From: Nitrosomonas sp.
GTDB taxonomy: Bacteria > Pseudomonadota > Gammaproteobacteria > Burkholderiales > Nitrosomonadaceae
Assembly: GCF_019752415.1 (NCBI RefSeq)
Contig: NZ_JAIEME010000007.1
Span: 1 to 64,000, forward strand
DNA length: 64,000 nt
Direction of reading: 5' to 3'
The position numbers and the translations under genes were made by a program. The notes under the pieces were generated by a model that searched no databases, was not told the DNA's origin, and saw only the letters and a list, made by a program, of their open reading frames with translations. Of the stretch, positions 1 through 64,000 are shown in pieces. Within the stretch, counting starts at the first letter, position 1. Every line of letters starts with the position of its first letter.

Positions 1-43
1 AATTTTCTGACTTAAATTTATCTTGAATTTCAGATTGCTTCAT
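1..43 (-). CDS. Possible start of a gene cut by the left edge
   Basis: Reading leftwards, an ATG whose A is at 43 opens a frame of 14 codons (starting MKQSEIQDKF) that runs off the window without a stop. An AGGGG-like ribosome-binding site lies about 8 bases upstream of the ATG, which is the main reason to treat it as a real start. The product is too short to identify. It lies downstream of and in the same direction as the LpxK-like gene, but about 375 bases separate them. Confidence 0.35.
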   Translation of the reverse strand, partial: MKQSEIQDKFKSEN

Positions 44-419
44 TTGAATCGCCCCTGAGTGACAAAGTTAAACCAGTATAGAAGGCTCACAAAATAAGAG
101 AATAAGCAAAATGCTTATTTTTTATTTAAAAGCAGTGATTCAGGGATTTCTTAGGTGAGAATCGGATCAGTTTGATCGACTGATATTACATGAATTCGCA
201 CAATGATCACGCATGGCATTGGTGCGTATAGGAAAAATAGACGCCCTTAATTGCTAAAGTTCAATTATATGCCAACCGGATGTTTAGGCAAATATGCTGT
301 TGAACAAGATGGGCTTGGGAAAGCAAAACAAAATGAGTGGTCGGTGCCACCTGCATGATGCCCTGAACTAGGGTTGACGCCGGTCGAAAATTGACCAGAA
401 AAGCCTGATTGGATCGGAT
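44..419. other. Intergenic region with one hairpin
   Basis: No convincing gene lies between the left-edge start and the LpxK-like gene. The only clear structure is a perfect 8-bp inverted repeat (101-108 with 112-119, loop of three A) followed on the plus strand by a run of T to 123. It looks like an intrinsic terminator pointing right, although no plus-strand gene is visible upstream of it in the window. Confidence 0.5.
101..123 (+). terminator. Terminator-like hairpin
   Basis: The stem AATAAGCA / TGCTTATT encloses a 3-base loop and is followed by about six T. The stem is AT-rich and therefore weak. Read on the minus strand it would follow the LpxK-like gene but has a poorer T run, so the orientation is uncertain. 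Confidence 0.35.
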
Positions 420-1448
420 TTATAGTCGACTTTGCAGCGTCGAATTATTCCCAAGTTTCTTCAATATGATGGACTGCAATTCGCTATTTACCCAAGCTTT
501 TTTGGGCGACGCCCAAAGCTTGCTGTCTGCAAAACCCTGGCACTGTAAAGCATTTTCTTCTGGCATGAGTACAACATCTGCTTCAGAAAAATAAATCTCT
601 GGTTGAGTAAACCGGTGATTCTCTACATACGAGTGTAATTCTGCATTTAGGCCTATTCTCTGTATAAAATCAAAAAACCAAGAAGAATTATCCGTGTCTG
701 CAATGGCGTGCACGCGTTTGTTTTTGAAATCTGAAACCAATTGATGGACTAACGGGTTTCGTACATTATAGGCAATTTCATTGATCAGCTTCATATTGTA
801 GGTTTTCCCCCATTTGCTCGTATTAGTATGATGATTTTGTTTTTCATTTGTTACGATAATGCTGGAATTCCCCAAATACTTAAGGTTCATCCGTAATGGG
901 CCGGCAGGCAAGAGCAATCCGTTGCCGAAGCTCTGCTCGCTAAAATCAACGACAACCAGATCAATATCCCGCTCAAGGCGATAATATTGCATGCCATCAT
1001 TGCAGATGATGACATTGCAAGTTGGATGTGCATTCAGAAGTCTTTTTGCAACTTCGGCTCTGTCATTTCCAACCCAGACAGGACATGATTCTCCACAATG
1101 CTGCACGAGTAAAAATGTTTTTCCACCGACACGATGAGGATCACTGTTGGTGGTTACAGCGTCAGGTGGCCCAGGATTATCATAGTTACCCCGTGTGATG
1201 ATTCCGGGTGAAAAACCATGCGCCAGTAAGCAATCAACAAGCCAGAGCAGCAGAGGCGTTTTGCCACCATCATCAATACTGATACTATCGATCATAATGA
1301 CAGGCACTGGTAACTTGATCGAAGGCAAAATATCCAGCCAATAGCACAATTTCTTTAGTACTAAGAAGAAACTATAGAAAACACTTAAAGGCCATAACAG
1401 AAAGTGTAATGGAGTGATGCGATGCCAATAGAGTTCTGACAATTTCAT
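420..1448 (-). CDS. LpxK-like protein (tetraacyldisaccharide 4'-kinase family), divergent
   Basis: The protein has 342 residues, normal for LpxK, the inner-membrane kinase that phosphorylates the lipid A disaccharide at the 4' position. Family landmarks are visible: an N-terminal membrane-associated helix (about 14-40), GGKTP at 61-65, a DGMQYYRLERD segment from 151, the GNGLLLPAGPLR block, and a His in VENHRF. Several catalytic motifs are altered. The usual GGxGKTP P-loop reads IDDGGKTP. The GDEP segment carrying the catalytic Asp reads GGKT (108-111). DDGLQH reads NDGMQY, and DHH reads ENH. It could be a diverged second copy or an inactive homologue. It stands alone between other loci rather than beside msbA, so I give no gene symbol. 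Confidence 0.75.
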   Translation of the reverse strand: MKLSELYWHRITPLHFLLWPLSVFYSFFLVLKKLCYWLDILPSIKLPVPVIMIDSISIDDGGKTPLLLWLVDCLLAHGFSPGIITRGNYDNPGPPDAVTTNSDPHRVGGKTFLLVQHCGESCPVWVGNDRAEVAKRLLNAHPTCNVIICNDGMQYYRLERDIDLVVVDFSEQSFGNGLLLPAGPLRMNLKYLGNSSIIVTNEKQNHHTNTSKWGKTYNMKLINEIAYNVRNPLVHQLVSDFKNKRVHAIADTDNSSWFFDFIQRIGLNAELHSYVENHRFTQPEIYFSEADVVLMPEENALQCQGFADSKLWASPKKAWVNSELQSIILKKLGNNSTLQSRL

Positions 1449-1628
1449 ATTTCTCTTCTATTCAAGTTATAGTTATGGATTTGCATTTTCATTTTAAGCG
1501 GTAATCGATTTGGGATTTAAAAAATTTTATATACCGTATATCCGATAGACCAGGTTTATGTGAAGATTGGGCAACATGAGCATTACGCTTCGTTTTAACC
1601 TATTTTGTTATAAGCGCAAAAATAAACA

Positions 1629-2519
1629 ATGAAAATATCAATCAATCGATTGCTTGTCCCCACATTATCGGCAGATGGTACGAAAAAAGTTCCACATCAT
1701 CTTGCGTATACCGATTGGGGTGATGCGCAAAATCCGCATGTTGTCATCTGCGTCCATGGATTAACTCGTAATTGCCGTGATTTCGATTATCTTGCACAGG
1801 CTTTGCAATCGGACTGCAGGGTAATTTCCGTGGATGTCGTGGGGAGAGGTCAGAGCGACTGGTTAGAGCATGCACATGACTATGATTATTACCCGCTTTA
1901 CCTTTCCGACGCGATGGCTTTAGTGGCTCATATTCAGGCGCAATACCAATCAAAGATTACGTTGGATTGGGTGGGTATTTCGATGGGAGGATTGATCGGA
2001 ATGATTCTAGCGATACAACCGAATCTGCCTTTTACAATCAATAAATTGGTACTGAGTGACATTGGTCCGTTGATTCCTGCGGTTGCTCTGAAAAGAATTG
2101 CCGATTATGTGGGTAAAGATCCGCGCTTTTCTAGTTTTGAAGAATTTAAACAGTATATGAAAATGATTTCTGCGTCTTTTGGTCCATTAACTGAGGATCA
2201 GTGGAATCATATGGCGATTCACAGTGCACGCGAATATGCAGATGGATCCTTTGGTTTTCGCTATGACCCGAGGATTGCAGTCAGCTTTAAAGATCGTGAA
2301 ATCAAGGATATTGATTTATGGACGCAATGGGATAAGTTAGCTAATCCAACTTTGGTTTTGCGTGGAATTGAATCGGATATATTAACGGCTGGAACTGCTG
2401 TACAGATGCAAGTACGTGGCGCAAAAGCCAAAATTGTCGAGTTGCCCGGTATCGGCCATGCTCCAATGCTGATGGACGACAATCAGATTAGAATCGTCCG
2501 GGATTTTATTTTAAAATAG
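1629..2519 (+). CDS. Alpha/beta hydrolase
   Basis: The 296-residue soluble protein has the alpha/beta hydrolase fold signature: an oxyanion HG at 43-44, the nucleophile elbow GISMGG with Ser118, a probable acidic residue Asp250, and His277 in GIGHAP. The spacing is that of the family and the triad looks intact. No signal peptide is seen, so it probably acts in the cytoplasm. Substrate cannot be read from the sequence; relatives include esterases, C-C hydrolases and haloperoxidase-like enzymes. It is divergent from the LpxK-like gene across a 180-base gap that probably holds both promoters. Confidence 0.85.
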   Translation: MKISINRLLVPTLSADGTKKVPHHLAYTDWGDAQNPHVVICVHGLTRNCRDFDYLAQALQSDCRVISVDVVGRGQSDWLEHAHDYDYYPLYLSDAMALVAHIQAQYQSKITLDWVGISMGGLIGMILAIQPNLPFTINKLVLSDIGPLIPAVALKRIADYVGKDPRFSSFEEFKQYMKMISASFGPLTEDQWNHMAIHSAREYADGSFGFRYDPRIAVSFKDREIKDIDLWTQWDKLANPTLVLRGIESDILTAGTAVQMQVRGAKAKIVELPGIGHAPMLMDDNQIRIVRDFILK

Positions 2520-3150
2520 CATGTTGATATGTTTTGAACTTCCAATAACGAATTCTTAGCAATTCCATAAAAAACCAACAAAATTTATTTCCGTCTTTTC
2601 AGTGTTCTTTCATTCCTGCCTGTGCTGGAAGATAGTTGATATTCGTGGTGATCTCCCCGCCGTCACCTACCAGGGCGTGAGAATGTGAACATGAAAGAGC
2701 CATTGGCACTTCAGTTGCGATGGGATCCCCCACTGCCATCACGGGTACTGTTGGCTACATGAGTGGTGGCTGATCTATAATATTGAGCGATTCCTATACC
2801 CTTGGATTCATTTATGTGCCAGCATATTGGGCATATCGATTGCTTGCTCTGTTGCGGTTTCCTATGGCGCTCACCGCTTTCATAGTTTGCCTGAAGCTTG
2901 TTTTGAAAAAGATATTCGCCTTAATCTCGCTGATTTTGAGTATAAAGGTGCCAATCCAGTTTGTTTAATTTTGAGCGAAGAGTACGAGTATTCTTTGAGG
3001 GTATTTTAATTTAATGTGACCACCCTTGTGACGGAAATTCGACAGACACAATTCCTCTAGGATGTCTAAAGATTCAGATCCCATGTATTACGAACAGATT
3101 TTGTGCGGAGAAGAAAAAATTTCAGAATTTATACTACTATCAGTTTTATT
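2520..3150. other. Intergenic region, possibly holding a decayed gene
   Basis: No intact gene is supported across about 630 bases. One frame stays open from about 2731 to its stop at 3009, but it has no good start or ribosome-binding site and I recognise no family. A second short frame (ATG at 2691, stop at 2763) abuts it in another frame, so a frameshifted small gene is possible but unproven. Confidence 0.4.
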
Positions 3151-3226
3151 TGGCGTCCCCAACGAGATTCGAACTCGTGTTACCGCCGTGAAAGGGCGAT
3201 GTCCTAGGCCTCTAGACGATGGGGAC
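3151..3226 (-). tRNA. tRNA-Glu (TTC)
   Basis: The reverse complement folds into a standard cloverleaf. The acceptor stem pairs GTCCCCA with the GGGGAC end, the anticodon loop carries TTC, and the T arm contains GTTCGAATC. The gene is 76 nt and the 3' CCA is encoded (positions 3151-3153). It sits downstream of gltX, the synthetase that charges this tRNA, on the same strand, and may be co-transcribed with tRNA-Ala and gltX. Confidence 0.97.
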
Positions 3227-3267
3227 AAATTTTATGTCGCTATAGCGTTGTTCTATCAGTGATGAAC

Positions 3268-3343
<76 letters not shown>

Positions 3344-3396
3344 TGATCAAAGGAAGGGGGATTATACTGATGCCTTGATTCATTGTAAAGAAAAGA

Positions 3397-4791
3397 TCAA
3401 TCAGCAAAACTGCTCAGACAATTGTTCATGCGGACGAGCGTTTCTTCACGACCAAGCAATTCCAATACCGCATCTATGGAAGGCGTGTGAACTTCACCGG
3501 TCACCATAATCCGAAGTGGCATCGCGATTTTAGGCAATTTGACATCATGATCTTTGGCTGCTGTTTTTATTTCAGCGTGAATAGATTCGCGCGTCCATTC
3601 AATATGGTTAAATTTTTCTATCAGAGCGGCTAGAATGGGTTTTGCTTCTGCGGTCAGATGTTGCGTTTTCAGTTCATCGGCGGGCTCCAATGGCCTGTAA
3701 AAGTAAACGGCAGCGTCCGCAAGTTCTTCGATGGTATTTACTCTTTCCTTTAGTAAATCGACAACAAGTGCTAAATCAGGACCGCCGGTAACGTGGCAAT
3801 CATCTTTTGCCAGGAAAGGAATGACCAATTCAGCCAAACGCGCATTATCGGTTTTTTTAAGATACTGCTGATTGATCCAATGTAGTTTCTCCGGATTGAA
3901 TTTGGCTGGGGAGCGGCTAATCGCCGATAAGTCAAACCACTCAACCAGTTGCTCGCGGCTGAATATTTCTTCATCGCCATGCGACCATCCAAGTCTTGCC
4001 AGATAGTTCGTTAGAGCTTCTGGCAAATAACCGTTTTCACGATATTGAATAACTGAGACAGCGCCATGTCGTTTGGATAAACGCTCGCCATTGGCACCCA
4101 ATATCATGGGGACATGCGCATATTCTGGTAACGGCGCGTTCAGAGCTTTAAGAATATTGATTTGGCGCGGCGTGTTATTCACGTGATCATCGCCGCGAAT
4201 GACATGGCTGATGTTCATATCCAGATCGTCAATCACTACACTGAAATTATAAGTCGGCACGCCGTCACCGCGTAACAACACCAAATCATCCAATTCACTA
4301 TTGGCGACAGTAATGCGTCCCTTGATTTGGTCATTAATTGTGACATGGCCTTGCATTGGATTTTTGAATCGAAGCACTGGTTTGACACCGGCGGGCGGCG
4401 TTTTTTTGGAATCACGCCAGCGACCATCGTAGCGTGGTTTTAGGCCGGCCGCCAATTGCTGCTCACGCATTTCTTCCAATTCTTCTTTGGTGGCGTAGCA
4501 ATAATAGGCTTGGTTATTCTGTAACAATTGTTCGGCAACTTCATGGTAACGTGCTAATCGCTGCATCTGATAGAACGGTCCTTCATCATAATCCAGTCCT
4601 AGCCATGCCATGCCATCGAGGATTGCTTGTATCGACTGCTGGGTCGAACGTTCTAGATCAGTATCTTCAATGCGCAGAATGAATTTACCGCCATGTTTTC
4701 GTGCATAGGCCCAGGAAAAAAGAGCGGTGCGTGCGCCACCAATGTGGAGATAACCGGTCGGGCTCGGTGCAAATCGTGTACGTACCATCAT
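3397..4791 (-). CDS. gltX: Glutamyl-tRNA synthetase
   Basis: The 464-residue class I synthetase attaches glutamate to tRNA-Glu. The N-terminus has the Rossmann ATP site with the HIGH-type motif LHIGG at 15-19, and the KMSKS-type loop LSKRHG lies at 238-243. Length is typical for bacterial GltX. The start is at a double Met codon (MMVRTRFAPSPTG); the second Met is equally plausible. tRNA-Ala and tRNA-Glu follow downstream on the same strand. The 200-base gap to the divergent acyl-CoA ligase gene should hold the promoters of both. Confidence 0.97.
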   Translation of the reverse strand: MMVRTRFAPSPTGYLHIGGARTALFSWAYARKHGGKFILRIEDTDLERSTQQSIQAILDGMAWLGLDYDEGPFYQMQRLARYHEVAEQLLQNNQAYYCYATKEELEEMREQQLAAGLKPRYDGRWRDSKKTPPAGVKPVLRFKNPMQGHVTINDQIKGRITVANSELDDLVLLRGDGVPTYNFSVVIDDLDMNISHVIRGDDHVNNTPRQINILKALNAPLPEYAHVPMILGANGERLSKRHGAVSVIQYRENGYLPEALTNYLARLGWSHGDEEIFSREQLVEWFDLSAISRSPAKFNPEKLHWINQQYLKKTDNARLAELVIPFLAKDDCHVTGGPDLALVVDLLKERVNTIEELADAAVYFYRPLEPADELKTQHLTAEAKPILAALIEKFNHIEWTRESIHAEIKTAAKDHDVKLPKIAMPLRIMVTGEVHTPSIDAVLELLGREETLVRMNNCLSSFAD

Positions 4792-4992
4792 GATTGTTGT
4801 GTCTACTGTTATGCTAACTAAGTATAAGGATTCGATAGTTTACGCGATTCCGCAAAGACGGTGTTTCTTTTGCCCAGACTTTGGCCAGTTTGATGCATGT
4901 TGATAACAACTTGTGAGCTAAAGCCGATTATAATATTAACAATCTAATTCAATTGATTTTTTCTGCCTGTATGACAATAAAGAATTTGATAA

Positions 4993-6579
4993 ATGACTGA
5001 CTTAATTCATGATCTGATTTTTCAAGCGGCTGATCGTATACCCGATGCTGAGGCATTATTGTACCGAAATCAAACAATGAGTTATTCCTTTCTGGCCGGA
5101 GAAATAGAAACAAAAGCAAATGGTTTGCGTGCAATAGGCTTAAGCCGCGGTGAGCGCGTCGCTGTTTATCTTGAGAAACGCCTGGAAACAGTTGTGGCAT
5201 TATTTGCTGCCTCTGCGGCAAGTGGTGTATTTGTTCCAGTGAATCCGATATTAAAACCCGAACAGGTGGTTTACATTCTGGTCGATTGTAATGTTCGAGT
5301 ACTAGTCACTTCATTGGAACGCTTGAAATTACTGCAAGCGGTTTTGTTGTCTTGTCATGATTTGCATACAGTCGTTGTGGTAGATGCTCAGGATGAACTT
5401 CCGGTTATTGCCGGACTTCTCGTTATGAGTTGGGAAGCATTGCACGCTGTAAACCGGAATTACACTGCATTCCCCACGATCGATAGTGATATGGCAGCGA
5501 TTCTCTATACTTCAGGTAGCACCGGTAAACCCAAGGGAGTCGTACTTTCACATCGTAACCTGATGGCGGGTGCAAAAAGTGTAACGCAATATTTAGGAAA
5601 TCAACGCGATGACCGGATTCTGACCGTGTTGCCGCTGAGTTTCGATTATGGATTGAGTCAGCTCACTACCGCATTTTATGCCGGTGCGACAAATGTTTTG
5701 ATGAATTATCTGTTGCCACGTGACATTATCCAGATTATCAGAGAACAACAGATCACTGGCCTTGCAGCGGTTCCGCCGCTGTGGATTCAACTGGCTCAGT
5801 TGGATTGGGGGCAAGTGTCTTCATTGCGTTATATCACCAGTTCAGGTGGCGCCATGCCGCGCATGGCATTGGAACGATTACGTAAAGCTTTGCCGGTTAC
5901 GCAAATATTCTTGATGTATGGCTTTACTGAAGCCTTCCGCTCAACTTGTCTGGCGCCGGAGGAGCTGGATCGGCGTCCAAATTCTATCGGAAAAGCAATA
6001 CCAAATGTTGAAGTACTGGTGTTGCGCGAGGATGGCTCACACTGTGTGCCGGGTGAACCTGGAGAATTGGTGCATCGGGGTGTCTTGGTCGCGATGGGCT
6101 ATTGGAATGATATGGAAAAAACAGCGATGTGTTTTAAACCGGTTAAACCGCGTCAGTCTGGCCTACCGCTTGCGGAAATTGCCGCTTGGTCGGGTGATAC
6201 CGTGCAGATGGATGAGGAAGGATTTCTTTATTTCATTGAGCGTCGCGATGCGATGATTAAAACTTCGGGTTACCGGGTCAGCCCGACGGAAGTGGAGGAA
6301 GTCATCTGCGCTACAGAATGTGTCGCAGAAGCCATTGCCATCGGTGTTCCACATCCAGTGCTGGGGCAGGCGATTGTGGTGATTGTGACAGCACGGAAAG
6401 CTATTCCGTTGAATACAGATAATTTGTTGGCGGCGTGCAAGCTGCATTTGCCCGCTTATATGCAGCCGAAGCATATTGAAGTGCGTGAAGGGAATTTGCC
6501 GCGTAATCCGAACGGTAAGATAGACCGCAAATTCCTTTTCTACGAAGTGCAGCATTTATTTATGGGAGACGCGCAATGA
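4993..6579 (+). CDS. Acyl-CoA ligase (AMP-forming), exosortase A system-associated
   Basis: The 528-residue adenylate-forming enzyme should activate a carboxylic acid as acyl-AMP and transfer it to CoA or a carrier. The phosphate-binding loop YTSGSTGKPKG is at 172-182. The hinge region with SGDTV and RRDAMIKTSGYRVSP comes near 405-430, and the catalytic Lys is in NPNGKIDRK near 509. Overall composition and the next gene match the family found with exosortase A exopolysaccharide loci. The stop codon overlaps the start of the PLP decarboxylase (ATGA at 6576-6579), so the pair is translationally coupled. Substrate is unknown. Motifs look intact. Confidence 0.88.
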   Translation: MTDLIHDLIFQAADRIPDAEALLYRNQTMSYSFLAGEIETKANGLRAIGLSRGERVAVYLEKRLETVVALFAASAASGVFVPVNPILKPEQVVYILVDCNVRVLVTSLERLKLLQAVLLSCHDLHTVVVVDAQDELPVIAGLLVMSWEALHAVNRNYTAFPTIDSDMAAILYTSGSTGKPKGVVLSHRNLMAGAKSVTQYLGNQRDDRILTVLPLSFDYGLSQLTTAFYAGATNVLMNYLLPRDIIQIIREQQITGLAAVPPLWIQLAQLDWGQVSSLRYITSSGGAMPRMALERLRKALPVTQIFLMYGFTEAFRSTCLAPEELDRRPNSIGKAIPNVEVLVLREDGSHCVPGEPGELVHRGVLVAMGYWNDMEKTAMCFKPVKPRQSGLPLAEIAAWSGDTVQMDEEGFLYFIERRDAMIKTSGYRVSPTEVEEVICATECVAEAIAIGVPHPVLGQAIVVIVTARKAIPLNTDNLLAACKLHLPAYMQPKHIEVREGNLPRNPNGKIDRKFLFYEVQHLFMGDAQ

Positions 6580-7811
6580 ACAACTCACCTCCGGAGCATG
6601 CGCCGCTTGTGCAGTTTCCTGTGTTGGATGACTGTCTGCAAATAGGCGGTATTGCACTGACTCGGTTGGTGCAACGTGTTGGGTCAACTCCGTTTTATGC
6701 GTATGACCGGCAAAAAATAACAGAGCGGATTGTCTTGTTGCGTCAGCATTTACCAGAAGAAATTTTGCTGCATTACGCGATGAAGGCGAATCCTATGCCT
6801 GCAGTGGTACAACATTTAGCGGGATTGGTTGATGGAATGGACGTCGCTTCCGCTGGCGAAATGAGAATGGCATTGGATACAACGCTATCGCCTGAGCAAA
6901 TCAGCTTCGCTGGACCGGGAAAAAAAGAGCATGAACTGCGCAGCGCTATTGCTGCCGGTGTCGTTCTCAATCTGGAATCCGAGCAGGAAATGGAATTGGT
7001 CGCGCAATTGGGTCAATATTTAAGCATTATTCCAAATGTGGCCATTCGAGTAAATCCGGATTTTGAGCTCAAATCTTCCGGAATGAAAATGAGTGGTGGA
7101 TCCAAACCATTTGGCGTAGATGCTGAACGTGTGCCTGATATGCTGATCCGGTTAGGTATGCATCGATTAAATTTTGTTGGCTTTCATATTTTCAGTGGCT
7201 CACAGAATTTGAATGCAACAGCGATTCAGGAAATGCATGCAAAAACTTTTCAATTGGGTATTCTGCTTGCAGAGCATGCACCATCACCCGTGCGATTGTT
7301 CAATATTGGCGGTGGTTTTGGTGTTCCTTATTTTCCCGGTGATCAGACATTGAATATTGCTGCCATTGGTGAAAATTTACAGCGCCTGATGCCCCAAGTA
7401 AAACGGCAATTGCCTGATGCTCGGATCGTGATCGAACTAGGCCGATACATGGTGGCAGAAGCGGGGGTTTATGTCTGCCGGGTTTTGGAACGGAAGGTAT
7501 CGCGAGGACAAGTTTTTCTAGTGACTGATGGAGGATTACATCATCATTTGGCGGCTTCCGGTAATTTTGGTCAAGTAATCCGCAAGAATTATCCAGTCGC
7601 AATCGGAAATAAGGTTCAGGGCGCTGAAAAGGAGGTTGTTTCGGTTGTGGGGCCGCTTTGCACGCCCTTAGATCTGTTGGCCGATCAAATGCTAATGGCA
7701 AAAGCATCGGTTGGTGATTTGGTAGTAATATTGCAGTCGGGCGCCTATGGTCTGTCTGCCAGTCCGACAGCATTTCTTAGTCATCCTATACCGATCGAAG
7801 TGCTGGTTTAA
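6576..7811 (+). CDS. PLP-dependent decarboxylase, exosortase A system-associated
   Basis: The 411-residue protein belongs to the fold III PLP family of diaminopimelate and ornithine decarboxylases. The PLP lysine is Lys70 in HYAMKANP. Glycine-rich phosphate-binding motifs (FNIGGGFGVPY) and the C-terminal barrel segment ending SGAYGLSASPTAFLSH follow. It overlaps the upstream acyl-CoA ligase by 4 bases. The two are the accessory pair normally seen in exosortase A loci, perhaps making and loading an unusual amine or amino acid building block; that role is inference. It differs clearly from the true lysA at 58 kb. Confidence 0.88.
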   Translation: MNNSPPEHAPLVQFPVLDDCLQIGGIALTRLVQRVGSTPFYAYDRQKITERIVLLRQHLPEEILLHYAMKANPMPAVVQHLAGLVDGMDVASAGEMRMALDTTLSPEQISFAGPGKKEHELRSAIAAGVVLNLESEQEMELVAQLGQYLSIIPNVAIRVNPDFELKSSGMKMSGGSKPFGVDAERVPDMLIRLGMHRLNFVGFHIFSGSQNLNATAIQEMHAKTFQLGILLAEHAPSPVRLFNIGGGFGVPYFPGDQTLNIAAIGENLQRLMPQVKRQLPDARIVIELGRYMVAEAGVYVCRVLERKVSRGQVFLVTDGGLHHHLAASGNFGQVIRKNYPVAIGNKVQGAEKEVVSVVGPLCTPLDLLADQMLMAKASVGDLVVILQSGAYGLSASPTAFLSHPIPIEVLV

Positions 7812-8257
7812 CTTCGAATCACTCACGAGGCGGATTGTTTTATTCGCTTTAGCGCAAAATTAAATCATGCCGTTAAATACATCGAGATTCCACGTATTGC
7901 AACGATATGTTGTTTATTGTGCACAGGCTTACATCTTTGTGGCAATTCTTCTGCTAAATAATAAAGATTTATTGAATATTCACTTTAAATATACTTAAAT
8001 GATTGCTGCAATTAGCATATATTACTTATTGAATGAGAAAGTATTTGCTTTATGCGATTGAAGATAGAAAATGCACTGTAGTTCCCTCGTTTATTCGAAT
8101 ATGACATTGTGCAAATACGGTTTACTATTTTTACTCATTGCCTAGACTAGACAAATTTACTACTACTACTAATTCTTAGTTGAATGATTAAGATTTAAGC
8201 TCAATAATCTTTGAATGTGGGTATAGCCGACCACTTATAACTCAACTGGGTAACTTT
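7812..8257. other. AT-rich intergenic region upstream of the acyltransferase unit
   Basis: This 446-base stretch carries no convincing ORF. It is markedly AT-rich and includes a short TAC trinucleotide run at about 8158-8171. It presumably holds the promoter of the four-gene unit that starts at 8258, but I cannot assign a specific -10/-35 pair with confidence. Confidence 0.5.
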
Positions 8258-9007
8258 ATGAGTGATATGTATAATAACTTTCAGAAGTATTTTGAAATTG
8301 TAGAAGCTAATACAAATGAACTGCTTGAGATTGTTTATCGAATCCGTTATCAGGTATTTTGTGTAGAGCACGACTTTCTTGACGCTTCACTTTACCCAGA
8401 CAAACTGGAAAAAGACAATTACGATAATCATTCTTCTCATGTTCTTTTACGATTCCGCTCATCTGGAGATTTTATTGGCGCAGTCCGTTTAATCTTATTC
8501 GACCCGTTGCAACCTGAAAAATTATTTCCAGTCGAATTATATACGCAACTTGATCCAACGCTTTGTAATATCAAAGCCTTGCCCCGTCAGCATATTGCTG
8601 AGATCTCACGCTCTGTTGTTGTGAAACAGTTTGATCGGCGTAGAGGAGAGCGTCGTGAACCTAGAGCAGAAATAACCAATGAAAGTGTTGCCGAAAGAGA
8701 CCGGCGAGCTTCGGATAGACGTTCTACTCCACACTTAAGTTTATTGCTAATGGCTGCTGTCATGCGTATGTCAGTCAAACATAATATTAGATATTGGATA
8801 TCCGCTAAGGATCCTGCTCTTAATAGGTTGCTTGGATATAACGGCTTGAGTTTTAATCCAATTGGCCCACCTGTAAATTATCATGGTATGCGTAGGCCTT
8901 ATTATGCAAATATAGATGATGTATTGACTAGAATGTATAAAGAGCATCATGATGCTTGGGAGGTCCTAACCGATTGCGGTAAATATAGCCCCACTCATAT
9001 TAACTAG
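8258..9007 (+). CDS. PEP-CTERM/exosortase system-associated acyltransferase
   Basis: The 249-residue protein resembles the GNAT-like N-acyl amino acid / autoinducer synthase fold. Hallmarks are RIRYQVFCVEHDF near 29-41, VLLRFRSSGDFIGAVRL near 61-77 and AEISRSVV near 114-121. A charged Arg-rich insertion lies around 125-150 before the second half of the domain. This combination marks the exosortase-associated acyltransferase family, thought to transfer an acyl chain from acyl-ACP or acyl-CoA to an amino compound; the actual product is unknown. It is the first gene of a compact unit with a PstS-like protein, a porin and a GGDEF/EAL protein. Confidence 0.82.
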   Translation: MSDMYNNFQKYFEIVEANTNELLEIVYRIRYQVFCVEHDFLDASLYPDKLEKDNYDNHSSHVLLRFRSSGDFIGAVRLILFDPLQPEKLFPVELYTQLDPTLCNIKALPRQHIAEISRSVVVKQFDRRRGERREPRAEITNESVAERDRRASDRRSTPHLSLLLMAAVMRMSVKHNIRYWISAKDPALNRLLGYNGLSFNPIGPPVNYHGMRRPYYANIDDVLTRMYKEHHDAWEVLTDCGKYSPTHIN

Positions 9008-9037
9008 TGGAATTGTATTGAATCAGGAATCCAGTTC

Positions 9038-9523
9038 TTGAGTTTATTTCATTTCTCTATACGAATAAAATCTTCAAGGCTTTGTTTGTTAAATATTAAA
9101 GTCTACTTTTGTTTCGCTCTAGCAATATGTCTTTTAGGCATAAAGGCTGAGGTCAGGGCAAATGATCGCTATGAAATTGTGATTAATACAGGGGTCAGCG
9201 AGAAAGCACTCTCAGTCAACTCGTTGCGCTCTATATTTAGCATGCATTTGAAGACTTGGTCTGACGGTACCAAGATTAGAGTCTTTGTATTTTCCGATGA
9301 TGATCAACTGCATCAAAATTTTTCTAAGGAAAAATTAAACGTATTTCCTTACCAATTAAGATCCACATGGGATCGGTTAGTCTATTCAGGAACTGGCCAA
9401 GCACCCATCAAAGTAAACTCAACTGAAGAAATGCTTACTAAAGTAGCTACTACACCTGGTGCAATAGGGTATTTATGGAGAGCGGATATTAATGAAAAAG
9501 TTAACGTGCTCGAGATTAAGTAG
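9038..9523 (+). CDS. PstS-like periplasmic phosphate-binding domain protein
   Basis: The 161-residue exported protein has an N-terminal hydrophobic segment (about 24-40) followed by one lobe typical of phosphate ABC-transporter binding proteins: IVINTGVSEKALSVNSLRSIFSMHLKTW and a C-terminal GAIGYLW. It is much shorter than PstS (about 330 residues), so it probably does not work as a normal transport receptor. The start used is a TTG with AGGAA about 9 bases upstream; no better start exists before the signal-like segment. No permease or ATPase is nearby. The 3' end overlaps the porin gene by 32 bases. A sensory or porin-accessory role is inference. Confidence 0.7.
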   Translation: MSLFHFSIRIKSSRLCLLNIKVYFCFALAICLLGIKAEVRANDRYEIVINTGVSEKALSVNSLRSIFSMHLKTWSDGTKIRVFVFSDDDQLHQNFSKEKLNVFPYQLRSTWDRLVYSGTGQAPIKVNSTEEMLTKVATTPGAIGYLWRADINEKVNVLEIK

Positions 9524-10925
9524 CCAATTTTTAGGTGCTTTCCCGGGGATAGCGAGACGATGGGTCTTGTTATTTTGTGTCAGCTGTTTTTCGGCGTATG
9601 CGCAAGAATCCGTTCAAGTGCAAAAGCAAATTGAATCTATAAAATCACCCGTTAAATGGCTGCAAACATCGGAGTTACCTACAGAAGCAACTGAATCAGC
9701 TAGCACGAAGGAAAAGCCCGGATTGGTCAGTACGGCGGTAAATTGGTTTCGAAGAACAGATCTTCCCGCCGATCTGCAGATCCATGGATTCGCCAGCCAG
9801 GCTTATATTACGACTTCAGATAACGATGTTTTTGGAAATAGTGATAACGGTGGAAGCTTTGGACTCACAGAATCAGGGCTTAATGCTTCCGTGCGGCCAT
9901 TGCCGAGAGTATTGCTATCCGCGCAAGTGTTGTCACGCAGAGCAGGCGAGGGCAACACGGGCATGCCACGTCTTGACTTTGGATTTTTGGATTATCGAAT
10001 ATACTCGCATGAGGCCAATCAGTTTGGTATACGCGTTGGCAGATTGAAAAATCCATTCGGTTTTTATAACGACACGCGTGATGTACCGTTTACGCGTCCT
10101 AGCATCATGTTGCCGCAATCGATTTATTTTGATAGGGTACGTAATATAAGTCTTTCAGGAGATTCTGTGCAATTGTACGGCGAAGCAGCTGTTTCCAATT
10201 GGGGTACAGTTTCGACTCAATTTGGTGTATTTCTACCCATAGTGAGTGACAAGGATACGGAACTTGCATTGATTGGAGCGCTGCAACCGGGTCATCTACA
10301 GAGAGATGTGTCGTATATTGGTCGAGGAATTTTTGAAACGAATGACAAACGACTTCGCCTGGGCGTCAGTGGAATATGGTTAAATACATCCTATGATCCT
10401 AGTAATAGGTTGGGTGACTTAATTGGCCCCGGTACATTATTACAAGCCGGTGCATTGCAGTTCTCGCCGGTCTACTTCTCAGCCCAATATAACGCAGAGC
10501 GCTGGACACTGACTTCTGAATATGCAATTCGTCACTTTAAGTATAATAATAATTTTAACGTTAAGCCGCTGGATGGTCTTGATTTCTTTGGTGAAAGTTA
10601 TTACTTTCAAGGTGAATACCGCTTTACCCCGAAATGGGTTGGTCTTCTACGGTATGACGCTCTCTTTACTGATAGATCGGATCGGGACGGAAGTCATTGG
10701 GCTGCATTGAATCCGACTGCGCGCAATGGTTTAGAGCATTCTCGGTTTGCTAAGGATATCACTGTGGGGTTGCGTTGGAATGCTACGCCGCAATTTATGC
10801 TCCGTGCTGAATACCATTATGTCAATGGTACGGGTTGGCTCTCGAGATTAGACAATCCAACCGCTGAAGGTCCACTTAGTCAGCACTGGGATCTTTACGC
10901 GATCCAGGCTTCCTATCGTTTCTAA
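9492..10925 (+). CDS. Outer-membrane beta-barrel porin
   Basis: The 477-residue protein has an N-terminal signal peptide (positively charged start, hydrophobic VLLFCVSCFSAYA near 25-37) and a mature chain rich in alternating aromatic/polar strands. It ends in the C-terminal Phe (IQASYRF) that outer-membrane insertion requires. The first barrel strands begin near 'IHGFASQAYITTSDND'. The pattern resembles phosphate-selective or DcaP-like porins, but substrate cannot be told. A putative periplasmic helix-rich stretch (about 38-90) precedes the barrel. The start lies inside the preceding PstS-like gene (32-base overlap in another frame), which supports co-translation. Confidence 0.78.
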   Translation: MKKLTCSRLSSQFLGAFPGIARRWVLLFCVSCFSAYAQESVQVQKQIESIKSPVKWLQTSELPTEATESASTKEKPGLVSTAVNWFRRTDLPADLQIHGFASQAYITTSDNDVFGNSDNGGSFGLTESGLNASVRPLPRVLLSAQVLSRRAGEGNTGMPRLDFGFLDYRIYSHEANQFGIRVGRLKNPFGFYNDTRDVPFTRPSIMLPQSIYFDRVRNISLSGDSVQLYGEAAVSNWGTVSTQFGVFLPIVSDKDTELALIGALQPGHLQRDVSYIGRGIFETNDKRLRLGVSGIWLNTSYDPSNRLGDLIGPGTLLQAGALQFSPVYFSAQYNAERWTLTSEYAIRHFKYNNNFNVKPLDGLDFFGESYYFQGEYRFTPKWVGLLRYDALFTDRSDRDGSHWAALNPTARNGLEHSRFAKDITVGLRWNATPQFMLRAEYHYVNGTGWLSRLDNPTAEGPLSQHWDLYAIQASYRF

Positions 10926-10937
10926 GCAGAAATTCTG

Positions 10938-13853
10938 ATGGAAAATAATTCAGAGAATCAATTAGAAGAAGCACAGTTTACTCCTAATATTCAGGGGCGA
11001 AGGTACCGCAGCATGAGATGGAAGATCTCTCTGGGGAGCAGTTTAATACTGTTGGCTGTCGTGATGATGTTCTGCTTTATAAGTTATTTGGGTTTAATGG
11101 CCAATTTCGACAATCAGCGGGGTGTCGAATATAGACGGTATTCTCGAGAAATCAATGGCTTGATCAAGAATACTTCGCAGAATTTATATCAGTTGGCTGA
11201 AATGATTCCGTTTTTAGACGGGATGAAAAATGTTTTACTCAAAAGTGATGGCGAGGGTATTAGCAGAGCTTTTGATCAACACTGGGCATTGCTGCAATTT
11301 CATAATGGTGTTGAGTTTGTTCGTTTTTATACTATTGAGAATCAACTGAATGCAAGCTGGGATAGTTTGGATACGAATATTGATGGCAATAGCGAACTGG
11401 CGACCTGGGTAAGCCGAGTCAATCAGTCTGAACGGCCGATTAATCCGCTGCTTTGCAGGGAAAGCTGTATGCAGTATATCGTTGCACCGCTGTTAGTCGA
11501 AGGAAAAAAAGCGGGAGTAGTGGTGATGGGAATTTCTTTAGCCGATGTATTTCTGGCCTTCAAACGGATAGCGGGTGCTGATATTGGTTTGTTAATTAAA
11601 GAACAGGATAATCTACTACTTCAAAATGATCCCGATTCATTGCATTGGAATATTCATATCTCCGCGCTTACCAACAAAGAAAGAAATCTGGAAATTCTCA
11701 ATAAGGCTGCCCAGTTTTATCCGGATATATCGTCACTCAATGACGGTATCCAGATCCGCTGGAATGATCAGTATCAACAACTAAAATTATTCTCCCTTAA
11801 TTCATATGAGCCCGGCAAGGCCCATTTGGTTGTCATTACCGATGTGACGGCTGCAGTGAGTAACATCCATGACTCCATTTGGAAAATTGCATTAATCGGT
11901 TTGCTTGGTCTTGTCTTTTCTGAGATTTTATTATTCCTGATTTTTACACGGCTACTTGCAAAACTAAAAGATGTTGCTTTCGTGCTCCCGCTTCTTGCCA
12001 GCGGTCAATTTGAGAAATTTCGCCTGTCACTGACTTCAACAGATCGCGCGCCGCGTTTCAGAGACGAAGTAGACACATTGTCTGAAGCCGCCGTATCCTT
12101 ATCACTCCAGCTGGAAAAACTCGAGCAGGAAGTATCGACCCGGACAACGATGCTGATTGAGCAGAAAAATGCTCTCAGTAAAGAAAGAGATTTTGTGGGG
12201 AATTTGCTAGATACGGCACAAGCCATAGTTCTGACACAGAATTCTGAAGGCGGAATCATTTCATTAAATGCGTATGGAGAGATGTTGACTCGCTATACAG
12301 AAAGTGAATTGCTGGGTAAATCTTTTCTAAATATTTTGATTCCGGAGTATGAATCACAAGATCTGCTTTCCCGCTTTAAAGAGATACAAGCCGGGCAAAG
12401 AATGCAATTACGCCATGAGGCTATTACCCACTGCAAAGATGGAACAACGCGCCATGTAGCTTGGCTACACTCACATCTGTCATGGCAATCTGCAGATGAT
12501 CCGTCGATTTTGTCGGTGGGACTGGATGTTACCGAATATAAGCGAGTTGAGGGTCATCTGGCTTGGCTAGCCGATCATGATCCTTTGACAAACATGTTTA
12601 ACCGGCGTCGCTTTAGTGACGAACTGGAGCAAGTGTTAAGCCGTGCAGAACGCTATCAGCATCCAGGTGCCTTACTATTCTTTGATCTGGATCGATTTAA
12701 ATATATTAATGACACCAGCGGGCATCAGGCTGGTGATTCGTTGCTTAAAATGGTTGCTGGTATGTTGGCTCAGACCATTCGAACAGATGATATAACAGGC
12801 CGTTTGGGGGGAGACGAATTTGCTATTATCTTGCCGGAAATTAATGCCAGTGGGGCAATAGAAGTTGCCAAAAAAGTACTGGATCAATTGAGCTTGGCCC
12901 AATTAACCATTAGTAATCGTACCCATAAAATTTCAGCCAGTATCGGTATTGCATTATTTCCTGAACACGGTGCTAATATTCATGACTTGCTGGCTGCTGC
13001 AGATCTTGCCATGTATCAGGCAAAGGCGATGGGACGGAATGCCTGGTACCTATTTTCTGATAAAGACCGTAGCCGTGAACGGATGCACACATTAGTTTAC
13101 TGGAAGGAAAAAATTGAGTATTCCCATTTGCATGATAATTTCGTTCTTTACTTGCAACCTATCATGCATGTTAAATCGAAACAAATCTCTCACTATGAGG
13201 TATTGTTGCGCATGCAGGAAAAGGATGGCTCAGTACTGTCTCCTGCCGACTTTATTCCTGCCGCAGAGCATACTGGGCTAATTCACGCGATTGATCACAT
13301 GGTATTACGGAAAGCCATTGCGCAGGTTGCTAAAATATATCAAGCTGGATTCAAGGTTAGCTTTTCAATCAATTTATCCGCTCACGCCTTTAATGATCCC
13401 GAACTATTGCCAATCTTGAAACAAGAATTGTTAACGCAAGACATGGACCCGGCATGTGTCATGTTTGAAATTACGGAAACTGCAGCTTTAGAAGATTTGC
13501 CCGGTGCACGTGCGCTGATGATAGAAATTAGAGAATTGGGTTGTGGTTTTGTACTGGATGATTTCGGTGTTGGTTTTTCTTCTTTTTATTATTTAAGGGA
13601 ATTGCCGGTTGACGTGGTTAAAATTGATGGTTCGTTTATCCGCAATTTATCTGAAAGCAGTGATGATCTGATTTTGGTCAACGCCCTATGCAGCGTAGCC
13701 AGAGGATTTGGTAAGAAAATTACAGCAGAATTTGTCGAGAGTGCGGAAATACTTGCTCTGATAGAAAAAATGGATATTGATTATGCACAAGGATATTACG
13801 TTGGCAAGCCTGCACCAGCGGCTACGTTTTTCATGAAATCAGATTCTGAATAA
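10938..13853 (+). CDS. Membrane-bound PAS-GGDEF-EAL cyclic-di-GMP enzyme
   Basis: The 971-residue protein has, in order, a membrane helix (about 31-54), an extracytoplasmic sensor domain (about 55-310), a second helix (about 315-338), a linker with coiled coil (about 385-415), PAS (about 418-535), GGDEF (about 545-705) and EAL (about 715-960). The cyclase motif GGDEF (624-628) is intact and preceded by an RTDD inhibitory site (615-618). The EAL motif reads EVL (from 754). Other phosphodiesterase residues (NLSA, EITE, DDFG at 874-877, KIDG, the distal Glu and Gln) are present, so both activities are possible. It starts 12 bases after the porin and may report envelope or phosphate status to c-di-GMP; that is inference. 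Confidence 0.9.
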   Translation: MENNSENQLEEAQFTPNIQGRRYRSMRWKISLGSSLILLAVVMMFCFISYLGLMANFDNQRGVEYRRYSREINGLIKNTSQNLYQLAEMIPFLDGMKNVLLKSDGEGISRAFDQHWALLQFHNGVEFVRFYTIENQLNASWDSLDTNIDGNSELATWVSRVNQSERPINPLLCRESCMQYIVAPLLVEGKKAGVVVMGISLADVFLAFKRIAGADIGLLIKEQDNLLLQNDPDSLHWNIHISALTNKERNLEILNKAAQFYPDISSLNDGIQIRWNDQYQQLKLFSLNSYEPGKAHLVVITDVTAAVSNIHDSIWKIALIGLLGLVFSEILLFLIFTRLLAKLKDVAFVLPLLASGQFEKFRLSLTSTDRAPRFRDEVDTLSEAAVSLSLQLEKLEQEVSTRTTMLIEQKNALSKERDFVGNLLDTAQAIVLTQNSEGGIISLNAYGEMLTRYTESELLGKSFLNILIPEYESQDLLSRFKEIQAGQRMQLRHEAITHCKDGTTRHVAWLHSHLSWQSADDPSILSVGLDVTEYKRVEGHLAWLADHDPLTNMFNRRRFSDELEQVLSRAERYQHPGALLFFDLDRFKYINDTSGHQAGDSLLKMVAGMLAQTIRTDDITGRLGGDEFAIILPEINASGAIEVAKKVLDQLSLAQLTISNRTHKISASIGIALFPEHGANIHDLLAAADLAMYQAKAMGRNAWYLFSDKDRSRERMHTLVYWKEKIEYSHLHDNFVLYLQPIMHVKSKQISHYEVLLRMQEKDGSVLSPADFIPAAEHTGLIHAIDHMVLRKAIAQVAKIYQAGFKVSFSINLSAHAFNDPELLPILKQELLTQDMDPACVMFEITETAALEDLPGARALMIEIRELGCGFVLDDFGVGFSSFYYLRELPVDVVKIDGSFIRNLSESSDDLILVNALCSVARGFGKKITAEFVESAEILALIEKMDIDYAQGYYVGKPAPAATFFMKSDSE

Positions 13854-13903
13854 CGAATATGTGTAATTGCCAGTAGCGTAGTATACGCCGACAGTTTACA
13901 GGT

Positions 13904-15301
13904 TTAAAGCGTGACGACTGACAATTGTTCCGGAATGCGTGCCGTCCAATTGAGTTTCTGTTGAATCGCGGTAACCAAAGCAGAAGAATTGCTGAATTCG
14001 CCATGTACGACAAAAATATTTTCGGGCATTTTCTGGAAGTGTCGCAACCAGTTGATTAAATCTGCCTGATCGGCATGCGCCGAGAGTCCACCGATGGTAT
14101 ATATGGTTGCCTTGACACGAACATCCTCACCAAAGATCCTGACTTTCCGGACGCCGTCTACTAATCGTCTTCCCAAAGTTCCTTCCGCCTGAAACCCGGT
14201 AATCAGTATACTGCACTCGGATCTGTCGAGATTGTATTTGAGATGATGTTTGATACGTCCGGCATCGCACATACCGCTGGCTGAAATAATGATGAGCCCA
14301 TGTTTCATATGATTAAGCTGCATGGATTCTTCAATATCCTGCACGAAATGTATTTGTGGTTTTCTCACATTCTTATTCATCCACTGCAGCGTATCGGAAG
14401 TTTCTTTGTCGAGCAATGCAATATGGTTGAGTGTAATTTCTGTCGCCGCCCGCGCCATCGGTGAATCAACATAAATGTCCATTTCTCCCAGTTTACCTTG
14501 GCGATAAAGATCGATCAGCAGAAACAGCAGATCCTGGGTACGGCCAACAGTGAAAGCGGGTATGATCACATTGCCGCCCTTATGAATCAGTGTATGGTTG
14601 ATCGCATGAACCAATTCATCCAAGGTGTCGGGCATATTCCGATGCAAACGATTGCCATAGGTTGATTCGATCAGCAGAATATCTGCTTGTTGGATGAAAG
14701 TTGGGTCGCGTACAATCGGGTGGCCAGGTTGTCCCAAATCGCCCGAGAATACAATTTTCTTGTAATCCGCATGCTTTTTAACCCAAAGTTCAATGATGGA
14801 TGATCCGAGGATGTGGCCAGCATCGCGGAAACAACAGCGTACAGATGAATGAGGATTAATTTCTGAATCGTAATCCACGCGGATTAATTGCTTGAGAAGC
14901 GCTTCCGCTTGAGTGACGGTATATAGCGGGGCGAGCTCCTGCGCTGATCGGCTGTAATGGCGGGATTTATTGCGCCACTCAATTTCTTTTTCCTGAATAT
15001 GCGCGCTGTCTTTGAGCATAACCTGGAGTAAATCCGCCGTTGCGGCTGTGCAATAAACCGGGCCTCTGAAGCCCCATGCGCTTAACCGCGGTAGTAGGCC
15101 GGAATGGTCGATATGGGCGTGGGTTAGTAAAACAAAATCAATCGTTTTAGGATCGAATTTAAAAGCAGTGCGGTTTTTTCTGTCCGCCTCCCGGCCGCCT
15201 TGAAACATACCGCAATCAACCAGAAATCGTATTGTTCCAGTTTCGATGAGATAACTGGATCCGGTCACTTCACCGGCTGCGCCTAAGAAAGTAAGTTGCA
15301 T
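13904..15301 (-). CDS. MBL-fold beta-CASP RNA-processing nuclease family protein
   Basis: The 465-residue protein has the metallo-beta-lactamase zinc motif HAHIDH at 61-66 and further ligands in RDAGHILGSS and FSGDLGQPGHP. The beta-CASP region contains SASGMCDAGRIKHHL, and a late His lies in FVVHGEF. This is the Ysh1/YpjQ-like RNA-specificity family that cuts RNA with two zinc ions. No KH or other RNA-binding N-terminal domain is present. It ends 50 bases from the convergent GGDEF/EAL gene and lies just downstream of bioA on the same strand. Confidence 0.9.
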   Translation of the reverse strand: MQLTFLGAAGEVTGSSYLIETGTIRFLVDCGMFQGGREADRKNRTAFKFDPKTIDFVLLTHAHIDHSGLLPRLSAWGFRGPVYCTAATADLLQVMLKDSAHIQEKEIEWRNKSRHYSRSAQELAPLYTVTQAEALLKQLIRVDYDSEINPHSSVRCCFRDAGHILGSSIIELWVKKHADYKKIVFSGDLGQPGHPIVRDPTFIQQADILLIESTYGNRLHRNMPDTLDELVHAINHTLIHKGGNVIIPAFTVGRTQDLLFLLIDLYRQGKLGEMDIYVDSPMARAATEITLNHIALLDKETSDTLQWMNKNVRKPQIHFVQDIEESMQLNHMKHGLIIISASGMCDAGRIKHHLKYNLDRSECSILITGFQAEGTLGRRLVDGVRKVRIFGEDVRVKATIYTIGGLSAHADQADLINWLRHFQKMPENIFVVHGEFSNSSALVTAIQQKLNWTARIPEQLSVVTL

Positions 15302-15324
15302 CGCATTAAATACCCATCATTAAT

Positions 15325-16659
15325 TTATAGCGTATCCAGAACATGTCGTGTGCCATTGATCAATAAGTTTATTTCCTGCTCATTAATGACATAAGGCGGC
15401 ATGAAATAAACGGTTTTTCCTAAGGGACGTAGTACTAGCTGTTGTTTCAAACCTGCTTGAAAACATTTCGCTGCAAAATCGCGATCATCCGTTTCTACTT
15501 CAAAAGCCCATATCATTCCACAATTTCGGAAATTACTGACTTTTGGGTGATCTGCGAGCGGTGCTGCAATTTTATTCAGATAGGCCGATTTAATTTTGTT
15601 GGCCTCAATGACATGATCATGTTCAAAAATATCCAGCGTGGCTAATGCAGCCCGGCAAGCTAATGCATTGCCGGTATGCGAATGTGAGTGTAAAAATGCA
15701 TGTGCTGTTTTGTCATCATAAAAAGCCTGAAAAACCGTATCAGAAGTCATCACAACTGACAGTGGCAAATATCCGCCACTCAGACCTTTGGATAGACATA
15801 GAAAATCCGGCGTGATGTCTGCCTGATTACAGGCAAATAGCGTTCCAGTCCGACCAAAACCAACCGCAATTTCATCAGCGATCAAATGTACTTGGTATCG
15901 GGTGCAAATTTCTCTGGCGCGTTGCAAATAAATAGGATGATACATGCCCATGCCGGTTGCGCCTTGAACCAGGGGTTCAAGAATGAATGCTGCGGTTCGT
16001 GTATGATTTTCCGCCAAATAACGCTCCAGCGCACTCGCTGCACGGATGGCATACGCTTCCGGGGATTCCCCGATTTCCGCGTAACGCCAATCAGGTGTGG
16101 GAACATGTGTGCACGGCCGAAGCAATGGCGCATAGGTTTCCCGGAAGATTGCCACATCAGTAACCGATAATGCTCCGAGTGTTTCGCCATGATAATCATT
16201 TTGCAAGCTGACAAAATTGTTTTTCTGCGGTTGACCACACAAAAGCCAATAATGAAAACTCATTTTTAATGCGATTTCAACCGCAGATGCCCCATCACTG
16301 GCATAGAAGCAATGCCCGAGTCCGCCGGGTGCTATTTTCTTGAGCCGTTCCGATAATAATACAACCGGTTCATGAGTGAAACCTGCCAGCATCACATGTT
16401 CTATTTGCTCAAGCTGATCGCGGATTGCCGCGCTGATGTATGGATTAGCGTGACCAAACAGATTGACCCACCAGGAACTAATCGCATCAAGATAGCACTT
16501 GCCAGCAGCATCATAAAGCCAAACCCCTTGGCCGCTCACAATCGGAACGAGCGGATAGGTTTCGTGTTGCTTCATTTGCGTGCAGGGATGCCATACCGCT
16601 TCAAGGCTTCGCTGCTGAAGTTGTGAGGATAAAGGTAGGCTGCGATTGATATTCGACAT
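15325..16659 (-). CDS. bioA: Adenosylmethionine-8-amino-7-oxononanoate aminotransferase
   Basis: The 444-residue class III PLP aminotransferase makes 7,8-diaminopelargonic acid in biotin synthesis using SAM as amino donor. Visible motifs are WHPCTQM near the N-terminus, ISSWWVNLFGHANP in the substrate region, a SDGASAVEIALKMSF block, the acidic IADEIAVGFGRTG, and the PLP lysine in LSKGLSGGYLPL. Length and motifs match BioA rather than other class III enzymes. No other bio gene is in the window. The MBL nuclease follows 23 bases downstream. Confidence 0.95.
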   Translation of the reverse strand: MSNINRSLPLSSQLQQRSLEAVWHPCTQMKQHETYPLVPIVSGQGVWLYDAAGKCYLDAISSWWVNLFGHANPYISAAIRDQLEQIEHVMLAGFTHEPVVLLSERLKKIAPGGLGHCFYASDGASAVEIALKMSFHYWLLCGQPQKNNFVSLQNDYHGETLGALSVTDVAIFRETYAPLLRPCTHVPTPDWRYAEIGESPEAYAIRAASALERYLAENHTRTAAFILEPLVQGATGMGMYHPIYLQRAREICTRYQVHLIADEIAVGFGRTGTLFACNQADITPDFLCLSKGLSGGYLPLSVVMTSDTVFQAFYDDKTAHAFLHSHSHTGNALACRAALATLDIFEHDHVIEANKIKSAYLNKIAAPLADHPKVSNFRNCGMIWAFEVETDDRDFAAKCFQAGLKQQLVLRPLGKTVYFMPPYVINEQEINLLINGTRHVLDTL

Positions 16660-16744
16660 GTAATTTTTTAAAACGTAGCACGAAAATTTCGGAAGACAGC
16701 TTTCAAACTCATTAAGCTACAAGGATGATCAGTTATTGTAGACT

Positions 16745-18169
16745 ATGAGTGACCATTTTTCAGTGTTTTTGACCTTGCGTAGGATCCTTGGTACATTCAG
16801 GCATTTAAAGAAAATTGTTTATTCATTTTTGCGTATGTATCCAAACATTGACATTCATTCATCCGACTTGTTGCCTGACAATGATCCGCAACGGATTCTA
16901 TTACACAATGAAGTTCATGCGCGCCCGAGCCAGCGGATTCGATTACCCGCACTAGTGATTTATGTTGTGGTCATCAATGATGGCATAACACGCGAGCAAG
17001 AGTGTGAGCACTTGCGTCGTCTTCCCGGGCAAGAGACTCTGGTAATTGAACAATTGCAGAATAACTTTCTACGCTTGCGATTGCAAGGCTATACCTTGAG
17101 ATGGGAACGTCATAGCGAATTTACGCGTTACTCGCTTGTTCAAAATTTACCAGAAGTTGCTCAATTGGGTGCGACAGATCCTGAGTTACTTTCTTGCTTG
17201 ACCTTACCTCCAGAGTGGTTGGCTGAAATTCCGGGGCGGACTTTCGCTGCGATCAAACTGGCCATGGTGCATGGAGATCTGAACGAGTCCGATGAGTTGC
17301 TCATGCAAGCACGCCAGTGGTTTGGAGGAAATGCAGTGGTGGCATCTCGCATCGGTCGAGATGAACACTCGCTTGCGGTGACGGATTTTATGCTGCGTCC
17401 TAGCGGTTTTGAGCGCATGTTGGTGATTATGCCACTTAATGCATCAGAGACGCGGGCAGGGCGTGTTTCGCAACGCCTGCTTGAAATTGAAACTTACCGG
17501 CTCATGGCGTTAAAAGGTCTGCCAGTAGCTAAACAGCTTATCCCTGAATTGACTAAAGCGGAGCGGCAGTTGGCTGACATTACCGCACAATTGGAAAATA
17601 AAGCGGCTTCTGATCAAGAATTACTTGATACGCTCATTTCATTGGCGACGCGTATCGAGCATGCTACTGTTGCACATGCCTACCGTTTTGCAGCAACACA
17701 AGCTTACAACAAGTTGGTAACGCAACGTATCGGCGAACTCAGAGAAAAGGCCATACCAGGCACTCAGACCATTGGCGAGTTTATGCAGCGGCGGCTTTCC
17801 CCGGCTATCGCGACAGTTGAAGCGACTGCGCAGCGAATGAGTTATCTCTCTGCGCGTATCTCACGTGCTAGTGCATTACTACGAACGCGTGTCGATATAC
17901 TGACCGAAACACAAAATCAGCAATTACTGGAAAAACTGACTCGTGGGCAAGAATTACAGCTGCGGTTACAAAGTACAGTGGAAGGCTTGTCGATTGCAGC
18001 CATTACGTATTACGTTATCAGTTTGTTGCTGTATATAGCGAAAGCCGGCAAGGCTGCCGGTTTACCCATCCACCCTGAAATGACGACCGGACTGATGATT
18101 CCTATCGTACTCTGGATAGTTTGGCGCACTACGCGGCGTATCCACGATAAATTTTTTAAGCTGCACTAA
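16745..18169 (+). CDS. DUF3422 family membrane-anchored protein
   Basis: The reading frame codes 474 residues. The family hallmark LHNEVHARP lies near 53-61. Long alpha-helical and coiled-coil stretches fill 250-400, and two membrane helices end the chain (about 420-440 and 450-468), suggesting a cytoplasmic body anchored by its C-terminus. Function is unknown. The true start may be the ATG at 16835, which gives the more usual N-terminus MYPNIDIHSSD and 444 residues; neither ATG has a clear ribosome-binding site. It is divergent from bioA. Confidence 0.8.
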   Translation: MSDHFSVFLTLRRILGTFRHLKKIVYSFLRMYPNIDIHSSDLLPDNDPQRILLHNEVHARPSQRIRLPALVIYVVVINDGITREQECEHLRRLPGQETLVIEQLQNNFLRLRLQGYTLRWERHSEFTRYSLVQNLPEVAQLGATDPELLSCLTLPPEWLAEIPGRTFAAIKLAMVHGDLNESDELLMQARQWFGGNAVVASRIGRDEHSLAVTDFMLRPSGFERMLVIMPLNASETRAGRVSQRLLEIETYRLMALKGLPVAKQLIPELTKAERQLADITAQLENKAASDQELLDTLISLATRIEHATVAHAYRFAATQAYNKLVTQRIGELREKAIPGTQTIGEFMQRRLSPAIATVEATAQRMSYLSARISRASALLRTRVDILTETQNQQLLEKLTRGQELQLRLQSTVEGLSIAAITYYVISLLLYIAKAGKAAGLPIHPEMTTGLMIPIVLWIVWRTTRRIHDKFFKLH

Positions 18170-18206
18170 ATTAAATATCGCGGAAAATATAACCGGAGCA
18201 TCTCTC

Positions 18207-18256
18207 TAAGGAAAATATTGATTAACTGCGCGTGCAAATTAATCAGCGTTTTCAAG
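18207..18256. repeat. Short palindromic repeat, related to the MITE-like element at 21.5 kb
   Basis: The ends TAAGGAAAATATTGATTAA and TTAATCAGCGTTTTCAAG are imperfect inverted copies of each other and match the termini of the 151-bp element at 21535-21685. The inner ATTAACTGC also matches. It looks like an internally deleted or minimal copy. It lies between two convergent genes, where it could act as a terminator-like stem-loop. Confidence 0.55.
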
Positions 18257-18263
18257 TACTATT

Positions 18264-20462
18264 TTAATTCCGATCAAATGCTTGCAACGCTTCTTTTCTT
18301 CCTTCGGCTCCAATTGCGGGAATCACCAGGAAGGCATCTGCTGCAAGCGTTTTACTAATGGGGTTTGTTTTAGTAATCGCAACTTTACTTCCTACGTGGC
18401 CGTGAGGAACAGGCAATTCAGGATGATCAAACGGTGCTTTTTCGAAGCGCACGCGATCATCCGTTAAGGTTTTAAGAAAATTAAGCAAATCCTCACGTTG
18501 TTCCGAAGAAAATCGTACGTCAACCAGAGCAAAAATCTTAGCAAATTCTTTTGGGGGCGTTTCAAAATTACCACCCCGGATATAAAATTCCAATACCTCA
18601 TCCAATGTGGCCATGCCACCGTTATGCATGTAAGGTCCTGTGAGTTCAATGTTTCTTAAAGTTGGAATTTTGTATGAACCTTTGGATGCACTCAAAAATC
18701 GTCTTCGATCTGGCTTGTTTAATTCCGCCATTGCTGCATCAGCCGTTGGAATAAAGATACCTGCTGGATTAAAGCAATTAGCGGTATCCTGTGTTTGCTT
18801 TTGTATTCCGTCCGCACGTGTAAATAATAGCGGATGTGGTTTGTCACGATCGATTGCTATGGAAGTATCCAGATCACAAGGCCGTACGTCTGCCACATAA
18901 GGATCAACTATCCCATGATTATTACCTGCCAAAAGCTGCATATATTGGTCGGAAAACGATAATGGGTTGCCAAATGGATCGGTATTACCCAAACCAATAT
19001 CGTTTTCTACTGGAGTTACGCCGGTACCGGAAAAACCGGTATCTTGAAACATCATGCCGCCATTTAAAGATAGAGCGGTTACAACATTAGTGGTACTAAT
19101 CCGAAAAGTGGAATTCCCAAAAGCATGCGGATTGAGTTTCTGCAAAATACCATTCGTCACGATTGCGGATGAAGTAAAGTTGGGACCAATATGGCAAAGT
19201 GCACAATGCGAATCACGAAAAACATCCATCCCGCGCTGAGCTGATTCAGTTAATTCAATAGGTACGCCATGTTCATCAACGGCACTTTGGTCAAAAGGAG
19301 AATCATCGGAGATCAAAGTCGACTCATACATTTGGATCGCAAGCGCAAAGAACATAGCAAAATTTGACTCTATTTGCGTATAAGGTGCGGCATGCGTCGC
19401 AGAGCTGGGTGGGGGATAGCCAAATTGGCCAGGGTTGAGGGTATAGTCCCAGTACTTGGGATTGAATGCTTGCATGACTAAGCGATAGTAACGTGTATTC
19501 AAGCCTTTCTTTAAGTTATCTTTCGTGCTGAACGCTAGGCTGGCAAGTATGCTATCGTTCCAATGCACCTTCTGTTGCTCCAGTGGTCTGCGATTCAGCA
19601 ATTTACGCCCCAGGTCGGGAAAGGTACGTCCATGGCAAGCCATTTCAGTGTCATCCATAGGTGGGGCAATCGCCTGAGAAGCAAGCGCGGAATTAATGAG
19701 TCGTAAGCGTTGTTTGGTGACGGTACCATTGTTACTTCTTACCCAGATGCCAGCATCAGGATCGCGGTCTCCCCAAGGACTGCTACCGTTAAAAATATTG
19801 TTGGCGCGACCATCCCAGAAATTGCGAAAATTGAAAACAGCATTGATAACAGTTGGTGTGTTGCGTGGTGTAACCTTACGCGTGCCTATAGCGCCGACAT
19901 GAAAAACCGGATCAGCGCTACGGTCACACGTATCGTTTTTTTCAGCAAACCACTCGACATCTCGATAAGAGCCGCTAAAAGTGCCCGCGGAAGCAACGAC
20001 ATCATCGCTGCTATAAATTGGAACACTGGTGGGATTCATCGGATCATCGAGTTGATGAAATGGGAAATCACTACTCTTAAGGACGGTATTGGGTCCACGT
20101 GGAGATCCATTGCGACCTAGCGAAAATTCTTGCGGTAAATCGCTTCCTCGACCAATTGGCGCAATCTGATTCTTAATGCGCCGATCCGCGCCGGCATTAA
20201 AATGACAAGTGGCACAAGCCACGCCATCACTTCCAACATTAATATCCCAAAACAAAGCTTTACCAAGTATGATCGCTTTTTCCTTGTTAATAATGATGGG
20301 ATCAGGGCCATCAAGCAAGCCGGGTACCTCGGGAACAGGTGCACCTTTTAACGTCATGGGGATAGGACCGAAGCCGTCAGCTTGTAAGACCGAACCAGTA
20401 AAAATAGTAAGGCAAAATACCTTGGTTAAGGTACTGATGATTTTTTTTATATCGATTAGCAT
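18264..20462 (-). CDS. Large secreted di-heme cytochrome c peroxidase-like protein
   Basis: The protein has about 732 residues from the ATG at 20462; GAGGGG sits 7 bases upstream, so an in-frame GTG 15 bases earlier is rejected. A signal peptide (KVFCLTIFTGSVLQA) is followed by two c-type heme sites: CATCH about 85 residues in and CALCH near 440. The C-terminal segment GPYMHNGGMATLDEVLEFY is typical of the CcpA/MauG family. Known bacterial peroxidases of this family have about 350 residues, so this one carries long insertions, mainly between the hemes. It probably works in the periplasm. Whether it reduces peroxide or oxidises another substrate cannot be told. A PEP-CTERM protein gene lies upstream on the same strand. 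Confidence 0.8.
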   Translation of the reverse strand: MLIDIKKIISTLTKVFCLTIFTGSVLQADGFGPIPMTLKGAPVPEVPGLLDGPDPIIINKEKAIILGKALFWDINVGSDGVACATCHFNAGADRRIKNQIAPIGRGSDLPQEFSLGRNGSPRGPNTVLKSSDFPFHQLDDPMNPTSVPIYSSDDVVASAGTFSGSYRDVEWFAEKNDTCDRSADPVFHVGAIGTRKVTPRNTPTVINAVFNFRNFWDGRANNIFNGSSPWGDRDPDAGIWVRSNNGTVTKQRLRLINSALASQAIAPPMDDTEMACHGRTFPDLGRKLLNRRPLEQQKVHWNDSILASLAFSTKDNLKKGLNTRYYRLVMQAFNPKYWDYTLNPGQFGYPPPSSATHAAPYTQIESNFAMFFALAIQMYESTLISDDSPFDQSAVDEHGVPIELTESAQRGMDVFRDSHCALCHIGPNFTSSAIVTNGILQKLNPHAFGNSTFRISTTNVVTALSLNGGMMFQDTGFSGTGVTPVENDIGLGNTDPFGNPLSFSDQYMQLLAGNNHGIVDPYVADVRPCDLDTSIAIDRDKPHPLLFTRADGIQKQTQDTANCFNPAGIFIPTADAAMAELNKPDRRRFLSASKGSYKIPTLRNIELTGPYMHNGGMATLDEVLEFYIRGGNFETPPKEFAKIFALVDVRFSSEQREDLLNFLKTLTDDRVRFEKAPFDHPELPVPHGHVGSKVAITKTNPISKTLAADAFLVIPAIGAEGRKEALQAFDRN

Positions 20463-20627
20463 GATAATTCCCCTCACATTCCTCGTTACACGGCATGTAC
20501 GTCAAGGAACATCTGATTGTTTGTACATATGTTTGAGTGCTTGTGTGTAGATAACTCTACTTAACACGATTCTCAGCTATATTGCTTGAATCCGTGTTGC
20601 AATCTGGCTAAGTTCATCATTCCATGT

Positions 20628-20664
20628 AGAAAAACGGAGCGAATCTGTGTGAAGCGCCCCGTTT
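20628..20664 (-). terminator. Intrinsic terminator of the PEP-CTERM gene
   Basis: Read on the minus strand, AAACGGGGCG pairs with CGCTCCGTTT (one mismatch in a 10-bp stem, 13-base loop) and is followed by TTTTTC. It lies 22 bases past the stop of the PEP-CTERM gene at 20686, so it should end that transcript before the downstream peroxidase gene. Confidence 0.8.
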
Positions 20665-20685
20665 CTGTTATCGCTTTACTGCTAA

Positions 20686-21516
20686 TTAAGCTGCAGCCGT
20701 ATTCAACGCTTTATGCTGTTTCTTCATGCGCCAACCGACGAGGCCCAGACCTACTAATAACATTGCGTAGGTTTCTGGTTCAGGTACTGCGGTGACAGTC
20801 AAGTTATACTCGCCACCTGCAGACGCATGATCAGTACCACCAACATACACAGCATACCAGCCCGCTGCCAAATCATTGAATACGAGCGAAGCAGTGTGCG
20901 CACCCACGCTACCACTCACGCCATTTTCGAATGTATTTGTCAGGCTCGTGTCATTTAAACCGGTAACAATGCTCTCACCCCAGCCAGTCGTTCCAGCGGC
21001 GTGCGAGGGACCGGAAACTGCGTAGCCCAGGGTTTCCAGAACATTGCCGCCTTGACCGTTCGCCATCCATAGCGTACCAGCATCGCCCATTGCACCTGTT
21101 GCATTAAATGAATGGGGCGTACCAAACCCTGCTAAACTGAGTTCTCCACCGAAACCAGTAGTTCCACCATCAAATACCGTTCCACCGGTTGCCCAGACAG
21201 TTACGCCAGGAACAAAACCAGAATCTCCGGACACGGTTAGGGTGACATCGACTGAGGAATGATTTTGAAATACGAACCAATCACCCGTATGCGCCCAAGC
21301 GGAATAGCTCAGACCTGGATTGTCGGCATAGCCACTTTTCAGTCCAGAATTGGCGGCGGAAATGCTGCTACCCGCAAGAAGATCGTTACCAGCAGTCCAA
21401 GCTTGGAATCCCACTGCACCAGCTGCATATACACTCGTGCTTACCAGTGTAGTAGCAGAAATAATTGCTGCGGCAACTAACAGGTTTGTTTTCTTTCGAT
21501 ATGAATTTTTTCGCAT
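20686..21516 (-). CDS. PEP-CTERM sorting domain-containing secreted protein
   Basis: The 276-residue protein starts with a signal peptide (after basic residues, LLVAAAIISATTLVSTSVYA). A beta-rich body of about 200 residues with many Gly, Ser, Thr and Asn follows. It ends with the sorting signal VPEPETYAMLLVGLGLVGW plus a basic tail from MKKQHK. Such proteins are recognised at the C-terminus and processed by an exosortase in the inner membrane before export or anchoring in matrix polysaccharide. GGAGA stands 6-7 bases before the ATG. Body function is unknown. A MITE-like element and a cluster of hairpins lie upstream. Confidence 0.92.
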   Translation of the reverse strand: MRKNSYRKKTNLLVAAAIISATTLVSTSVYAAGAVGFQAWTAGNDLLAGSSISAANSGLKSGYADNPGLSYSAWAHTGDWFVFQNHSSVDVTLTVSGDSGFVPGVTVWATGGTVFDGGTTGFGGELSLAGFGTPHSFNATGAMGDAGTLWMANGQGGNVLETLGYAVSGPSHAAGTTGWGESIVTGLNDTSLTNTFENGVSGSVGAHTASLVFNDLAAGWYAVYVGGTDHASAGGEYNLTVTAVPEPETYAMLLVGLGLVGWRMKKQHKALNTAAA

Positions 21517-21534
21517 TCTCTTTTCTCCAAATAT

Positions 21535-21685
21535 TTAAGGAAATGCTGATTAATTAACTGCACGAGCGAATCACTTCGTTGCGCGGCACTCATTCCCTCG
21601 CCTATCATATTGATATGTCTCGGTTGTTGCGTTCCGTGCGCCTCGTGCTTCATCTCGTTCGCCGAATTAATCAGTGTTTCCTTAA
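21535..21685. repeat. MITE-like palindromic element (151 bp)
   Basis: The 21-base ends TTAAGGAAATGCTGATTAATT (21535-21555) and its inverted copy at 21665-21685 match at 19 of 21 positions. Between them lies non-coding sequence with no transposase. A shortened relative is present at 18207-18256. This is the form expected of a non-autonomous mobile or palindromic repeat. It sits in the leader or promoter region of the PEP-CTERM gene on the minus strand, starting 18 bases upstream of its ATG. Confidence 0.65.
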
Positions 21686-23625
<1,940 letters not shown>

Positions 23626-23709
23626 TCGAAAAATACAACCAGTAATGCGTAGAACTGATGCGCTAATCGGTTCAATTTGAACAAAGTGTAAATAATTTTT
23701 AATTATCGG

Positions 23710-23738
23710 CTTGAAATTTAAAAATACAACCCCAATAT
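23710..23738 (+). promoter_or_regulatory. Sigma-32 (RpoH) type heat-shock promoter of grpE
   Basis: CTTGAAA (23710-23716) is followed after 13 bases by CCCCAATAT (23730-23738). This closely matches the sigma-32 consensus (CTTGAAA, 11-15 bases, CCCCATNT). Transcription would start near 23745, just before the AGGAGG at 23755-23760. This fits control of grpE-dnaK-dnaJ by heat shock and rules out any grpE start upstream of it. Confidence 0.8.
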
Positions 23739-23764
23739 CGCTTGCACAGTCATTAGGAGGTATG

Positions 23765-24358
23765 ATGCAAAGCCCAGAAAACCCACATAATCCAGAAGCC
23801 AACTCTGCTGAATTAGCCTACGCTAAAGAGGAGGCCATAGTACCAGGAATTACCAGTGATGCAACCATTCAAACCGGAGAAAACCAAGATCTGCAACCCA
23901 GCCTTGAGCATTTATTGAAGGAAGCTGAAATCAGGGCGGCCGAGCATCATGATGCTTGGATTCGTGCCAAAGCTGAAACAGAGAATATTCGAAAACGTGC
24001 TCAAAGTGATGTGACTAATGCACATAAATATGCAATCGAGAATTTTTCTGCCGAATTGTTGACGGTAATGGATAGCCTCGATGCTGCGTTGGCAATTGAG
24101 AATGCAAGTGTGGAGAGTTATAAAAATGGTATGGAATTAACACTTAAACAATTGACCAACGTGTTTGATAAATTCAACATCAAGGCAATTGACCCCAAAG
24201 GAGAGAAATTCGATCCGCATCAACATCAGGCAATGTGTACAGTTGATTCTGAATTGATTCCAAATACAGTGGTTCAAGTCATGCAAAAAGGCTACAAGTT
24301 GCATGAACGCATTATCCGTCCGGCACTTGTGTCGGTTTCGAAAGCAAAAGATACTTGA
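23765..24358 (+). CDS. grpE: Nucleotide exchange factor GrpE
   Basis: About 197 residues. GrpE releases ADP from DnaK. A disordered acidic N-terminus is followed by a long coiled coil (about 50-110, including RAKAETENIRKRAQSDV) and the C-terminal beta domain with FDPHQHQAMCTVDSE and VVQVMQKGYKLHERIIRPA. The start is chosen by the strong AGGAGG (23755-23760); the ATG at 23765 leaves 4 bases, while the ATG at 23762 would abut it. A longer frame from a TTG at 23711 starts inside the heat-shock promoter and is rejected. dnaK follows 68 bases later. Confidence 0.95.
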   Translation: MQSPENPHNPEANSAELAYAKEEAIVPGITSDATIQTGENQDLQPSLEHLLKEAEIRAAEHHDAWIRAKAETENIRKRAQSDVTNAHKYAIENFSAELLTVMDSLDAALAIENASVESYKNGMELTLKQLTNVFDKFNIKAIDPKGEKFDPHQHQAMCTVDSELIPNTVVQVMQKGYKLHERIIRPALVSVSKAKDT

Positions 24359-24426
24359 ATTCTTCCGGAGTATCTCCACTTTTAGGTCAGTTGACAGACA
24401 GAATTAATCTTTAAAAGGATCTTAAC

Positions 24427-26361
24427 ATGGCAAAAATTATCGGTATCGATCTGGGTACCACCAACTCTTGTGTATCCGTTATGGAAAACGGGAAACCTAA
24501 AGTTATTGAGAACTTAGAGGGTACACGGACAACGCCTTCTATCGTTGCCTATACGGAAGATAATGAAGTTTTGGTGGGCGCCTCGGCGAAACGCCAGGCG
24601 ATCACCAATCCGAAAAATACGTTGTTTGCGGTGAAACGTCTAATTGGACGCCGTTTTGACGAAGACATGGTGCAAAAAGACATCAAGATGGTGCCTTATA
24701 GCATCATCAAAGCAGATAACAATGATGCGTGGGTAGAAGTGCGCGGTAAAAAAATTGCACCACCGGAAGTTTCCGCACAAGTATTGATAAAAATGAAGAA
24801 AACAGCCGAAGATTATCTGGGTGAGCCAGTAACTGAAGCTGTCATCACAGTTCCAGCCTATTTCAACGATTCACAACGCCAAGCAACTAAAGACGCTGGA
24901 CGGATTGCCGGTCTGGAAGTGAAGCGAATTATCAATGAACCAACAGCCGCAGCATTGGCTTTTGGTATGGATAAGAAAGAAGGTGACCGGAAAATTGCTG
25001 TCTATGACTTAGGCGGTGGTACTTTTGATATTTCCATTATTGAAATTGCTGAAATTGATGGCGAGCACCAGTTTGAGGTGTTAGCTACCAATGGTGATAC
25101 TTTCCTAGGTGGAGAGGACTTTGATTTGCGTGTGATTGAATACCTGGTTGATGAATTCAAGAAAGAAACCGGCATTGATTTGAAGAAAGATATGTTGGCA
25201 TTGCAGCGCTTAAAGGATGCCGCAGAGAAAACAAAAATTGAATTATCATCCAGCCAGCAGACTGAAGTTAACTTGCCGTACATTACTGCTGATGCATCTG
25301 GACCTAAACATTTGGCGGTCAAGGTTACCCGTGCCAAATTGGAAAGCCTGGTGGAAGAGCTCATAGAACGTACGGCTGGACCCTGCCGCACCGCGATGAA
25401 GGATGCGGGCTTGTCCGCTTCAGACATTGACGATGTCATTCTGGTTGGTGGGCAAACACGTATGCCGAAGGTTCAAGAAAAGGTTAAAGAAATTTTTGGC
25501 AAAGAGCCCCGTAAGGATGTTAATCCAGACGAAGCTGTTGCGGTTGGTGCAGCAATTCAGGGTGGCGTGTTGCAGGGCGACGTGAAGGATGTCTTGCTTC
25601 TAGATGTGACACCGCTGTCGTTAGGTATCGAAACGCTGGGTGGTGTAATGACCAAACTGATTCAGAAAAATACTACAATTCCAACCAAGGCACAGCAAGT
25701 ATTTTCTACAGCGGAAGAGAATCAGACGGCTGTTACTATCCATGTGTTACAAGGCGAACGCGAGATGGCGTCGGGTAATAAGAGCTTGGGACAATTTAAT
25801 CTAAGTGATATTCCCCCATCACCGCGCGGCATGCCACAGATTGAAGTGACATTTGATATTGATGCAAATGGTATTTTGCACGTATCAGCCAAAGACAAGG
25901 CTACTGGCAAGGAAAATAAAATCAAAATTCAGGCAAGCTCTGGTTTGTCGGATGATGAAGTCGAACGTATGGTAAAAGACGCCGAAGCACATGCCGAGGA
26001 GGATCATAAGGCATTGGAATTGATTTCCAGCCGTAACCAGTGCGATGCCATCATTCATTCGGTTAAAAAATCGTTGAAAGAATATGGCGATCAACTGAGT
26101 AGCGATGAGAAAGCTAAAATTGAAACTGCATTGAATGATGCGGAAGAAGTTCTGAAAACTGATAATAAAGACGACATTGATGCCAAAACACAAGTATTGA
26201 CCGAAGCGGCGCACAAATTGGCAGAAAAGATGTACCAGCAAAACGATCAACAAGGCCAGCAAGCTCAACCTGAGTCAGGGGCTTCATCCAATCAAGGTGA
26301 AAAACCGGTGGAAGGCGAAGTGGTTGATGCAGAGTTTGAGGAAGTCAAAAACAAAAAATAA
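24427..26361 (+). CDS. dnaK: Chaperone DnaK (Hsp70)
   Basis: The 644-residue protein has the ATPase domain first ([12 protein letters not shown] near 5-16, [13 protein letters not shown] near 197-209), then the linker [16 protein letters not shown] near 390, the substrate-binding domain, the helical lid and a Gln/Gly-rich disordered tail ending [10 protein letters not shown]. All are standard. The motor refolds proteins with DnaJ and GrpE. The ribosome-binding site AAGGA precedes the ATG. It is probably co-transcribed with grpE from the sigma-32 promoter. Confidence 0.99.
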
Positions 26362-26382
26362 ATTTTTATTCTATCTACTCAG

Positions 26383-26432
26383 GCGCAGAGGCGCAGGAAG
26401 AGGATTTTCGAATTCTTCTGCGCGCTCTGCGC
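26383..26432. repeat. GC-rich hairpin between dnaK and dnaJ
   Basis: GCGCAGAG plus GCGCAG plus GAAGA on the left (from 26383) is nearly an inverted copy of TCTTC TGCGCGCTCTGCGC on the right (ending 26432), giving a long imperfect stem with an AT-rich loop. It has no clean T run. It may attenuate transcription or protect the dnaK transcript, giving more DnaK than DnaJ; that is inference. Confidence 0.6.
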
Positions 26433-26512
26433 TTTGGTGTTTGATATGAAATTTTCAATTTTTCTTAAAAACCACAGCAGTATGAATTTTATCCCGGTAG
26501 CAGGAAATCAAT

Positions 26513-27628
26513 ATGAGTAAGCGCGATTACTATCAAGTACTTGGTGTCGACCGTGACGCTGATGAAGGTACAATCAAGAAAGCCTATCGTAAATTGGCAA
26601 TGAAATATCATCCCGATCGAAATGCTGGAGATGTCAAATCGGAAGAGATGTTCAAAGAAGCTAAAGAAGCTTATGAAATATTAACGGATGCTAATAAACG
26701 TGCTACTTATGATCAATTCGGGCATGCTGGCGTTGATGCCAGTGCAGCAGGTGGAGGTGGTGCACAGGGATTCGGTGATGCGTTTAGTGATATTTTCGGA
26801 GATATCTTTGGCGGGGGACGCGGTGGTGCACGATCAAATGCGCATCGTGGTTCTGATTTACGTTACAACCTGGAGATCTCCCTCGAGCAAGCTGCGCGTG
26901 GAACCGAAACAAAGATTCGTATCCCGACAATGGAAAAATGTGAGCCTTGTAATGGCACGGGTTCTAAACCAGGGAGTTCACCAAAAACCTGCCCTACTTG
27001 TAATGGTCATGGTCAGGTAAGAATGCAACAAGGATTCTTTTCAATCCAGCAAACATGTCCCAAGTGTCAAGGTGCTGGCAAAATTATTGCGAATCCTTGC
27101 TTAGCTTGTCATGGAATAGGGCGAGTGAAGCAGCATAAGACACTGAATGTGAAAGTTCCTGAAGGTGTTGATGATGGTGATCGTATTCGTATTTCAGGTG
27201 AAGGTGAAACCGGAATGAACGGTGGGCCGCCCGGCGATCTGTATGTGGTGATCCACTTATCAGCACATTCTGTTTTTCGTCGTGACGGTGATAATCTGCA
27301 TTGTGAGATACCGATTAGTTTTACTGTAGCCGCATTAGGTGGAGAAATCGAAGTGCCCACTCTAGAAGGGCATGCCAAAATTAAAGTGCCATCCGAAACA
27401 CAAACGGGAAAGATTTTTCGTTTGCGTAGTAAAGGAATTAAAGGTGTGCGCAGTCGTGAGAAAGGCGATTTGCTTTGTCATGTCGTTGTGGAAACCCCAG
27501 TCAAACTGACAGTGCGTCAGAAAGAATTGTTGGAAGAGTTGGAGACAATAAGTCTGAATGATGGCCCACGTCACAGCCCTCGTGCTAAGTCTTGGATGGA
27601 TAAGGCGCGTGAGTTCTTTTCAGAATGA
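26513..27628 (+). CDS. dnaJ: Chaperone DnaJ (Hsp40)
   Basis: The 371-residue co-chaperone stimulates DnaK ATPase. The J domain (1-70) carries HPD in YHPDRN. A Gly/Phe-rich linker (about 75-110) follows. Four zinc-binding repeats come next ([32 protein letters not shown], about 143-206), then the C-terminal substrate-binding beta domains. Length and motif set are typical of class I DnaJ. It is third in the grpE-dnaK-dnaJ cluster. Confidence 0.99.
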
Positions 27629-27912
27629 CAAGAGGATGTCGCGTATCCTATACGTGGTCACGGTAGGAGACTCCCAAGATCGAGAAAGCGGACAACAATC
27701 ATGCGGTGATTTACCTGGCGGTACTTAAAAACCCATTGGATTAGTAGGTTAGCGTGTCAATAAAAACAAAATCAAACGATTTGATCTTTTTCCATCAAAG
27801 AACTGGTGAGTGCTGTAGTTTGCGCTAAGGAAAAAAGAACCAAAAACTGGCAGGTAGCCATTGTTTCGGATTTAAGACAGCGACCATCAGTTATTTTTCT
27901 CAAATACAAAAA

Positions 27913-28269
27913 TTATTTAATCTCTGCGGCCATGGCTCGATGAGAATTCGCCATATCCATATTAGCTTTTACAGCTTGGTCGTATAAGTTAATTAGGTTT
28001 TCACAATGGGACTGCAATGCTAGTCCATCTTTTCCATAGTTAAAAGTTACTGTTCCATATGATTCAAGCATTTTCTTATGTTCTTTTACCTTCGCCCGCA
28101 TTTCCTTGGCAGCAGCCTCATAATATTTAACCAGTGCTTCATGGTCACAACGCGTTGTAGCTCGCAGAATAGCTTCCTGTGTATCTGTCGGAATACGATT
28201 AGTCTGTGCGCATGAAGTTAGAAAACCCAGTAAGCCAAAAACAATTAAAAGCAAAGTATTAATTCTCAC
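27913..28269 (-). CDS. Small predicted lipoprotein of unknown function
   Basis: The 118-residue protein has an N-terminal hydrophobic signal followed by a lipobox LTSC with the lipidated Cys near residue 20, so it should be anchored to a membrane from the periplasmic side. The mature part is mostly alpha-helical and rich in Lys and Glu (AKEMRAKVKEHKKM), with two further Cys. I recognise no family. It lies downstream of the 601-residue secreted protein on the same strand, about 130 bases away. Confidence 0.65.
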   Translation of the reverse strand: MRINTLLLIVFGLLGFLTSCAQTNRIPTDTQEAILRATTRCDHEALVKYYEAAAKEMRAKVKEHKKMLESYGTVTFNYGKDGLALQSHCENLINLYDQAVKANMDMANSHRAMAAEIK

Positions 28270-28400
28270 AGCATGTCCCTATATCTATAGCCAAAATATC
28301 CTGATAGAAATAGTACTATATTTGTTATTACTCACACCAATGAATTGCGCTTCCTCAAGCAAATAATTGATCTGCACTACCTCGCATTCCGCAGATACTT

Positions 28401-30206
28401 TCATTGCATCGGCCTTCGCACTTCACGAAACCAAACCCGGTATTGTTCCATTTTCGCGCGTTGCTCCGCCGGTGCATAGCGGCGGCAGGTGGCATATTCT
28501 TCCGTATCCGGCTTTGCACCCCAACGTATTTCTGCGCAGTCGTTTGGGTTATAAGCCATTTCATAGGCTGGTTTGCGTGCCAATACCTCGGCCACGGAAA
28601 GCTCCCACGAACTGCCGTCTGTGCGTGTGTAGCGAATGCTTTGCTCCTGGATGCGTTTTGTGTGGTATTGCTCAATCTTGGCCTTGGCTTCTTCGGGGTT
28701 TTTGTCCTTCAGTACAAACAATTCGGGGTGGCGCACGATTTTCTCGGGCAAACCGTTTAGCACGTTAATCGCGATGATGAGGCGCATATCACGAGAAGGG
28801 GTGGAATAATCCTCCCAGGGGCCGAGGGTCTGAAAAATTGCTGCGCCGCTGGGCATGGAGATGACGCTGCGCGGGTTTTTGCGGAAGTATGCTTCACCAT
28901 TGTTCACGGAATTGACGCGCGTCTCGATTTGCTCGACCAAGGCCGTCAACGTCGCTTCGTAAACTTGCACGGGATCAAGGCCGCTAGGGTTGATGAGATT
29001 GGCAAGCGTGGCGTAGAAATCATCGGGCGTGAGGTAATCTTGCTCCAACGAAAAGGTAGTGAATTCGGGGTGGTCGATTAGCTCGTCATTGGCGAGTATC
29101 CGCCACTTGCCCGGAGACGTGGAGATCAAAGGTCGGAAAGCCTTGAAACCCGGCCCTGCGTTTTCGGTGTTGGCGAAAAGCAGAGTGCCTTCCCAGATTT
29201 GCTTGCGCGCGACCGAGTTGTCAGGCTGCGCGTCAACGGCCAGTAGCATACCAGGGCGATCGGCCGTCTGCGGCACCCACTCGACCAGCACTAAAATATG
29301 TCCGTAGGGGTCGGCATAGACTGTTCCCGGCCACAGGGTTTTTCGGCTAAGCGAAATCGGATACAGATCGGTGGATTCATCGGCAAGCCCAGTGCGCGCC
29401 GAGCCGGAATGAACGGTGTCGACCAATCGCCTGCTGAATTTCTTGAAATTAGCCTGCGAACTGATGCCGCGCGTAAATTCGGTTATGATGGTGGGCGTGC
29501 CGCAATACGGTGGCGCTTTGGCCGAGCCGCGCCCGCAGGCACGGAAAGCAATTGGCAAACCGGTCTTCCAGGCAAAATACGCCCGCAAGGTGTAAGGCAG
29601 GTCAGCGCAATCGGGGGTTAGCGGCAAATTATTATCTTCGTTGATACCGAGATAGTTGTGCAGAAAGTTGCGCTCGACGTTGCGCAGGAACGGTTCCAGG
29701 GAATTGAAACTGAGATTTTCCTCGGGCGGTGCGCCAAATAATGCTTCAATCCAGGCGGAATAAAATGCTTCGGTGGCAAGGTTCCAGGCTCGAAGTCTTT
29801 CCTGTTGATCTGATCCACCAAGCGTAAGCGTATGGCAGGCAATAAGCTTACCATTCCGATTTGCTTCTATGCGATATCGTCCCTCATTAAGTTTTTCCAA
29901 TACGGCGATCAGGCTCCAAGGCGGACCACCACGGCGTTGGGATTGCAGTGACATACGCTGGTCCTGACTGTCGATCAATACTAATTCAGATGCCGGACCA
30001 TCTGTAGATACGGCCATGATCTTGAACGGTTCATCGATCTTAGGATTGAGAGGAGAAACCCAAATGTGTGTCGCGCCGGTTGCTTCGCATGCAGTGTCTT
30101 CAGCATGGACTGCCGGGATGCTAACCCATGCCAGCAAGCATACAAGGAAACAATTCGCGGACAGGATTAGTAAGTCCGAAAAATAGCCTAATCGGTAAGA
30201 ACGCAT
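28401..30206 (-). CDS. Secreted protein with possible transglutaminase-like Cys-His-Asp triad
   Basis: The 601-residue protein starts with a signal peptide ending near AVHAED (about 35-40). About residue 200, the segment DCADLPYTLRAYFAWKTGLP resembles the nucleophile helix of transglutaminase/papain-like folds. GHILVLVEW and AVDAQPD follow near 305-330 at spacing that could supply His and Asp. The N-terminal 100 residues look like a beta-sandwich. The C-terminal half (EQYHTKRIQEQSIRYTRTDGSSW) shows no domain I know. Base composition is richer in GC than the neighbours. The proposed fold is inference from a motif; the gene itself is well supported by length and signal peptide. Confidence 0.7.
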   Translation of the reverse strand: MRSYRLGYFSDLLILSANCFLVCLLAWVSIPAVHAEDTACEATGATHIWVSPLNPKIDEPFKIMAVSTDGPASELVLIDSQDQRMSLQSQRRGGPPWSLIAVLEKLNEGRYRIEANRNGKLIACHTLTLGGSDQQERLRAWNLATEAFYSAWIEALFGAPPEENLSFNSLEPFLRNVERNFLHNYLGINEDNNLPLTPDCADLPYTLRAYFAWKTGLPIAFRACGRGSAKAPPYCGTPTIITEFTRGISSQANFKKFSRRLVDTVHSGSARTGLADESTDLYPISLSRKTLWPGTVYADPYGHILVLVEWVPQTADRPGMLLAVDAQPDNSVARKQIWEGTLLFANTENAGPGFKAFRPLISTSPGKWRILANDELIDHPEFTTFSLEQDYLTPDDFYATLANLINPSGLDPVQVYEATLTALVEQIETRVNSVNNGEAYFRKNPRSVISMPSGAAIFQTLGPWEDYSTPSRDMRLIIAINVLNGLPEKIVRHPELFVLKDKNPEEAKAKIEQYHTKRIQEQSIRYTRTDGSSWELSVAEVLARKPAYEMAYNPNDCAEIRWGAKPDTEEYATCRRYAPAEQRAKMEQYRVWFREVRRPMQ

Positions 30207-30962
30207 AGACGCTCCTGCAATAGTTTTCTCGAAAGGTAGAAATAGAGAACTCTCGCAGCAGATTGTACCTCCTGTTGCACAATTTCAATTACTTTTATCA
30301 TTTTTACCAAATCGCCTTTAGGCATTGCACTTCGAAATTGAATCTGCGTGATTTAAAGTATAGACAGATATACATGCTTAAGACTAATAGTAACAATCTG
30401 TTGATCCAGTATTCAAATTTCAGAGGTGTGCGTCAAAATGGAATCCACGTGTTGTTTAACCAGCGGCTAGATTTGACAGTAACTAATTGATCCCTTATAG
30501 AATTCATAGTTATATTGTATGCAGGGAAGCTCTCTCCATCTTCCGTTTCATGGAGTCCATAGTTCCATGAAAATTAGCACACCTTTCCCAATAAGCCTTC
30601 GTCTCTTCGGGAAGTAATTTAACTCAAGCTTCATTTTTGATTTTTGATCATTGTTGCTTTGGATAGCAATGTAAGTGCCTATAACCTGTCCAGTTTGCCA
30701 CACTCATTTACTGTAGAGAATTCAAATGATTTATCACGCTGCATAGTACAAATGTACTGGCAATAGGCGAGTTAATGTACTAATAAAAAAGGATAATGTT
30801 CCTATAGCTGAAAAAATATATATGTTTAGAATGCAGGCTGTGCGGAAATGATTAGAAGCTATAAATTATCAATGCTTACCGCCTAAGTGTGAGACGTTAT
30901 TTATACACTTGTAATTGGAACTGATTGAATTAATTTTTTGTAACTCACCCGGAGATTTGAAA
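30207..30962. other. Long intergenic region between divergent secreted-protein genes
   Basis: About 750 AT-rich bases with no convincing gene. A 22-base segment at 30349-30370 recurs with one mismatch at 32305-32326. The ribosome-binding site of the PEP-CTERM gene (CCCGGAG) lies at the right end. Promoters for both flanking genes must lie here but I cannot place them. Confidence 0.5.
30349..30390. repeat. Copy 1 of a short dispersed repeat
   Basis: TGATTTAAAGTATAGACAGA and the next two bases match the stretch at 32305-32326 with one mismatch. The similarity continues past a small indel (CTTA, then GACTA). Both copies have the same orientation and lie upstream of minus-strand genes for exported proteins. 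Confidence 0.5.
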
Positions 30963-31538
30963 ATGAAAAATAACTTTAAACTGAAATTACTGGCAGCAGC
31001 TGTTTTGATGGCAAGTGGCGTAGCACACGCAGGCAGTGCTTTCCTGAATGGTAGCCCAACAGGAGGTAACGGATCAGAAGCAAATCCATATAACTTTGGT
31101 GTAGTGGGCGCATCTGTAAGCGCACTCTTTGTAAATATTGGTGGTCCTGCAAATGGATTTTTCGAAGAATATGCAAACTTCACTATCCCAACACTTTCAA
31201 GTACTTCCGGATCTTCGAATGCGTACGCATTAAATTTCATGGGTATTAATGTGCTAGATATTCAAAATTTGGTAGTTGAAGTATGGGATAACACGCATCC
31301 AGGGGGCTCAACTTTGTACGCCACATTGGTTGGAGACAATTTAACCCATGCATTTGGTAATTTAGCTGCTGGTCAATATCATCTTGATATTAGCGGTCAG
31401 TTTGGTCCGAACGCTTTTGGCGGGCAATATTCAGTTGCGATGCAAGCATTGCCTGTACCAGAACCAGAGACATACGCGATGCTCCTGGCTGGTCTTGGTT
31501 TAGTTGGTTTCTCGGCGCGTCGTCGCAAAATCGCTTAA
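30963..31538 (+). CDS. PEP-CTERM sorting domain-containing secreted protein
   Basis: The 191-residue protein uses the ATG at 30963, which has GGAG about 8 bases upstream and opens directly onto a signal peptide (LKLLAAAVLMASGVAHAG); a longer frame from 30915 lacks these. The body is a small beta-rich, Gly/Asn-rich domain of about 140 residues. It ends with VPEPETYAMLLAGLGLVGF and the basic tail SARRRKIA, the exosortase recognition signal. The sorting tag nearly repeats that of the protein at 20.7-21.5 kb although the bodies differ. A clear terminator follows. Confidence 0.93.
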   Translation: MKNNFKLKLLAAAVLMASGVAHAGSAFLNGSPTGGNGSEANPYNFGVVGASVSALFVNIGGPANGFFEEYANFTIPTLSSTSGSSNAYALNFMGINVLDIQNLVVEVWDNTHPGGSTLYATLVGDNLTHAFGNLAAGQYHLDISGQFGPNAFGGQYSVAMQALPVPEPETYAMLLAGLGLVGFSARRRKIA

Positions 31539-31555
31539 TTAAATTGATACGAGAG

Positions 31556-31589
31556 ACCACAGAGAAATAATACTTCTCTGTGGTTTTTC
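31556..31589. terminator. Bidirectional intrinsic terminator
   Basis: ACCACAGAGAA (31556-31566) pairs perfectly with TTCTCTGTGGT (31574-31584) and is followed by T on the plus strand. The minus strand has T in the corresponding place (AAAAACC). It separates the convergent PEP-CTERM gene and the unknown exported protein gene and probably serves both. Confidence 0.88.
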
Positions 31590-31624
31590 TGTGAAATCAG
31601 TATTCACTTTTTGGTTTTAACAAA

Positions 31625-32278
31625 TTATTTGATAACATTTTCGCTCTTTAACTCAAACGTCCCTGTATGTTTGCCATTGACTGTATATTCATAAGTGCCG
31701 GCTGATTGACCATACACTTGCAGCGGCAAAACGAGCGTGTATAGTTTATCATCTGTAGTACAGGGAGCTTCTGTATCAGTTCCCGAAAATCGATTGTAAA
31801 ATGCTACTGTTACTTCGAATCGGAGACGATATTGCGGTTTATCCATATATTTAGTGTGTCCTTGATTAACAATCAGAACATTTCCACATGAATAGTTGAA
31901 ATATCCGCTTAATTTAAGAAAAACCTGAATTGGCTGTTCGCCCGTCACGACAAGGTCTACCTGCTCTACGATATCTTCATTTAATGGAACTGCATCAACC
32001 CCCATCAATTTGTACGCATCAATCGCTGGATCATAATGTAACCGAATGTTGTGATACAAAACGTTGTGATCAAACGTAACGATACCTGGTATTGAAAGTA
32101 TGCCATCGTGATAAAAGTTATCTGGCTCTGCTTTTCCCACGTGACTTGTATCTCCTCTACCAAGCATTCCATAATAAATTGGATTGCTTTGCACGGAAAT
32201 TGGAATTAATACCATTAATCCCAGAATCAAAATGGAAAATATAAAATCAATCGTTTTTCTTTTTTGATGATTATTCAT
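31625..32278 (-). CDS. Exported protein of unknown function
   Basis: The 217-residue protein has a basic start and a hydrophobic signal or anchor segment (about 13-31, FSILILGLMVLIPISVQS). The mature chain looks beta-rich, with four Cys-poor strands and one Cys pair (SCGN and APCTT) that may form a disulfide. It ends in a strand-rich segment YEYTVNGKHTGTFELKS. No family is recognised. It is a single gene, convergent with the PEP-CTERM gene and separated from it by the shared terminator. Confidence 0.65.
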   Translation of the reverse strand: MNNHQKRKTIDFIFSILILGLMVLIPISVQSNPIYYGMLGRGDTSHVGKAEPDNFYHDGILSIPGIVTFDHNVLYHNIRLHYDPAIDAYKLMGVDAVPLNEDIVEQVDLVVTGEQPIQVFLKLSGYFNYSCGNVLIVNQGHTKYMDKPQYRLRFEVTVAFYNRFSGTDTEAPCTTDDKLYTLVLPLQVYGQSAGTYEYTVNGKHTGTFELKSENVIK

Positions 32279-32304
32279 GGCGACTAATCGAAGTGTGTAT
32301 AAGA

Positions 32305-32336
32305 TGATTTAAAGTATACACAGATACTTAGACTAG
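32305..32336. repeat. Copy 2 of a short dispersed repeat
   Basis: The segment starting TGATTTAAAGTATA matches 30349-30370 over 22 bases with one mismatch, then CTTAGACTA matches after an indel. It lies 27 bases upstream of the start of the unknown exported protein gene, so here it overlaps the likely promoter. Confidence 0.5.
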
Positions 32337-32399
32337 CGGCGCAAAGCGTGAAGACAGATCGCTACTTGAGAAAACAAACGGGATCGAGATCCGATAAAG

Positions 32400-33401
32400 T
32401 CAGCTCTCTTCTAATTTGGTGTGATTAAACTGATTATTATTGTCTTGCAGCATGATCGAATCGGTGCTTCTTAACGCATGCTTATCGTGTTGCAAACACA
32501 AATCCCAATAAGGCAATCCTTCAAATCGTTTGATGAGAAAATCGACAAATGCCCTGACGCGTTGCGAAAGATGGCGTGTTTGCGGGTAAATGGCATAGGC
32601 AGCGAGTTGTGAGAGCTGGTATTTGGTCAGTAGCGGGATCAATCTGCCACTTTCAATTGCTTTATACACGATAAATGTTGGCATCAGCACGATGCCCAAT
32701 CCATCAACGGCGGCATCGCGAAGAAACTCGCCATTACTGGCTTTTAGATAAGGGGTTATTTTGGTTGTAATCAATTGACCTTCGGCATCATACAAACTCC
32801 AGCTCTCAAAATTGCTGATCAGGTTGTAGACCAAACATCGGTGTTTGATTAATTCTCTCGGTGATTGGGGCGTGCCATTGCGTTCGAGGTAATCCGGGCT
32901 TGCGCACATCACGGCTTGAATCGGGGCAAGCCGGCGTGCAATCAGACTGGAGTCCGGCAAGCTGGCGATTCGAATGGCCAAATCAAAACCTTCTGCAAGA
33001 ATATCCACTTGGCGATCATTAAAATCCAGGTCGAATTCAATGTCTGGATGCGCCTGCAAAAATACATTGATCGCAGGGCCCAGATGCATTAAACCAAAAC
33101 TCAGTGGCACAGCCACCTTCAAGTTGCCTTTTAAGGCGCCGTGGAATTGTGACGTGGCATGCTCTGCTTCGAGGATGTCGGCGAGGATGCGTACAGATTG
33201 CTGATAAAAAGCGCGCCCGCTCTCGGTCAGATTCATTTGTCGGGTAGTGCGATGAAATAGCTCAACACCGAGATGTTCTTCGAGTTCTTTCAAACGCCGG
33301 CTAACCACTGACTTGGCTACGTCCATGCGATCCGCCGCGCCGCTAATGCTACCGGCCTCAACGACACGCACAAACGCGTTCATATTTTCAAATCGATCCA
33401 T
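32400..33401 (-). CDS. LysR family transcriptional regulator
   Basis: The 333-residue protein has the LysR winged helix-turn-helix at 1-60 (FVRVVEAGSISGAADRM, VSRRLKELEEHLGVELF) and the effector-binding domain from about 90. The N-terminus MDRFENMNAFVRV is typical. The C-terminal 30 residues extend beyond the usual family end. It is divergent from the pirin gene with a 129-base gap, so by the common LysR pattern it probably controls pirin-doxX; the effector is unknown. Confidence 0.92.
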   Translation of the reverse strand: MDRFENMNAFVRVVEAGSISGAADRMDVAKSVVSRRLKELEEHLGVELFHRTTRQMNLTESGRAFYQQSVRILADILEAEHATSQFHGALKGNLKVAVPLSFGLMHLGPAINVFLQAHPDIEFDLDFNDRQVDILAEGFDLAIRIASLPDSSLIARRLAPIQAVMCASPDYLERNGTPQSPRELIKHRCLVYNLISNFESWSLYDAEGQLITTKITPYLKASNGEFLRDAAVDGLGIVLMPTFIVYKAIESGRLIPLLTKYQLSQLAAYAIYPQTRHLSQRVRAFVDFLIKRFEGLPYWDLCLQHDKHALRSTDSIMLQDNNNQFNHTKLEES

Positions 33402-33530
33402 TGGATAGTCTAATTGTTGCTTATATAAGAACAGTCATTTCTTGTGGCGGCTATTTATTCTTATTATTGCAACTATGATAATACTTCGAGCAAACACGTC
33501 ATAAAGATTATTACCGAAAAGGAAAAAATA

Positions 33531-34400
33531 ATGAATACAGTCGTTAACGAGACAAGATTTATTCCCGCAGTGGCAGTACCGGAAGGTGCCGGTGTTACGG
33601 TGCACCGCACGATTGGCACACCGGCATTGCGCAATTATGATCCATTCCTGTTGCTGGATCACATCAGCAGCAATAACCCGGAGGAATACATTGCCGGTTT
33701 CCCGTCTCATCCGCATCGCGGGTTCAGCACATTTACGTACATCATCGATGGTCATATGGCGCATCAGGACAGTATGGGCAATACCGGCGATCTGGGTCCC
33801 GGCTCCGCGCAGTGGATGAAGGCCGCCAGCGGTGTTATTCATTCCGAAATGCCGAAACAGGAAAATGGTTTGTTACGCGGATTTCAACTGTGGATTAATC
33901 TGCCTGCAGCGAATAAGCTGGATCATCCTGAGTATCAGGAATATTCCGCAGCGGCTTTTCCTGTGGTGGAAACACCGGATTATAGGTTGAAAGTATTAAT
34001 CGGCCGCTTTGCCGATGCGAGCGCACCGATCGTGGATAGCATTACCGATGTGTCTTATTTGGATGTGCAGGTGCAGCCCGGCAAGCATTTTCAGCATCAT
34101 CTGCCGGTGGAGAACAATAGTTTCCTGTATGTGTTTGAGGGTGATGGGCAACTCGATGAACAAATGGCGCCACTGCATTCCCTCGTGATATTGGAGTCTG
34201 ATGTTCGTTCGTTCAATTTTGTTGCAGGAAAAGCGGGCGCACGTTTTGTTGTCGTGAGCGGTAGACCGATCAATGAACCAATTGTTCAGTATGGCCCGTT
34301 TGTGATGAACACTCGAGAACAAATTGATCAGGCGATGAAAGATTTTCAGTCTAACAATTTTGTACGTGATCGTGCATGGATCAAACGCGATAAAAAATAA
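33531..34400 (+). CDS. Pirin family protein
   Basis: The 289-residue bicupin uses the ATG at 33531, which has AAGGAAA 8 bases upstream; a longer frame from 33444 is rejected. The N-terminal cupin carries the metal ligands in HPHRGFSTFTYIIDGHMAHQD and a later Glu in HSEMP. The second cupin (about 170-280) has no clear metal set. Relatives include quercetinase-like and regulatory pirins. It is 33 bases upstream of the DoxX gene, likely one transcript. Confidence 0.9.
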   Translation: MNTVVNETRFIPAVAVPEGAGVTVHRTIGTPALRNYDPFLLLDHISSNNPEEYIAGFPSHPHRGFSTFTYIIDGHMAHQDSMGNTGDLGPGSAQWMKAASGVIHSEMPKQENGLLRGFQLWINLPAANKLDHPEYQEYSAAAFPVVETPDYRLKVLIGRFADASAPIVDSITDVSYLDVQVQPGKHFQHHLPVENNSFLYVFEGDGQLDEQMAPLHSLVILESDVRSFNFVAGKAGARFVVVSGRPINEPIVQYGPFVMNTREQIDQAMKDFQSNNFVRDRAWIKRDKK

Positions 34401-34433
34401 AATAAATAATCAACCAATTTTAAGGAGATTCAA

Positions 34434-34814
34434 ATGGAAAAAATCAGTCAATTCGTAGCACGCTTATTTCTTGCGCAAATCTTTCTGTTTTCCGGTGTTT
34501 TCAAAATCAGCGGATATGAGGGCACGCAAGGCTATATGGAAGCGATGGGCGTGCCGGGGATGCTATTGCCGTTGGTGATAGTAATTGAAGTGGGCGGTGG
34601 TTTGGCGATCGTTGCGGGATGGCAGACCAAGTTAGTCTCGATTGCATTGGCAACATTTACGGTTGTCGCTGCTGTAGTCTTTCACAATAACTTTTCCGAT
34701 CAGATGCAGATGATTATGTTTATGAAGAATATTGCGATAGCGGGCGGTTTTATATTATTGGCTGTTCATGGTGCGGGTGGATACAGTCTGGATAGCCGCC
34801 GTAGCAAGTCATAA
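34434..34814 (+). CDS. DoxX family membrane protein
   Basis: The 126-residue protein has four predicted membrane helices and the family start FVARLFLAQIFLFSGVFKI. Related proteins associate with thiol or redox functions, but no specific role can be assigned. AAGGAG lies 8 bases before the ATG. It pairs with the pirin gene, and a terminator follows. Confidence 0.88.
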   Translation: MEKISQFVARLFLAQIFLFSGVFKISGYEGTQGYMEAMGVPGMLLPLVIVIEVGGGLAIVAGWQTKLVSIALATFTVVAAVVFHNNFSDQMQMIMFMKNIAIAGGFILLAVHGAGGYSLDSRRSKS

Positions 34815-34842
34815 GAAATTCAGATAATCTACATTGTTCTTT

Positions 34843-34868
34843 AACCCGGCGGCTTGCAGCTGGGTTTT
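34843..34868 (+). terminator. Intrinsic terminator after the DoxX gene
   Basis: AACCCGGC (34843-34850) pairs with GCTGGGTT (34859-34866, one G-T pair), followed by TTTC. It ends the pirin-doxX transcript ahead of sdhC. Confidence 0.65.
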
Positions 34869-34976
34869 CATTGGTGATAGCTTGTATCATGCGGCATAAC
34901 AGACTAAACTTGGCTCCGGTAATAAGCGTTTAAGCCGAATTTTGGCGATAGAATTTTCTACTTTAGAATTTCCCGC

Positions 34977-35366
34977 ATGGAAGCGAAATTGCAAAATAAA
35001 CGCCCCAAGCATCTGAATCTCTTCAAGATCAGGCAGCCTTTACCGGCTGTGGTTTCAATTCTGCACCGCATCAGTGGTGCTTTGCTGTTTTTTCCCGGTA
35101 TTCCATTATTATTGTATAGCCTGCAAATGCTGTTGCAATCGCAGCAAAGTTTTGAAGCTTTACAGGAATGTTTGCGCGATCCGGTTATTAAAGTGGCGTT
35201 GTTACTCCCAATATGGTTTTTCCTGCATCATTTGTGCGCAGGCATTCGCCATCTGGCATTGGATCTGCATATCGGCGTCACGTTGCCGCAGGCGCGGATG
35301 GGAAGTATGTTGGTAGTGGCGGCGGGCATCCTGCTTACTGCTTTGATTGGGGTGATGCTATGGTAA
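34977..35366 (+). CDS. sdhC: Succinate dehydrogenase cytochrome b556 subunit
   Basis: The 129-residue protein has three membrane helices. RPKHLNLFKIRQPLPAVVSI at the start and HRISG are SdhC signatures, and HHLCAGIRHLALDLHIG supplies the likely heme b and quinone-side His. It anchors complex II in the inner membrane. The stop overlaps the sdhD start by 7 bases. Confidence 0.93.
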   Translation: MEAKLQNKRPKHLNLFKIRQPLPAVVSILHRISGALLFFPGIPLLLYSLQMLLQSQQSFEALQECLRDPVIKVALLLPIWFFLHHLCAGIRHLALDLHIGVTLPQARMGSMLVVAAGILLTALIGVMLW

Positions 35367-35713
35367 AGCAACCCAGGCGTGCCGTAACGGGCGCACACTA
35401 CGGTTTGAAGGATTGGCTGGTGCAGCGCGTGACAGCCGTTTTGATGACGCTTTATCTCATAGGGCTGGCCGGTGTTTTATATGTTGTCGCACCGCAAGAT
35501 TACGTAGCATGGAAAGGCCTATTCAGTCACCAAGTGATGCGCATCGCGACCTTTGTATTTTTCATTTGCGTTTTCTGGCATGCCTGGATCGGGATGCGTA
35601 ATATCCTGATGGATTATGTGCACCCCGTGGCAATCCGCTTGACCGTGCAAATTCTGGTAATTACCGCCTTGCTGTTTTATCTGGTGTGGACTGCTGACAT
35701 ATTGTGGAGTTGA
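35360..35713 (+). CDS. sdhD: Succinate dehydrogenase membrane anchor subunit
   Basis: The protein has 117 residues from the ATG at 35360, which overlaps the end of sdhC; an upstream extension of this frame lies inside sdhC and is rejected. [18 protein letters not shown] at the start, three membrane helices and [18 protein letters not shown] near the middle are typical of SdhD. It contributes with SdhC to heme b and quinone binding. sdhA follows after one base. Confidence 0.92.
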
Positions 35714-35714
35714 T

Positions 35715-37478
35715 GTGGCAATAACCAAAAGAAAATTTGATGTAGTCATTGTTGGCGCAGGTGGCGCTGGGATGCGCGCTGCGTTGCAGTTGTCCGAGGC
35801 AGGATTAAAAGTGGCGGTGCTGTCCAAGGTATTTCCTACGCGCTCGCATACCGTTTCAGCACAAGGGGGAATTGCTGCTTCGCTGGGAAATGTCACGGAA
35901 GACAACTGGCACTGGCATATGTATGACACCGTGAAAGGATCGGATTATCTGGGTGACCAGGATGCCATCGAATTCATGTGCCGCCAGGCCAATGAAGTCG
36001 TCTATGAACTGGAACATTTTGGCATGCCGTTCGATCGACTGGAAAACGGCAAAATTTATCAGCGCCCGTTTGGCGGACAATCCCAAAATTTTGGTGGCGC
36101 GCAGGCAACGCGTTCTTGTGCCGCTGCTGACCGCACCGGGCATGCGCTATTGCATACACTGTATCAGCGCAACGTCAGCGCCAACACGCAATTTTTCATA
36201 GAATGGATGGCACTTGATCTGATTCGTGATGAGCAGGGCGACGTGTTAGGTGTGACCGCGATGGAAATGGAAACGGGTGAGATCTTGGTCTTGCAGGCTA
36301 GAGCCACCTTGTTTGCTACCGGTGGCGGCGGGCGGATTTTTCAGGCCAGTACCAATGCCTTGATCAACACAGGTGATGGTCTCGGGATTGCCGCGCGGGC
36401 TGGCATTCCGCTGGAAGATATGGAATTCTGGCAATTTCATCCCACCGGCGTCTACGGTGTGGGCGTGTTGATCAGTGAGGCTGTGCGTGGCGAGGGCGGT
36501 TATTTGCTGAATAGGAACGGCGAGCGGTTCATGGAACGTTATGCGCCCAACGCCAAGGATCTGGCCAGTCGTGACGTGGTTTCACGCGCGATGACGACGG
36601 AAATGAAAGACGGGCGCGGTTGCGGCGAGGAAAGTGACCATTTGTTGCTAAAGCTCGATCATTTGGGCGCTGAAATCATCAAAACCCGGTTACCGGGTAT
36701 CCGTGAACTGGCGATTAAATTTGCCCATGCCGATCCGATCAACGAACCGATTCCAGTCGTGCCCACCGCGCATTACATGATGGGCGGTATTCCAACCAAT
36801 TACTTCGGTCAGGTGGTGGCACCGTATAAAACCGGCCCGGAAGAAATTGTCTCCGGTTTTTACGCGGTGGGAGAGTGCGCTTGTGTCTCCGTGCACGGCG
36901 CCAACCGCTTGGGCACTAATTCGCTGCTCGACCTGGTGGTATTCGGCCGAGCCGCAGCCAATCAGATCATTGAAGATTTAAAAACCAATCCGCATCACAA
37001 GCTGCTGCCGGAGAATGCTGCGGATAAAACACTGACTCGCCTAACTCGCCTGGAGAGTCAGAAAGACGGCGAGAGCGTTGCGCAGGTGGGTGCTGCCTTG
37101 GCTAAAACAATGCAGACCTATTGCGGAGTTTTCCGTTTTGAAGACATGCTGCAAAAAGGTGTGGAAAAAATTCTTGAAGTCGGCGAGCGGGTTGGCCATA
37201 CGGAAATCAAGGATAAAAGCAAAGTGTTCAATACCGCACGCATTGAAGCGCTGGAGTTGGATAACCTGAAAGAAGTGGCTACTGCAACCATGATCTCCGC
37301 CGAAGCCCGGCGTGAAAGCCGCGGCGCGCATGCGCGCGATGATTATCCCGACCGGGATGATGTGAAGTGGTTAAAACATACGTTGTTTTTCAGTGAAGAT
37401 AATCGATTGGATTATAAACCGGTGCGGTTGAAACCGATTACGGTGGAATCTTTTCCACCGAAAGCAAGAACTTATTAG
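35715..37478 (+). CDS. sdhA: Succinate dehydrogenase flavoprotein subunit
   Basis: The 587-residue catalytic subunit has the FAD-binding [17 protein letters not shown] (14-30), the His for covalent FAD in [10 protein letters not shown] (His45), substrate motifs HPTGVYG and [18 protein letters not shown], and the active-site Arg region [19 protein letters not shown]. It starts at GTG 35715 with GGAG just upstream. Motifs are intact and length normal. No sdhB follows: after 37478 there is 420 bases of non-coding sequence and then minus-strand genes, so the iron-sulfur subunit must be encoded elsewhere. Confidence 0.97.
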
Positions 37479-37897
37479 ATTTCATAACTTTGTTATGGTT
37501 CTGAAGACAGCAGCCTTTTCTATTTTTGGGATGGTTGCCTAACCAATTCCGAGAAGCTACTAACAGCTTTTATCCAATCGGTATCGTCAGCGTGAGCCAA
37601 GCATTCCAGCCTCCTGGCCATTTTTTGGCTCTTTTTCCCATGGCGGAAACTGCGAATTTATCGGATTTCTTGATGGAAATTAAACTGCCGGGCCATGGGT
37701 TTTGGTAGATAACAGTTTTTCTCGGGTAGTTTTTCCAGAACAACTGTTGTTTGATACTTTTTCAGGATCGACTGTTAATAGAATCTCCAGCAGATTTAGG
37801 CTGTTGGCGGCGTTCCTCGCTGCAAAAGAATCGCTCATGATCTTTAATCGCCTCATTTCTCGGCACAGATAAATTACACTGAGCTGTATCACTCTAT
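37479..37897. other. Intergenic region downstream of sdhA
   Basis: About 420 bases in the place where sdhB is usually found. No stretch codes for the CxxxxC/CxxC iron-sulfur motifs of SdhB. A short minus-strand frame (about 52 codons ending near 37680) is unrecognised. The region may be a relic of a rearrangement. Confidence 0.5.
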
Positions 37898-38734
37898 TCA
37901 AGTTTTATTTTCTGTATTATTGGATTCTTCTTTGATTTCATTTTCTTTTGTCGAGGACTCATCAACATCAGTCCAGTTTATTTTTTGGTTATCTGGTTCG
38001 GATGAACCATTGTTGAATCGCAGTGGTTCAGCCAGGAAAATGTCTTTGTAGCTGACATAAATTGAAGTGAAAATAGTGGGAATCAGGATAACAAGCCCGA
38101 GACCATAAGGCATCAGGCTAAGAACAGTGAGCACAATGAGCGTAACGCCGTACAACTGAAACGGGATAAAGTTTTTCAGACAGGCAAAAAAGCTTCTTTG
38201 CATTGCCACAATCGGCGGGACATTATGAAATATCACCAGCAAAGGTGAAAACCAAGAAGCCATCATGAGTGGAATGGAAAGTGTTAATGCAATTAATGAA
38301 GATGTGAGCATATTGCTCATCACACTCATTAGTTCGCTTTCATCGACCCTTTTTCCGTATAACAGCATATCCGTCATCTGAGAACCTCCGATTAGCATAA
38401 CCAGGCCAATGATCAGGATTTGCCCAATGAGATAGATGCCGCCAATGGTAATAAGTGGCGCCGGATTGGTCTTGAAAGAAACGAATAAGTGTTTCAATTC
38501 AATCGGCTTGCCTTGTTCCATATCCTTGCAACCCAGCATGATTCCGGCCAGAAATACCGGTGAAATTAATGTAAAAACAAACTTTCCAAGTATGGGTATG
38601 AACGACATTGCCATCGCAATCAGCATCAAGGTAAAGCAAACAAATACCCAAGCCAGCGGGGCTTTGCGGAACAAGTAGAAGCCGCTTAAGATCCATTGCA
38701 ATCCCTGTTTTCCGTGGACTTGATGAATTTCCAT
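37898..38734 (-). CDS. BPSS1780 family membrane protein
   Basis: The 278-residue protein has about six hydrophobic segments (for example GFYLFRKAPLAWVFVCFTLM and GGIYLIGQILIIGLVMLIGG) and an acidic disordered C-terminus of about 35 residues. The opening EIHQVHGKQGLQWILSGFYLF and the position beside thrB and polA match a conserved betaproteobacterial family of unknown function. It is downstream of thrB on the same strand, 44 bases away. Confidence 0.82.
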   Translation of the reverse strand: MEIHQVHGKQGLQWILSGFYLFRKAPLAWVFVCFTLMLIAMAMSFIPILGKFVFTLISPVFLAGIMLGCKDMEQGKPIELKHLFVSFKTNPAPLITIGGIYLIGQILIIGLVMLIGGSQMTDMLLYGKRVDESELMSVMSNMLTSSLIALTLSIPLMMASWFSPLLVIFHNVPPIVAMQRSFFACLKNFIPFQLYGVTLIVLTVLSLMPYGLGLVILIPTIFTSIYVSYKDIFLAEPLRFNNGSSEPDNQKINWTDVDESSTKENEIKEESNNTENKT

Positions 38735-38778
38735 TGATGTTTCTCCAGTTAAGTTCGATAAACAGTTTAATTTAATTT

Positions 38779-39729
38779 CTATATCCAGAGCTGTCGCAGT
38801 TTGTCTGGATCTGTTGCGTGATTTTTCAATATTTCTCTAAAATGCACAGGATCTTTGGCGTGCGTCAACTCTCCTGGACGTGGCAAATGGTAATCATAGA
38901 GCCTGGAAATCCAGAAACGTAGTGCTCCTGCACGCAACATAACGGGCCAGGCATTTCGCTCGGCAACGGATAATGGTCGAACCGTATGATAGGCTTCAAT
39001 GAGTGAAAATGTGCGCACTCTGTCCAAAGTTTTTTCTTCGGTCATGCACCAGTCGTTGGCAACTATAGCCAGATCATATAGAAAAGTGTCATTGCAGGCG
39101 AAATAAAAATCGATAACCCCACCAATTTTATGGCCGGTAAACAAAATATTGTCCCGGAACAGGTCAGCATGGATAACGCCAGCGGGTAATATTTCGGTTT
39201 GTTGTGCTAACTGAAAACCAAGTTCTGAGCTGAGTAACGATTTATCATCTGAAGATAAGAATGGCGAGATCTCAGGAACTTTGGCTTGCCACCATGCTAA
39301 TCCGCGTGGATTATTCATTTTTCCAGGATAGGATTTTCCGGATAAGTGCATTTTTGCCAATACACTACCAACTTCTGCACAGTGTTCTACGTTTGGGTGT
39401 GTTAATGATTGCCCCGGCAGGCAGGTAACGATAGTAGCCGGTTTACCGTTTAGCTCGCCGAGCAGCTCGTGATCTAACCTAGGAATCGGAGCCGGACAGG
39501 GGATATCATGTTGCGACAAATGCGCCATCAAATTCAAATAATATGGTAATTCGTGATTAGTTAATTTTTCGAACAAGGTCAATACAAATTTGCCTTGTGT
39601 GGTCGTGACAAAATAATTGGTATTCTCAATGCCCGAGGAAATACCTTGCAGGGTGATGAGCTGACCAAGCGCGTAATCTTTTAACCAAGCCGTGAGCTGG
39701 CTATCAGTAACTGGTGTGAAAACAGACAT
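38779..39729 (-). CDS. thrB: Homoserine kinase
   Basis: The 316-residue kinase of the choline/aminoglycoside kinase fold phosphorylates homoserine in threonine synthesis. [11 protein letters not shown] near 26-36 begins the ATP site, [13 protein letters not shown] near 195 is the Brenner catalytic loop, and [19 protein letters not shown] contains the metal-binding Asp. This is the ThrB type of pseudomonads and betaproteobacteria, not the GHMP type of E. coli. It lies upstream of the BPSS1780 gene and near polA, as in related genomes. Confidence 0.93.
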
Positions 39730-39812
39730 GGGTTAACAGGATAAAAAAACGAAAAAAAAGCAAGCGCTGAGGAGTTTCATGGGGTTACGTTTAATTTCGC
39801 TTTATATTACAG

Positions 39813-40208
39813 TTAAAATTTGAACAGTTGCCACATTGGCGGACTGACATCAATGCCCGCTTCACCCGCATGCGTGTGCGAACCTCTGCCAGTATTTTTT
39901 TTCAGGTAGTATGGTGGGCCGATACGTGGGATAACTTTGATCATGAGAAGCTCACCATTAATTCGGTGCTCTTCAATGGTATCTTCTCCACGTTTTATAA
40001 TGGTTACTTGTGTTTCCAGTTCAGGATCCGGTTGAATATCGGGTGGAAGTGGTGGCGGATCGGTCAGGTCATGGGGTAACTCGGGAATTTCTGGCAATGG
40101 TATTAAATTATCCGGCTGCGAAGATTTCTTTGGCTGTTTCGGCTGCTCAGTTTGCGCCATAACAGGTAGTGTAGAACTTAACAGCAGTATAAAGATAAGT
40201 CGGTACAT
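39813..40208 (-). CDS. DUF2782 family exported protein
   Basis: The protein has about 131 residues from the ATG at 40208, which directly precedes a signal peptide (YRLIFILLLSSTLPVMAQ); a longer frame from 40256 would bury the signal. A Pro-rich linker is followed by the small conserved domain TQVTIIKRGEDTIEEHRING and PRIGPPYYL. Function is unknown. The family is regularly found beside polA in betaproteobacteria. Confidence 0.85.
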   Translation of the reverse strand: MYRLIFILLLSSTLPVMAQTEQPKQPKKSSQPDNLIPLPEIPELPHDLTDPPPLPPDIQPDPELETQVTIIKRGEDTIEEHRINGELLMIKVIPRIGPPYYLKKNTGRGSHTHAGEAGIDVSPPMWQLFKF

Positions 40209-40265
40209 ATTAGTTGCCAATAGGTCAGGATTATTTTGTATTCTACCTAAAATCATAGGCGACGG

Positions 40266-40985
40266 TTAAAGATTGAGTTGAATTTCTCTTTCAGCAGCAG
40301 TGGGTTCAAATCCACTGGTTTCATAATATTGAAAAATTGCATTAACTACCTGACTGGGTTCATCAATGATCTGGATCAAGTTCATGTCTTCCGCTGAAAT
40401 AAAGCCTTCGGCAATTAATGTCTTTTGGAACCAGTCAAGCAACCCGCGCCAGAAATCCGAATAGACCAAAATGATGGGCATTTTCCGGGTTTTTCCGGTT
40501 TGCACCAGTGTCAGTGCTTCCATTAATTCGTCCAATGTGCCGAAGCCACCGGGCAGCACTACGTAGGCAGTGGCAAATTTAACAAACATATATTTACGCG
40601 CAAAGAAATGCCGGAAGGTCTGACTGATATCCTGGTAAGCATTACGATGCTGTTCGTGGGGTAACTGAATATTTAAGCCGATACTGGGTGATTTTCCGAA
40701 GTAAGCGCCTTTATTCGCAGCTTCCATGATACCAGGCCCGCCACCGGAAATAACTGAGAAGCCGGCATCAGAAAGTTGTTTGGCAATTTGCTCGGCTAAT
40801 TTATAGTGTGGACTGTCGGGATTGGTACGAGCACTGCCAAAAATACTGACGGCAGGTTGAATGGTATCAAGACGTTCAGTTCCTTCAACAAATTCTGCCA
40901 TAATTCCAAACAGGCGCCATGACTCTTTTGCTGACCAGGGTTTATCCACAGATAGGTGAGTGGCCGGTTTATCTCGTAGGCTCAT
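40266..40985 (-). CDS. LOG family protein (TIGR00730-type Rossmann fold)
   Basis: The 239-residue protein has SGGGPGIMEAANKGA near 90-104 and the hallmark PGGFGTLDELMEALTLVQTGK near 155-175. In the family, these residues bind and cleave nucleoside 5'-monophosphates (cytokinin-activating or AMP phosphoribohydrolase). The older name 'lysine decarboxylase' is a misannotation. It is divergent from polA with only 13 bases between start codons, so its promoter must lie in polA or share the gap. Confidence 0.93.
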   Translation of the reverse strand: MSLRDKPATHLSVDKPWSAKESWRLFGIMAEFVEGTERLDTIQPAVSIFGSARTNPDSPHYKLAEQIAKQLSDAGFSVISGGGPGIMEAANKGAYFGKSPSIGLNIQLPHEQHRNAYQDISQTFRHFFARKYMFVKFATAYVVLPGGFGTLDELMEALTLVQTGKTRKMPIILVYSDFWRGLLDWFQKTLIAEGFISAEDMNLIQIIDEPSQVVNAIFQYYETSGFEPTAAEREIQLNL

Positions 40986-40998
40986 AGGAAATTTGTAA

Positions 40999-43746
40999 AT
41001 GAAAAAATTGTTGCTGGTTGATGGCTCGTCCTATCTATATCGCGCTTTTCATGCATTACCTGATTTACGCAATCGTAACAACGAGCCGACGGGTGCAATT
41101 CACGGTGTGCTCAATATGCTGAGGCGCTTGCACAAGGACTACCACGCGGATTATAGCGCGTGTGTGTTTGATGCAAAAGGTAAAACTTTCAGGGATGAAT
41201 TATACCCTGCTTATAAAGCGCATAGACCGGCTATGCCGCACGACCTAGCTATTCAAATTGAACCTTTGCATGCCTGCATTCGTGCATTGGGCTGGCCAAT
41301 GTTGATTGTTGATGGCGTGGAAGCCGACGATGTCATTGGTACCCTGGCAAAACAGGCAGTTGAGGGAAATATGCAGTGCATCATCTCAACTGGGGACAAA
41401 GATATCGCGCAGTTGGTCAACGCAAACATAACGCTGGTTAATACTATGAGCAACGAAGTACTTGATGAGGCGAGTGTAGTTGATAAATTTGGCGTAACGC
41501 CGGAACGCATGTTGGATTATCTGATGCTAATCGGCGATACGGCCGATAACGTTCCAGGTGTGCATAAAGTGGGACCCAAGACTGCGGTCAAATGGCTTAC
41601 ACAATATGGATCGCTGGACAATATCATTGCACATGCTGATGAATTCAAGGGATCGATTGGCGACAATTTACGTAACGCTTTGGATTGGTTCGATACAGCG
41701 CGGCAGTTGATTACGATTAAATGTGATGTGGATCTTCCAGTCAGAATCACCGATCTTGCATCTAAGCCTCAGGATACCGAGCAACTTATCCTGCTCTATG
41801 AACAACTGGACATGAAGGCATCATTACGTGAATTACGTCAGCAACAAAGTAATGCAAATCAACCGGAATCAGGTGGTTCCAACGAAAATCTGGCAGCAGC
41901 GGCGGCGGATAATGGAAACAAGGATACCGTTCAGACGCATTCAGGAACATATCAGACTATCTTTACAGAGGATGAACTGAATGATTGGCTAATCAGATTG
42001 GATACTGCGCAATTGGTGTCCGTGGATAGTGAAACGACCAGCTTAAGTCCAATGCAGGCAAAGCTGGTGGGCATTTCATTTTGTATTGAAAATCACCAAG
42101 CTGCGTATCTGCCTCTGATGCACAATTATACCGGTATGCCGCAGCAACTTCCGCTTGATGCAGCTTTGAATCAACTTAAGCCATGGCTTGAGAATTCGCA
42201 AAAACCTAAATTGGGTCAGAATTTAAAGTACGATAAACATGTTTTTGCCAATCATGGCATTCAATTGAACGGTATTGCGCATGATACGCTGCTCCAGTCA
42301 TACATTCTGGAGTCTCACCGCCCGCATAATATGGATAATATGGCAATGCGGCATCTGGATATTAAAACAATTAGTTATGATGATGTTACCGGAAAAGGTG
42401 TGAACCGCATCGGTTTTGATGAAGTGGCGATTGATGTTGCTACCCAGTATGCAGCAGAAGATGCGGATATTACCTTACGATTGCATCAGACATTGTATCC
42501 TGCCATTCATAGCGACGAACGATTGGATTATATCTATCGTGAGATCGAAATGCCGATTTTGGACGTGTTATTTGAAATTGAGCGTAACGGTGTTCTGTTG
42601 GACTATAAGTTGCTGCAAAAACAAAGCCATGAATTGGGTGAAAAATTACACGTTTTGGAACAACAGGCTTACACAATCGCCGGACAACCTTTTAATCTCA
42701 ATTCCCCTAAGCAGATACAGGAAATCCTGTTTAACCAGTTGAAATTGCCTATCATCAAGAAAACACCTACTGGCGTTCCTTCTACCGATGAAGATGTCTT
42801 GCAGCAGCTTGCGCTGGACTATCCCTTACCCAAATTGTTGCTCGATTATCGTAGTCTTGCCAAGTTAAAGTCGACGTATACCGATAAACTGCCGCTGATG
42901 ATGGACCGGAATACCGGCCGGGTGCATACCAATTATGCACAAGCGGTCGCCGTGACAGGACGTTTAGCCAGTTCAGATCCTAATTTGCAGAATATTCCGG
43001 TGCGGACTAGCGAAGGCCGCAAGATTCGGGAAGCGTTTATTGCTCCACCAGGCCACCGGATTATTTCAGCTGATTACTCACAAATTGAATTAAGGATTAT
43101 GGCGCATATTTCTCAGGACGAAGGATTTTTAAAGGCATTTGCAGCTGGTGAGGATATTCATAAAGCGACTGCCGCGGAAGTATTTGGAATTCCGTTGGAA
43201 CAAGTGGGTCAGGAGCAACGCCGGTATGCCAAAGTGATTAATTTTGGTCTGATATACGGTATGTCCGAATTTGGCCTGGCGGCACAATTAGGTATTGAGC
43301 GTAGTGCTGCCCGCGCTTATATGGAACGATATTTTGCGCGGTATCCTGGGGTGGAAAACTATATGCGGCATACCCGGGAAAAAGCCAGGCAACTGGGTTA
43401 TGTCGAAACCGTGCTGGGACGCAGATTATGGTTGCCCGAGATTAATAATGCTAACGGAAATCGCCGCCAAGGCGCGGAGCGCGCTGCTATCAATGCACCA
43501 ATGCAGGGAACCGCAGCCGATATTATCAAACTGGCGATGCTCGCTGTGCGTAACTGGTTGCACAAGGAACAGTTATGCAGCAAGCTGATTATGCAGGTAC
43601 ATGATGAGCTGGTTCTGGAAGTGCCGGATGATGAAATTGTGTTAATAAAAAATTCGTTGCCGGAATGTATGTGCAATGTTTTGCAGCTTGATGTGCCTTT
43701 GCTGGTAGACATTGGTGTCGGAGACAACTGGGAACAGGCACATTAG
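40999..43746 (+). CDS. polA: DNA polymerase I
   Basis: The 915-residue protein has the 5' flap nuclease first (1 to about 290; LLVDGSSYLYRAFHA, DKDIAQLV). The 3'-5' exonuclease (about 320-500) has motif I VDSETTSL keeping the Asp and Glu, so proofreading is probably active. The polymerase (about 515-915) has ADYSQIELRIMAHIS, RRYAKVINFGLIYGMS and VHDELVLEVP. All key motifs are intact. It repairs DNA and replaces Okazaki primers. The stop codon lies inside a perfect hairpin. Confidence 0.98.
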   Translation: MKKLLLVDGSSYLYRAFHALPDLRNRNNEPTGAIHGVLNMLRRLHKDYHADYSACVFDAKGKTFRDELYPAYKAHRPAMPHDLAIQIEPLHACIRALGWPMLIVDGVEADDVIGTLAKQAVEGNMQCIISTGDKDIAQLVNANITLVNTMSNEVLDEASVVDKFGVTPERMLDYLMLIGDTADNVPGVHKVGPKTAVKWLTQYGSLDNIIAHADEFKGSIGDNLRNALDWFDTARQLITIKCDVDLPVRITDLASKPQDTEQLILLYEQLDMKASLRELRQQQSNANQPESGGSNENLAAAAADNGNKDTVQTHSGTYQTIFTEDELNDWLIRLDTAQLVSVDSETTSLSPMQAKLVGISFCIENHQAAYLPLMHNYTGMPQQLPLDAALNQLKPWLENSQKPKLGQNLKYDKHVFANHGIQLNGIAHDTLLQSYILESHRPHNMDNMAMRHLDIKTISYDDVTGKGVNRIGFDEVAIDVATQYAAEDADITLRLHQTLYPAIHSDERLDYIYREIEMPILDVLFEIERNGVLLDYKLLQKQSHELGEKLHVLEQQAYTIAGQPFNLNSPKQIQEILFNQLKLPIIKKTPTGVPSTDEDVLQQLALDYPLPKLLLDYRSLAKLKSTYTDKLPLMMDRNTGRVHTNYAQAVAVTGRLASSDPNLQNIPVRTSEGRKIREAFIAPPGHRIISADYSQIELRIMAHISQDEGFLKAFAAGEDIHKATAAEVFGIPLEQVGQEQRRYAKVINFGLIYGMSEFGLAAQLGIERSAARAYMERYFARYPGVENYMRHTREKARQLGYVETVLGRRLWLPEINNANGNRRQGAERAAINAPMQGTAADIIKLAMLAVRNWLHKEQLCSKLIMQVHDELVLEVPDDEIVLIKNSLPECMCNVLQLDVPLLVDIGVGDNWEQAH

Positions 43747-43762
43747 GTTAAATGTGCCTGTT
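43733..43762. terminator. Perfect 12-bp hairpin overlapping the polA stop
   Basis: AACAGGCACATT (43733-43744) pairs perfectly with AATGTGCCTGTT (43751-43762), loop six bases. The left arm includes the last polA codons and the stop. No strong T run follows on either strand, so it may be a weak or factor-assisted terminator, or a 3' end protector, shared with the convergent rne gene that ends at 43782. Confidence 0.6.
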
Positions 43763-43781
43763 GATTATTGCAGGCGCTATA

Positions 43782-46322
43782 TTATTCGCGTGTTTCAACT
43801 TGCATTAAGGGTTCCGCTTGCGTGTCGACAGCTTCTTTGATTCTTTTTCTCGGCCGTTTAGGTACGATAATTTCTTCAGTAACCAACTCTACTTTTTCAG
43901 GTGGTGTTTCTATCATCACTAAACCGCTTTTTGTAAAATCCGGAAGTTCCTTAACTGCAATGGGCTTTGGTGATTTGGTATCGGCAGCTAGTGGCGCTTG
44001 TTCGCCATCAGTAGTCGGTGGTATGGACTGGGTTGCCATGGGTGTTTCAACAGTTGTTTTCTTTACGGAATGTTTCGAGGCTGCAACCGTTGATTTCTCT
44101 TTGATTGGTATTATTTTCTCAACATTCGGCTGTAGATCCGCGGAAGAATTCTTGCTATCAATTGGGGTATCTGGTGATTCCTCAGCGGCTAAATTCTGAT
44201 CATCGATAGAACTTTTAGGCACGGATTGATTCCGGTTCTTATTGCTGCGATGCCGGCGTGTACGCCTGTGGTCATCGGATTTTATATTCGAGTTTTCAAG
44301 ATTTTCTTGTTCGATAATCGAAAGGTCTTCTGATAGCGTGCTTGTCACGGAATCTGGATCGGGCGGTTGAAGAAATTTCTTTTTATTGCTTTTTCTTTCT
44401 GCTACCGCTACGCGCTGACTCGGTTGCTCGGTTACAGTAACTTCCTGCTCGCTGGCGACATTAGTTAGATCACTTAAATCGCTTTGTCTAACTTGATTTG
44501 CAGAAATATCTTTAGTGCGTTCATTCCTATTATTGCGTCCGCGGCGACTTCGTGAGCGTCCACGGTCTTGAGGTGCTTTAGTTCTATCAATGTCAGTCTG
44601 TCTTTTTTCTTCAGGATTGGGTTTTATTTCTTCCATATTGGCAGGCTTAAACCAACTAAAAAATTTATCCAGAAGCGATGTGTCACGCGATGAATTTTCT
44701 TCCCTGATGGGTGCTGGTTGCGCGAGCTTTATGCCTTGAACAGCAGCTTGAAGCCGGACAGGCTTGTTTTTCTGATCGAGTGATATCTGGCTATTCTCCT
44801 CGGTTTTTTTCTCGACTAGTTTATAACTGGATACCGTTTCGTTTGATCTGATATCATCGTGACGTATGCGAGTGATGGTGTAGTTAGGGGTTTCGATATG
44901 GATATTGGGTATCAGAACAATACTAATTCTTTGTCGTACCTCGATATCATAGATCTCTCCACGCTTCTCGTTGAGTAGGTATGTGGCCACGTCGACTGGA
45001 AGTTGGACATGCAACGCGCTCGTGTTTTCTTTCATGGCTTCTTCTTGGATGATTCTTAGCACATGCAGTGCCGATGAATCGGTGCCACGAATGAATCCTG
45101 TTCCATTGCAACGTGGGCATGGAATATAGTTACTTTCACCCAAAGAGGGGCGCAGGCGTTGACGTGATAATTCCAATAAGCCGAAACGCGAAATTTTTCC
45201 AACCTGAATGCGCGCTCGATCTTGGCGCAATGCTTCATGTAATCTGGCTTCGACTTCCCGCTGATTGCGCTGTACATCCATATCGATAAAGTCGATGACG
45301 ACCAGTCCGCCTAAGTCACGTAATCTTAATTGACGTGCAATTTCATCCGCTGCTTCAAGATTGGTATTCAATGCAGTATGTTCGATATCCAATCCGCGGA
45401 TGGCCCGAGCTGAGTTAACATCGACCGATACCAGCGCCTCGGTATGATCAATAACAATCGCGCCACCTGAGGGTAGTGAAACCTGTCTTGAATAGGCTGT
45501 TTCGATCTGATGCTCAATTTGGAAACGTGAAAATAACGGCACATCATCGTGATACAATTTAAGGCGATCCACATTGGCTGGCATGACATGTACCATGAAT
45601 TGGCTGGCCTGCTCATAGATATCTCGGCTGTCAATTAAAATCTCACCGATCTCTTGACTGAAATAATCACGAATTGCACGAATCACAAGACTGCTTTCCT
45701 GATAAATCAAGAAAACGCCACTTTGATTATTGGCAGCTTCTTCAATGGCATGCCAAAGTTGTGTCAGGTAGTTCAAGTCCCATTGCAGTTCTTCTGTGCT
45801 TCGGCCAATTCCGGCAGTTCGGGCAATAATACTCATGTCCCCAGACACTTCAAGCTTAGCGATGACCTCACGCAAGTCATTGCGTTCCTCACCGGTTATG
45901 CGGCGAGATACACCGCCGCTGTTTGGGTTATTGGGTATTAAAACCAGATACCTACCAGCTAGTGAAATGTAGGTGGTCAGTGCAGCGCCTTTGTTTCCGC
46001 GTTCATCTTTATCAACTTGAACGATCAGTTCCTGGCCTTCCTGCAGGAGATCCTGGATACGACCATTGCTAGACCCCGCGCTTTCATTGAAACAGGAAGG
46101 AGCGATTTCCTTGAATGGCAAGAAACCGTGACGTTCGCAGCCATAATCTACAAATGCAGCTTCCAGACTGGGTTCTATTCTTGTAATGACAGCTTTGTAG
46201 ATATTACTTTTGCGTTGTTCCTTGCTGATTGATTCTATGTCAAGGTCAACCAATGTTTGGCCATTGACAATTGCAACGCGCAACTCTTCCGGTTGGGTCG
46301 CATTAAATAACATTCGTTTCAT
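43782..46322 (-). CDS. rne: Ribonuclease E
   Basis: The protein has about 846 residues from the ATG at 46322, which has TAAGG 7 bases upstream; two more codons to a TTG are less likely. The N-terminal catalytic half begins [19 protein letters not shown] and contains the S1 domain, the catalytic Asp regions [13 protein letters not shown] and [12 protein letters not shown], and the zinc link CPRCNGTG. The C-terminal 300 or so residues are low-complexity with Arg-rich patches ([15 protein letters not shown]), the usual degradosome scaffold. It is divergent from rluC across a long leader, as in many proteobacteria. Confidence 0.96.
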
Positions 46323-46797
46323 GTACAAACCTTACGTGTTCTAATTATGGGCACACTATCCACAAATTGTTCGGATAGATTTTTCTGGTATACGTAGTTG
46401 TAATGACGAGATTTTGGTCTAATAGTTTTATTATAATATTTATTAATCAATTATTTATTTCTTTCTATTAATGTGTTTTAGTGTGTTAATTTATTCTGGA
46501 TGAAATTTTTTGTAATCTTGAACAGAATAAAACCTATTTATTCTGTTCTAATACATAAGTTATAAGATTTATTAGCACCCCTTAAGGTAACAGATTTTAC
46601 ATAAAGTTCCAAACAGAACTTTGTTTTATGTTAATTTTTGTTAATGCACCTTCCTTTCTTGGTGTTTTTATTACTAATCAGTATCTTATAAGAAAATCCT
46701 GTTATCTTTCGTAATTATTTGTTAATTCTTACAGAAAGAAACTTAAAATGAAATAAGTAAAATTATTATATTTCTTTACAACAGCCTGTAAACCAAC
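46323..46797. other. Long AT-rich region between rne and rluC
   Basis: About 475 bases, strongly AT-rich, without a convincing gene. On the rne side it contains a hairpin, AAAGTTC (46603-46609) with GAACTTT (46616-46622). In E. coli the long rne leader lets RNase E regulate its own mRNA; the length and structure here are compatible with that, but the sequence does not prove it. rluC starts at a TTG at 46798. Confidence 0.55.
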
Positions 46798-47811
46798 TTG
46801 AAAGTTACACATAAAATTAAATATTCAAATAATAATATTCCATCCTTTGCGGCGGTTGTCAAAGAATGTATCGAAGAAGAAGAGAACGACCAACGAGTTG
46901 ATAATTTTTTATTTAAGCGCTATAGGAATGTGCCAAAAAGCCACTTGTATCAGCTATTAAGAAGCGGGCAAGTGCGTGTTAACGGGAAACGAATAATTGC
47001 CAGTTATCGATTGCAATTGGGCGATATCGTCCGAATTCCACCAATCAAGATTACTGAAAAAGATTCTTACCGGCGGACCGCAATTGCACCATCAAAATTT
47101 TTTACCTTCACGACATTGTATGAAGATGACGTGTTACTGGTGATTGATAAACCCGGTGGATTGGCAGTTCACGGCGGAAGCGGAATCAGTTTTGGCGTGA
47201 TCGAGCAATTACGTGCCCAGAATCCGTCTTGGAAATTTTTGGAATTGGTACACCGCCTGGATAGAGATACTTCCGGTGTTTTGTTGCTCGCAAAGAAACG
47301 CACAGCACTGGTTGAATTGCATCGGCAGATTCGTGGAGGCTTAATGGATAAGCACTATTTGGTGATGGTTGGAGGGGAATGGCATAATGCTAAGCAACAC
47401 GTTAAGCTGGCTCTTAACAAGTATGTTGCTGCGAACGGTGAACGGCGTGTTGCAGTATCAACCGGTGAGCACGCTGATAGCAAATCGATGCTGTCGCACA
47501 CGATATTTAAGCTGCAAAAAACCTGGAAGAATTTTAGCTTGCTGGATGCTGAACTAAAAACCGGCCGCACACATCAAATTCGTGTTCATCTCGCGCATCT
47601 TGGGTTTCCAATTATTGGCGACGATAAATATGGTGATTTCGAGATCAACAAACAGCTGGCTAAAACGCGTGGACAGAACAAACTAACACGAATGTTCCTG
47701 CACGCGCATACCTTGCAAATCACGCATCCCAATACGGGGGAGCGTATGCAACTGCAAGCGCCTTTGTCCAAAGATCTGAAGATATTTATTGATGCCCTGG
47801 AAAATCCTTGA
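46798..47811 (+). CDS. rluC: RluC-type 23S rRNA pseudouridine synthase
   Basis: The 337-residue protein has an S4 RNA-binding domain (about 30-95, VDNFLFKRYRNVPKSHLYQLLRSGQVRVNGKRI) and the pseudouridine synthase domain with the catalytic Asp in HRLDRDTSG near 158. GRTHQIRVHLAHLGFPIIGDDKYG near 258 is also typical. E. coli RluC modifies 23S rRNA at 955, 2504 and 2580. The start is a TTG with no strong ribosome-binding site. The position opposite rne supports the rluC call over rluD. Confidence 0.92.
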   Translation: MKVTHKIKYSNNNIPSFAAVVKECIEEEENDQRVDNFLFKRYRNVPKSHLYQLLRSGQVRVNGKRIIASYRLQLGDIVRIPPIKITEKDSYRRTAIAPSKFFTFTTLYEDDVLLVIDKPGGLAVHGGSGISFGVIEQLRAQNPSWKFLELVHRLDRDTSGVLLLAKKRTALVELHRQIRGGLMDKHYLVMVGGEWHNAKQHVKLALNKYVAANGERRVAVSTGEHADSKSMLSHTIFKLQKTWKNFSLLDAELKTGRTHQIRVHLAHLGFPIIGDDKYGDFEINKQLAKTRGQNKLTRMFLHAHTLQITHPNTGERMQLQAPLSKDLKIFIDALENP

Positions 47812-47857
47812 TCGTTTAGTTTTCGGTTCGATTTAGTCGAAGTGCTATAATGCACGG

Positions 47858-48502
47858 CTAATTATCTGGGTTGGTGGCGATTTGTTCGGTTTTAATCATG
47901 GTTTGCAGAACTTCCCAGATAGTTTCTACAATTTTTTTCTGTGCGACTTCGTTGGGGTGTATTCCATCAGCTTGAAAAAATTCGTGTTTTTCTCCAAAAC
48001 CGGCTAGCAGGAAAGGTATTAATCTAGTTTGATAATTTTCAGCCAATTGCGGGAAAATGGCTTGGAACTTTCGTGTATAAGTCATGCCATAATTGGGAGG
48101 TAATTGCATGCCGACAAGTAGAACTTGAGAATTGTGTTGCTGACATATTTCAATAATGGTTGCCAGGTTTTCATAGATGGAATTTATAGAAGCGCCGCGC
48201 AAACCGTCGTTAGCACCAAGCTCAAGTATAACTATCTCAGGACGATGTGTTTCAAGTGATTGTTTGATTCGATTGCGTCCTCCAAGCGTTGTTTCACCGC
48301 TGATACTTGCGTTTATGATTTGATAATCAGTGAATTTAGACTGTAATCGTTGTGTGAGTAACGCAACCCAGCCAGCATCGATTGGCATGCCATGGCTAGC
48401 AGAAAGGCTATCACCAAGAACCATGACAGTTTTGGGTGACGCCGCTGTAGCAGGAGCAATGAAAGTAAAAAGAAACATCAGAATAATCAGGAAATTTTTC
48501 AT
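47858..48502 (-). CDS. tesA: TesA-type GDSL esterase / lysophospholipase
   Basis: The protein has about 214 residues from the ATG at 48502, directly before a signal peptide (KNFLIILMFLFTFIAPATA); a longer frame to 48586 is rejected. GDSLSASHGM carries the nucleophile Ser, LGANDGLRG the oxyanion Asn, and DGIHPN the Asp and His. It is a periplasmic multifunctional esterase (thioesterase I, protease I, lysophospholipase L1). The start codon overlaps that of the ABC ATPase on the other strand. Confidence 0.92.
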   Translation of the reverse strand: MKNFLIILMFLFTFIAPATAASPKTVMVLGDSLSASHGMPIDAGWVALLTQRLQSKFTDYQIINASISGETTLGGRNRIKQSLETHRPEIVILELGANDGLRGASINSIYENLATIIEICQQHNSQVLLVGMQLPPNYGMTYTRKFQAIFPQLAENYQTRLIPFLLAGFGEKHEFFQADGIHPNEVAQKKIVETIWEVLQTMIKTEQIATNPDN

Positions 48503-49187
48503 GTTAGATAACGATATTAAACAACCCATTCTTTGGACCAAGGCACTTACTAAGCAGGTTAATACCGGCGACAAACAATTAACCATATTGCAGGATATTG
48601 ATTTGCAGGTTAACGCCGGTGAAGCTGTTGCAATTATAGGCGCTTCCGGCTCGGGTAAATCTACTTTATTAGGATTGCTGGCAGGATTGGATTTGCCGAC
48701 TTCGGGGAAAGTTCACCTGGATGCGATTGATATTTTCACTCTGGATGAAGATAGCCGGGCTGCCTTGCGCGGCAAGATTCTGGGTTTTGTATTTCAGTCG
48801 TTTCAATTACTTCCTGCATTGACCGCGATTGAAAATGTGATGTTGCCGCTTGAACTCTCTGCAGCCGGAAACGCTGAGACAACGGCGCGGAGATTACTGG
48901 AGCGGGTTGGGCTTTCAATGCGCTTGCATCATTATCCGAAACAATTATCCGGAGGCGAGCAACAGCGGGTTGCCATTGCACGTGCATTTGCAACAGACCC
49001 CAAATTATTATTGGCCGATGAACCTACGGGGAATCTCGACTCTGCTACCGGTATACAAATTATTGAGCTCATGTTCGAACTCAATCGTGAACATGGTACA
49101 ACATTGGTTTTAGTTACTCATGATGAAGTGCTGTCACGGCGGTGTTCGCGCCAAATCCGTTTGGCGGATGGTAAGCTTGTGCAATAG
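48501..49187 (+). CDS. ybbA: ABC transporter ATP-binding protein, YbbA type
   Basis: The protein has 228 residues from the ATG at 48501; CAGGAAA upstream is the ribosome-binding site, lying inside tesA. Walker A is GASGSGKST, the signature [14 protein letters not shown], and Walker [13 protein letters not shown], all intact. It belongs to the LolD/MacB group of lipoprotein or lipid-handling ABC ATPases. It pairs with the FtsX-like permease directly downstream. The tesA-ybbA-ybbP arrangement is conserved in E. coli and suggests export or handling of acyl products, by inference. Confidence 0.93.
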
Positions 49188-49250
49188 TTGCTAAGACACT
49201 CAGCATTGCTGGTATTCACTCTATATTTTGGCAAGGTAATATTTCTCTCC

Positions 49251-51749
49251 ATGAATCATTTTAAGTTGTCTTTTCGCATGCTGCATCGTGATTGGCGCGC
49301 AGGCGAACTCAATGTATTGGTTTTTGCACTAGTTATCGCAGTCAGTGGAATGGCCACCGTAGGTTTTTTTGCAGATCGGGTGGAGTTGGCACTTTCGCGT
49401 GAGAGCAATCAATTGCTGGGTGCGGATTTGCTGGTTATTTCGAGTAAGCCCTTGCCCGAACATTATGCTGATGAGGCTAGCCGCCTTGGATTATCCGTCT
49501 CATCGCTGACTAAATTTCCCAGCATGATCTCTAACGGTGAGAACAATTTGCTAACCGAGATCAAGGCGGTCACGGAAGGTTATCCATTGCGCGGGCGCGT
49601 GCATCTGGCCAGCAGGTCGGCAGAAACACCAGAAATTCAGGTGGTAGCAAGAATTCCACAACCAGGTACCATCTGGGTCGATGATAAAGTCATGACACGA
49701 CTTGAACTTAGAGGTGGTGACCTAGTGGATGTGGGCGATATCCAGTTAACGGTAACCGAGCTGGTCGTGCGTGAGCCGGACCACTCGGTGGGATTCATCA
49801 ATATGGGCGCGCGTGCCATGATCAATGCAGCCGACTTGCCGGATACTGGTTTAATTCAGGAAGGCAGCCGTGTCTCCTATCAGTTGCTCGTGGCGGGAGA
49901 AATAAAAGCGGTGCAGCAATTTCGTGATTGGGTAAAACCTCAGCTTACTAAGGCGCAGAGAATTGAAGGCATCCGGGATGCACGTCCTGAGATTAAAGCA
50001 GCATTGGAACGTTCAGAAAAATTCTTAAGCCTGGCGGCCCTGGCCAGTGTTGTTCTGGCAGCGGCAGCGATCGCGCTGGCTGTGCGCCGCTTTACCCAGC
50101 GCCATCTGGATGGCTGCGCAGTGATGCGTAGTCTGGGAGCCAGCCAGAAACAGCTATTTTATCTGTACTTGTATTATTTTATTGTATTGGGTGTTATCGC
50201 CAGTAGTATTGGATGCTTGATTGGTTTTGCGGCCCAGGAGATTCTGACGCACTGGTTAACCGGTATCGTCGACACTGAATTACCATGGCCCAATTGGCTG
50301 CCAGCGCTGCAAGGTCTGCTGGTAGGGTTGGTGCTGTTACTGGGTTTTGCATTACCACCCGTGCTGAATTTGCGTAGCGTTCCGGCTTTGCGGGTATTGC
50401 GCAGAGATATCGGCTTATCCAATGCGCACAGCATAGCTGGCTATTTATTGGGACTGGTAGCTTTATCGCTTTTGTTTATCTGGAAAGCGCAAGATCTGAA
50501 ACTGGGTCTCTATATTGTCATTGGTTTTGTCTCGGCCATTGCCATTTTTGGTTGTTTGGGCTGGATTCTGATCAGGGTATTGTCGAGCCTCCGGCATCAA
50601 GCCGGCGGGGCCTGGCGTTATGGTTTGGCCAGCATCAGCCGCCGTGCAGTTTCAAGCGTATTGCAGGCAGTGGCACTGGGATTGGGTTTGATGGCATTGC
50701 TGGTGTTGACGCTGATTCAGGATGATTTGATCGACGATTGGCATACCAGCTTGCCACCCGATGCGCCGAATCATTTTCTGGTCAATATTCAACCGGATCA
50801 ATTGCAGCCGCTGGAGGAATTTTTCCAGCAATATGGGACTGAGCATCCGCCAGTTTTTCCGATGGTAAGAGGCCGTTTGGTCAAGATTAATGGGAAGGAT
50901 GTGTCACCAGAGAATTACGCGGATGACCCGCATGCTGAAAGGCATATCCGACGCGAATTCAATTTATCATGGGCGACTCAACAAGCGCTGGATAACCAAG
51001 TTGTTCAAGGTAAATGGTGGGATGCGGATAGCAGTGAAGCGGTTATGTCGATTGAAGATGGTATTGCTAAAACAATCGGTGTCAAGTTAGGTGATGAACT
51101 GACTTATGATATTGCGGGTAGTCCTTTCTCAGCCAAGATTACTAGTGTGAGAAAAGTGGACTGGGATAGTTTCCGGGTTAATTTTTTTGTTGTCGTGCCA
51201 CCTGGTTTGCTAGATAACTATCCGGTCAGTTATATCACCAGTTTTTATGTGGCGCCGACAGAAATTGCCATGATGCATGAACTGGTCAGAACCTTTCCAA
51301 ATATTCTGGTGGTCGATGTGGCAATCGTCATTAACCAGGTGCAGCAAATGATCCATCAGGTCTCGCAAGCAATTGAATTTGTTTTTGTGTTTACCGTACT
51401 CGCCGGTTTTTCCGTGTTGTACGCAGCGATTGCCTCCACGCAGGATGAACGCATCTATGAAGCGGCCATCTTCAGAGCGCTTGGTGCCAGACGAGAACAA
51501 TTGTCGCGTGCTTGGGCGGCGGAATTTGCGATATTGGGCGCATTGGCCGGATTGTTTGCTTCGGCCGGTGCCAGTGTATTGGGGTATGTTATCGGTAAGC
51601 ATGTTTTGCATCTCGACTACACCTTTAATCCCTGGATTTGGTTGATCGGTACATCAATCGGCGTTGTTGGTGTTTTAGTGGCCGGTATGCTGGGCACGCG
51701 CTCAGCATTATCCAGCCCGCCGTTATTAACTTTACGCAAAATTGGCTAA
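49251..51749 (+). CDS. ybbP: FtsX-like ABC permease, YbbP type
   Basis: The protein has about 832 residues from the ATG at 49251, which gives the usual N-terminus MNHFKLSFRMLHRDWRAGEL; a TTG at 49188 would add 21 residues but fits the family less well. It has one N-terminal helix, a large periplasmic domain, several helices between about 270 and 500, a second periplasmic domain, and three final helices (about 695-830). This is the duplicated FtsX/MacB-type permease topology. It forms a transporter with the YbbA ATPase. Confidence 0.9.
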   Translation: MNHFKLSFRMLHRDWRAGELNVLVFALVIAVSGMATVGFFADRVELALSRESNQLLGADLLVISSKPLPEHYADEASRLGLSVSSLTKFPSMISNGENNLLTEIKAVTEGYPLRGRVHLASRSAETPEIQVVARIPQPGTIWVDDKVMTRLELRGGDLVDVGDIQLTVTELVVREPDHSVGFINMGARAMINAADLPDTGLIQEGSRVSYQLLVAGEIKAVQQFRDWVKPQLTKAQRIEGIRDARPEIKAALERSEKFLSLAALASVVLAAAAIALAVRRFTQRHLDGCAVMRSLGASQKQLFYLYLYYFIVLGVIASSIGCLIGFAAQEILTHWLTGIVDTELPWPNWLPALQGLLVGLVLLLGFALPPVLNLRSVPALRVLRRDIGLSNAHSIAGYLLGLVALSLLFIWKAQDLKLGLYIVIGFVSAIAIFGCLGWILIRVLSSLRHQAGGAWRYGLASISRRAVSSVLQAVALGLGLMALLVLTLIQDDLIDDWHTSLPPDAPNHFLVNIQPDQLQPLEEFFQQYGTEHPPVFPMVRGRLVKINGKDVSPENYADDPHAERHIRREFNLSWATQQALDNQVVQGKWWDADSSEAVMSIEDGIAKTIGVKLGDELTYDIAGSPFSAKITSVRKVDWDSFRVNFFVVVPPGLLDNYPVSYITSFYVAPTEIAMMHELVRTFPNILVVDVAIVINQVQQMIHQVSQAIEFVFVFTVLAGFSVLYAAIASTQDERIYEAAIFRALGARREQLSRAWAAEFAILGALAGLFASAGASVLGYVIGKHVLHLDYTFNPWIWLIGTSIGVVGVLVAGMLGTRSALSSPPLLTLRKIG

Positions 51750-51767
51750 TCAAGTTTCTTGACTTCG

Positions 51768-52979
51768 ATGATTTCACCGGCATCAATCCTTGATTCGCAA
51801 TCGCCCAAGCTCAACTCACTGCCGCCGCTGAGTTTGTATATTCATATTCCGTGGTGTCTGAAGAAATGCCCTTATTGCGATTTTAATTCTCATGAAATTC
51901 GCGGGGAGGGTAGCCAGGCGCCTGAGGAAGAATATGTTGCAGTATTAATACGGGATCTCGAGTTTGCTCTGCAAGATATTTGGGGGCGGCGACTGAACAG
52001 CGTATTTTTTGGTGGCGGTACACCCAGTTTATTTAGCGCCAAAGCGATAGATGCAATCTTGACGGCAGTGCGCACACTATTGCCGCTGGAACATTTTGCT
52101 GAAGTGACTCTGGAAGCTAATCCCGGAACATTCGAAGCGCAGAAATTCGCCGATTTTAGTGCCGCAGGCATCAACCGCCTGTCGATCGGCGTACAAAGTT
52201 TTAATGCGCAGCATCTGAAAGCATTAGGACGTGTGCATGATGATCAGGAAGCCCATCGTGCAGTGGACATTGCGCTGAAGAATTTCGACAATATCAATCT
52301 TGACCTGATGTACGCGCTGCCCGGGCAAACCTTGGAAGAAGCGCAAGCTGATATTGAAATGGCGTGTTCTCTCGGAGTTACGCATATTTCCGCTTATCAT
52401 TTGACGCTGGAACCGAATACGCTGTTTCATCGCTTTCCCCCCAATCTTCCCGATGATGAACAAGCCGCTGCGATGCAGGAAATGATCGAGCAAACGACTG
52501 CAAGCCAGCAGTTCAGGAATTATGAGACTTCGGCCTTTGCACGGGTAGGGAAAGAGTCACGCCATAACATGAATTACTGGTTATTTGGTGATTATCTCGG
52601 CATTGGTGCGGGCGCGCACAGCAAAATCAGTTTTGCCGATAAGATTGTGCGGCAGATGCGCGCTAAGCAACCGAAAGAATATCTGGCCAAAGCCAATGCA
52701 GTAGAATCGTTAATCCAGACGCAACAAATACTAACCCCCGCAGACCGGGCGTTTGAATTTATGATGAACGCGCTGCGACTCACCGGCGGGTTTGAAACGG
52801 CTGTGTTTCAGGAACGTACCGGCTTACCGATTAGCGCCGTTCAGAAGCAATTGGATGAAGCCGAACAACGTGGTTTGCTGGTACACGATAATCACCGCAT
52901 TAAACCCACCGTACTAGGCAGGCGCTTTCTCAACGATCTGCTGCAGCTTTTTTTACCTGAAACGCCAAACCTGGAATAA
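51768..52979 (+). CDS. hemW: HemW, radical SAM heme chaperone
   Basis: The protein has about 403 residues. IPWCLKKCPYCDFNSHE near the N-terminus holds the radical SAM CxxxCxxC cluster; FFGGGTPSLF, LEANPGTFE and RLSIGVQSFN follow. HemW-type proteins move heme to respiratory enzymes and lack the extra Cys and acceptor motifs of true HemN coproporphyrinogen dehydrogenase. The start is the ATG at 51768; a TTG at 51759 is also possible. Confidence 0.92.
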   Translation: MISPASILDSQSPKLNSLPPLSLYIHIPWCLKKCPYCDFNSHEIRGEGSQAPEEEYVAVLIRDLEFALQDIWGRRLNSVFFGGGTPSLFSAKAIDAILTAVRTLLPLEHFAEVTLEANPGTFEAQKFADFSAAGINRLSIGVQSFNAQHLKALGRVHDDQEAHRAVDIALKNFDNINLDLMYALPGQTLEEAQADIEMACSLGVTHISAYHLTLEPNTLFHRFPPNLPDDEQAAAMQEMIEQTTASQQFRNYETSAFARVGKESRHNMNYWLFGDYLGIGAGAHSKISFADKIVRQMRAKQPKEYLAKANAVESLIQTQQILTPADRAFEFMMNALRLTGGFETAVFQERTGLPISAVQKQLDEAEQRGLLVHDNHRIKPTVLGRRFLNDLLQLFLPETPNLE

Positions 52980-53060
52980 CGCTCGTCATCGGTTCAGCGT
53001 GATTATGCGCTAAAATCGCACGCTTCTGATTTGAAATTATTTGCACAAGGAGTCAATACC

Positions 53061-53864
53061 GTGGCGTATGTGAAACCGGAAGAAATCGTCGAAAACATGT
53101 TGGAGGCGGGTGCAAAGAAAGCCAGTTTGCCGGTCAAGCAGTTGCTGATTCGTGGTTTTCTGGCAGGTGCCTTTCTCGGTTATGCCACCACGCTGGCAAT
53201 TTTGACGGCAACGCAAACCGGCTGGGGCATCGTCGGAGCTTTGGTGTTTCCGGTGGGGTTTGTCATGATCGTTCTGCTCGGATTGGAACTGGCAACCGGC
53301 AATTTCGCACTGATTCCGATCGCCGTCAAAGACCAAAGAACACCCTTCAGTCATTTGTTCAGGAACTGGACGTGGGTGCTGACCGGCAACCTGATCGGCA
53401 GCGTCACGTATGCATATTTGTATTGCATCGTGGCGACCAAAATGGGAACGATCGACCCGGAAACCATCCCCGCGTTGCAACGAACCATCTCCATCGCCGA
53501 AACTAAAACACTTGAATACGCCAATCTCGGCCTGAATGGTACGATTACCGCCTTCACCAGCGCAATGCTGTGCAACTGGATGGTAACATTGGGTGCCGTC
53601 ATGGCATTCACTTCCACCGCCACAATCGGCAAAATCGCCGCGATGTGGCTGCCTATCATGACCTTCTTCGGCCTCGGCTACGAACACGCCATTGTCAACA
53701 TGTTCGTGATCCCTGCCGGTATCTTGCTGGGCGCGGATATCACTATCGCGGATTGGTGGTTGTGGAATGGGTTGCCGGTGATTGCGGGGAATTTATTCGG
53801 CGGGATGATTTTTACTGGGTTTATGTTGTATTGGAGTTATGGTCAATCAACTAATCAATCTTAA
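53061..53864 (+). CDS. Formate/nitrite transporter family channel
   Basis: The protein has about 267 residues from a GTG at 53061; AAGGAG lies 8 bases upstream, while the longer frame from a TTG at 53031 has no ribosome-binding site. Six membrane helices, the pore His in GYEHAIVNMF, and LGLELATGNF in the gate region mark the FocA/NirC family of anion channels. In an ammonia oxidiser, nitrite export is a plausible role, but formate or other small anions cannot be excluded. It stands alone. Confidence 0.92.
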   Translation: MAYVKPEEIVENMLEAGAKKASLPVKQLLIRGFLAGAFLGYATTLAILTATQTGWGIVGALVFPVGFVMIVLLGLELATGNFALIPIAVKDQRTPFSHLFRNWTWVLTGNLIGSVTYAYLYCIVATKMGTIDPETIPALQRTISIAETKTLEYANLGLNGTITAFTSAMLCNWMVTLGAVMAFTSTATIGKIAAMWLPIMTFFGLGYEHAIVNMFVIPAGILLGADITIADWWLWNGLPVIAGNLFGGMIFTGFMLYWSYGQSTNQS

Positions 53865-53937
53865 TTCTTTTGATACCAGTTTTGTTTCTACAATTTTATT
53901 CTATTAAATTTGTACATTCTATTTCTGAAGGAAAAAT

Positions 53938-54305
53938 ATGTACTTAAAAGAATTGTCCAGAAGAATTCAACAGTTAGTAGAGCAGTCCCAAGTTGCTCTG
54001 TCTACTAAGAGATCAGACCAATATACATGTGACTATGTTGATTCAGGTAAGCTAGCTGGGCTAAGGGCGTCAGTATTGTCATTTATAACTATGGTGTATG
54101 GTAAAGAGCACTCCCATTATTCAGAGTTTAATCAGCTACTGATGGCACATATGTATACACAAAATTGGATCAAAAGTCAGTCACTGCGTGGCTTGATCTA
54201 AGAAATAAAGCCGCTCATGGAAAATATACCGAATATGAGAAAGAACAAATGGTGTTAATGATGCGAAGTGTTACTGATTTTTTAGCAAGAATGACAGCAA
54301 GGTAA
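53938..54305 (+). pseudogene. HEPN-like domain gene broken by a frameshift
   Basis: A good start (ATG 53938 with GAAGGAA upstream) codes 87 residues and stops at 54201. In another frame the sequence continues at once with TAWLDLRNKAAHGKYTEYEK and runs to TAA at 54305. RNKAAH fits the Rx4H motif of HEPN ribonuclease-like domains. Adding one A to the AAAA run at 54161-54164 joins the frames smoothly (about 121 residues). HEPN proteins often act as RNA-cleaving toxins or defence effectors. It could be a true loss, phase variation or a sequencing error. Confidence 0.7.
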
Positions 54306-54477
54306 GGTAAGGTGAGGAGAGGAAATGCCCTCTATTTCAAAACATAATCTTGTCGGCTTAGCCTGGAATGTAAAATTAAAAACTAATTATTGTGATCATT
54401 GCATCGAAAGTAGTACTAAAAATAAAAGCGACCTCAGTCTTGAAAGTTTTCTTTTTTAACCATCTTTTTCATACAGC

Positions 54478-54882
54478 ATGCCACGAACCGGCGCTTTACT
54501 TTCGTTATCACGGGAACACCATACATCGCTGGTGATGGCACGTGCTGCCCGGAAAGCGGCGGATGCCAATGACAGCACCACTTGCTCAGAAGTGCTGGCG
54601 CGGATTGAAGCGCATTGGCATATGGTGTTGGCTGAGCACTTTGCGCAAGAAGAGCTGTTGATCCGGCTTGCGGCAAATGCGCTGGATTTAGAAACTGCCG
54701 CACGTATTCTTGCTGAACATACGGAGTTGCATAAGCTTGCCTGTGGGCCTTGTCTATTGGAGCCTGCTTTGCGTTTGCGCCAATTCGGTGATTTACTAGC
54801 CGCGCATGTGCGATATGAGGAGCGTGTATTGTTTCCACAACTACAATCGCACCCTAGTCAAACGACGTGCTCGCGGTTTTAG
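54478..54882 (+). CDS. Hemerythrin-domain protein
   Basis: The 134-residue all-helical protein has His and Glu ligands at hemerythrin spacing: REHH near 13, HWHMVLAEHFAQEE near 47-60, AEHTELHKL near 79-87, and AAHVRYEERVLFP near 109-121. It probably binds a di-iron centre for O2 or NO sensing or storage. No clear ribosome-binding site precedes the ATG. It is a single gene. Confidence 0.85.
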   Translation: MPRTGALLSLSREHHTSLVMARAARKAADANDSTTCSEVLARIEAHWHMVLAEHFAQEELLIRLAANALDLETAARILAEHTELHKLACGPCLLEPALRLRQFGDLLAAHVRYEERVLFPQLQSHPSQTTCSRF

Positions 54883-55060
54883 AAACGTTAAAAACTACAT
54901 CAACATGATCTATTTCTTGTGCGGAAGATTAACTGTCTCTTACCCACGGTATTTCACATAGACCTGCAAATATTAAAGAGAATATAGATTGTGGATCTAA
55001 GTAAGCGCGAATTACATTGCATTTAATGGCTGATACTTTGTTAGCGAGATAACTGAGATT

Positions 55061-55453
55061 CTATTCGCCACAAGCTACTTTCCACTCTGTTTCATCAATA
55101 CTGCCAGGTTGCACTGCTTCCCATTTCTTAGGTTGGCTATATGAACGAATAAGTTCGCCACTTTCCATATTCCAGCCAAATAACGAGAACGCAAGAATTC
55201 TCATTTGCTTTTCCTTGCAATCGTACTCGCGCCGGATCTTTTCAGATAAAAATTCAACACCAGAGACTTTTTGAACTATTTTATAGTCAAATAAGGTCCA
55301 CATTTTAACCTTTTCACCTACCTTGCGAATCGAAGCCATATCAGCGTAAGCAGTGTAACCACCTTTTATATCACTTTCGCCCACTTTGGTCCATTCAGCC
55401 ATCGTACTGGTGCTTATAAAAGCTAACATACAAATAAATAATAGTTTTTTCAC
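55061..55453 (-). CDS. Surface-adhesin protein E-like secreted protein
   Basis: The 130-residue protein starts with a signal peptide (LLFICMLAFISTSTMA). The mature domain EWTKVGES... with YADMASIRKVGEKVKMWTLFDYK and a Cys pair (EYDCKEK, WKVACGE) matches the small secreted family named after Haemophilus protein E. In environmental bacteria its role is unknown. It is a single gene. Confidence 0.8.
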   Translation of the reverse strand: MKKLLFICMLAFISTSTMAEWTKVGESDIKGGYTAYADMASIRKVGEKVKMWTLFDYKIVQKVSGVEFLSEKIRREYDCKEKQMRILAFSLFGWNMESGELIRSYSQPKKWEAVQPGSIDETEWKVACGE

Positions 55454-55823
55454 AGTTTATTTCTCGAATTTTATTATGAGAATAGGGTTTTGTAATGTGG
55501 CTAGTTAAGCTGAGTATTGATCTTTTAAGTAAGCTCTGATTAGTCATTTATTTCAGTCTTGGTTCCAAAGCTATCGGTAAAGTAGCTAATATTGGCATTT
55601 TTGTGCAATTAATAACAGTAATTTTTAGTAGATTGCATACTAGTCTGTCTCCCTGATGCTAATTTCCAAGGGTATTGTGCGGAATTAACCCATAGTTGAC
55701 ATCAACACCTTACAAACATGGTAGAGATAAGTTAGAGCAAACTGACCACATCAGATTGAATGTTTTTGTTAGCGGAGCACTGAAGTTTAATGCGTTCCAT
55801 AAGAATATTAACCAACAAGTCAC
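55454..55823. other. Intergenic region between the adhesin-E-like gene and hpnA
   Basis: About 370 AT-rich bases without a convincing gene, repeat or terminator. It probably holds the promoter of the minus-strand adhesin-E-like gene. Confidence 0.5.
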
Positions 55824-56813
55824 TCAGTTGTAGTAATTGTTTTCTTTAAACCATTTAACAGCATCTTTAAGTGCCTCAATCGAGGGTCGGTACTGATAGC
55901 CTAATTCCCGGTGTGCTTTTTCACTGGAGAAAAACATTAGTTTTTTTGCCATATGAATACTATCCAGGGTAGCCCGTGGTTCAGTGTGTGTGAAAGATGC
56001 AATTTTTTCCATGAACCACGCCATTGGAAGCATTAAACCAATCGGTATATTAATGCGATTCTGTTGTGTTCCATTGATTGCATCAATGGTCTGCAGGATT
56101 TGCAGCAAAGACATATTATCGCCACCCAGTATGTAACGCTCTCCTGGCTTCCCATGCTGATAAGCCAGTAAATGACCATAGGCAATGTCGTCGACATGCG
56201 CAATATTTAATCCGGTATTCACATAAGCCGGCATTCGGCCCATTAATGTATCCAGCACAATACGGCCTGTTGGTGTCGGGCGAATGTCTCCGGGGCCAAT
56301 CGGAGTTGATGGATTGACGATGATTAACGGTAACTGGTGCTCGTCGGTCAATTGTTTCACCATTTGTTCAGCCAGATATTTAGTGCGCTTGTAATATCCT
56401 GTGATAGCGGTGAAATTGGATGGTGTATCTTCATTAGCAGATGACCCATCTTGTTTTAAACCTAACGTTGCTACGCTGCTGGTATAAACAATACGCTTTA
56501 TGCCTTCCTCAGTCGCTGCTAGGATCAGCGCGCGTGTGCCATTGACGTTGATTTCATGCATGGTTTCAGGATCAGGAACCCAAAGACGATAATCCGCAGC
56601 CACATGAAACAGATTTTCGCAACCTTTAATGGCACGTTTTAGCGACTGATGCTCCCGTAGGTCGCCTTCAGTAATCTCAACAGGGAAGTTTTCCAGGTTT
56701 CTCCGGTCACTATCCGGTCTCACCAATACACGAACTTCATGCCCCGCTGTTAGCAAACATCGCATAACGGCAGAGCCAAGAAATCCTGTTGCACCAGTGA
56801 CCAATGATTTCAT
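55824..56813 (-). CDS. hpnA: Hopanoid-associated sugar epimerase
   Basis: The 329-residue extended short-chain dehydrogenase has VTGATGFLGSAV (5-16) as the NAD-binding loop and YYKRTKY near 170 as the catalytic Tyr-Lys pair. NPSTPIGPGDIRPTPTGRIV matches the HpnA family, linked to modification of hopanoid side chains. It lies 73 bases downstream of squalene synthase on the same strand, which supports a hopanoid role. Confidence 0.92.
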   Translation of the reverse strand: MKSLVTGATGFLGSAVMRCLLTAGHEVRVLVRPDSDRRNLENFPVEITEGDLREHQSLKRAIKGCENLFHVAADYRLWVPDPETMHEINVNGTRALILAATEEGIKRIVYTSSVATLGLKQDGSSANEDTPSNFTAITGYYKRTKYLAEQMVKQLTDEHQLPLIIVNPSTPIGPGDIRPTPTGRIVLDTLMGRMPAYVNTGLNIAHVDDIAYGHLLAYQHGKPGERYILGGDNMSLLQILQTIDAINGTQQNRINIPIGLMLPMAWFMEKIASFTHTEPRATLDSIHMAKKLMFFSSEKAHRELGYQYRPSIEALKDAVKWFKENNYYN

Positions 56814-56886
56814 AATATATTGTATTTTTATGTTGTTCTTAAGTTAGGTTCATTTAATATTATAATAACCCGGTAGAGATAAAAGG

Positions 56887-57960
56887 CTATTGATTATTTG
56901 TTTTGTCTCTCAAATAAGTATCTTCGTGGATAGCTACTTCAGGAAGTTTGCTGGATGTGAGCTTGAACAGTAACTTTAAAATCCAATCCTGGCTGACAAA
57001 TAAACTGGTTGTTGCAATGGTAGCTCTAACACTGCGGCGACTTATTTTAACTTGAGTTCCTTCAGAAAAATCCCGGTGCTGATTAATTTTATTTAAAGTC
57101 AGGACTGCCATACCGATTGCCCATAAACAGAACCGGCGAATTCCTTTTTCTTGGGGGGGAATCAAACTGGTATATAGCAGTGCATCTTGTAAATGACCTT
57201 TGGCTACGCCCAATAACTCCGCTAATCCGGCCTGAAAATTTGTATCGGACATACCCGGCTGCAAATCCGTGAGATTAAATCCATTCTTCAGAAAAATATC
57301 TTTCGGAAGCCAGCAAACGCCGCGTTTACGATCATCCCAGATATCTTTGAGGATGTTTGTCATTTGCAATCCCTGTCCGAAGGATACGGAAAGTTTCATC
57401 AAAGTAGGTTTTTGACTATTAATTTCCTCTGAATAATCGCAAAATAATTCGGTTAACATTTCGCCGACTACCCCGGCAACGTAATAGCAATATTGATTCA
57501 TTGCGGACAGATCTTTGAGTCCTTCCAGAGATTCTGTTTCCTGATAGTCGGCCATGCCCTGTGCCATGATTCGAACACAACGCTCCAGTGCATTGCGCTG
57601 TGTAGGATTGAAGCTATGTGTAATGCGGATAACCGCTGGTGTATTTTTGATTAAATCATGTTCTTCTGGAATTGTATGCCCGGAAAGCAGGGGGTATAGC
57701 TGTTGTGCAAAATCTTCGGCTGATGCAGTGCCGCACACCACTTCGGAAAACATATGCGATAGCTGCTTGGTCTGCTCTATAGTTAAAGCGCTATCATCTT
57801 CAATCGTGTCGGTGATGCGGCATAGAAGATAAGCATTGCCGATAACGCGGCGTAAAGATTCGGGTAACTGTGGAATCGTTAATGCAAAAGTGCGAGATAC
57901 ACCTTGCAAAATATGGTCTTGGTACTGTTCATCATCGAAACTGGAAGAAAGGCTTGTCAT
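56887..57960 (-). CDS. Squalene synthase (eukaryote-type, single enzyme)
   Basis: The 357-residue enzyme joins two farnesyl diphosphates to squalene with NADPH. The first Asp-rich motif DTIEDD is at 51-56. YCYYVAGVVGEMLTELF near 160-176 and GLQMTNILKDIWDD near 205-218 closely resemble the eukaryotic farnesyl-diphosphate farnesyltransferase, not the HpnC/HpnD pair. The eukaryotic C-terminal anchor is absent. With hpnA downstream it should feed hopanoid synthesis; squalene-hopene cyclase is not in the window. Confidence 0.93.
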   Translation of the reverse strand: MTSLSSSFDDEQYQDHILQGVSRTFALTIPQLPESLRRVIGNAYLLCRITDTIEDDSALTIEQTKQLSHMFSEVVCGTASAEDFAQQLYPLLSGHTIPEEHDLIKNTPAVIRITHSFNPTQRNALERCVRIMAQGMADYQETESLEGLKDLSAMNQYCYYVAGVVGEMLTELFCDYSEEINSQKPTLMKLSVSFGQGLQMTNILKDIWDDRKRGVCWLPKDIFLKNGFNLTDLQPGMSDTNFQAGLAELLGVAKGHLQDALLYTSLIPPQEKGIRRFCLWAIGMAVLTLNKINQHRDFSEGTQVKISRRSVRATIATTSLFVSQDWILKLLFKLTSSKLPEVAIHEDTYLRDKTNNQ

Positions 57961-58031
57961 TACTGATTTGTCATAAAACGATAAGGCATATTACTACAAT
58001 TGAGCGCATCTCCAAATTCTATGCCATTAAA

Positions 58032-59285
58032 TTAAGACAAGATTCGTTCGGTGGCGATTAATTGATCAATTGTCTCACGTTGCCGGATGAGATGAATGGT
58101 GTTTTTATCGACCATAATTTCAGTCGCGCGTGGCCGGGTATTGTAATTTGAACTCATGCTCATGCCATAGGCACCGGCAGACATGACCGCCAATAAATCT
58201 CCATTGATCAAGCCGAGCTTGCGATCGTGACCCAGAAAATCACCTGTTTCACAAACAGGCCCAACAATTTGGTAATTTTTAATTTTTTCTTTGTTTCTGA
58301 TGACTGGAAGAATCTCATGATAGGCATCATAAAGTGCAGGACGCATTAAATCATTCATTGCCGCATCGACAATGGCGAAATTGCGTGAGGGCGTATGCTT
58401 CAGGTATTCAATTCGAGTCAGCAGGATGCCTGCGTTACCTACGAGCGAGCGGCCTGGTTCAATTAATAGGCGTTGTTTGACTTGTTGTGTGCAGGCGCAC
58501 AGTGTGGAAACATAATCATTAATCGACGGTGGTGTTTCATTGGTATAGCGAATGCCTAATCCACCACCTAAATCCAAATGCGTAATTTCGAGACCTTGAG
58601 ATTGCAGGGTATCGAGCAGATTAAGCATTTTGTTACTTGCTTGCATAAATGGTTCAAGCTCTGTCAGTTGCGAACCAATGTGACAATCTAATCCGGTAAA
58701 ACGGATGTGAACGTATTGGTGAGCAGATCGATAAATTTTTTCAGCTTCACTGGCCGGAATACCAAATTTATTTTCTTGAAGGCCGGTCGAGATGTAAGGA
58801 TGGGTTTTTGCATCAACATTCGGGTTTACGCGTAAGCTAACCGGTGCAATTTTCCCCATGTCTTTTGCGATCTGATTTAAAACAATTAATTCCGCTTCAG
58901 ATTCCACATTAAAACACAGAATATTGGCTTCCAGCGCCAGGCGCATTTCATCGGTATTTTTACCAACCCCGGAGAAAACTATTTTCTTTGGATCTCCGCC
59001 TGCTTTAATAACCCGAAGCAGTTCGCCGCCTGATACGATATCGAAGCCGCTGCCAAGCCGTGCCAATAGATTGAGTATGGCAATGTTGGAGTTGGCTTTT
59101 ACTGCATAACAAATTAAGTGATCCCGGTCAGAAAAAGCAGAATCAAATTCCAGATATGCTTTTGTTAAGGCCGATCTTGAATAGACATAGCATGGCGTGC
59201 CGAATTCTTCCGCAATTTGTTTTAACGGTACAGATTCGACATAGAGTTCGTTACCGTGGTAGATAAATTCAGAAAATCCACTCAT
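58032..59285 (-). CDS. lysA: Diaminopimelate decarboxylase
   Basis: The 417-residue fold III PLP enzyme makes lysine from meso-diaminopimelate. The PLP lysine is in CYAVKANSN near 62; HIGSQLTEL, GGGLGIRY, LIEPGRSLVGNAG and the active-site Cys in VCETGDFLGHDR follow. Motifs are intact. The start overlaps the stop of the small lptM gene (ATGA), so the two are coupled. Confidence 0.96.
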   Translation of the reverse strand: MSGFSEFIYHGNELYVESVPLKQIAEEFGTPCYVYSRSALTKAYLEFDSAFSDRDHLICYAVKANSNIAILNLLARLGSGFDIVSGGELLRVIKAGGDPKKIVFSGVGKNTDEMRLALEANILCFNVESEAELIVLNQIAKDMGKIAPVSLRVNPNVDAKTHPYISTGLQENKFGIPASEAEKIYRSAHQYVHIRFTGLDCHIGSQLTELEPFMQASNKMLNLLDTLQSQGLEITHLDLGGGLGIRYTNETPPSINDYVSTLCACTQQVKQRLLIEPGRSLVGNAGILLTRIEYLKHTPSRNFAIVDAAMNDLMRPALYDAYHEILPVIRNKEKIKNYQIVGPVCETGDFLGHDRKLGLINGDLLAVMSAGAYGMSMSSNYNTRPRATEIMVDKNTIHLIRQRETIDQLIATERILS

Positions 59286-59410
59286 TTCTTTCCAATATCA
59301 GTGGATGAGGCAGGATTGGCTTCATCTGTTTTTGGAAGATAAAGTGGCCCTTTAAGGCCGCAAGCACTGAGTAGGTAGACTAAAAACAGTAAGATAAACA
59401 ATAAACGCAT
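59282..59410 (-). CDS. lptM: LptM (YifL) small lipoprotein
   Basis: The 42-residue lipoprotein has a hydrophobic signal and lipobox LLSAC, followed by CGLKGPLYLP, the family's hallmark. LptM helps the LptD-LptE outer-membrane LPS translocon mature. The stop overlaps the lysA ATG by 4 bases, and an lptM-lysA neighbourhood is common in proteobacteria. It is too short for most ORF callers. Confidence 0.9.
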   Translation of the reverse strand: MRLLFILLFLVYLLSACGLKGPLYLPKTDEANPASSTDIGKK

Positions 59411-59500
59411 GAGATAGTCCCTGAAGCAATAAATTTACGGGATACTAACATAAGAGAATAATAAATTAATCAAACTCGTGATTAATTTTGGCAGTAGGCG

Positions 59501-60136
59501 CTAAGGCTTAACGTTGGATAATTCGGCGGTCAGCCAATTAACTAATTCATTAATTAACTGATTGCTTGCTGAACTTAAAGCGGATACGGCGCCTGCTGCA
59601 TCTGCAGTGGATGTTTTTTCAGTTATGCTGAGATCTTTCTGGGCTAATAATTTGCGTGTGTTGCGCTCAACCAAGCTGATTCGCAAGCCAATGACAATAT
59701 GGCTCGCATCCGTCGTATCAAATAGCTGAGTAAATTCTTCCAATTCAATATGTAAAACATAGTCGGCTTTTGCTGTGCTGTTGTCTTTTATGACTTGCTC
59801 GCTGGTACTTGCAACGATACGGTTGCGTATTTGCTGGGTAAGCAAGGCAGCGGGTGCTGCTATCCAGCGGCTGCTGGCATACGTATAGGACTGCGTGGGA
59901 TTTTGATACAGCAACCGATAATGGATTGCATTGTTATCCAGCCATGACGGCGCTGTTGCGTCGGCAATCAGCAAGCTCTTTCGATGCTGCGGTGATTGTT
60001 GCAAGAGCTGTTTGGTAGTCTGCGCATGTTGCATGCCAAAATCGTAAATAGAAACTGGGGATTGTGATTTATTGAACGCCACACAACCTGTGAGCAGGTA
60101 AACGATAAAGATTAGTAATAATGCAACTTTTGTCAT
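59501..60136 (-). CDS. ABC-type transport auxiliary lipoprotein (PqiC-like)
   Basis: The 211-residue protein has a lipobox LLTGC near residues 14-18 and a mature domain of the PqiC/YmbA-type family (SVIYDFGMQ-like start, SRWIAAPAALLTQQIRNRIV). Such lipoproteins sit in the outer membrane and dock MCE-protein lipid transport systems. It overlaps mlaD by 4 bases and is last in the transporter operon. Confidence 0.87.
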   Translation of the reverse strand: MTKVALLLIFIVYLLTGCVAFNKSQSPVSIYDFGMQHAQTTKQLLQQSPQHRKSLLIADATAPSWLDNNAIHYRLLYQNPTQSYTYASSRWIAAPAALLTQQIRNRIVASTSEQVIKDNSTAKADYVLHIELEEFTQLFDTTDASHIVIGLRISLVERNTRKLLAQKDLSITEKTSTADAAGAVSALSSASNQLINELVNWLTAELSNVKP

Positions 60137-61032
60137 TGAAGTTTGCCTGCAGGAGGGATAAAACCGGCTTCGCCAGGGCCAGGAAGTGATTGCGGGCGGC
60201 CGAACAATAAGCTTTGTGGATTCTCTTCCAATTGATTCAATACCTTATCTAAATTATTTGAATTGCGTGCAATACTGTTACTCACTTTACGCAACTCAGG
60301 AATCGTGGTTGCCAGTTCCTGTGTGCTATGCGACAAACTGTCAAAAATACCCTCTTTCTGATTGATTTTTGCTACAGTAATATTAATTTCACCTAATAGT
60401 TGATCTAAATGCTTGACCAAGGTGGCGGACTGAGTTGATAGTTCGGTGACAGACTCTAATACAGGTTGTAAACGGCCGGCAATGCCATCAAAGTTTCTGG
60501 TGGCTTTTTCGATATTCTGCAGAATTTTTGAGACATGTGTTTGATTCTGATCGTCCAGCAATTGATGCAATTTTAATACCAGTTGATTCACATTACTGAG
60601 CAAGTCTTGGCCCGATCCAGTCACCTCATCAAGTAACGAACGGCGCATTGGGATTTGTGCATCGCTTGGTAATTGTTCATTACCAATGCCATTATCGTTG
60701 AGTTGTATATAAGCCAATCCAGTGACGCCTTGATAGCCCAGTTGTGCATAAATAGTGTTCTGAAGCCTAACATTCTCATCGACTGAGATCTGAATCAGAA
60801 TCTGATGCGGGTTATCCGGATCAAATTCGATATTTTCAACCTTGCCAATATTAACGCCGCGATAGTGTACGGCAGATTGCGGGTTGAGTCCGCTAACCGA
60901 TTCTTTGGTTACCACGAGATAGGAATTGCGTTGGATATTGTTACCACTGAACCACATCGCAACAAAAGTCACTGTGATACTCAGGAAAATAACAAATATG
61001 CCAGCTACAAGGGCATGGGCACGGTTTTCCAT
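60133..61032 (-). CDS. MlaD family (MCE domain) protein
   Basis: The 299-residue protein has one N-terminal membrane helix (about 7-29) followed by an MCE domain (about 35-120, with SGLNPQSAVHYRGVNIGKV). A long helical periplasmic extension (about 130-270) follows and probably forms the needle or docks the lipoprotein. It is longer than E. coli MlaD (183 residues), closer to the type with a PqiC-like partner. It overlaps the ATPase gene upstream by 28 bases. Confidence 0.9.
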   Translation of the reverse strand: MENRAHALVAGIFVIFLSITVTFVAMWFSGNNIQRNSYLVVTKESVSGLNPQSAVHYRGVNIGKVENIEFDPDNPHQILIQISVDENVRLQNTIYAQLGYQGVTGLAYIQLNDNGIGNEQLPSDAQIPMRRSLLDEVTGSGQDLLSNVNQLVLKLHQLLDDQNQTHVSKILQNIEKATRNFDGIAGRLQPVLESVTELSTQSATLVKHLDQLLGEINITVAKINQKEGIFDSLSHSTQELATTIPELRKVSNSIARNSNNLDKVLNQLEENPQSLLFGRPQSLPGPGEAGFIPPAGKLQ

Positions 61033-61814
61033 ATTTGCTCCGGATAATTTTTTTGATCAGTTTTATGTCGCATGCTTTTAAAGAAACTGGTAGTAAACGG
61101 GTGCTGAAAGTTGCATACTTCATCTAAGGTGCCCGTCACAATAATCTGTTGATCAGCCAGGACTGCAATCCGATCGGATAATGGTACCAGTGTATCAAGA
61201 TCATGCGTCACCATGACAATGGTTAAATCCATTTCACTGCGTAATGCAAGCACCAGTTCTACAAAACTTTCACTTAATTCCGGGTCCAATCCGGCAGTGG
61301 GCTCATCGAGAAATAATAGTTCAGGATCCAAAGCCAGGGCTCGTGCTAAAGCGATACGTTTGATCATTCCCCCGGATAGGGCGGCGGGCATTTTATTCGC
61401 ATGCTCAGATCCGATGGCCACCATATCTAATTTAATCATAACCAAATCACGAATCATTTCCTCGCTAAGGGTGTGTAATTCACGTAACGGTAAAGCAATA
61501 TTATCAAACACAGATAATGCACTAAATAATGCGCCTTGCTGAAAAAGCACACCGGAACGGCTGCGTATTTTCTTTCTCTGCCGATTAAAGCCGGGATCTT
61601 TCCGGGACCTACCAAAAATTTTAACACTGCCTTGGGATGGTTGTTCCAGGCCAAGCATTTGGCGCAGCAATGTCGTTTTTCCGCTACCCGAGCCTCCGAT
61701 CAACGTCAGTACTTCTCCACGTAAAACGCATAAATTGATATCTTGATGGACAACCAGATTGCCAAACCGGGTATATAACGACTCAATTTCAATGATGCAT
61801 CCCGGATTTGTCAT
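61005..61814 (-). CDS. MlaF-type ABC transporter ATP-binding protein
   Basis: The protein has about 269 residues. Walker A is GGSGSGKTTLLR, the signature LSGGMIKRIALARAL (with the Met-Ile-Lys variant typical of MlaF), Walker B LLFLDEPTAGLDP, and the H-loop VTHDLDT. The ATG at 61814 opens 5 bases after the permease stop; an ATG at 61835 is the alternative. It powers phospholipid movement by the MlaE permease. Confidence 0.91.
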   Translation of the reverse strand: MTNPGCIIEIESLYTRFGNLVVHQDINLCVLRGEVLTLIGGSGSGKTTLLRQMLGLEQPSQGSVKIFGRSRKDPGFNRQRKKIRSRSGVLFQQGALFSALSVFDNIALPLRELHTLSEEMIRDLVMIKLDMVAIGSEHANKMPAALSGGMIKRIALARALALDPELLFLDEPTAGLDPELSESFVELVLALRSEMDLTIVMVTHDLDTLVPLSDRIAVLADQQIIVTGTLDEVCNFQHPFTTSFFKSMRHKTDQKNYPEQIWKTVPMPL

Positions 61815-61818
61815 TTTT

Positions 61819-62982
61819 CTAGGAAAGTCCGACATCAGAAAATATAATTGCAAAAATTGCATCGATAATAATAACCACTGTTATCGCTGTCACAACAGAG
61901 GAAGTGGTGCCTTCTCCCAAGCTTTCCGTGTTGGGTTTGATCCTTAAACCAAAATGACATGCAATCAGCGCAATGACCATGCCGCATACAACCCCTTTCC
62001 CCAGTCCTAGCCACAGGTTGGCTATGGGTACCGAATCCGGTAATGCGGTCAGAAAATATTGATAGTTTAAACCTAACTGTAACTCTGCCGCGACCATGCC
62101 ACCCAGCAAGGCGATCGCGCTGGTCCATAAAACCAGCAACGGCATTGCAATGCCGAGGCCAAGCACTTTAGGCAATATCAGGCGCTGACTATGCGAGATC
62201 CCCATAACCGTCAAAGCATCCAATTCCTGAGTTACGCGCATGACACCGAGCTGTGCCGTCATAGATGAACCGGAGCGGCCGGCTACCAGAATTGCTGCCA
62301 GCATTGGACCCAGTTCACGGATGATGCTAATCCCCAATATGTTGATAATGAAGATATCTGCGCCAAATAACTGTAATTGTTTGGAAGAGAGATAGCTGAT
62401 TACGATGCCAATCAGAAATCCGACCAAGGCTGTGATACCCAAGGCCTGTGCGCCGGTACGGTATAAATTTGCAGAAATTTCACGCCACGGAATATAAATA
62501 GGATGCCGGATTAAGTAAACAACATCAATCAGCAATTGACCAATTAATATAATCAGACCCAGAGTATGCTGCCATAAAAGTAGCGCTAACCCGCCTAAAG
62601 TTGTTATGGGCCATAGTATGTCTCTCTGTTTTCCTTCCGGCTGGAGATTGGGGAGATTTTCCAGCCGCTTAAACATTTTTTCATGTTCAGGACGCAATTG
62701 TAAATGTTCGGGCCGTTGTGCTTTCCAGATGCGCCATAACATGGCTGTACCCGCGGTATCCATTTGCTGAATACCCGTTAAATCCCAATAAAGATTTTTA
62801 TTGTCGGCTTGCTGGGTCAGTTCATTGGCTAATGGTTCCAAAACGCGTTCCAGCGCCGTTAAAGTGTAATTGCCCTTCAGGCTAATATGTGGATAGCCCT
62901 GTTTAGTGCAAAGTTGATACCACTGGTTCATCGTTTTCTGAGAGTGGCTGGTGCGTGTCGAATTTGGCTTGGGCTGGTTCAT
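61819..62982 (-). CDS. MlaE family lipid ABC permease with N-terminal STAS domain
   Basis: The 387-residue protein starts with a STAS-like domain (about 25-115, LYWDLTGIQQMDTAGTAMLW), then about six membrane helices with the family block REISANLYRTGAQALGITAL and GPMLAAILVAGRSGSSMTAQLG. In E. coli the STAS protein MlaB is separate; here it is fused to the permease, as in many non-enteric bacteria. It is the first gene of the operon permease-ATPase-MCE-lipoprotein, which should move phospholipids between the membranes. Confidence 0.91.
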   Translation of the reverse strand: MNQPKPNSTRTSHSQKTMNQWYQLCTKQGYPHISLKGNYTLTALERVLEPLANELTQQADNKNLYWDLTGIQQMDTAGTAMLWRIWKAQRPEHLQLRPEHEKMFKRLENLPNLQPEGKQRDILWPITTLGGLALLLWQHTLGLIILIGQLLIDVVYLIRHPIYIPWREISANLYRTGAQALGITALVGFLIGIVISYLSSKQLQLFGADIFIINILGISIIRELGPMLAAILVAGRSGSSMTAQLGVMRVTQELDALTVMGISHSQRLILPKVLGLGIAMPLLVLWTSAIALLGGMVAAELQLGLNYQYFLTALPDSVPIANLWLGLGKGVVCGMVIALIACHFGLRIKPNTESLGEGTTSSVVTAITVVIIIDAIFAIIFSDVGLS

Positions 62983-63155
62983 GGAAACGCTAACTAACTA
63001 TGTTGATAACCAATCGTGATCAATTATTCACTATGCCGGGTTCCCGCTAGCCTGATTATGCGGACCGTGATCTGCCGGGACAAGAAGAAACTATTGTATA
63101 GGGTTATTGTGAAACAGATTGTGCTGAATAGAAGTCTTCAAGCAAGAAAACGTGT

Positions 63156-64000
63156 TTATTTTACCTGAGCCACTTCAGAACGTGCTAATGCCGGATTATC
63201 CGAAAAGTATTTTTTAATGCCTAAATACATCGCATCAGCCATTTTGTCCTGATAATTTTTGCTGCGTAACTTCTCTTCTTCTTTGGGATTGCTGAGAAAA
63301 GCTGTTTCAACCAGAATAGAAGGGATATCAGGAGATTTGAGTACGGCAAAACCGGCTTGTTCGACATTTCTTTTATGTAAATGATTAATACCACCCAGTT
63401 GCTTCAGAACATATTCAGCCAGTTTGACGCTGTCATTGATGGTCGCACTGAGAGACAGATCCAGCAGTAACTCTCGAATAGCTTTTGACTTTGATGTGAT
63501 GTCAATGCCGCTCATCAAATCGTTATCAACGCTGTTCTCCTTGTTGGCAAGCCAACTGGCCGTGGTTGATGTGGCGCCATGTTCGGACAATGTAAATACT
63601 GAGGACCCGTGTGCATGTGACTTGGGATTGGCGTCAGCATGGATCGATATAAACAGATCTGCATTGGCACGTCGGGCGTTAATGCGCCGTTGCGGGAGTG
63701 AAATATAGTAATCGCCGGTACGAGTCAGAACAGCACGCATATTCGGTTCTTTGTCGATGCGTTCTTTAAGCTTTCTGGCAATTGCCAGCGTAACATCTTT
63801 CTCGTGGGTGCCTTGGTGTCCTACTGCGCCGGGGTCTTTACCACCATGCCCGGGGTCAATCGCAACGATAATAATCCGCGGCGCCAAGCTTTTCTGTGGC
63901 GTCATGCTGGGTTTGCGATTTTGTGCTGCTGGAAAGCTGTCAGGTTGCTTGATTTGATTTAGCTGTGGTTTGGGTGAGTGCGGGCGTATCAGTGGTGTCG
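63156..64000 (-). CDS. N-acetylmuramoyl-L-alanine amidase, cut by the right edge
   Basis: The frame is open from the edge (64000) to the stop at 63156. The catalytic amidase_3 domain fills the C-terminal 230 residues: IDPGHGGKDPGAVG (first zinc His), HEKDV (Glu), FISIHADAN (His) and LVETAFLSN (catalytic Glu). Before it lies a Pro/Gln/Lys-rich linker. The AMIN domain of AmiB/AmiC would be expected further upstream, outside the window. An internal ATG at 63905 is not the likely start, because the frame continues upstream without a stop. It cleaves septal peptidoglycan in the periplasm. Confidence 0.93.
   Translation of the reverse strand, partial: TPLIRPHSPKPQLNQIKQPDSFPAAQNRKPSMTPQKSLAPRIIIVAIDPGHGGKDPGAVGHQGTHEKDVTLAIARKLKERIDKEPNMRAVLTRTGDYYISLPQRRINARRANADLFISIHADANPKSHAHGSSVFTLSEHGATSTTASWLANKENSVDNDLMSGIDITSKSKAIRELLLDLSLSATINDSVKLAEYVLKQLGGINHLHKRNVEQAGFAVLKSPDIPSILVETAFLSNPKEEEKLRSKNYQDKMADAMYLGIKKYFSDNPALARSEVAQVK

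Follow-up and report, generated by a model that had tools for sequence, protein, structure and literature searches.

A four-gene unit in Nitrosomonas places a probable N-acyl amino acid synthase beside a VpvABC-like porin, periplasmic protein and GGDEF-EAL sensor

The window, a stretch of 64,000 nucleotides from a Nitrosomonas sp. draft genome (contig NZ_JAIEME010000007.1, positions 1 to 64,000), contains a unit of four genes encoding an acyltransferase (gene 1), a small secreted binding-protein-like product (gene 2), a porin (gene 3) and a membrane-bound sensor protein (gene 4). The genes proposed in a sequence-only reading of this DNA are real and correctly placed, and the intergenic spacings of 30, -32 and 12 bases agree with it. 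Given the spacing of the window ORFs and a scan that found no terminator-like site on the plus strand between 7700 and 14000, the genes are likely carried on one transcript. Gene 2 starts with TTG, at an alignment column where four close relatives (L051, L055, L057 and L072) carry Met. The gap between genes 2 and 3 is negative in 27 of the 28 complete units described below, as measured from longest-ORF starts, which possibly overstate the overlap. As had been pointed out before, no transporter ATPase or permease is present beside gene 2 among the scanned neighbours.

Table 1. Positions of the genes, domains and neighbouring features in the window.
Feature	Position	Strand	Basis
Four-gene unit, genes 1-4	8258-9007, 9038-9523, 9492-10925, 10938-13853	all +	ORFs
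Upstream AMP-forming acyl-CoA ligase and PLP decarboxylase pair	4993..7811	+	TIGR03098, TIGR03099
Gene 1, TIGR03694 acyltransferase	8258..9007	+	profile match
Gene 2, small secreted VpvB-like protein, one predicted PstS-type binding-protein lobe	9038..9523	+	PF12849, predicted fold
Gene 2/gene 3 overlap	9492..9523	+	32 bases
Gene 3, VpvA-like outer-membrane porin	9492..10925	+	homology
Gene 4, membrane-bound dCache_3-PAS-GGDEF-EAL protein	10938..13853	+	Pfam
dCache_3 periplasmic sensor, gene 4 residues 66-306	11133..11855	+	PF14827, 80.4 bits
C173-x3-C177 of gene 4 sensor	11454..11468	+	invariant in aligned sample
GGDEF domain, gene 4 residues 545-701	12570..13040	+	Pfam
EAL domain, gene 4 residues 732-958	13131..13811	+	Pfam

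The product of gene 1 is a member of the TIGR03694 (exosort_acyl) family of acyltransferases, putative N-acyl amino acid synthases (NAS), with a score of 260.2 bits against a curated cut-off of 111.95. Across 26 aligned proteins, R30, E51, D53, D56, R77, E115, S117 and R118 are invariant, and we take these to correspond to the conserved residues of LuxI. Gene 1 shares conserved charged residues with LuxI-type enzymes, and its profile remotely matches PDB structures of AHL synthases (best E, 7.2e-8); it differs from these enzymes in remaining under the gathering score of the LuxI AHL synthase family Autoind_synth (PF00765; 21.9 vs 24), and it is also under that of the FeeM-type NAS family (PF21926; 25.6 vs 27). 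The enzyme probably makes a fatty-acid-tagged amino acid (N-acyl amino acid), and its earlier designation as an acyltransferase is borne out, with a family linked to such compounds. Synthases of the TIGR03694 type were reportedly tied to PEP-CTERM/exosortase systems by Craig et al. in 2011. That study is cited in passages of PMC4897644, which describe N-acyl amino acids as biosurfactants and the physiological function of the long-chain bacterial ones as still unclear, and in passages of PMC11072679, where synthase loss altered polysaccharide banding.

Gene 2 encodes 161 amino acids and matches PBP_like_2 (PF12849) with 29 bits (cut-off, 27), over profile positions 102-187 of 267 only. The AF2 model used here has a mean pLDDT of 78.5 (47-50 for the other four models) and superimposes on 1twy_B with a VIA Z of 13.1 and an rmsd of 1.6 over 96 residues, which align with one part of PstS. 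In this model, gene 2 is a single PstS-like lobe, and the two-lobed binding-protein architecture of PstS is absent from it. It is homologous to the periplasmic binding proteins (PBPs) of porin-PBP(-GGDEF) loci (HH probability 99.7, E 8.1e-27), as gene 3 is to the porins of porin-PBP loci (HH probability 99.3, E 4.1e-20). By eye, gene 3 has a signal-like N-terminal stretch and a C-terminal Phe; its match to Porin_O_P (PF07396) is sub-threshold (17.7 vs 20.9).

All four domains of gene 4 score above the Pfam cut-offs. The GGDEF motif and R615/D618 (RxxD), as well as E754, N812, E844, D874, D875, K895, E931 and Q951 of the EAL domain, are invariant in 17 of 17 gene 4 proteins; we take them to be catalytic or known functional positions. 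Both cysteines of the sensor (C149/C153 in the fragment aligned, equal to C173/C177) occur in 38/38 rows, a selection out of about 100 candidates. The AF2 model of the sensor (pLDDT 89.1 for residues 25-354) is nearest in fold to the LuxQ periplasmic domain (3c38, 3c30; Z 14.2, rmsd 3.5 over 204 residues, 14% identity); WalK (Z 13.0), the runner-up among other folds, is only 1.2 behind, and the LuxP-LuxQ complexes 2hj9 and 1zhh are among the structural matches. This predicted likeness is one of fold, and a shared fold shows no function. The gene 4 sensor did not match the sensors of three porin-PBP-GGDEF-EAL loci, compared as a shallow profile (HH probability 0.24, E 0.25).

The same gene order is found in other genomes, so that confinement to this one, which would have refuted the sequence-only reading, does not apply, and this recurrence exceeds chance. 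The loci gathered include 28 complete units, 27 of them from 40 regions around TIGR03694 genes; Nitrosomonas eutropha Nm24 (L222) is one of the carriers. The scan of named genomes was limited to the best 80 of 280 and included no Vibrio. In named loci, an acyltransferase lies upstream in the same order at 52 of 57 porins of ammonia oxidisers and their allies, and of 24 named porins from elsewhere, 14 stand without a synthase in the vicinity. Rearranged versions occur in other gamma- and betaproteobacteria; the synthase adjoins the module in 11 of the 31 class genomes examined outside the own genus. It may lie upstream of the module, diverge from it, follow it in line, or be in line with the sensor gene opposite PBP-porin. 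Twenty regions around other small-PBP genes (19 genomes), hand-picked from the lower-scoring part of the match list, served as a comparison. A porin match was present in 15 of these, mostly in the order porin-PBP (PBP-porin in L305 and L315, PBP-GGDEF/EAL-porin in L317), and a synthase in 0/20, as against 11/32 when G222, whose region was not inspected, is counted (Fisher p 0.0036).

The order seen in the window also occurs in Nitrospirota MAGs, where the whole unit is present in L265 only, L223, L239 and L269 ending (contig end) inside the sensor gene; Nitrospira L269 carries a synthase-PBP-porin tandem twice. Contamination is an unlikely origin of these units because their porin and PBP form a separate, starred clade on the tree and their synthases reach 181-198 bits with the Nitrosomonadaceae synthase profile, far below complete ammonia-oxidiser genes (mostly 340-430). 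Candidatus Nitrotoga L234 is placed within Nitrosomonas on the tree, and its unit may come from transfer or contamination.

Among 369 class genomes, the synthase is present in 22 of 34 with the porin and in 25 of 335 others (Fisher p 2e-14). In class genomes negative for exosortase (no PF09721 match), it occurs in 8/15 with the porin vs 5/227 without (p 3e-8), and in seven of these eight the triad and the synthase are adjacent; not all eight genomes are complete (G410, 85%; G298, 90%), but G396 and G488 are single-contig at 100%. These Fisher values overstate independence, since NAS and none cluster as labels on the tree (7 changes vs a shuffled mean of 20.9, with 0/500 shuffles as low), in counts that do not separate gain from loss. 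No TIGR03694 match above cut-off was found in 12 of the 34 porin-bearing class genomes, and synthase and porin were not found adjacent in 9 of the 22 genomes having both; the sensory module can therefore work without a synthase of its own. Exosortase is present in 34/47 NAS genomes vs 93/322 others. The tie to exosortase A suggested in the sequence-only reading is loose, because this draft genome, which has ten PEP-CTERM matches, contains no XrtA above cut-off (TIGR03109, 133.4 vs 208 bits) and the synthase stands beside the triad in the seven exosortase-negative genomes. Compared with other TIGR03694 synthases, gene 1 is tied to a c-di-GMP sensory module, even where no exosortase was found.

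In parts of PMC12456836, VpvABC of Vibrio cholerae is described as a three-component module of a porin, a periplasmic binding protein and a membrane cyclase; vpvAB, which many Gamma- and Betaproteobacteria are reported to carry in the absence of vpvC, is suggested to be a sensing unit, and what VpvABC-like modules bind is given as unknown. Genes 2-4 similarly bring together a porin, a binding protein and a membrane c-di-GMP enzyme, and an envelope-to-c-di-GMP route, as proposed earlier, is the natural reading of a porin, a periplasmic protein and a Cache-GGDEF-EAL protein. The homology of genes 2 and 3 was established with the porin-PBP(-GGDEF) loci of the class sample. Genes 2-4 run PBP-porin-sensor, whereas VpvABC runs porin-PBP-sensor, and the output is GGDEF-EAL instead of a cyclase. 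The combination had been considered to be without a characterised counterpart, yet porin, binding protein and cyclase have one in VpvABC; the added synthase sets the unit apart. We consider it very probable that genes 2-4 make up a VpvABC-like sensory module to which gene 1 is functionally tied.

LuxQ works with the periplasmic binding protein LuxP, and the resulting autoinducer-2 receptor resembles the unit in pairing a LuxQ-like periplasmic sensor fold with a binding protein. In contrast to the histidine kinase LuxQ, gene 4 has GGDEF and EAL outputs, and a PstS lobe takes the place of LuxP as its partner. In NspS-MbaA, a periplasmic binding protein steers a GGDEF-EAL protein on a small-molecule cue, as we propose here; its ligand is a polyamine, its binding protein is full-size, and it has neither the porin nor the synthase of the present unit.

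We propose that gene 1 makes an acylated product and that the porin, assigned by homology, would admit a small ligand through the outer membrane, as proposed for VpvA. The secreted half-PstS protein, as modelled, would take up or present this ligand, and the complex would act on gene 4 through its LuxQ-like dCache_3 domain. The activities of GGDEF and EAL would shift in response, making c-di-GMP, and hence matrix and PEP-CTERM/EPS output, track the ligand. The likeliest ligand would be the gene 1 product or a relative, giving a diffusible-signal circuit that feeds c-di-GMP. We put slightly less than an even chance on the operon being a signal-maker and trans-envelope receptor whose product tunes c-di-GMP, the ligand step being the conjectural part, and likewise judge the prospect that the gene 1 product is the module's ligand to fall just short of even. 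More tentatively, the unit may represent a new diffusible-signal system in which an N-acyl amino acid or acyl amine from a LuxI-like synthase returns through a dedicated porin to a half-PstS protein and a LuxQ-like Cache domain, with c-di-GMP instead of phosphotransfer. The conserved order, the synthase's retained place at rearranged modules, the co-occurrence, the L269 tandem, the LuxQ-like fold and the LuxI-type residues favour the synthase-receptor reading. Counted against it, besides the synthase-free modules, the clustering on the tree and the narrow lead of LuxQ, are the single lobe, without a binding protein's usual cleft, and Methylomonas LW13, where two unrelated mutants have the same phenotype.

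Alternatively, the triad might sense some other cue from the envelope or the environment, with gene 1 as an output whose product, a surface-active matrix component, is made while the operon is active; both would then serve attachment, with no ligand relationship between them. This account, which we regard as doubtful yet worth serious consideration, fits the frequency of synthase-free triads (12/34 genomes), the biosurfactant properties and the polysaccharide banding (passages of PMC4897644 and PMC11072679, respectively); it allows, and by itself does not predict, the L269 tandem and the adjacency kept in exosortase-negative genomes. It is unlikely that the role of gene 1 lies in PEP-CTERM/exosortase processing or in attaching surface lipid, with the porin and periplasmic protein moving or placing the lipid and c-di-GMP only timing the process: the name of TIGR03694, the co-occurrence of NAS and exosortase and the PEP-CTERM matches of this genome speak for such a role, and the eight class genomes with triad and synthase that lack a PF09721 match, together with the missing XrtA, speak against it.

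The phosphate signal of the sequence-only reading is very improbable. Gene 2 folds, in the model, like a PstS lobe and gene 3 resembles Porin_O_P below threshold, but one lobe only is present, the R-x3-S-G-T motif of PstS faces other residues in two weak alignments (with 4n13 and with the genome's own PstS, hhalign E 0.087), and three longer PBP_like_2 proteins are encoded elsewhere in the genome. Least credible is that the four genes are neutral neighbours. Descent can preserve gene order within a family, but the unit is also found in a second phylum and its arrangements number at least four, and chance neighbourhood was rejected on the comparison regions lacking the synthase, most of which have a porin match.

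One operon joins two unknowns, the purpose of N-acyl amino acids and the ligand of VpvABC-like modules, which can be tested together. If the diffusible-signal reading is true, the purpose of this class of N-acyl amino acids would be explained, and the system would be common to ammonia oxidisers, Nitrospirota and purple sulfur bacteria; nitrifier biofilms matter for wastewater treatment and the nitrogen cycle.

A sigma-54 promoter was rejected as a conserved feature of the upstream region: TGGCA-N7-TGCW is present at 7940-7955, yet only 3/89 upstream regions match (0.34 expected from mononucleotide shuffles), the window's site alone sits at about -318, and a looser pattern has 19 window matches vs 15.8 expected. 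The ligase and decarboxylase of the upstream pair are both above cut-offs (TIGR03098, 793 bits; TIGR03099, 623.9 bits); this pair is not constant, being absent from some relatives, and lies close to the unit in many Nitrosomonas regions.

Positions in the window of the four-gene unit and of neighbouring features
Feature	Position	Strand	Basis
Gene 1, TIGR03694 acyltransferase	8258-9007	+	ORF and profile match
Gene 2, half of PBP_like_2	9038-9523	+	ORF and profile match
Gene 3, porin (match to Porin_O_P only marginal)	9492-10925	+	ORF and profile match
Gene 4, dCache_3-PAS-GGDEF-EAL	10938-13853	+	ORF and profile matches
C-x3-C of the gene 4 sensor	11454-11468	+	
TIGR03098 and TIGR03099, families whose names refer to exosortase A	4993-7811		
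PEP-CTERM signal over cut-off	20719-20787	-	
PEP-CTERM signal over cut-off	31455-31529	+	

By ORF coordinates, the genes for the synthase (gene 1), the small binding protein (PBP, gene 2), the porin and the sensor (gene 4) are spaced by 30, -32 and 12 bases, and a terminator scan found no terminator-like sites on the + strand between 7700 and 14000. A profile search matched TIGR03694 in 113 of 125 family genomes (109 over cut-off), and the gene 3 porin was matched in 107. The complete order synthase-PBP-porin-GGDEF/EAL was present in 27 of the 40 family regions retrieved around TIGR03694 genes; the remaining 13 contain a diverged second TIGR03694 gene and lack the unit order. One further unit, in the relative's region L086, brings the total to 28. 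A named-locus scan keyed on PBP and covering the best 80 of 280 loci yielded 78 loci with 81 porins, 57 of them of the ammonia-oxidiser type (loci titled Nitroso-, or with contigs that match the own genus: L241, L260 and L264). The synthase lies upstream in order for 52 of these, three lack that order and two are interrupted by contig ends. The four-gene unit proposed in the sequence-only reading thus recurs beyond this genome. In several Nitrosomonas, an ORF of 612-618 aa lies between the decarboxylase and the synthase (L044:3822-5678, L049:10975-12813, L060:9607-11451); the corresponding stretch of the window is a gap of 446 bases. The start of this ORF, M-S/G-G-x-C-G-W, presumably resembles glutamine amidotransferase/asparagine synthase.

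Three class searches with agreeing handles and totals were treated as one sample of 369 genomes, 34 of which matched the porin profile at E <= 1e-20. Regions were retrieved for 31 of the 32 porin-matched genomes outside the own genus. PBP adjoins 30 of their 33 porins, 26 are accompanied by a gene 4 match, and a synthase is near 11: four in order, four divergent, two downstream and one in line with the sensor gene. In this last region (L164), where both lie on the other strand from PBP-porin, a gap of 24 bases separates the end of the synthase gene from the sensor gene that follows; L165 and L173 have the sensor gene first, with the synthase gene beginning 31 and 18 bases beyond it. In the latter two, both single-contig genomes, the sensor gene appears as two ORFs, being broken, frameshifted or affected by sequencing error. 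Among the best 80 of 280 named loci, the 24 porins outside the ammonia oxidisers comprise five in order (Nitrotoga and Nitrospirota), two divergent, two downstream, one convergent and 14 without a synthase; one 'downstream' case is the first copy in L269, and the synthase counted there belongs to the second copy. This Nitrospira MAG carries synthase-PBP-porin twice in tandem, followed by one sensor gene (L269:3937-8814), and L190 and L268 each carry PBP-porin in two copies. All eight distant synthases checked exceed the TIGR03694 cut-off.

The synthase exceeds the cut-off in 47 of the 369 class genomes, and an exosortase (PF09721, E <= 0.001) was found in 127. In tests that ignore relatedness, the synthase accompanies the porin overall (22/34 genomes with porin vs 25/335 without, p 2e-14), in exosortase-positive genomes (14/19 vs 20/108, p 4e-6) and where no exosortase was found (8/15 vs 5/227, p 3e-8). 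Of the 22 genomes that carry synthase and porin, 13 have them adjacent, including seven of the eight without detected exosortase. On the 63-row PBP and porin tree the labels are clustered: synthase presence or absence requires seven changes, at least five forced by starred branches, and all five labels require 11, vs 27.0 in shuffles. Thus, the association of the synthase with genes 2-4 changed several times and was kept through rearrangement, the tree being silent on gain versus loss.

Eight gene 1 residues (R30, E51, D53, D56, R77, E115, S117 and R118) are invariant among 26 aligned proteins, with a spacing that we take to resemble the conserved Arg, Asp, Asp, Arg, Glu, Arg of LuxI. PDB matches to the gene 1 profile at E <= 0.01 comprise six synthases of the AHL type plus an acetyltransferase represented by two entries, FeeM being absent. 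Gene 2 is predicted to form one PstS lobe. The catalytic-type residues of the gene 4 GGDEF and EAL domains and RxxD are invariant in 17/17 sequences, so both activities are plausible. The predicted sensor structure is matched best by LuxQ (Z 14.2 and 13.4-13.6), then WalK (13.0) and the CHASE4 domain of PA2072 (12.8). Its C-x3-C, with the cysteines predicted at the end of one strand and the start of the next, is invariant in 38/38 fragments, chosen from about 100 candidates with the most diverged (L185, L186, L215) left out; the motif might serve in redox chemistry, bind a metal or, as a guess, form a disulfide.

Around lower-scoring small-PBP genes, 15 of 20 comparison regions have a porin match and none has a synthase. 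Their porins and PBPs are homologous to those of the window, and three (L311, L313 and L316) have the VpvABC order porin-PBP-GGDEF/EAL, the L313 PBP position coming from the small-PBP gene search. Their sensors are dCache_1-like, below cut-off (seen for two of three), and gave no match to the gene 4 sensor.

As described in PMC12456836, VpvABC comprises a porin, a periplasmic binding protein and a membrane cyclase, the porin likely importing an unknown signal. The window unit follows the same logic but has another sensor and a synthase inside the operon. Given these features, and the putative c-di-GMP-binding domain that PMC4897644 describes in some N-acyl amino acid synthases, we tentatively propose that the synthase product could be the signal read by genes 2-4. 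The main alternative, which we regard as somewhat less likely, is that the product is instead an output. In Methylomonas LW13, two other, unrelated mutants are alike in phenotype. Among open-licence papers, judged by title, listed terms and passages, none was found to describe a porin-PBP-GGDEF module together with a TIGR03694 synthase.

A profile search of the source genome found no XrtA over cut-off; its sole exosortase is of another type (a 303-aa frame on contig C78). PEP-CTERM has ten matches in the genome, two of them in the window. The 2.96 Mb genome has 33 GGDEF matches, many for its size.
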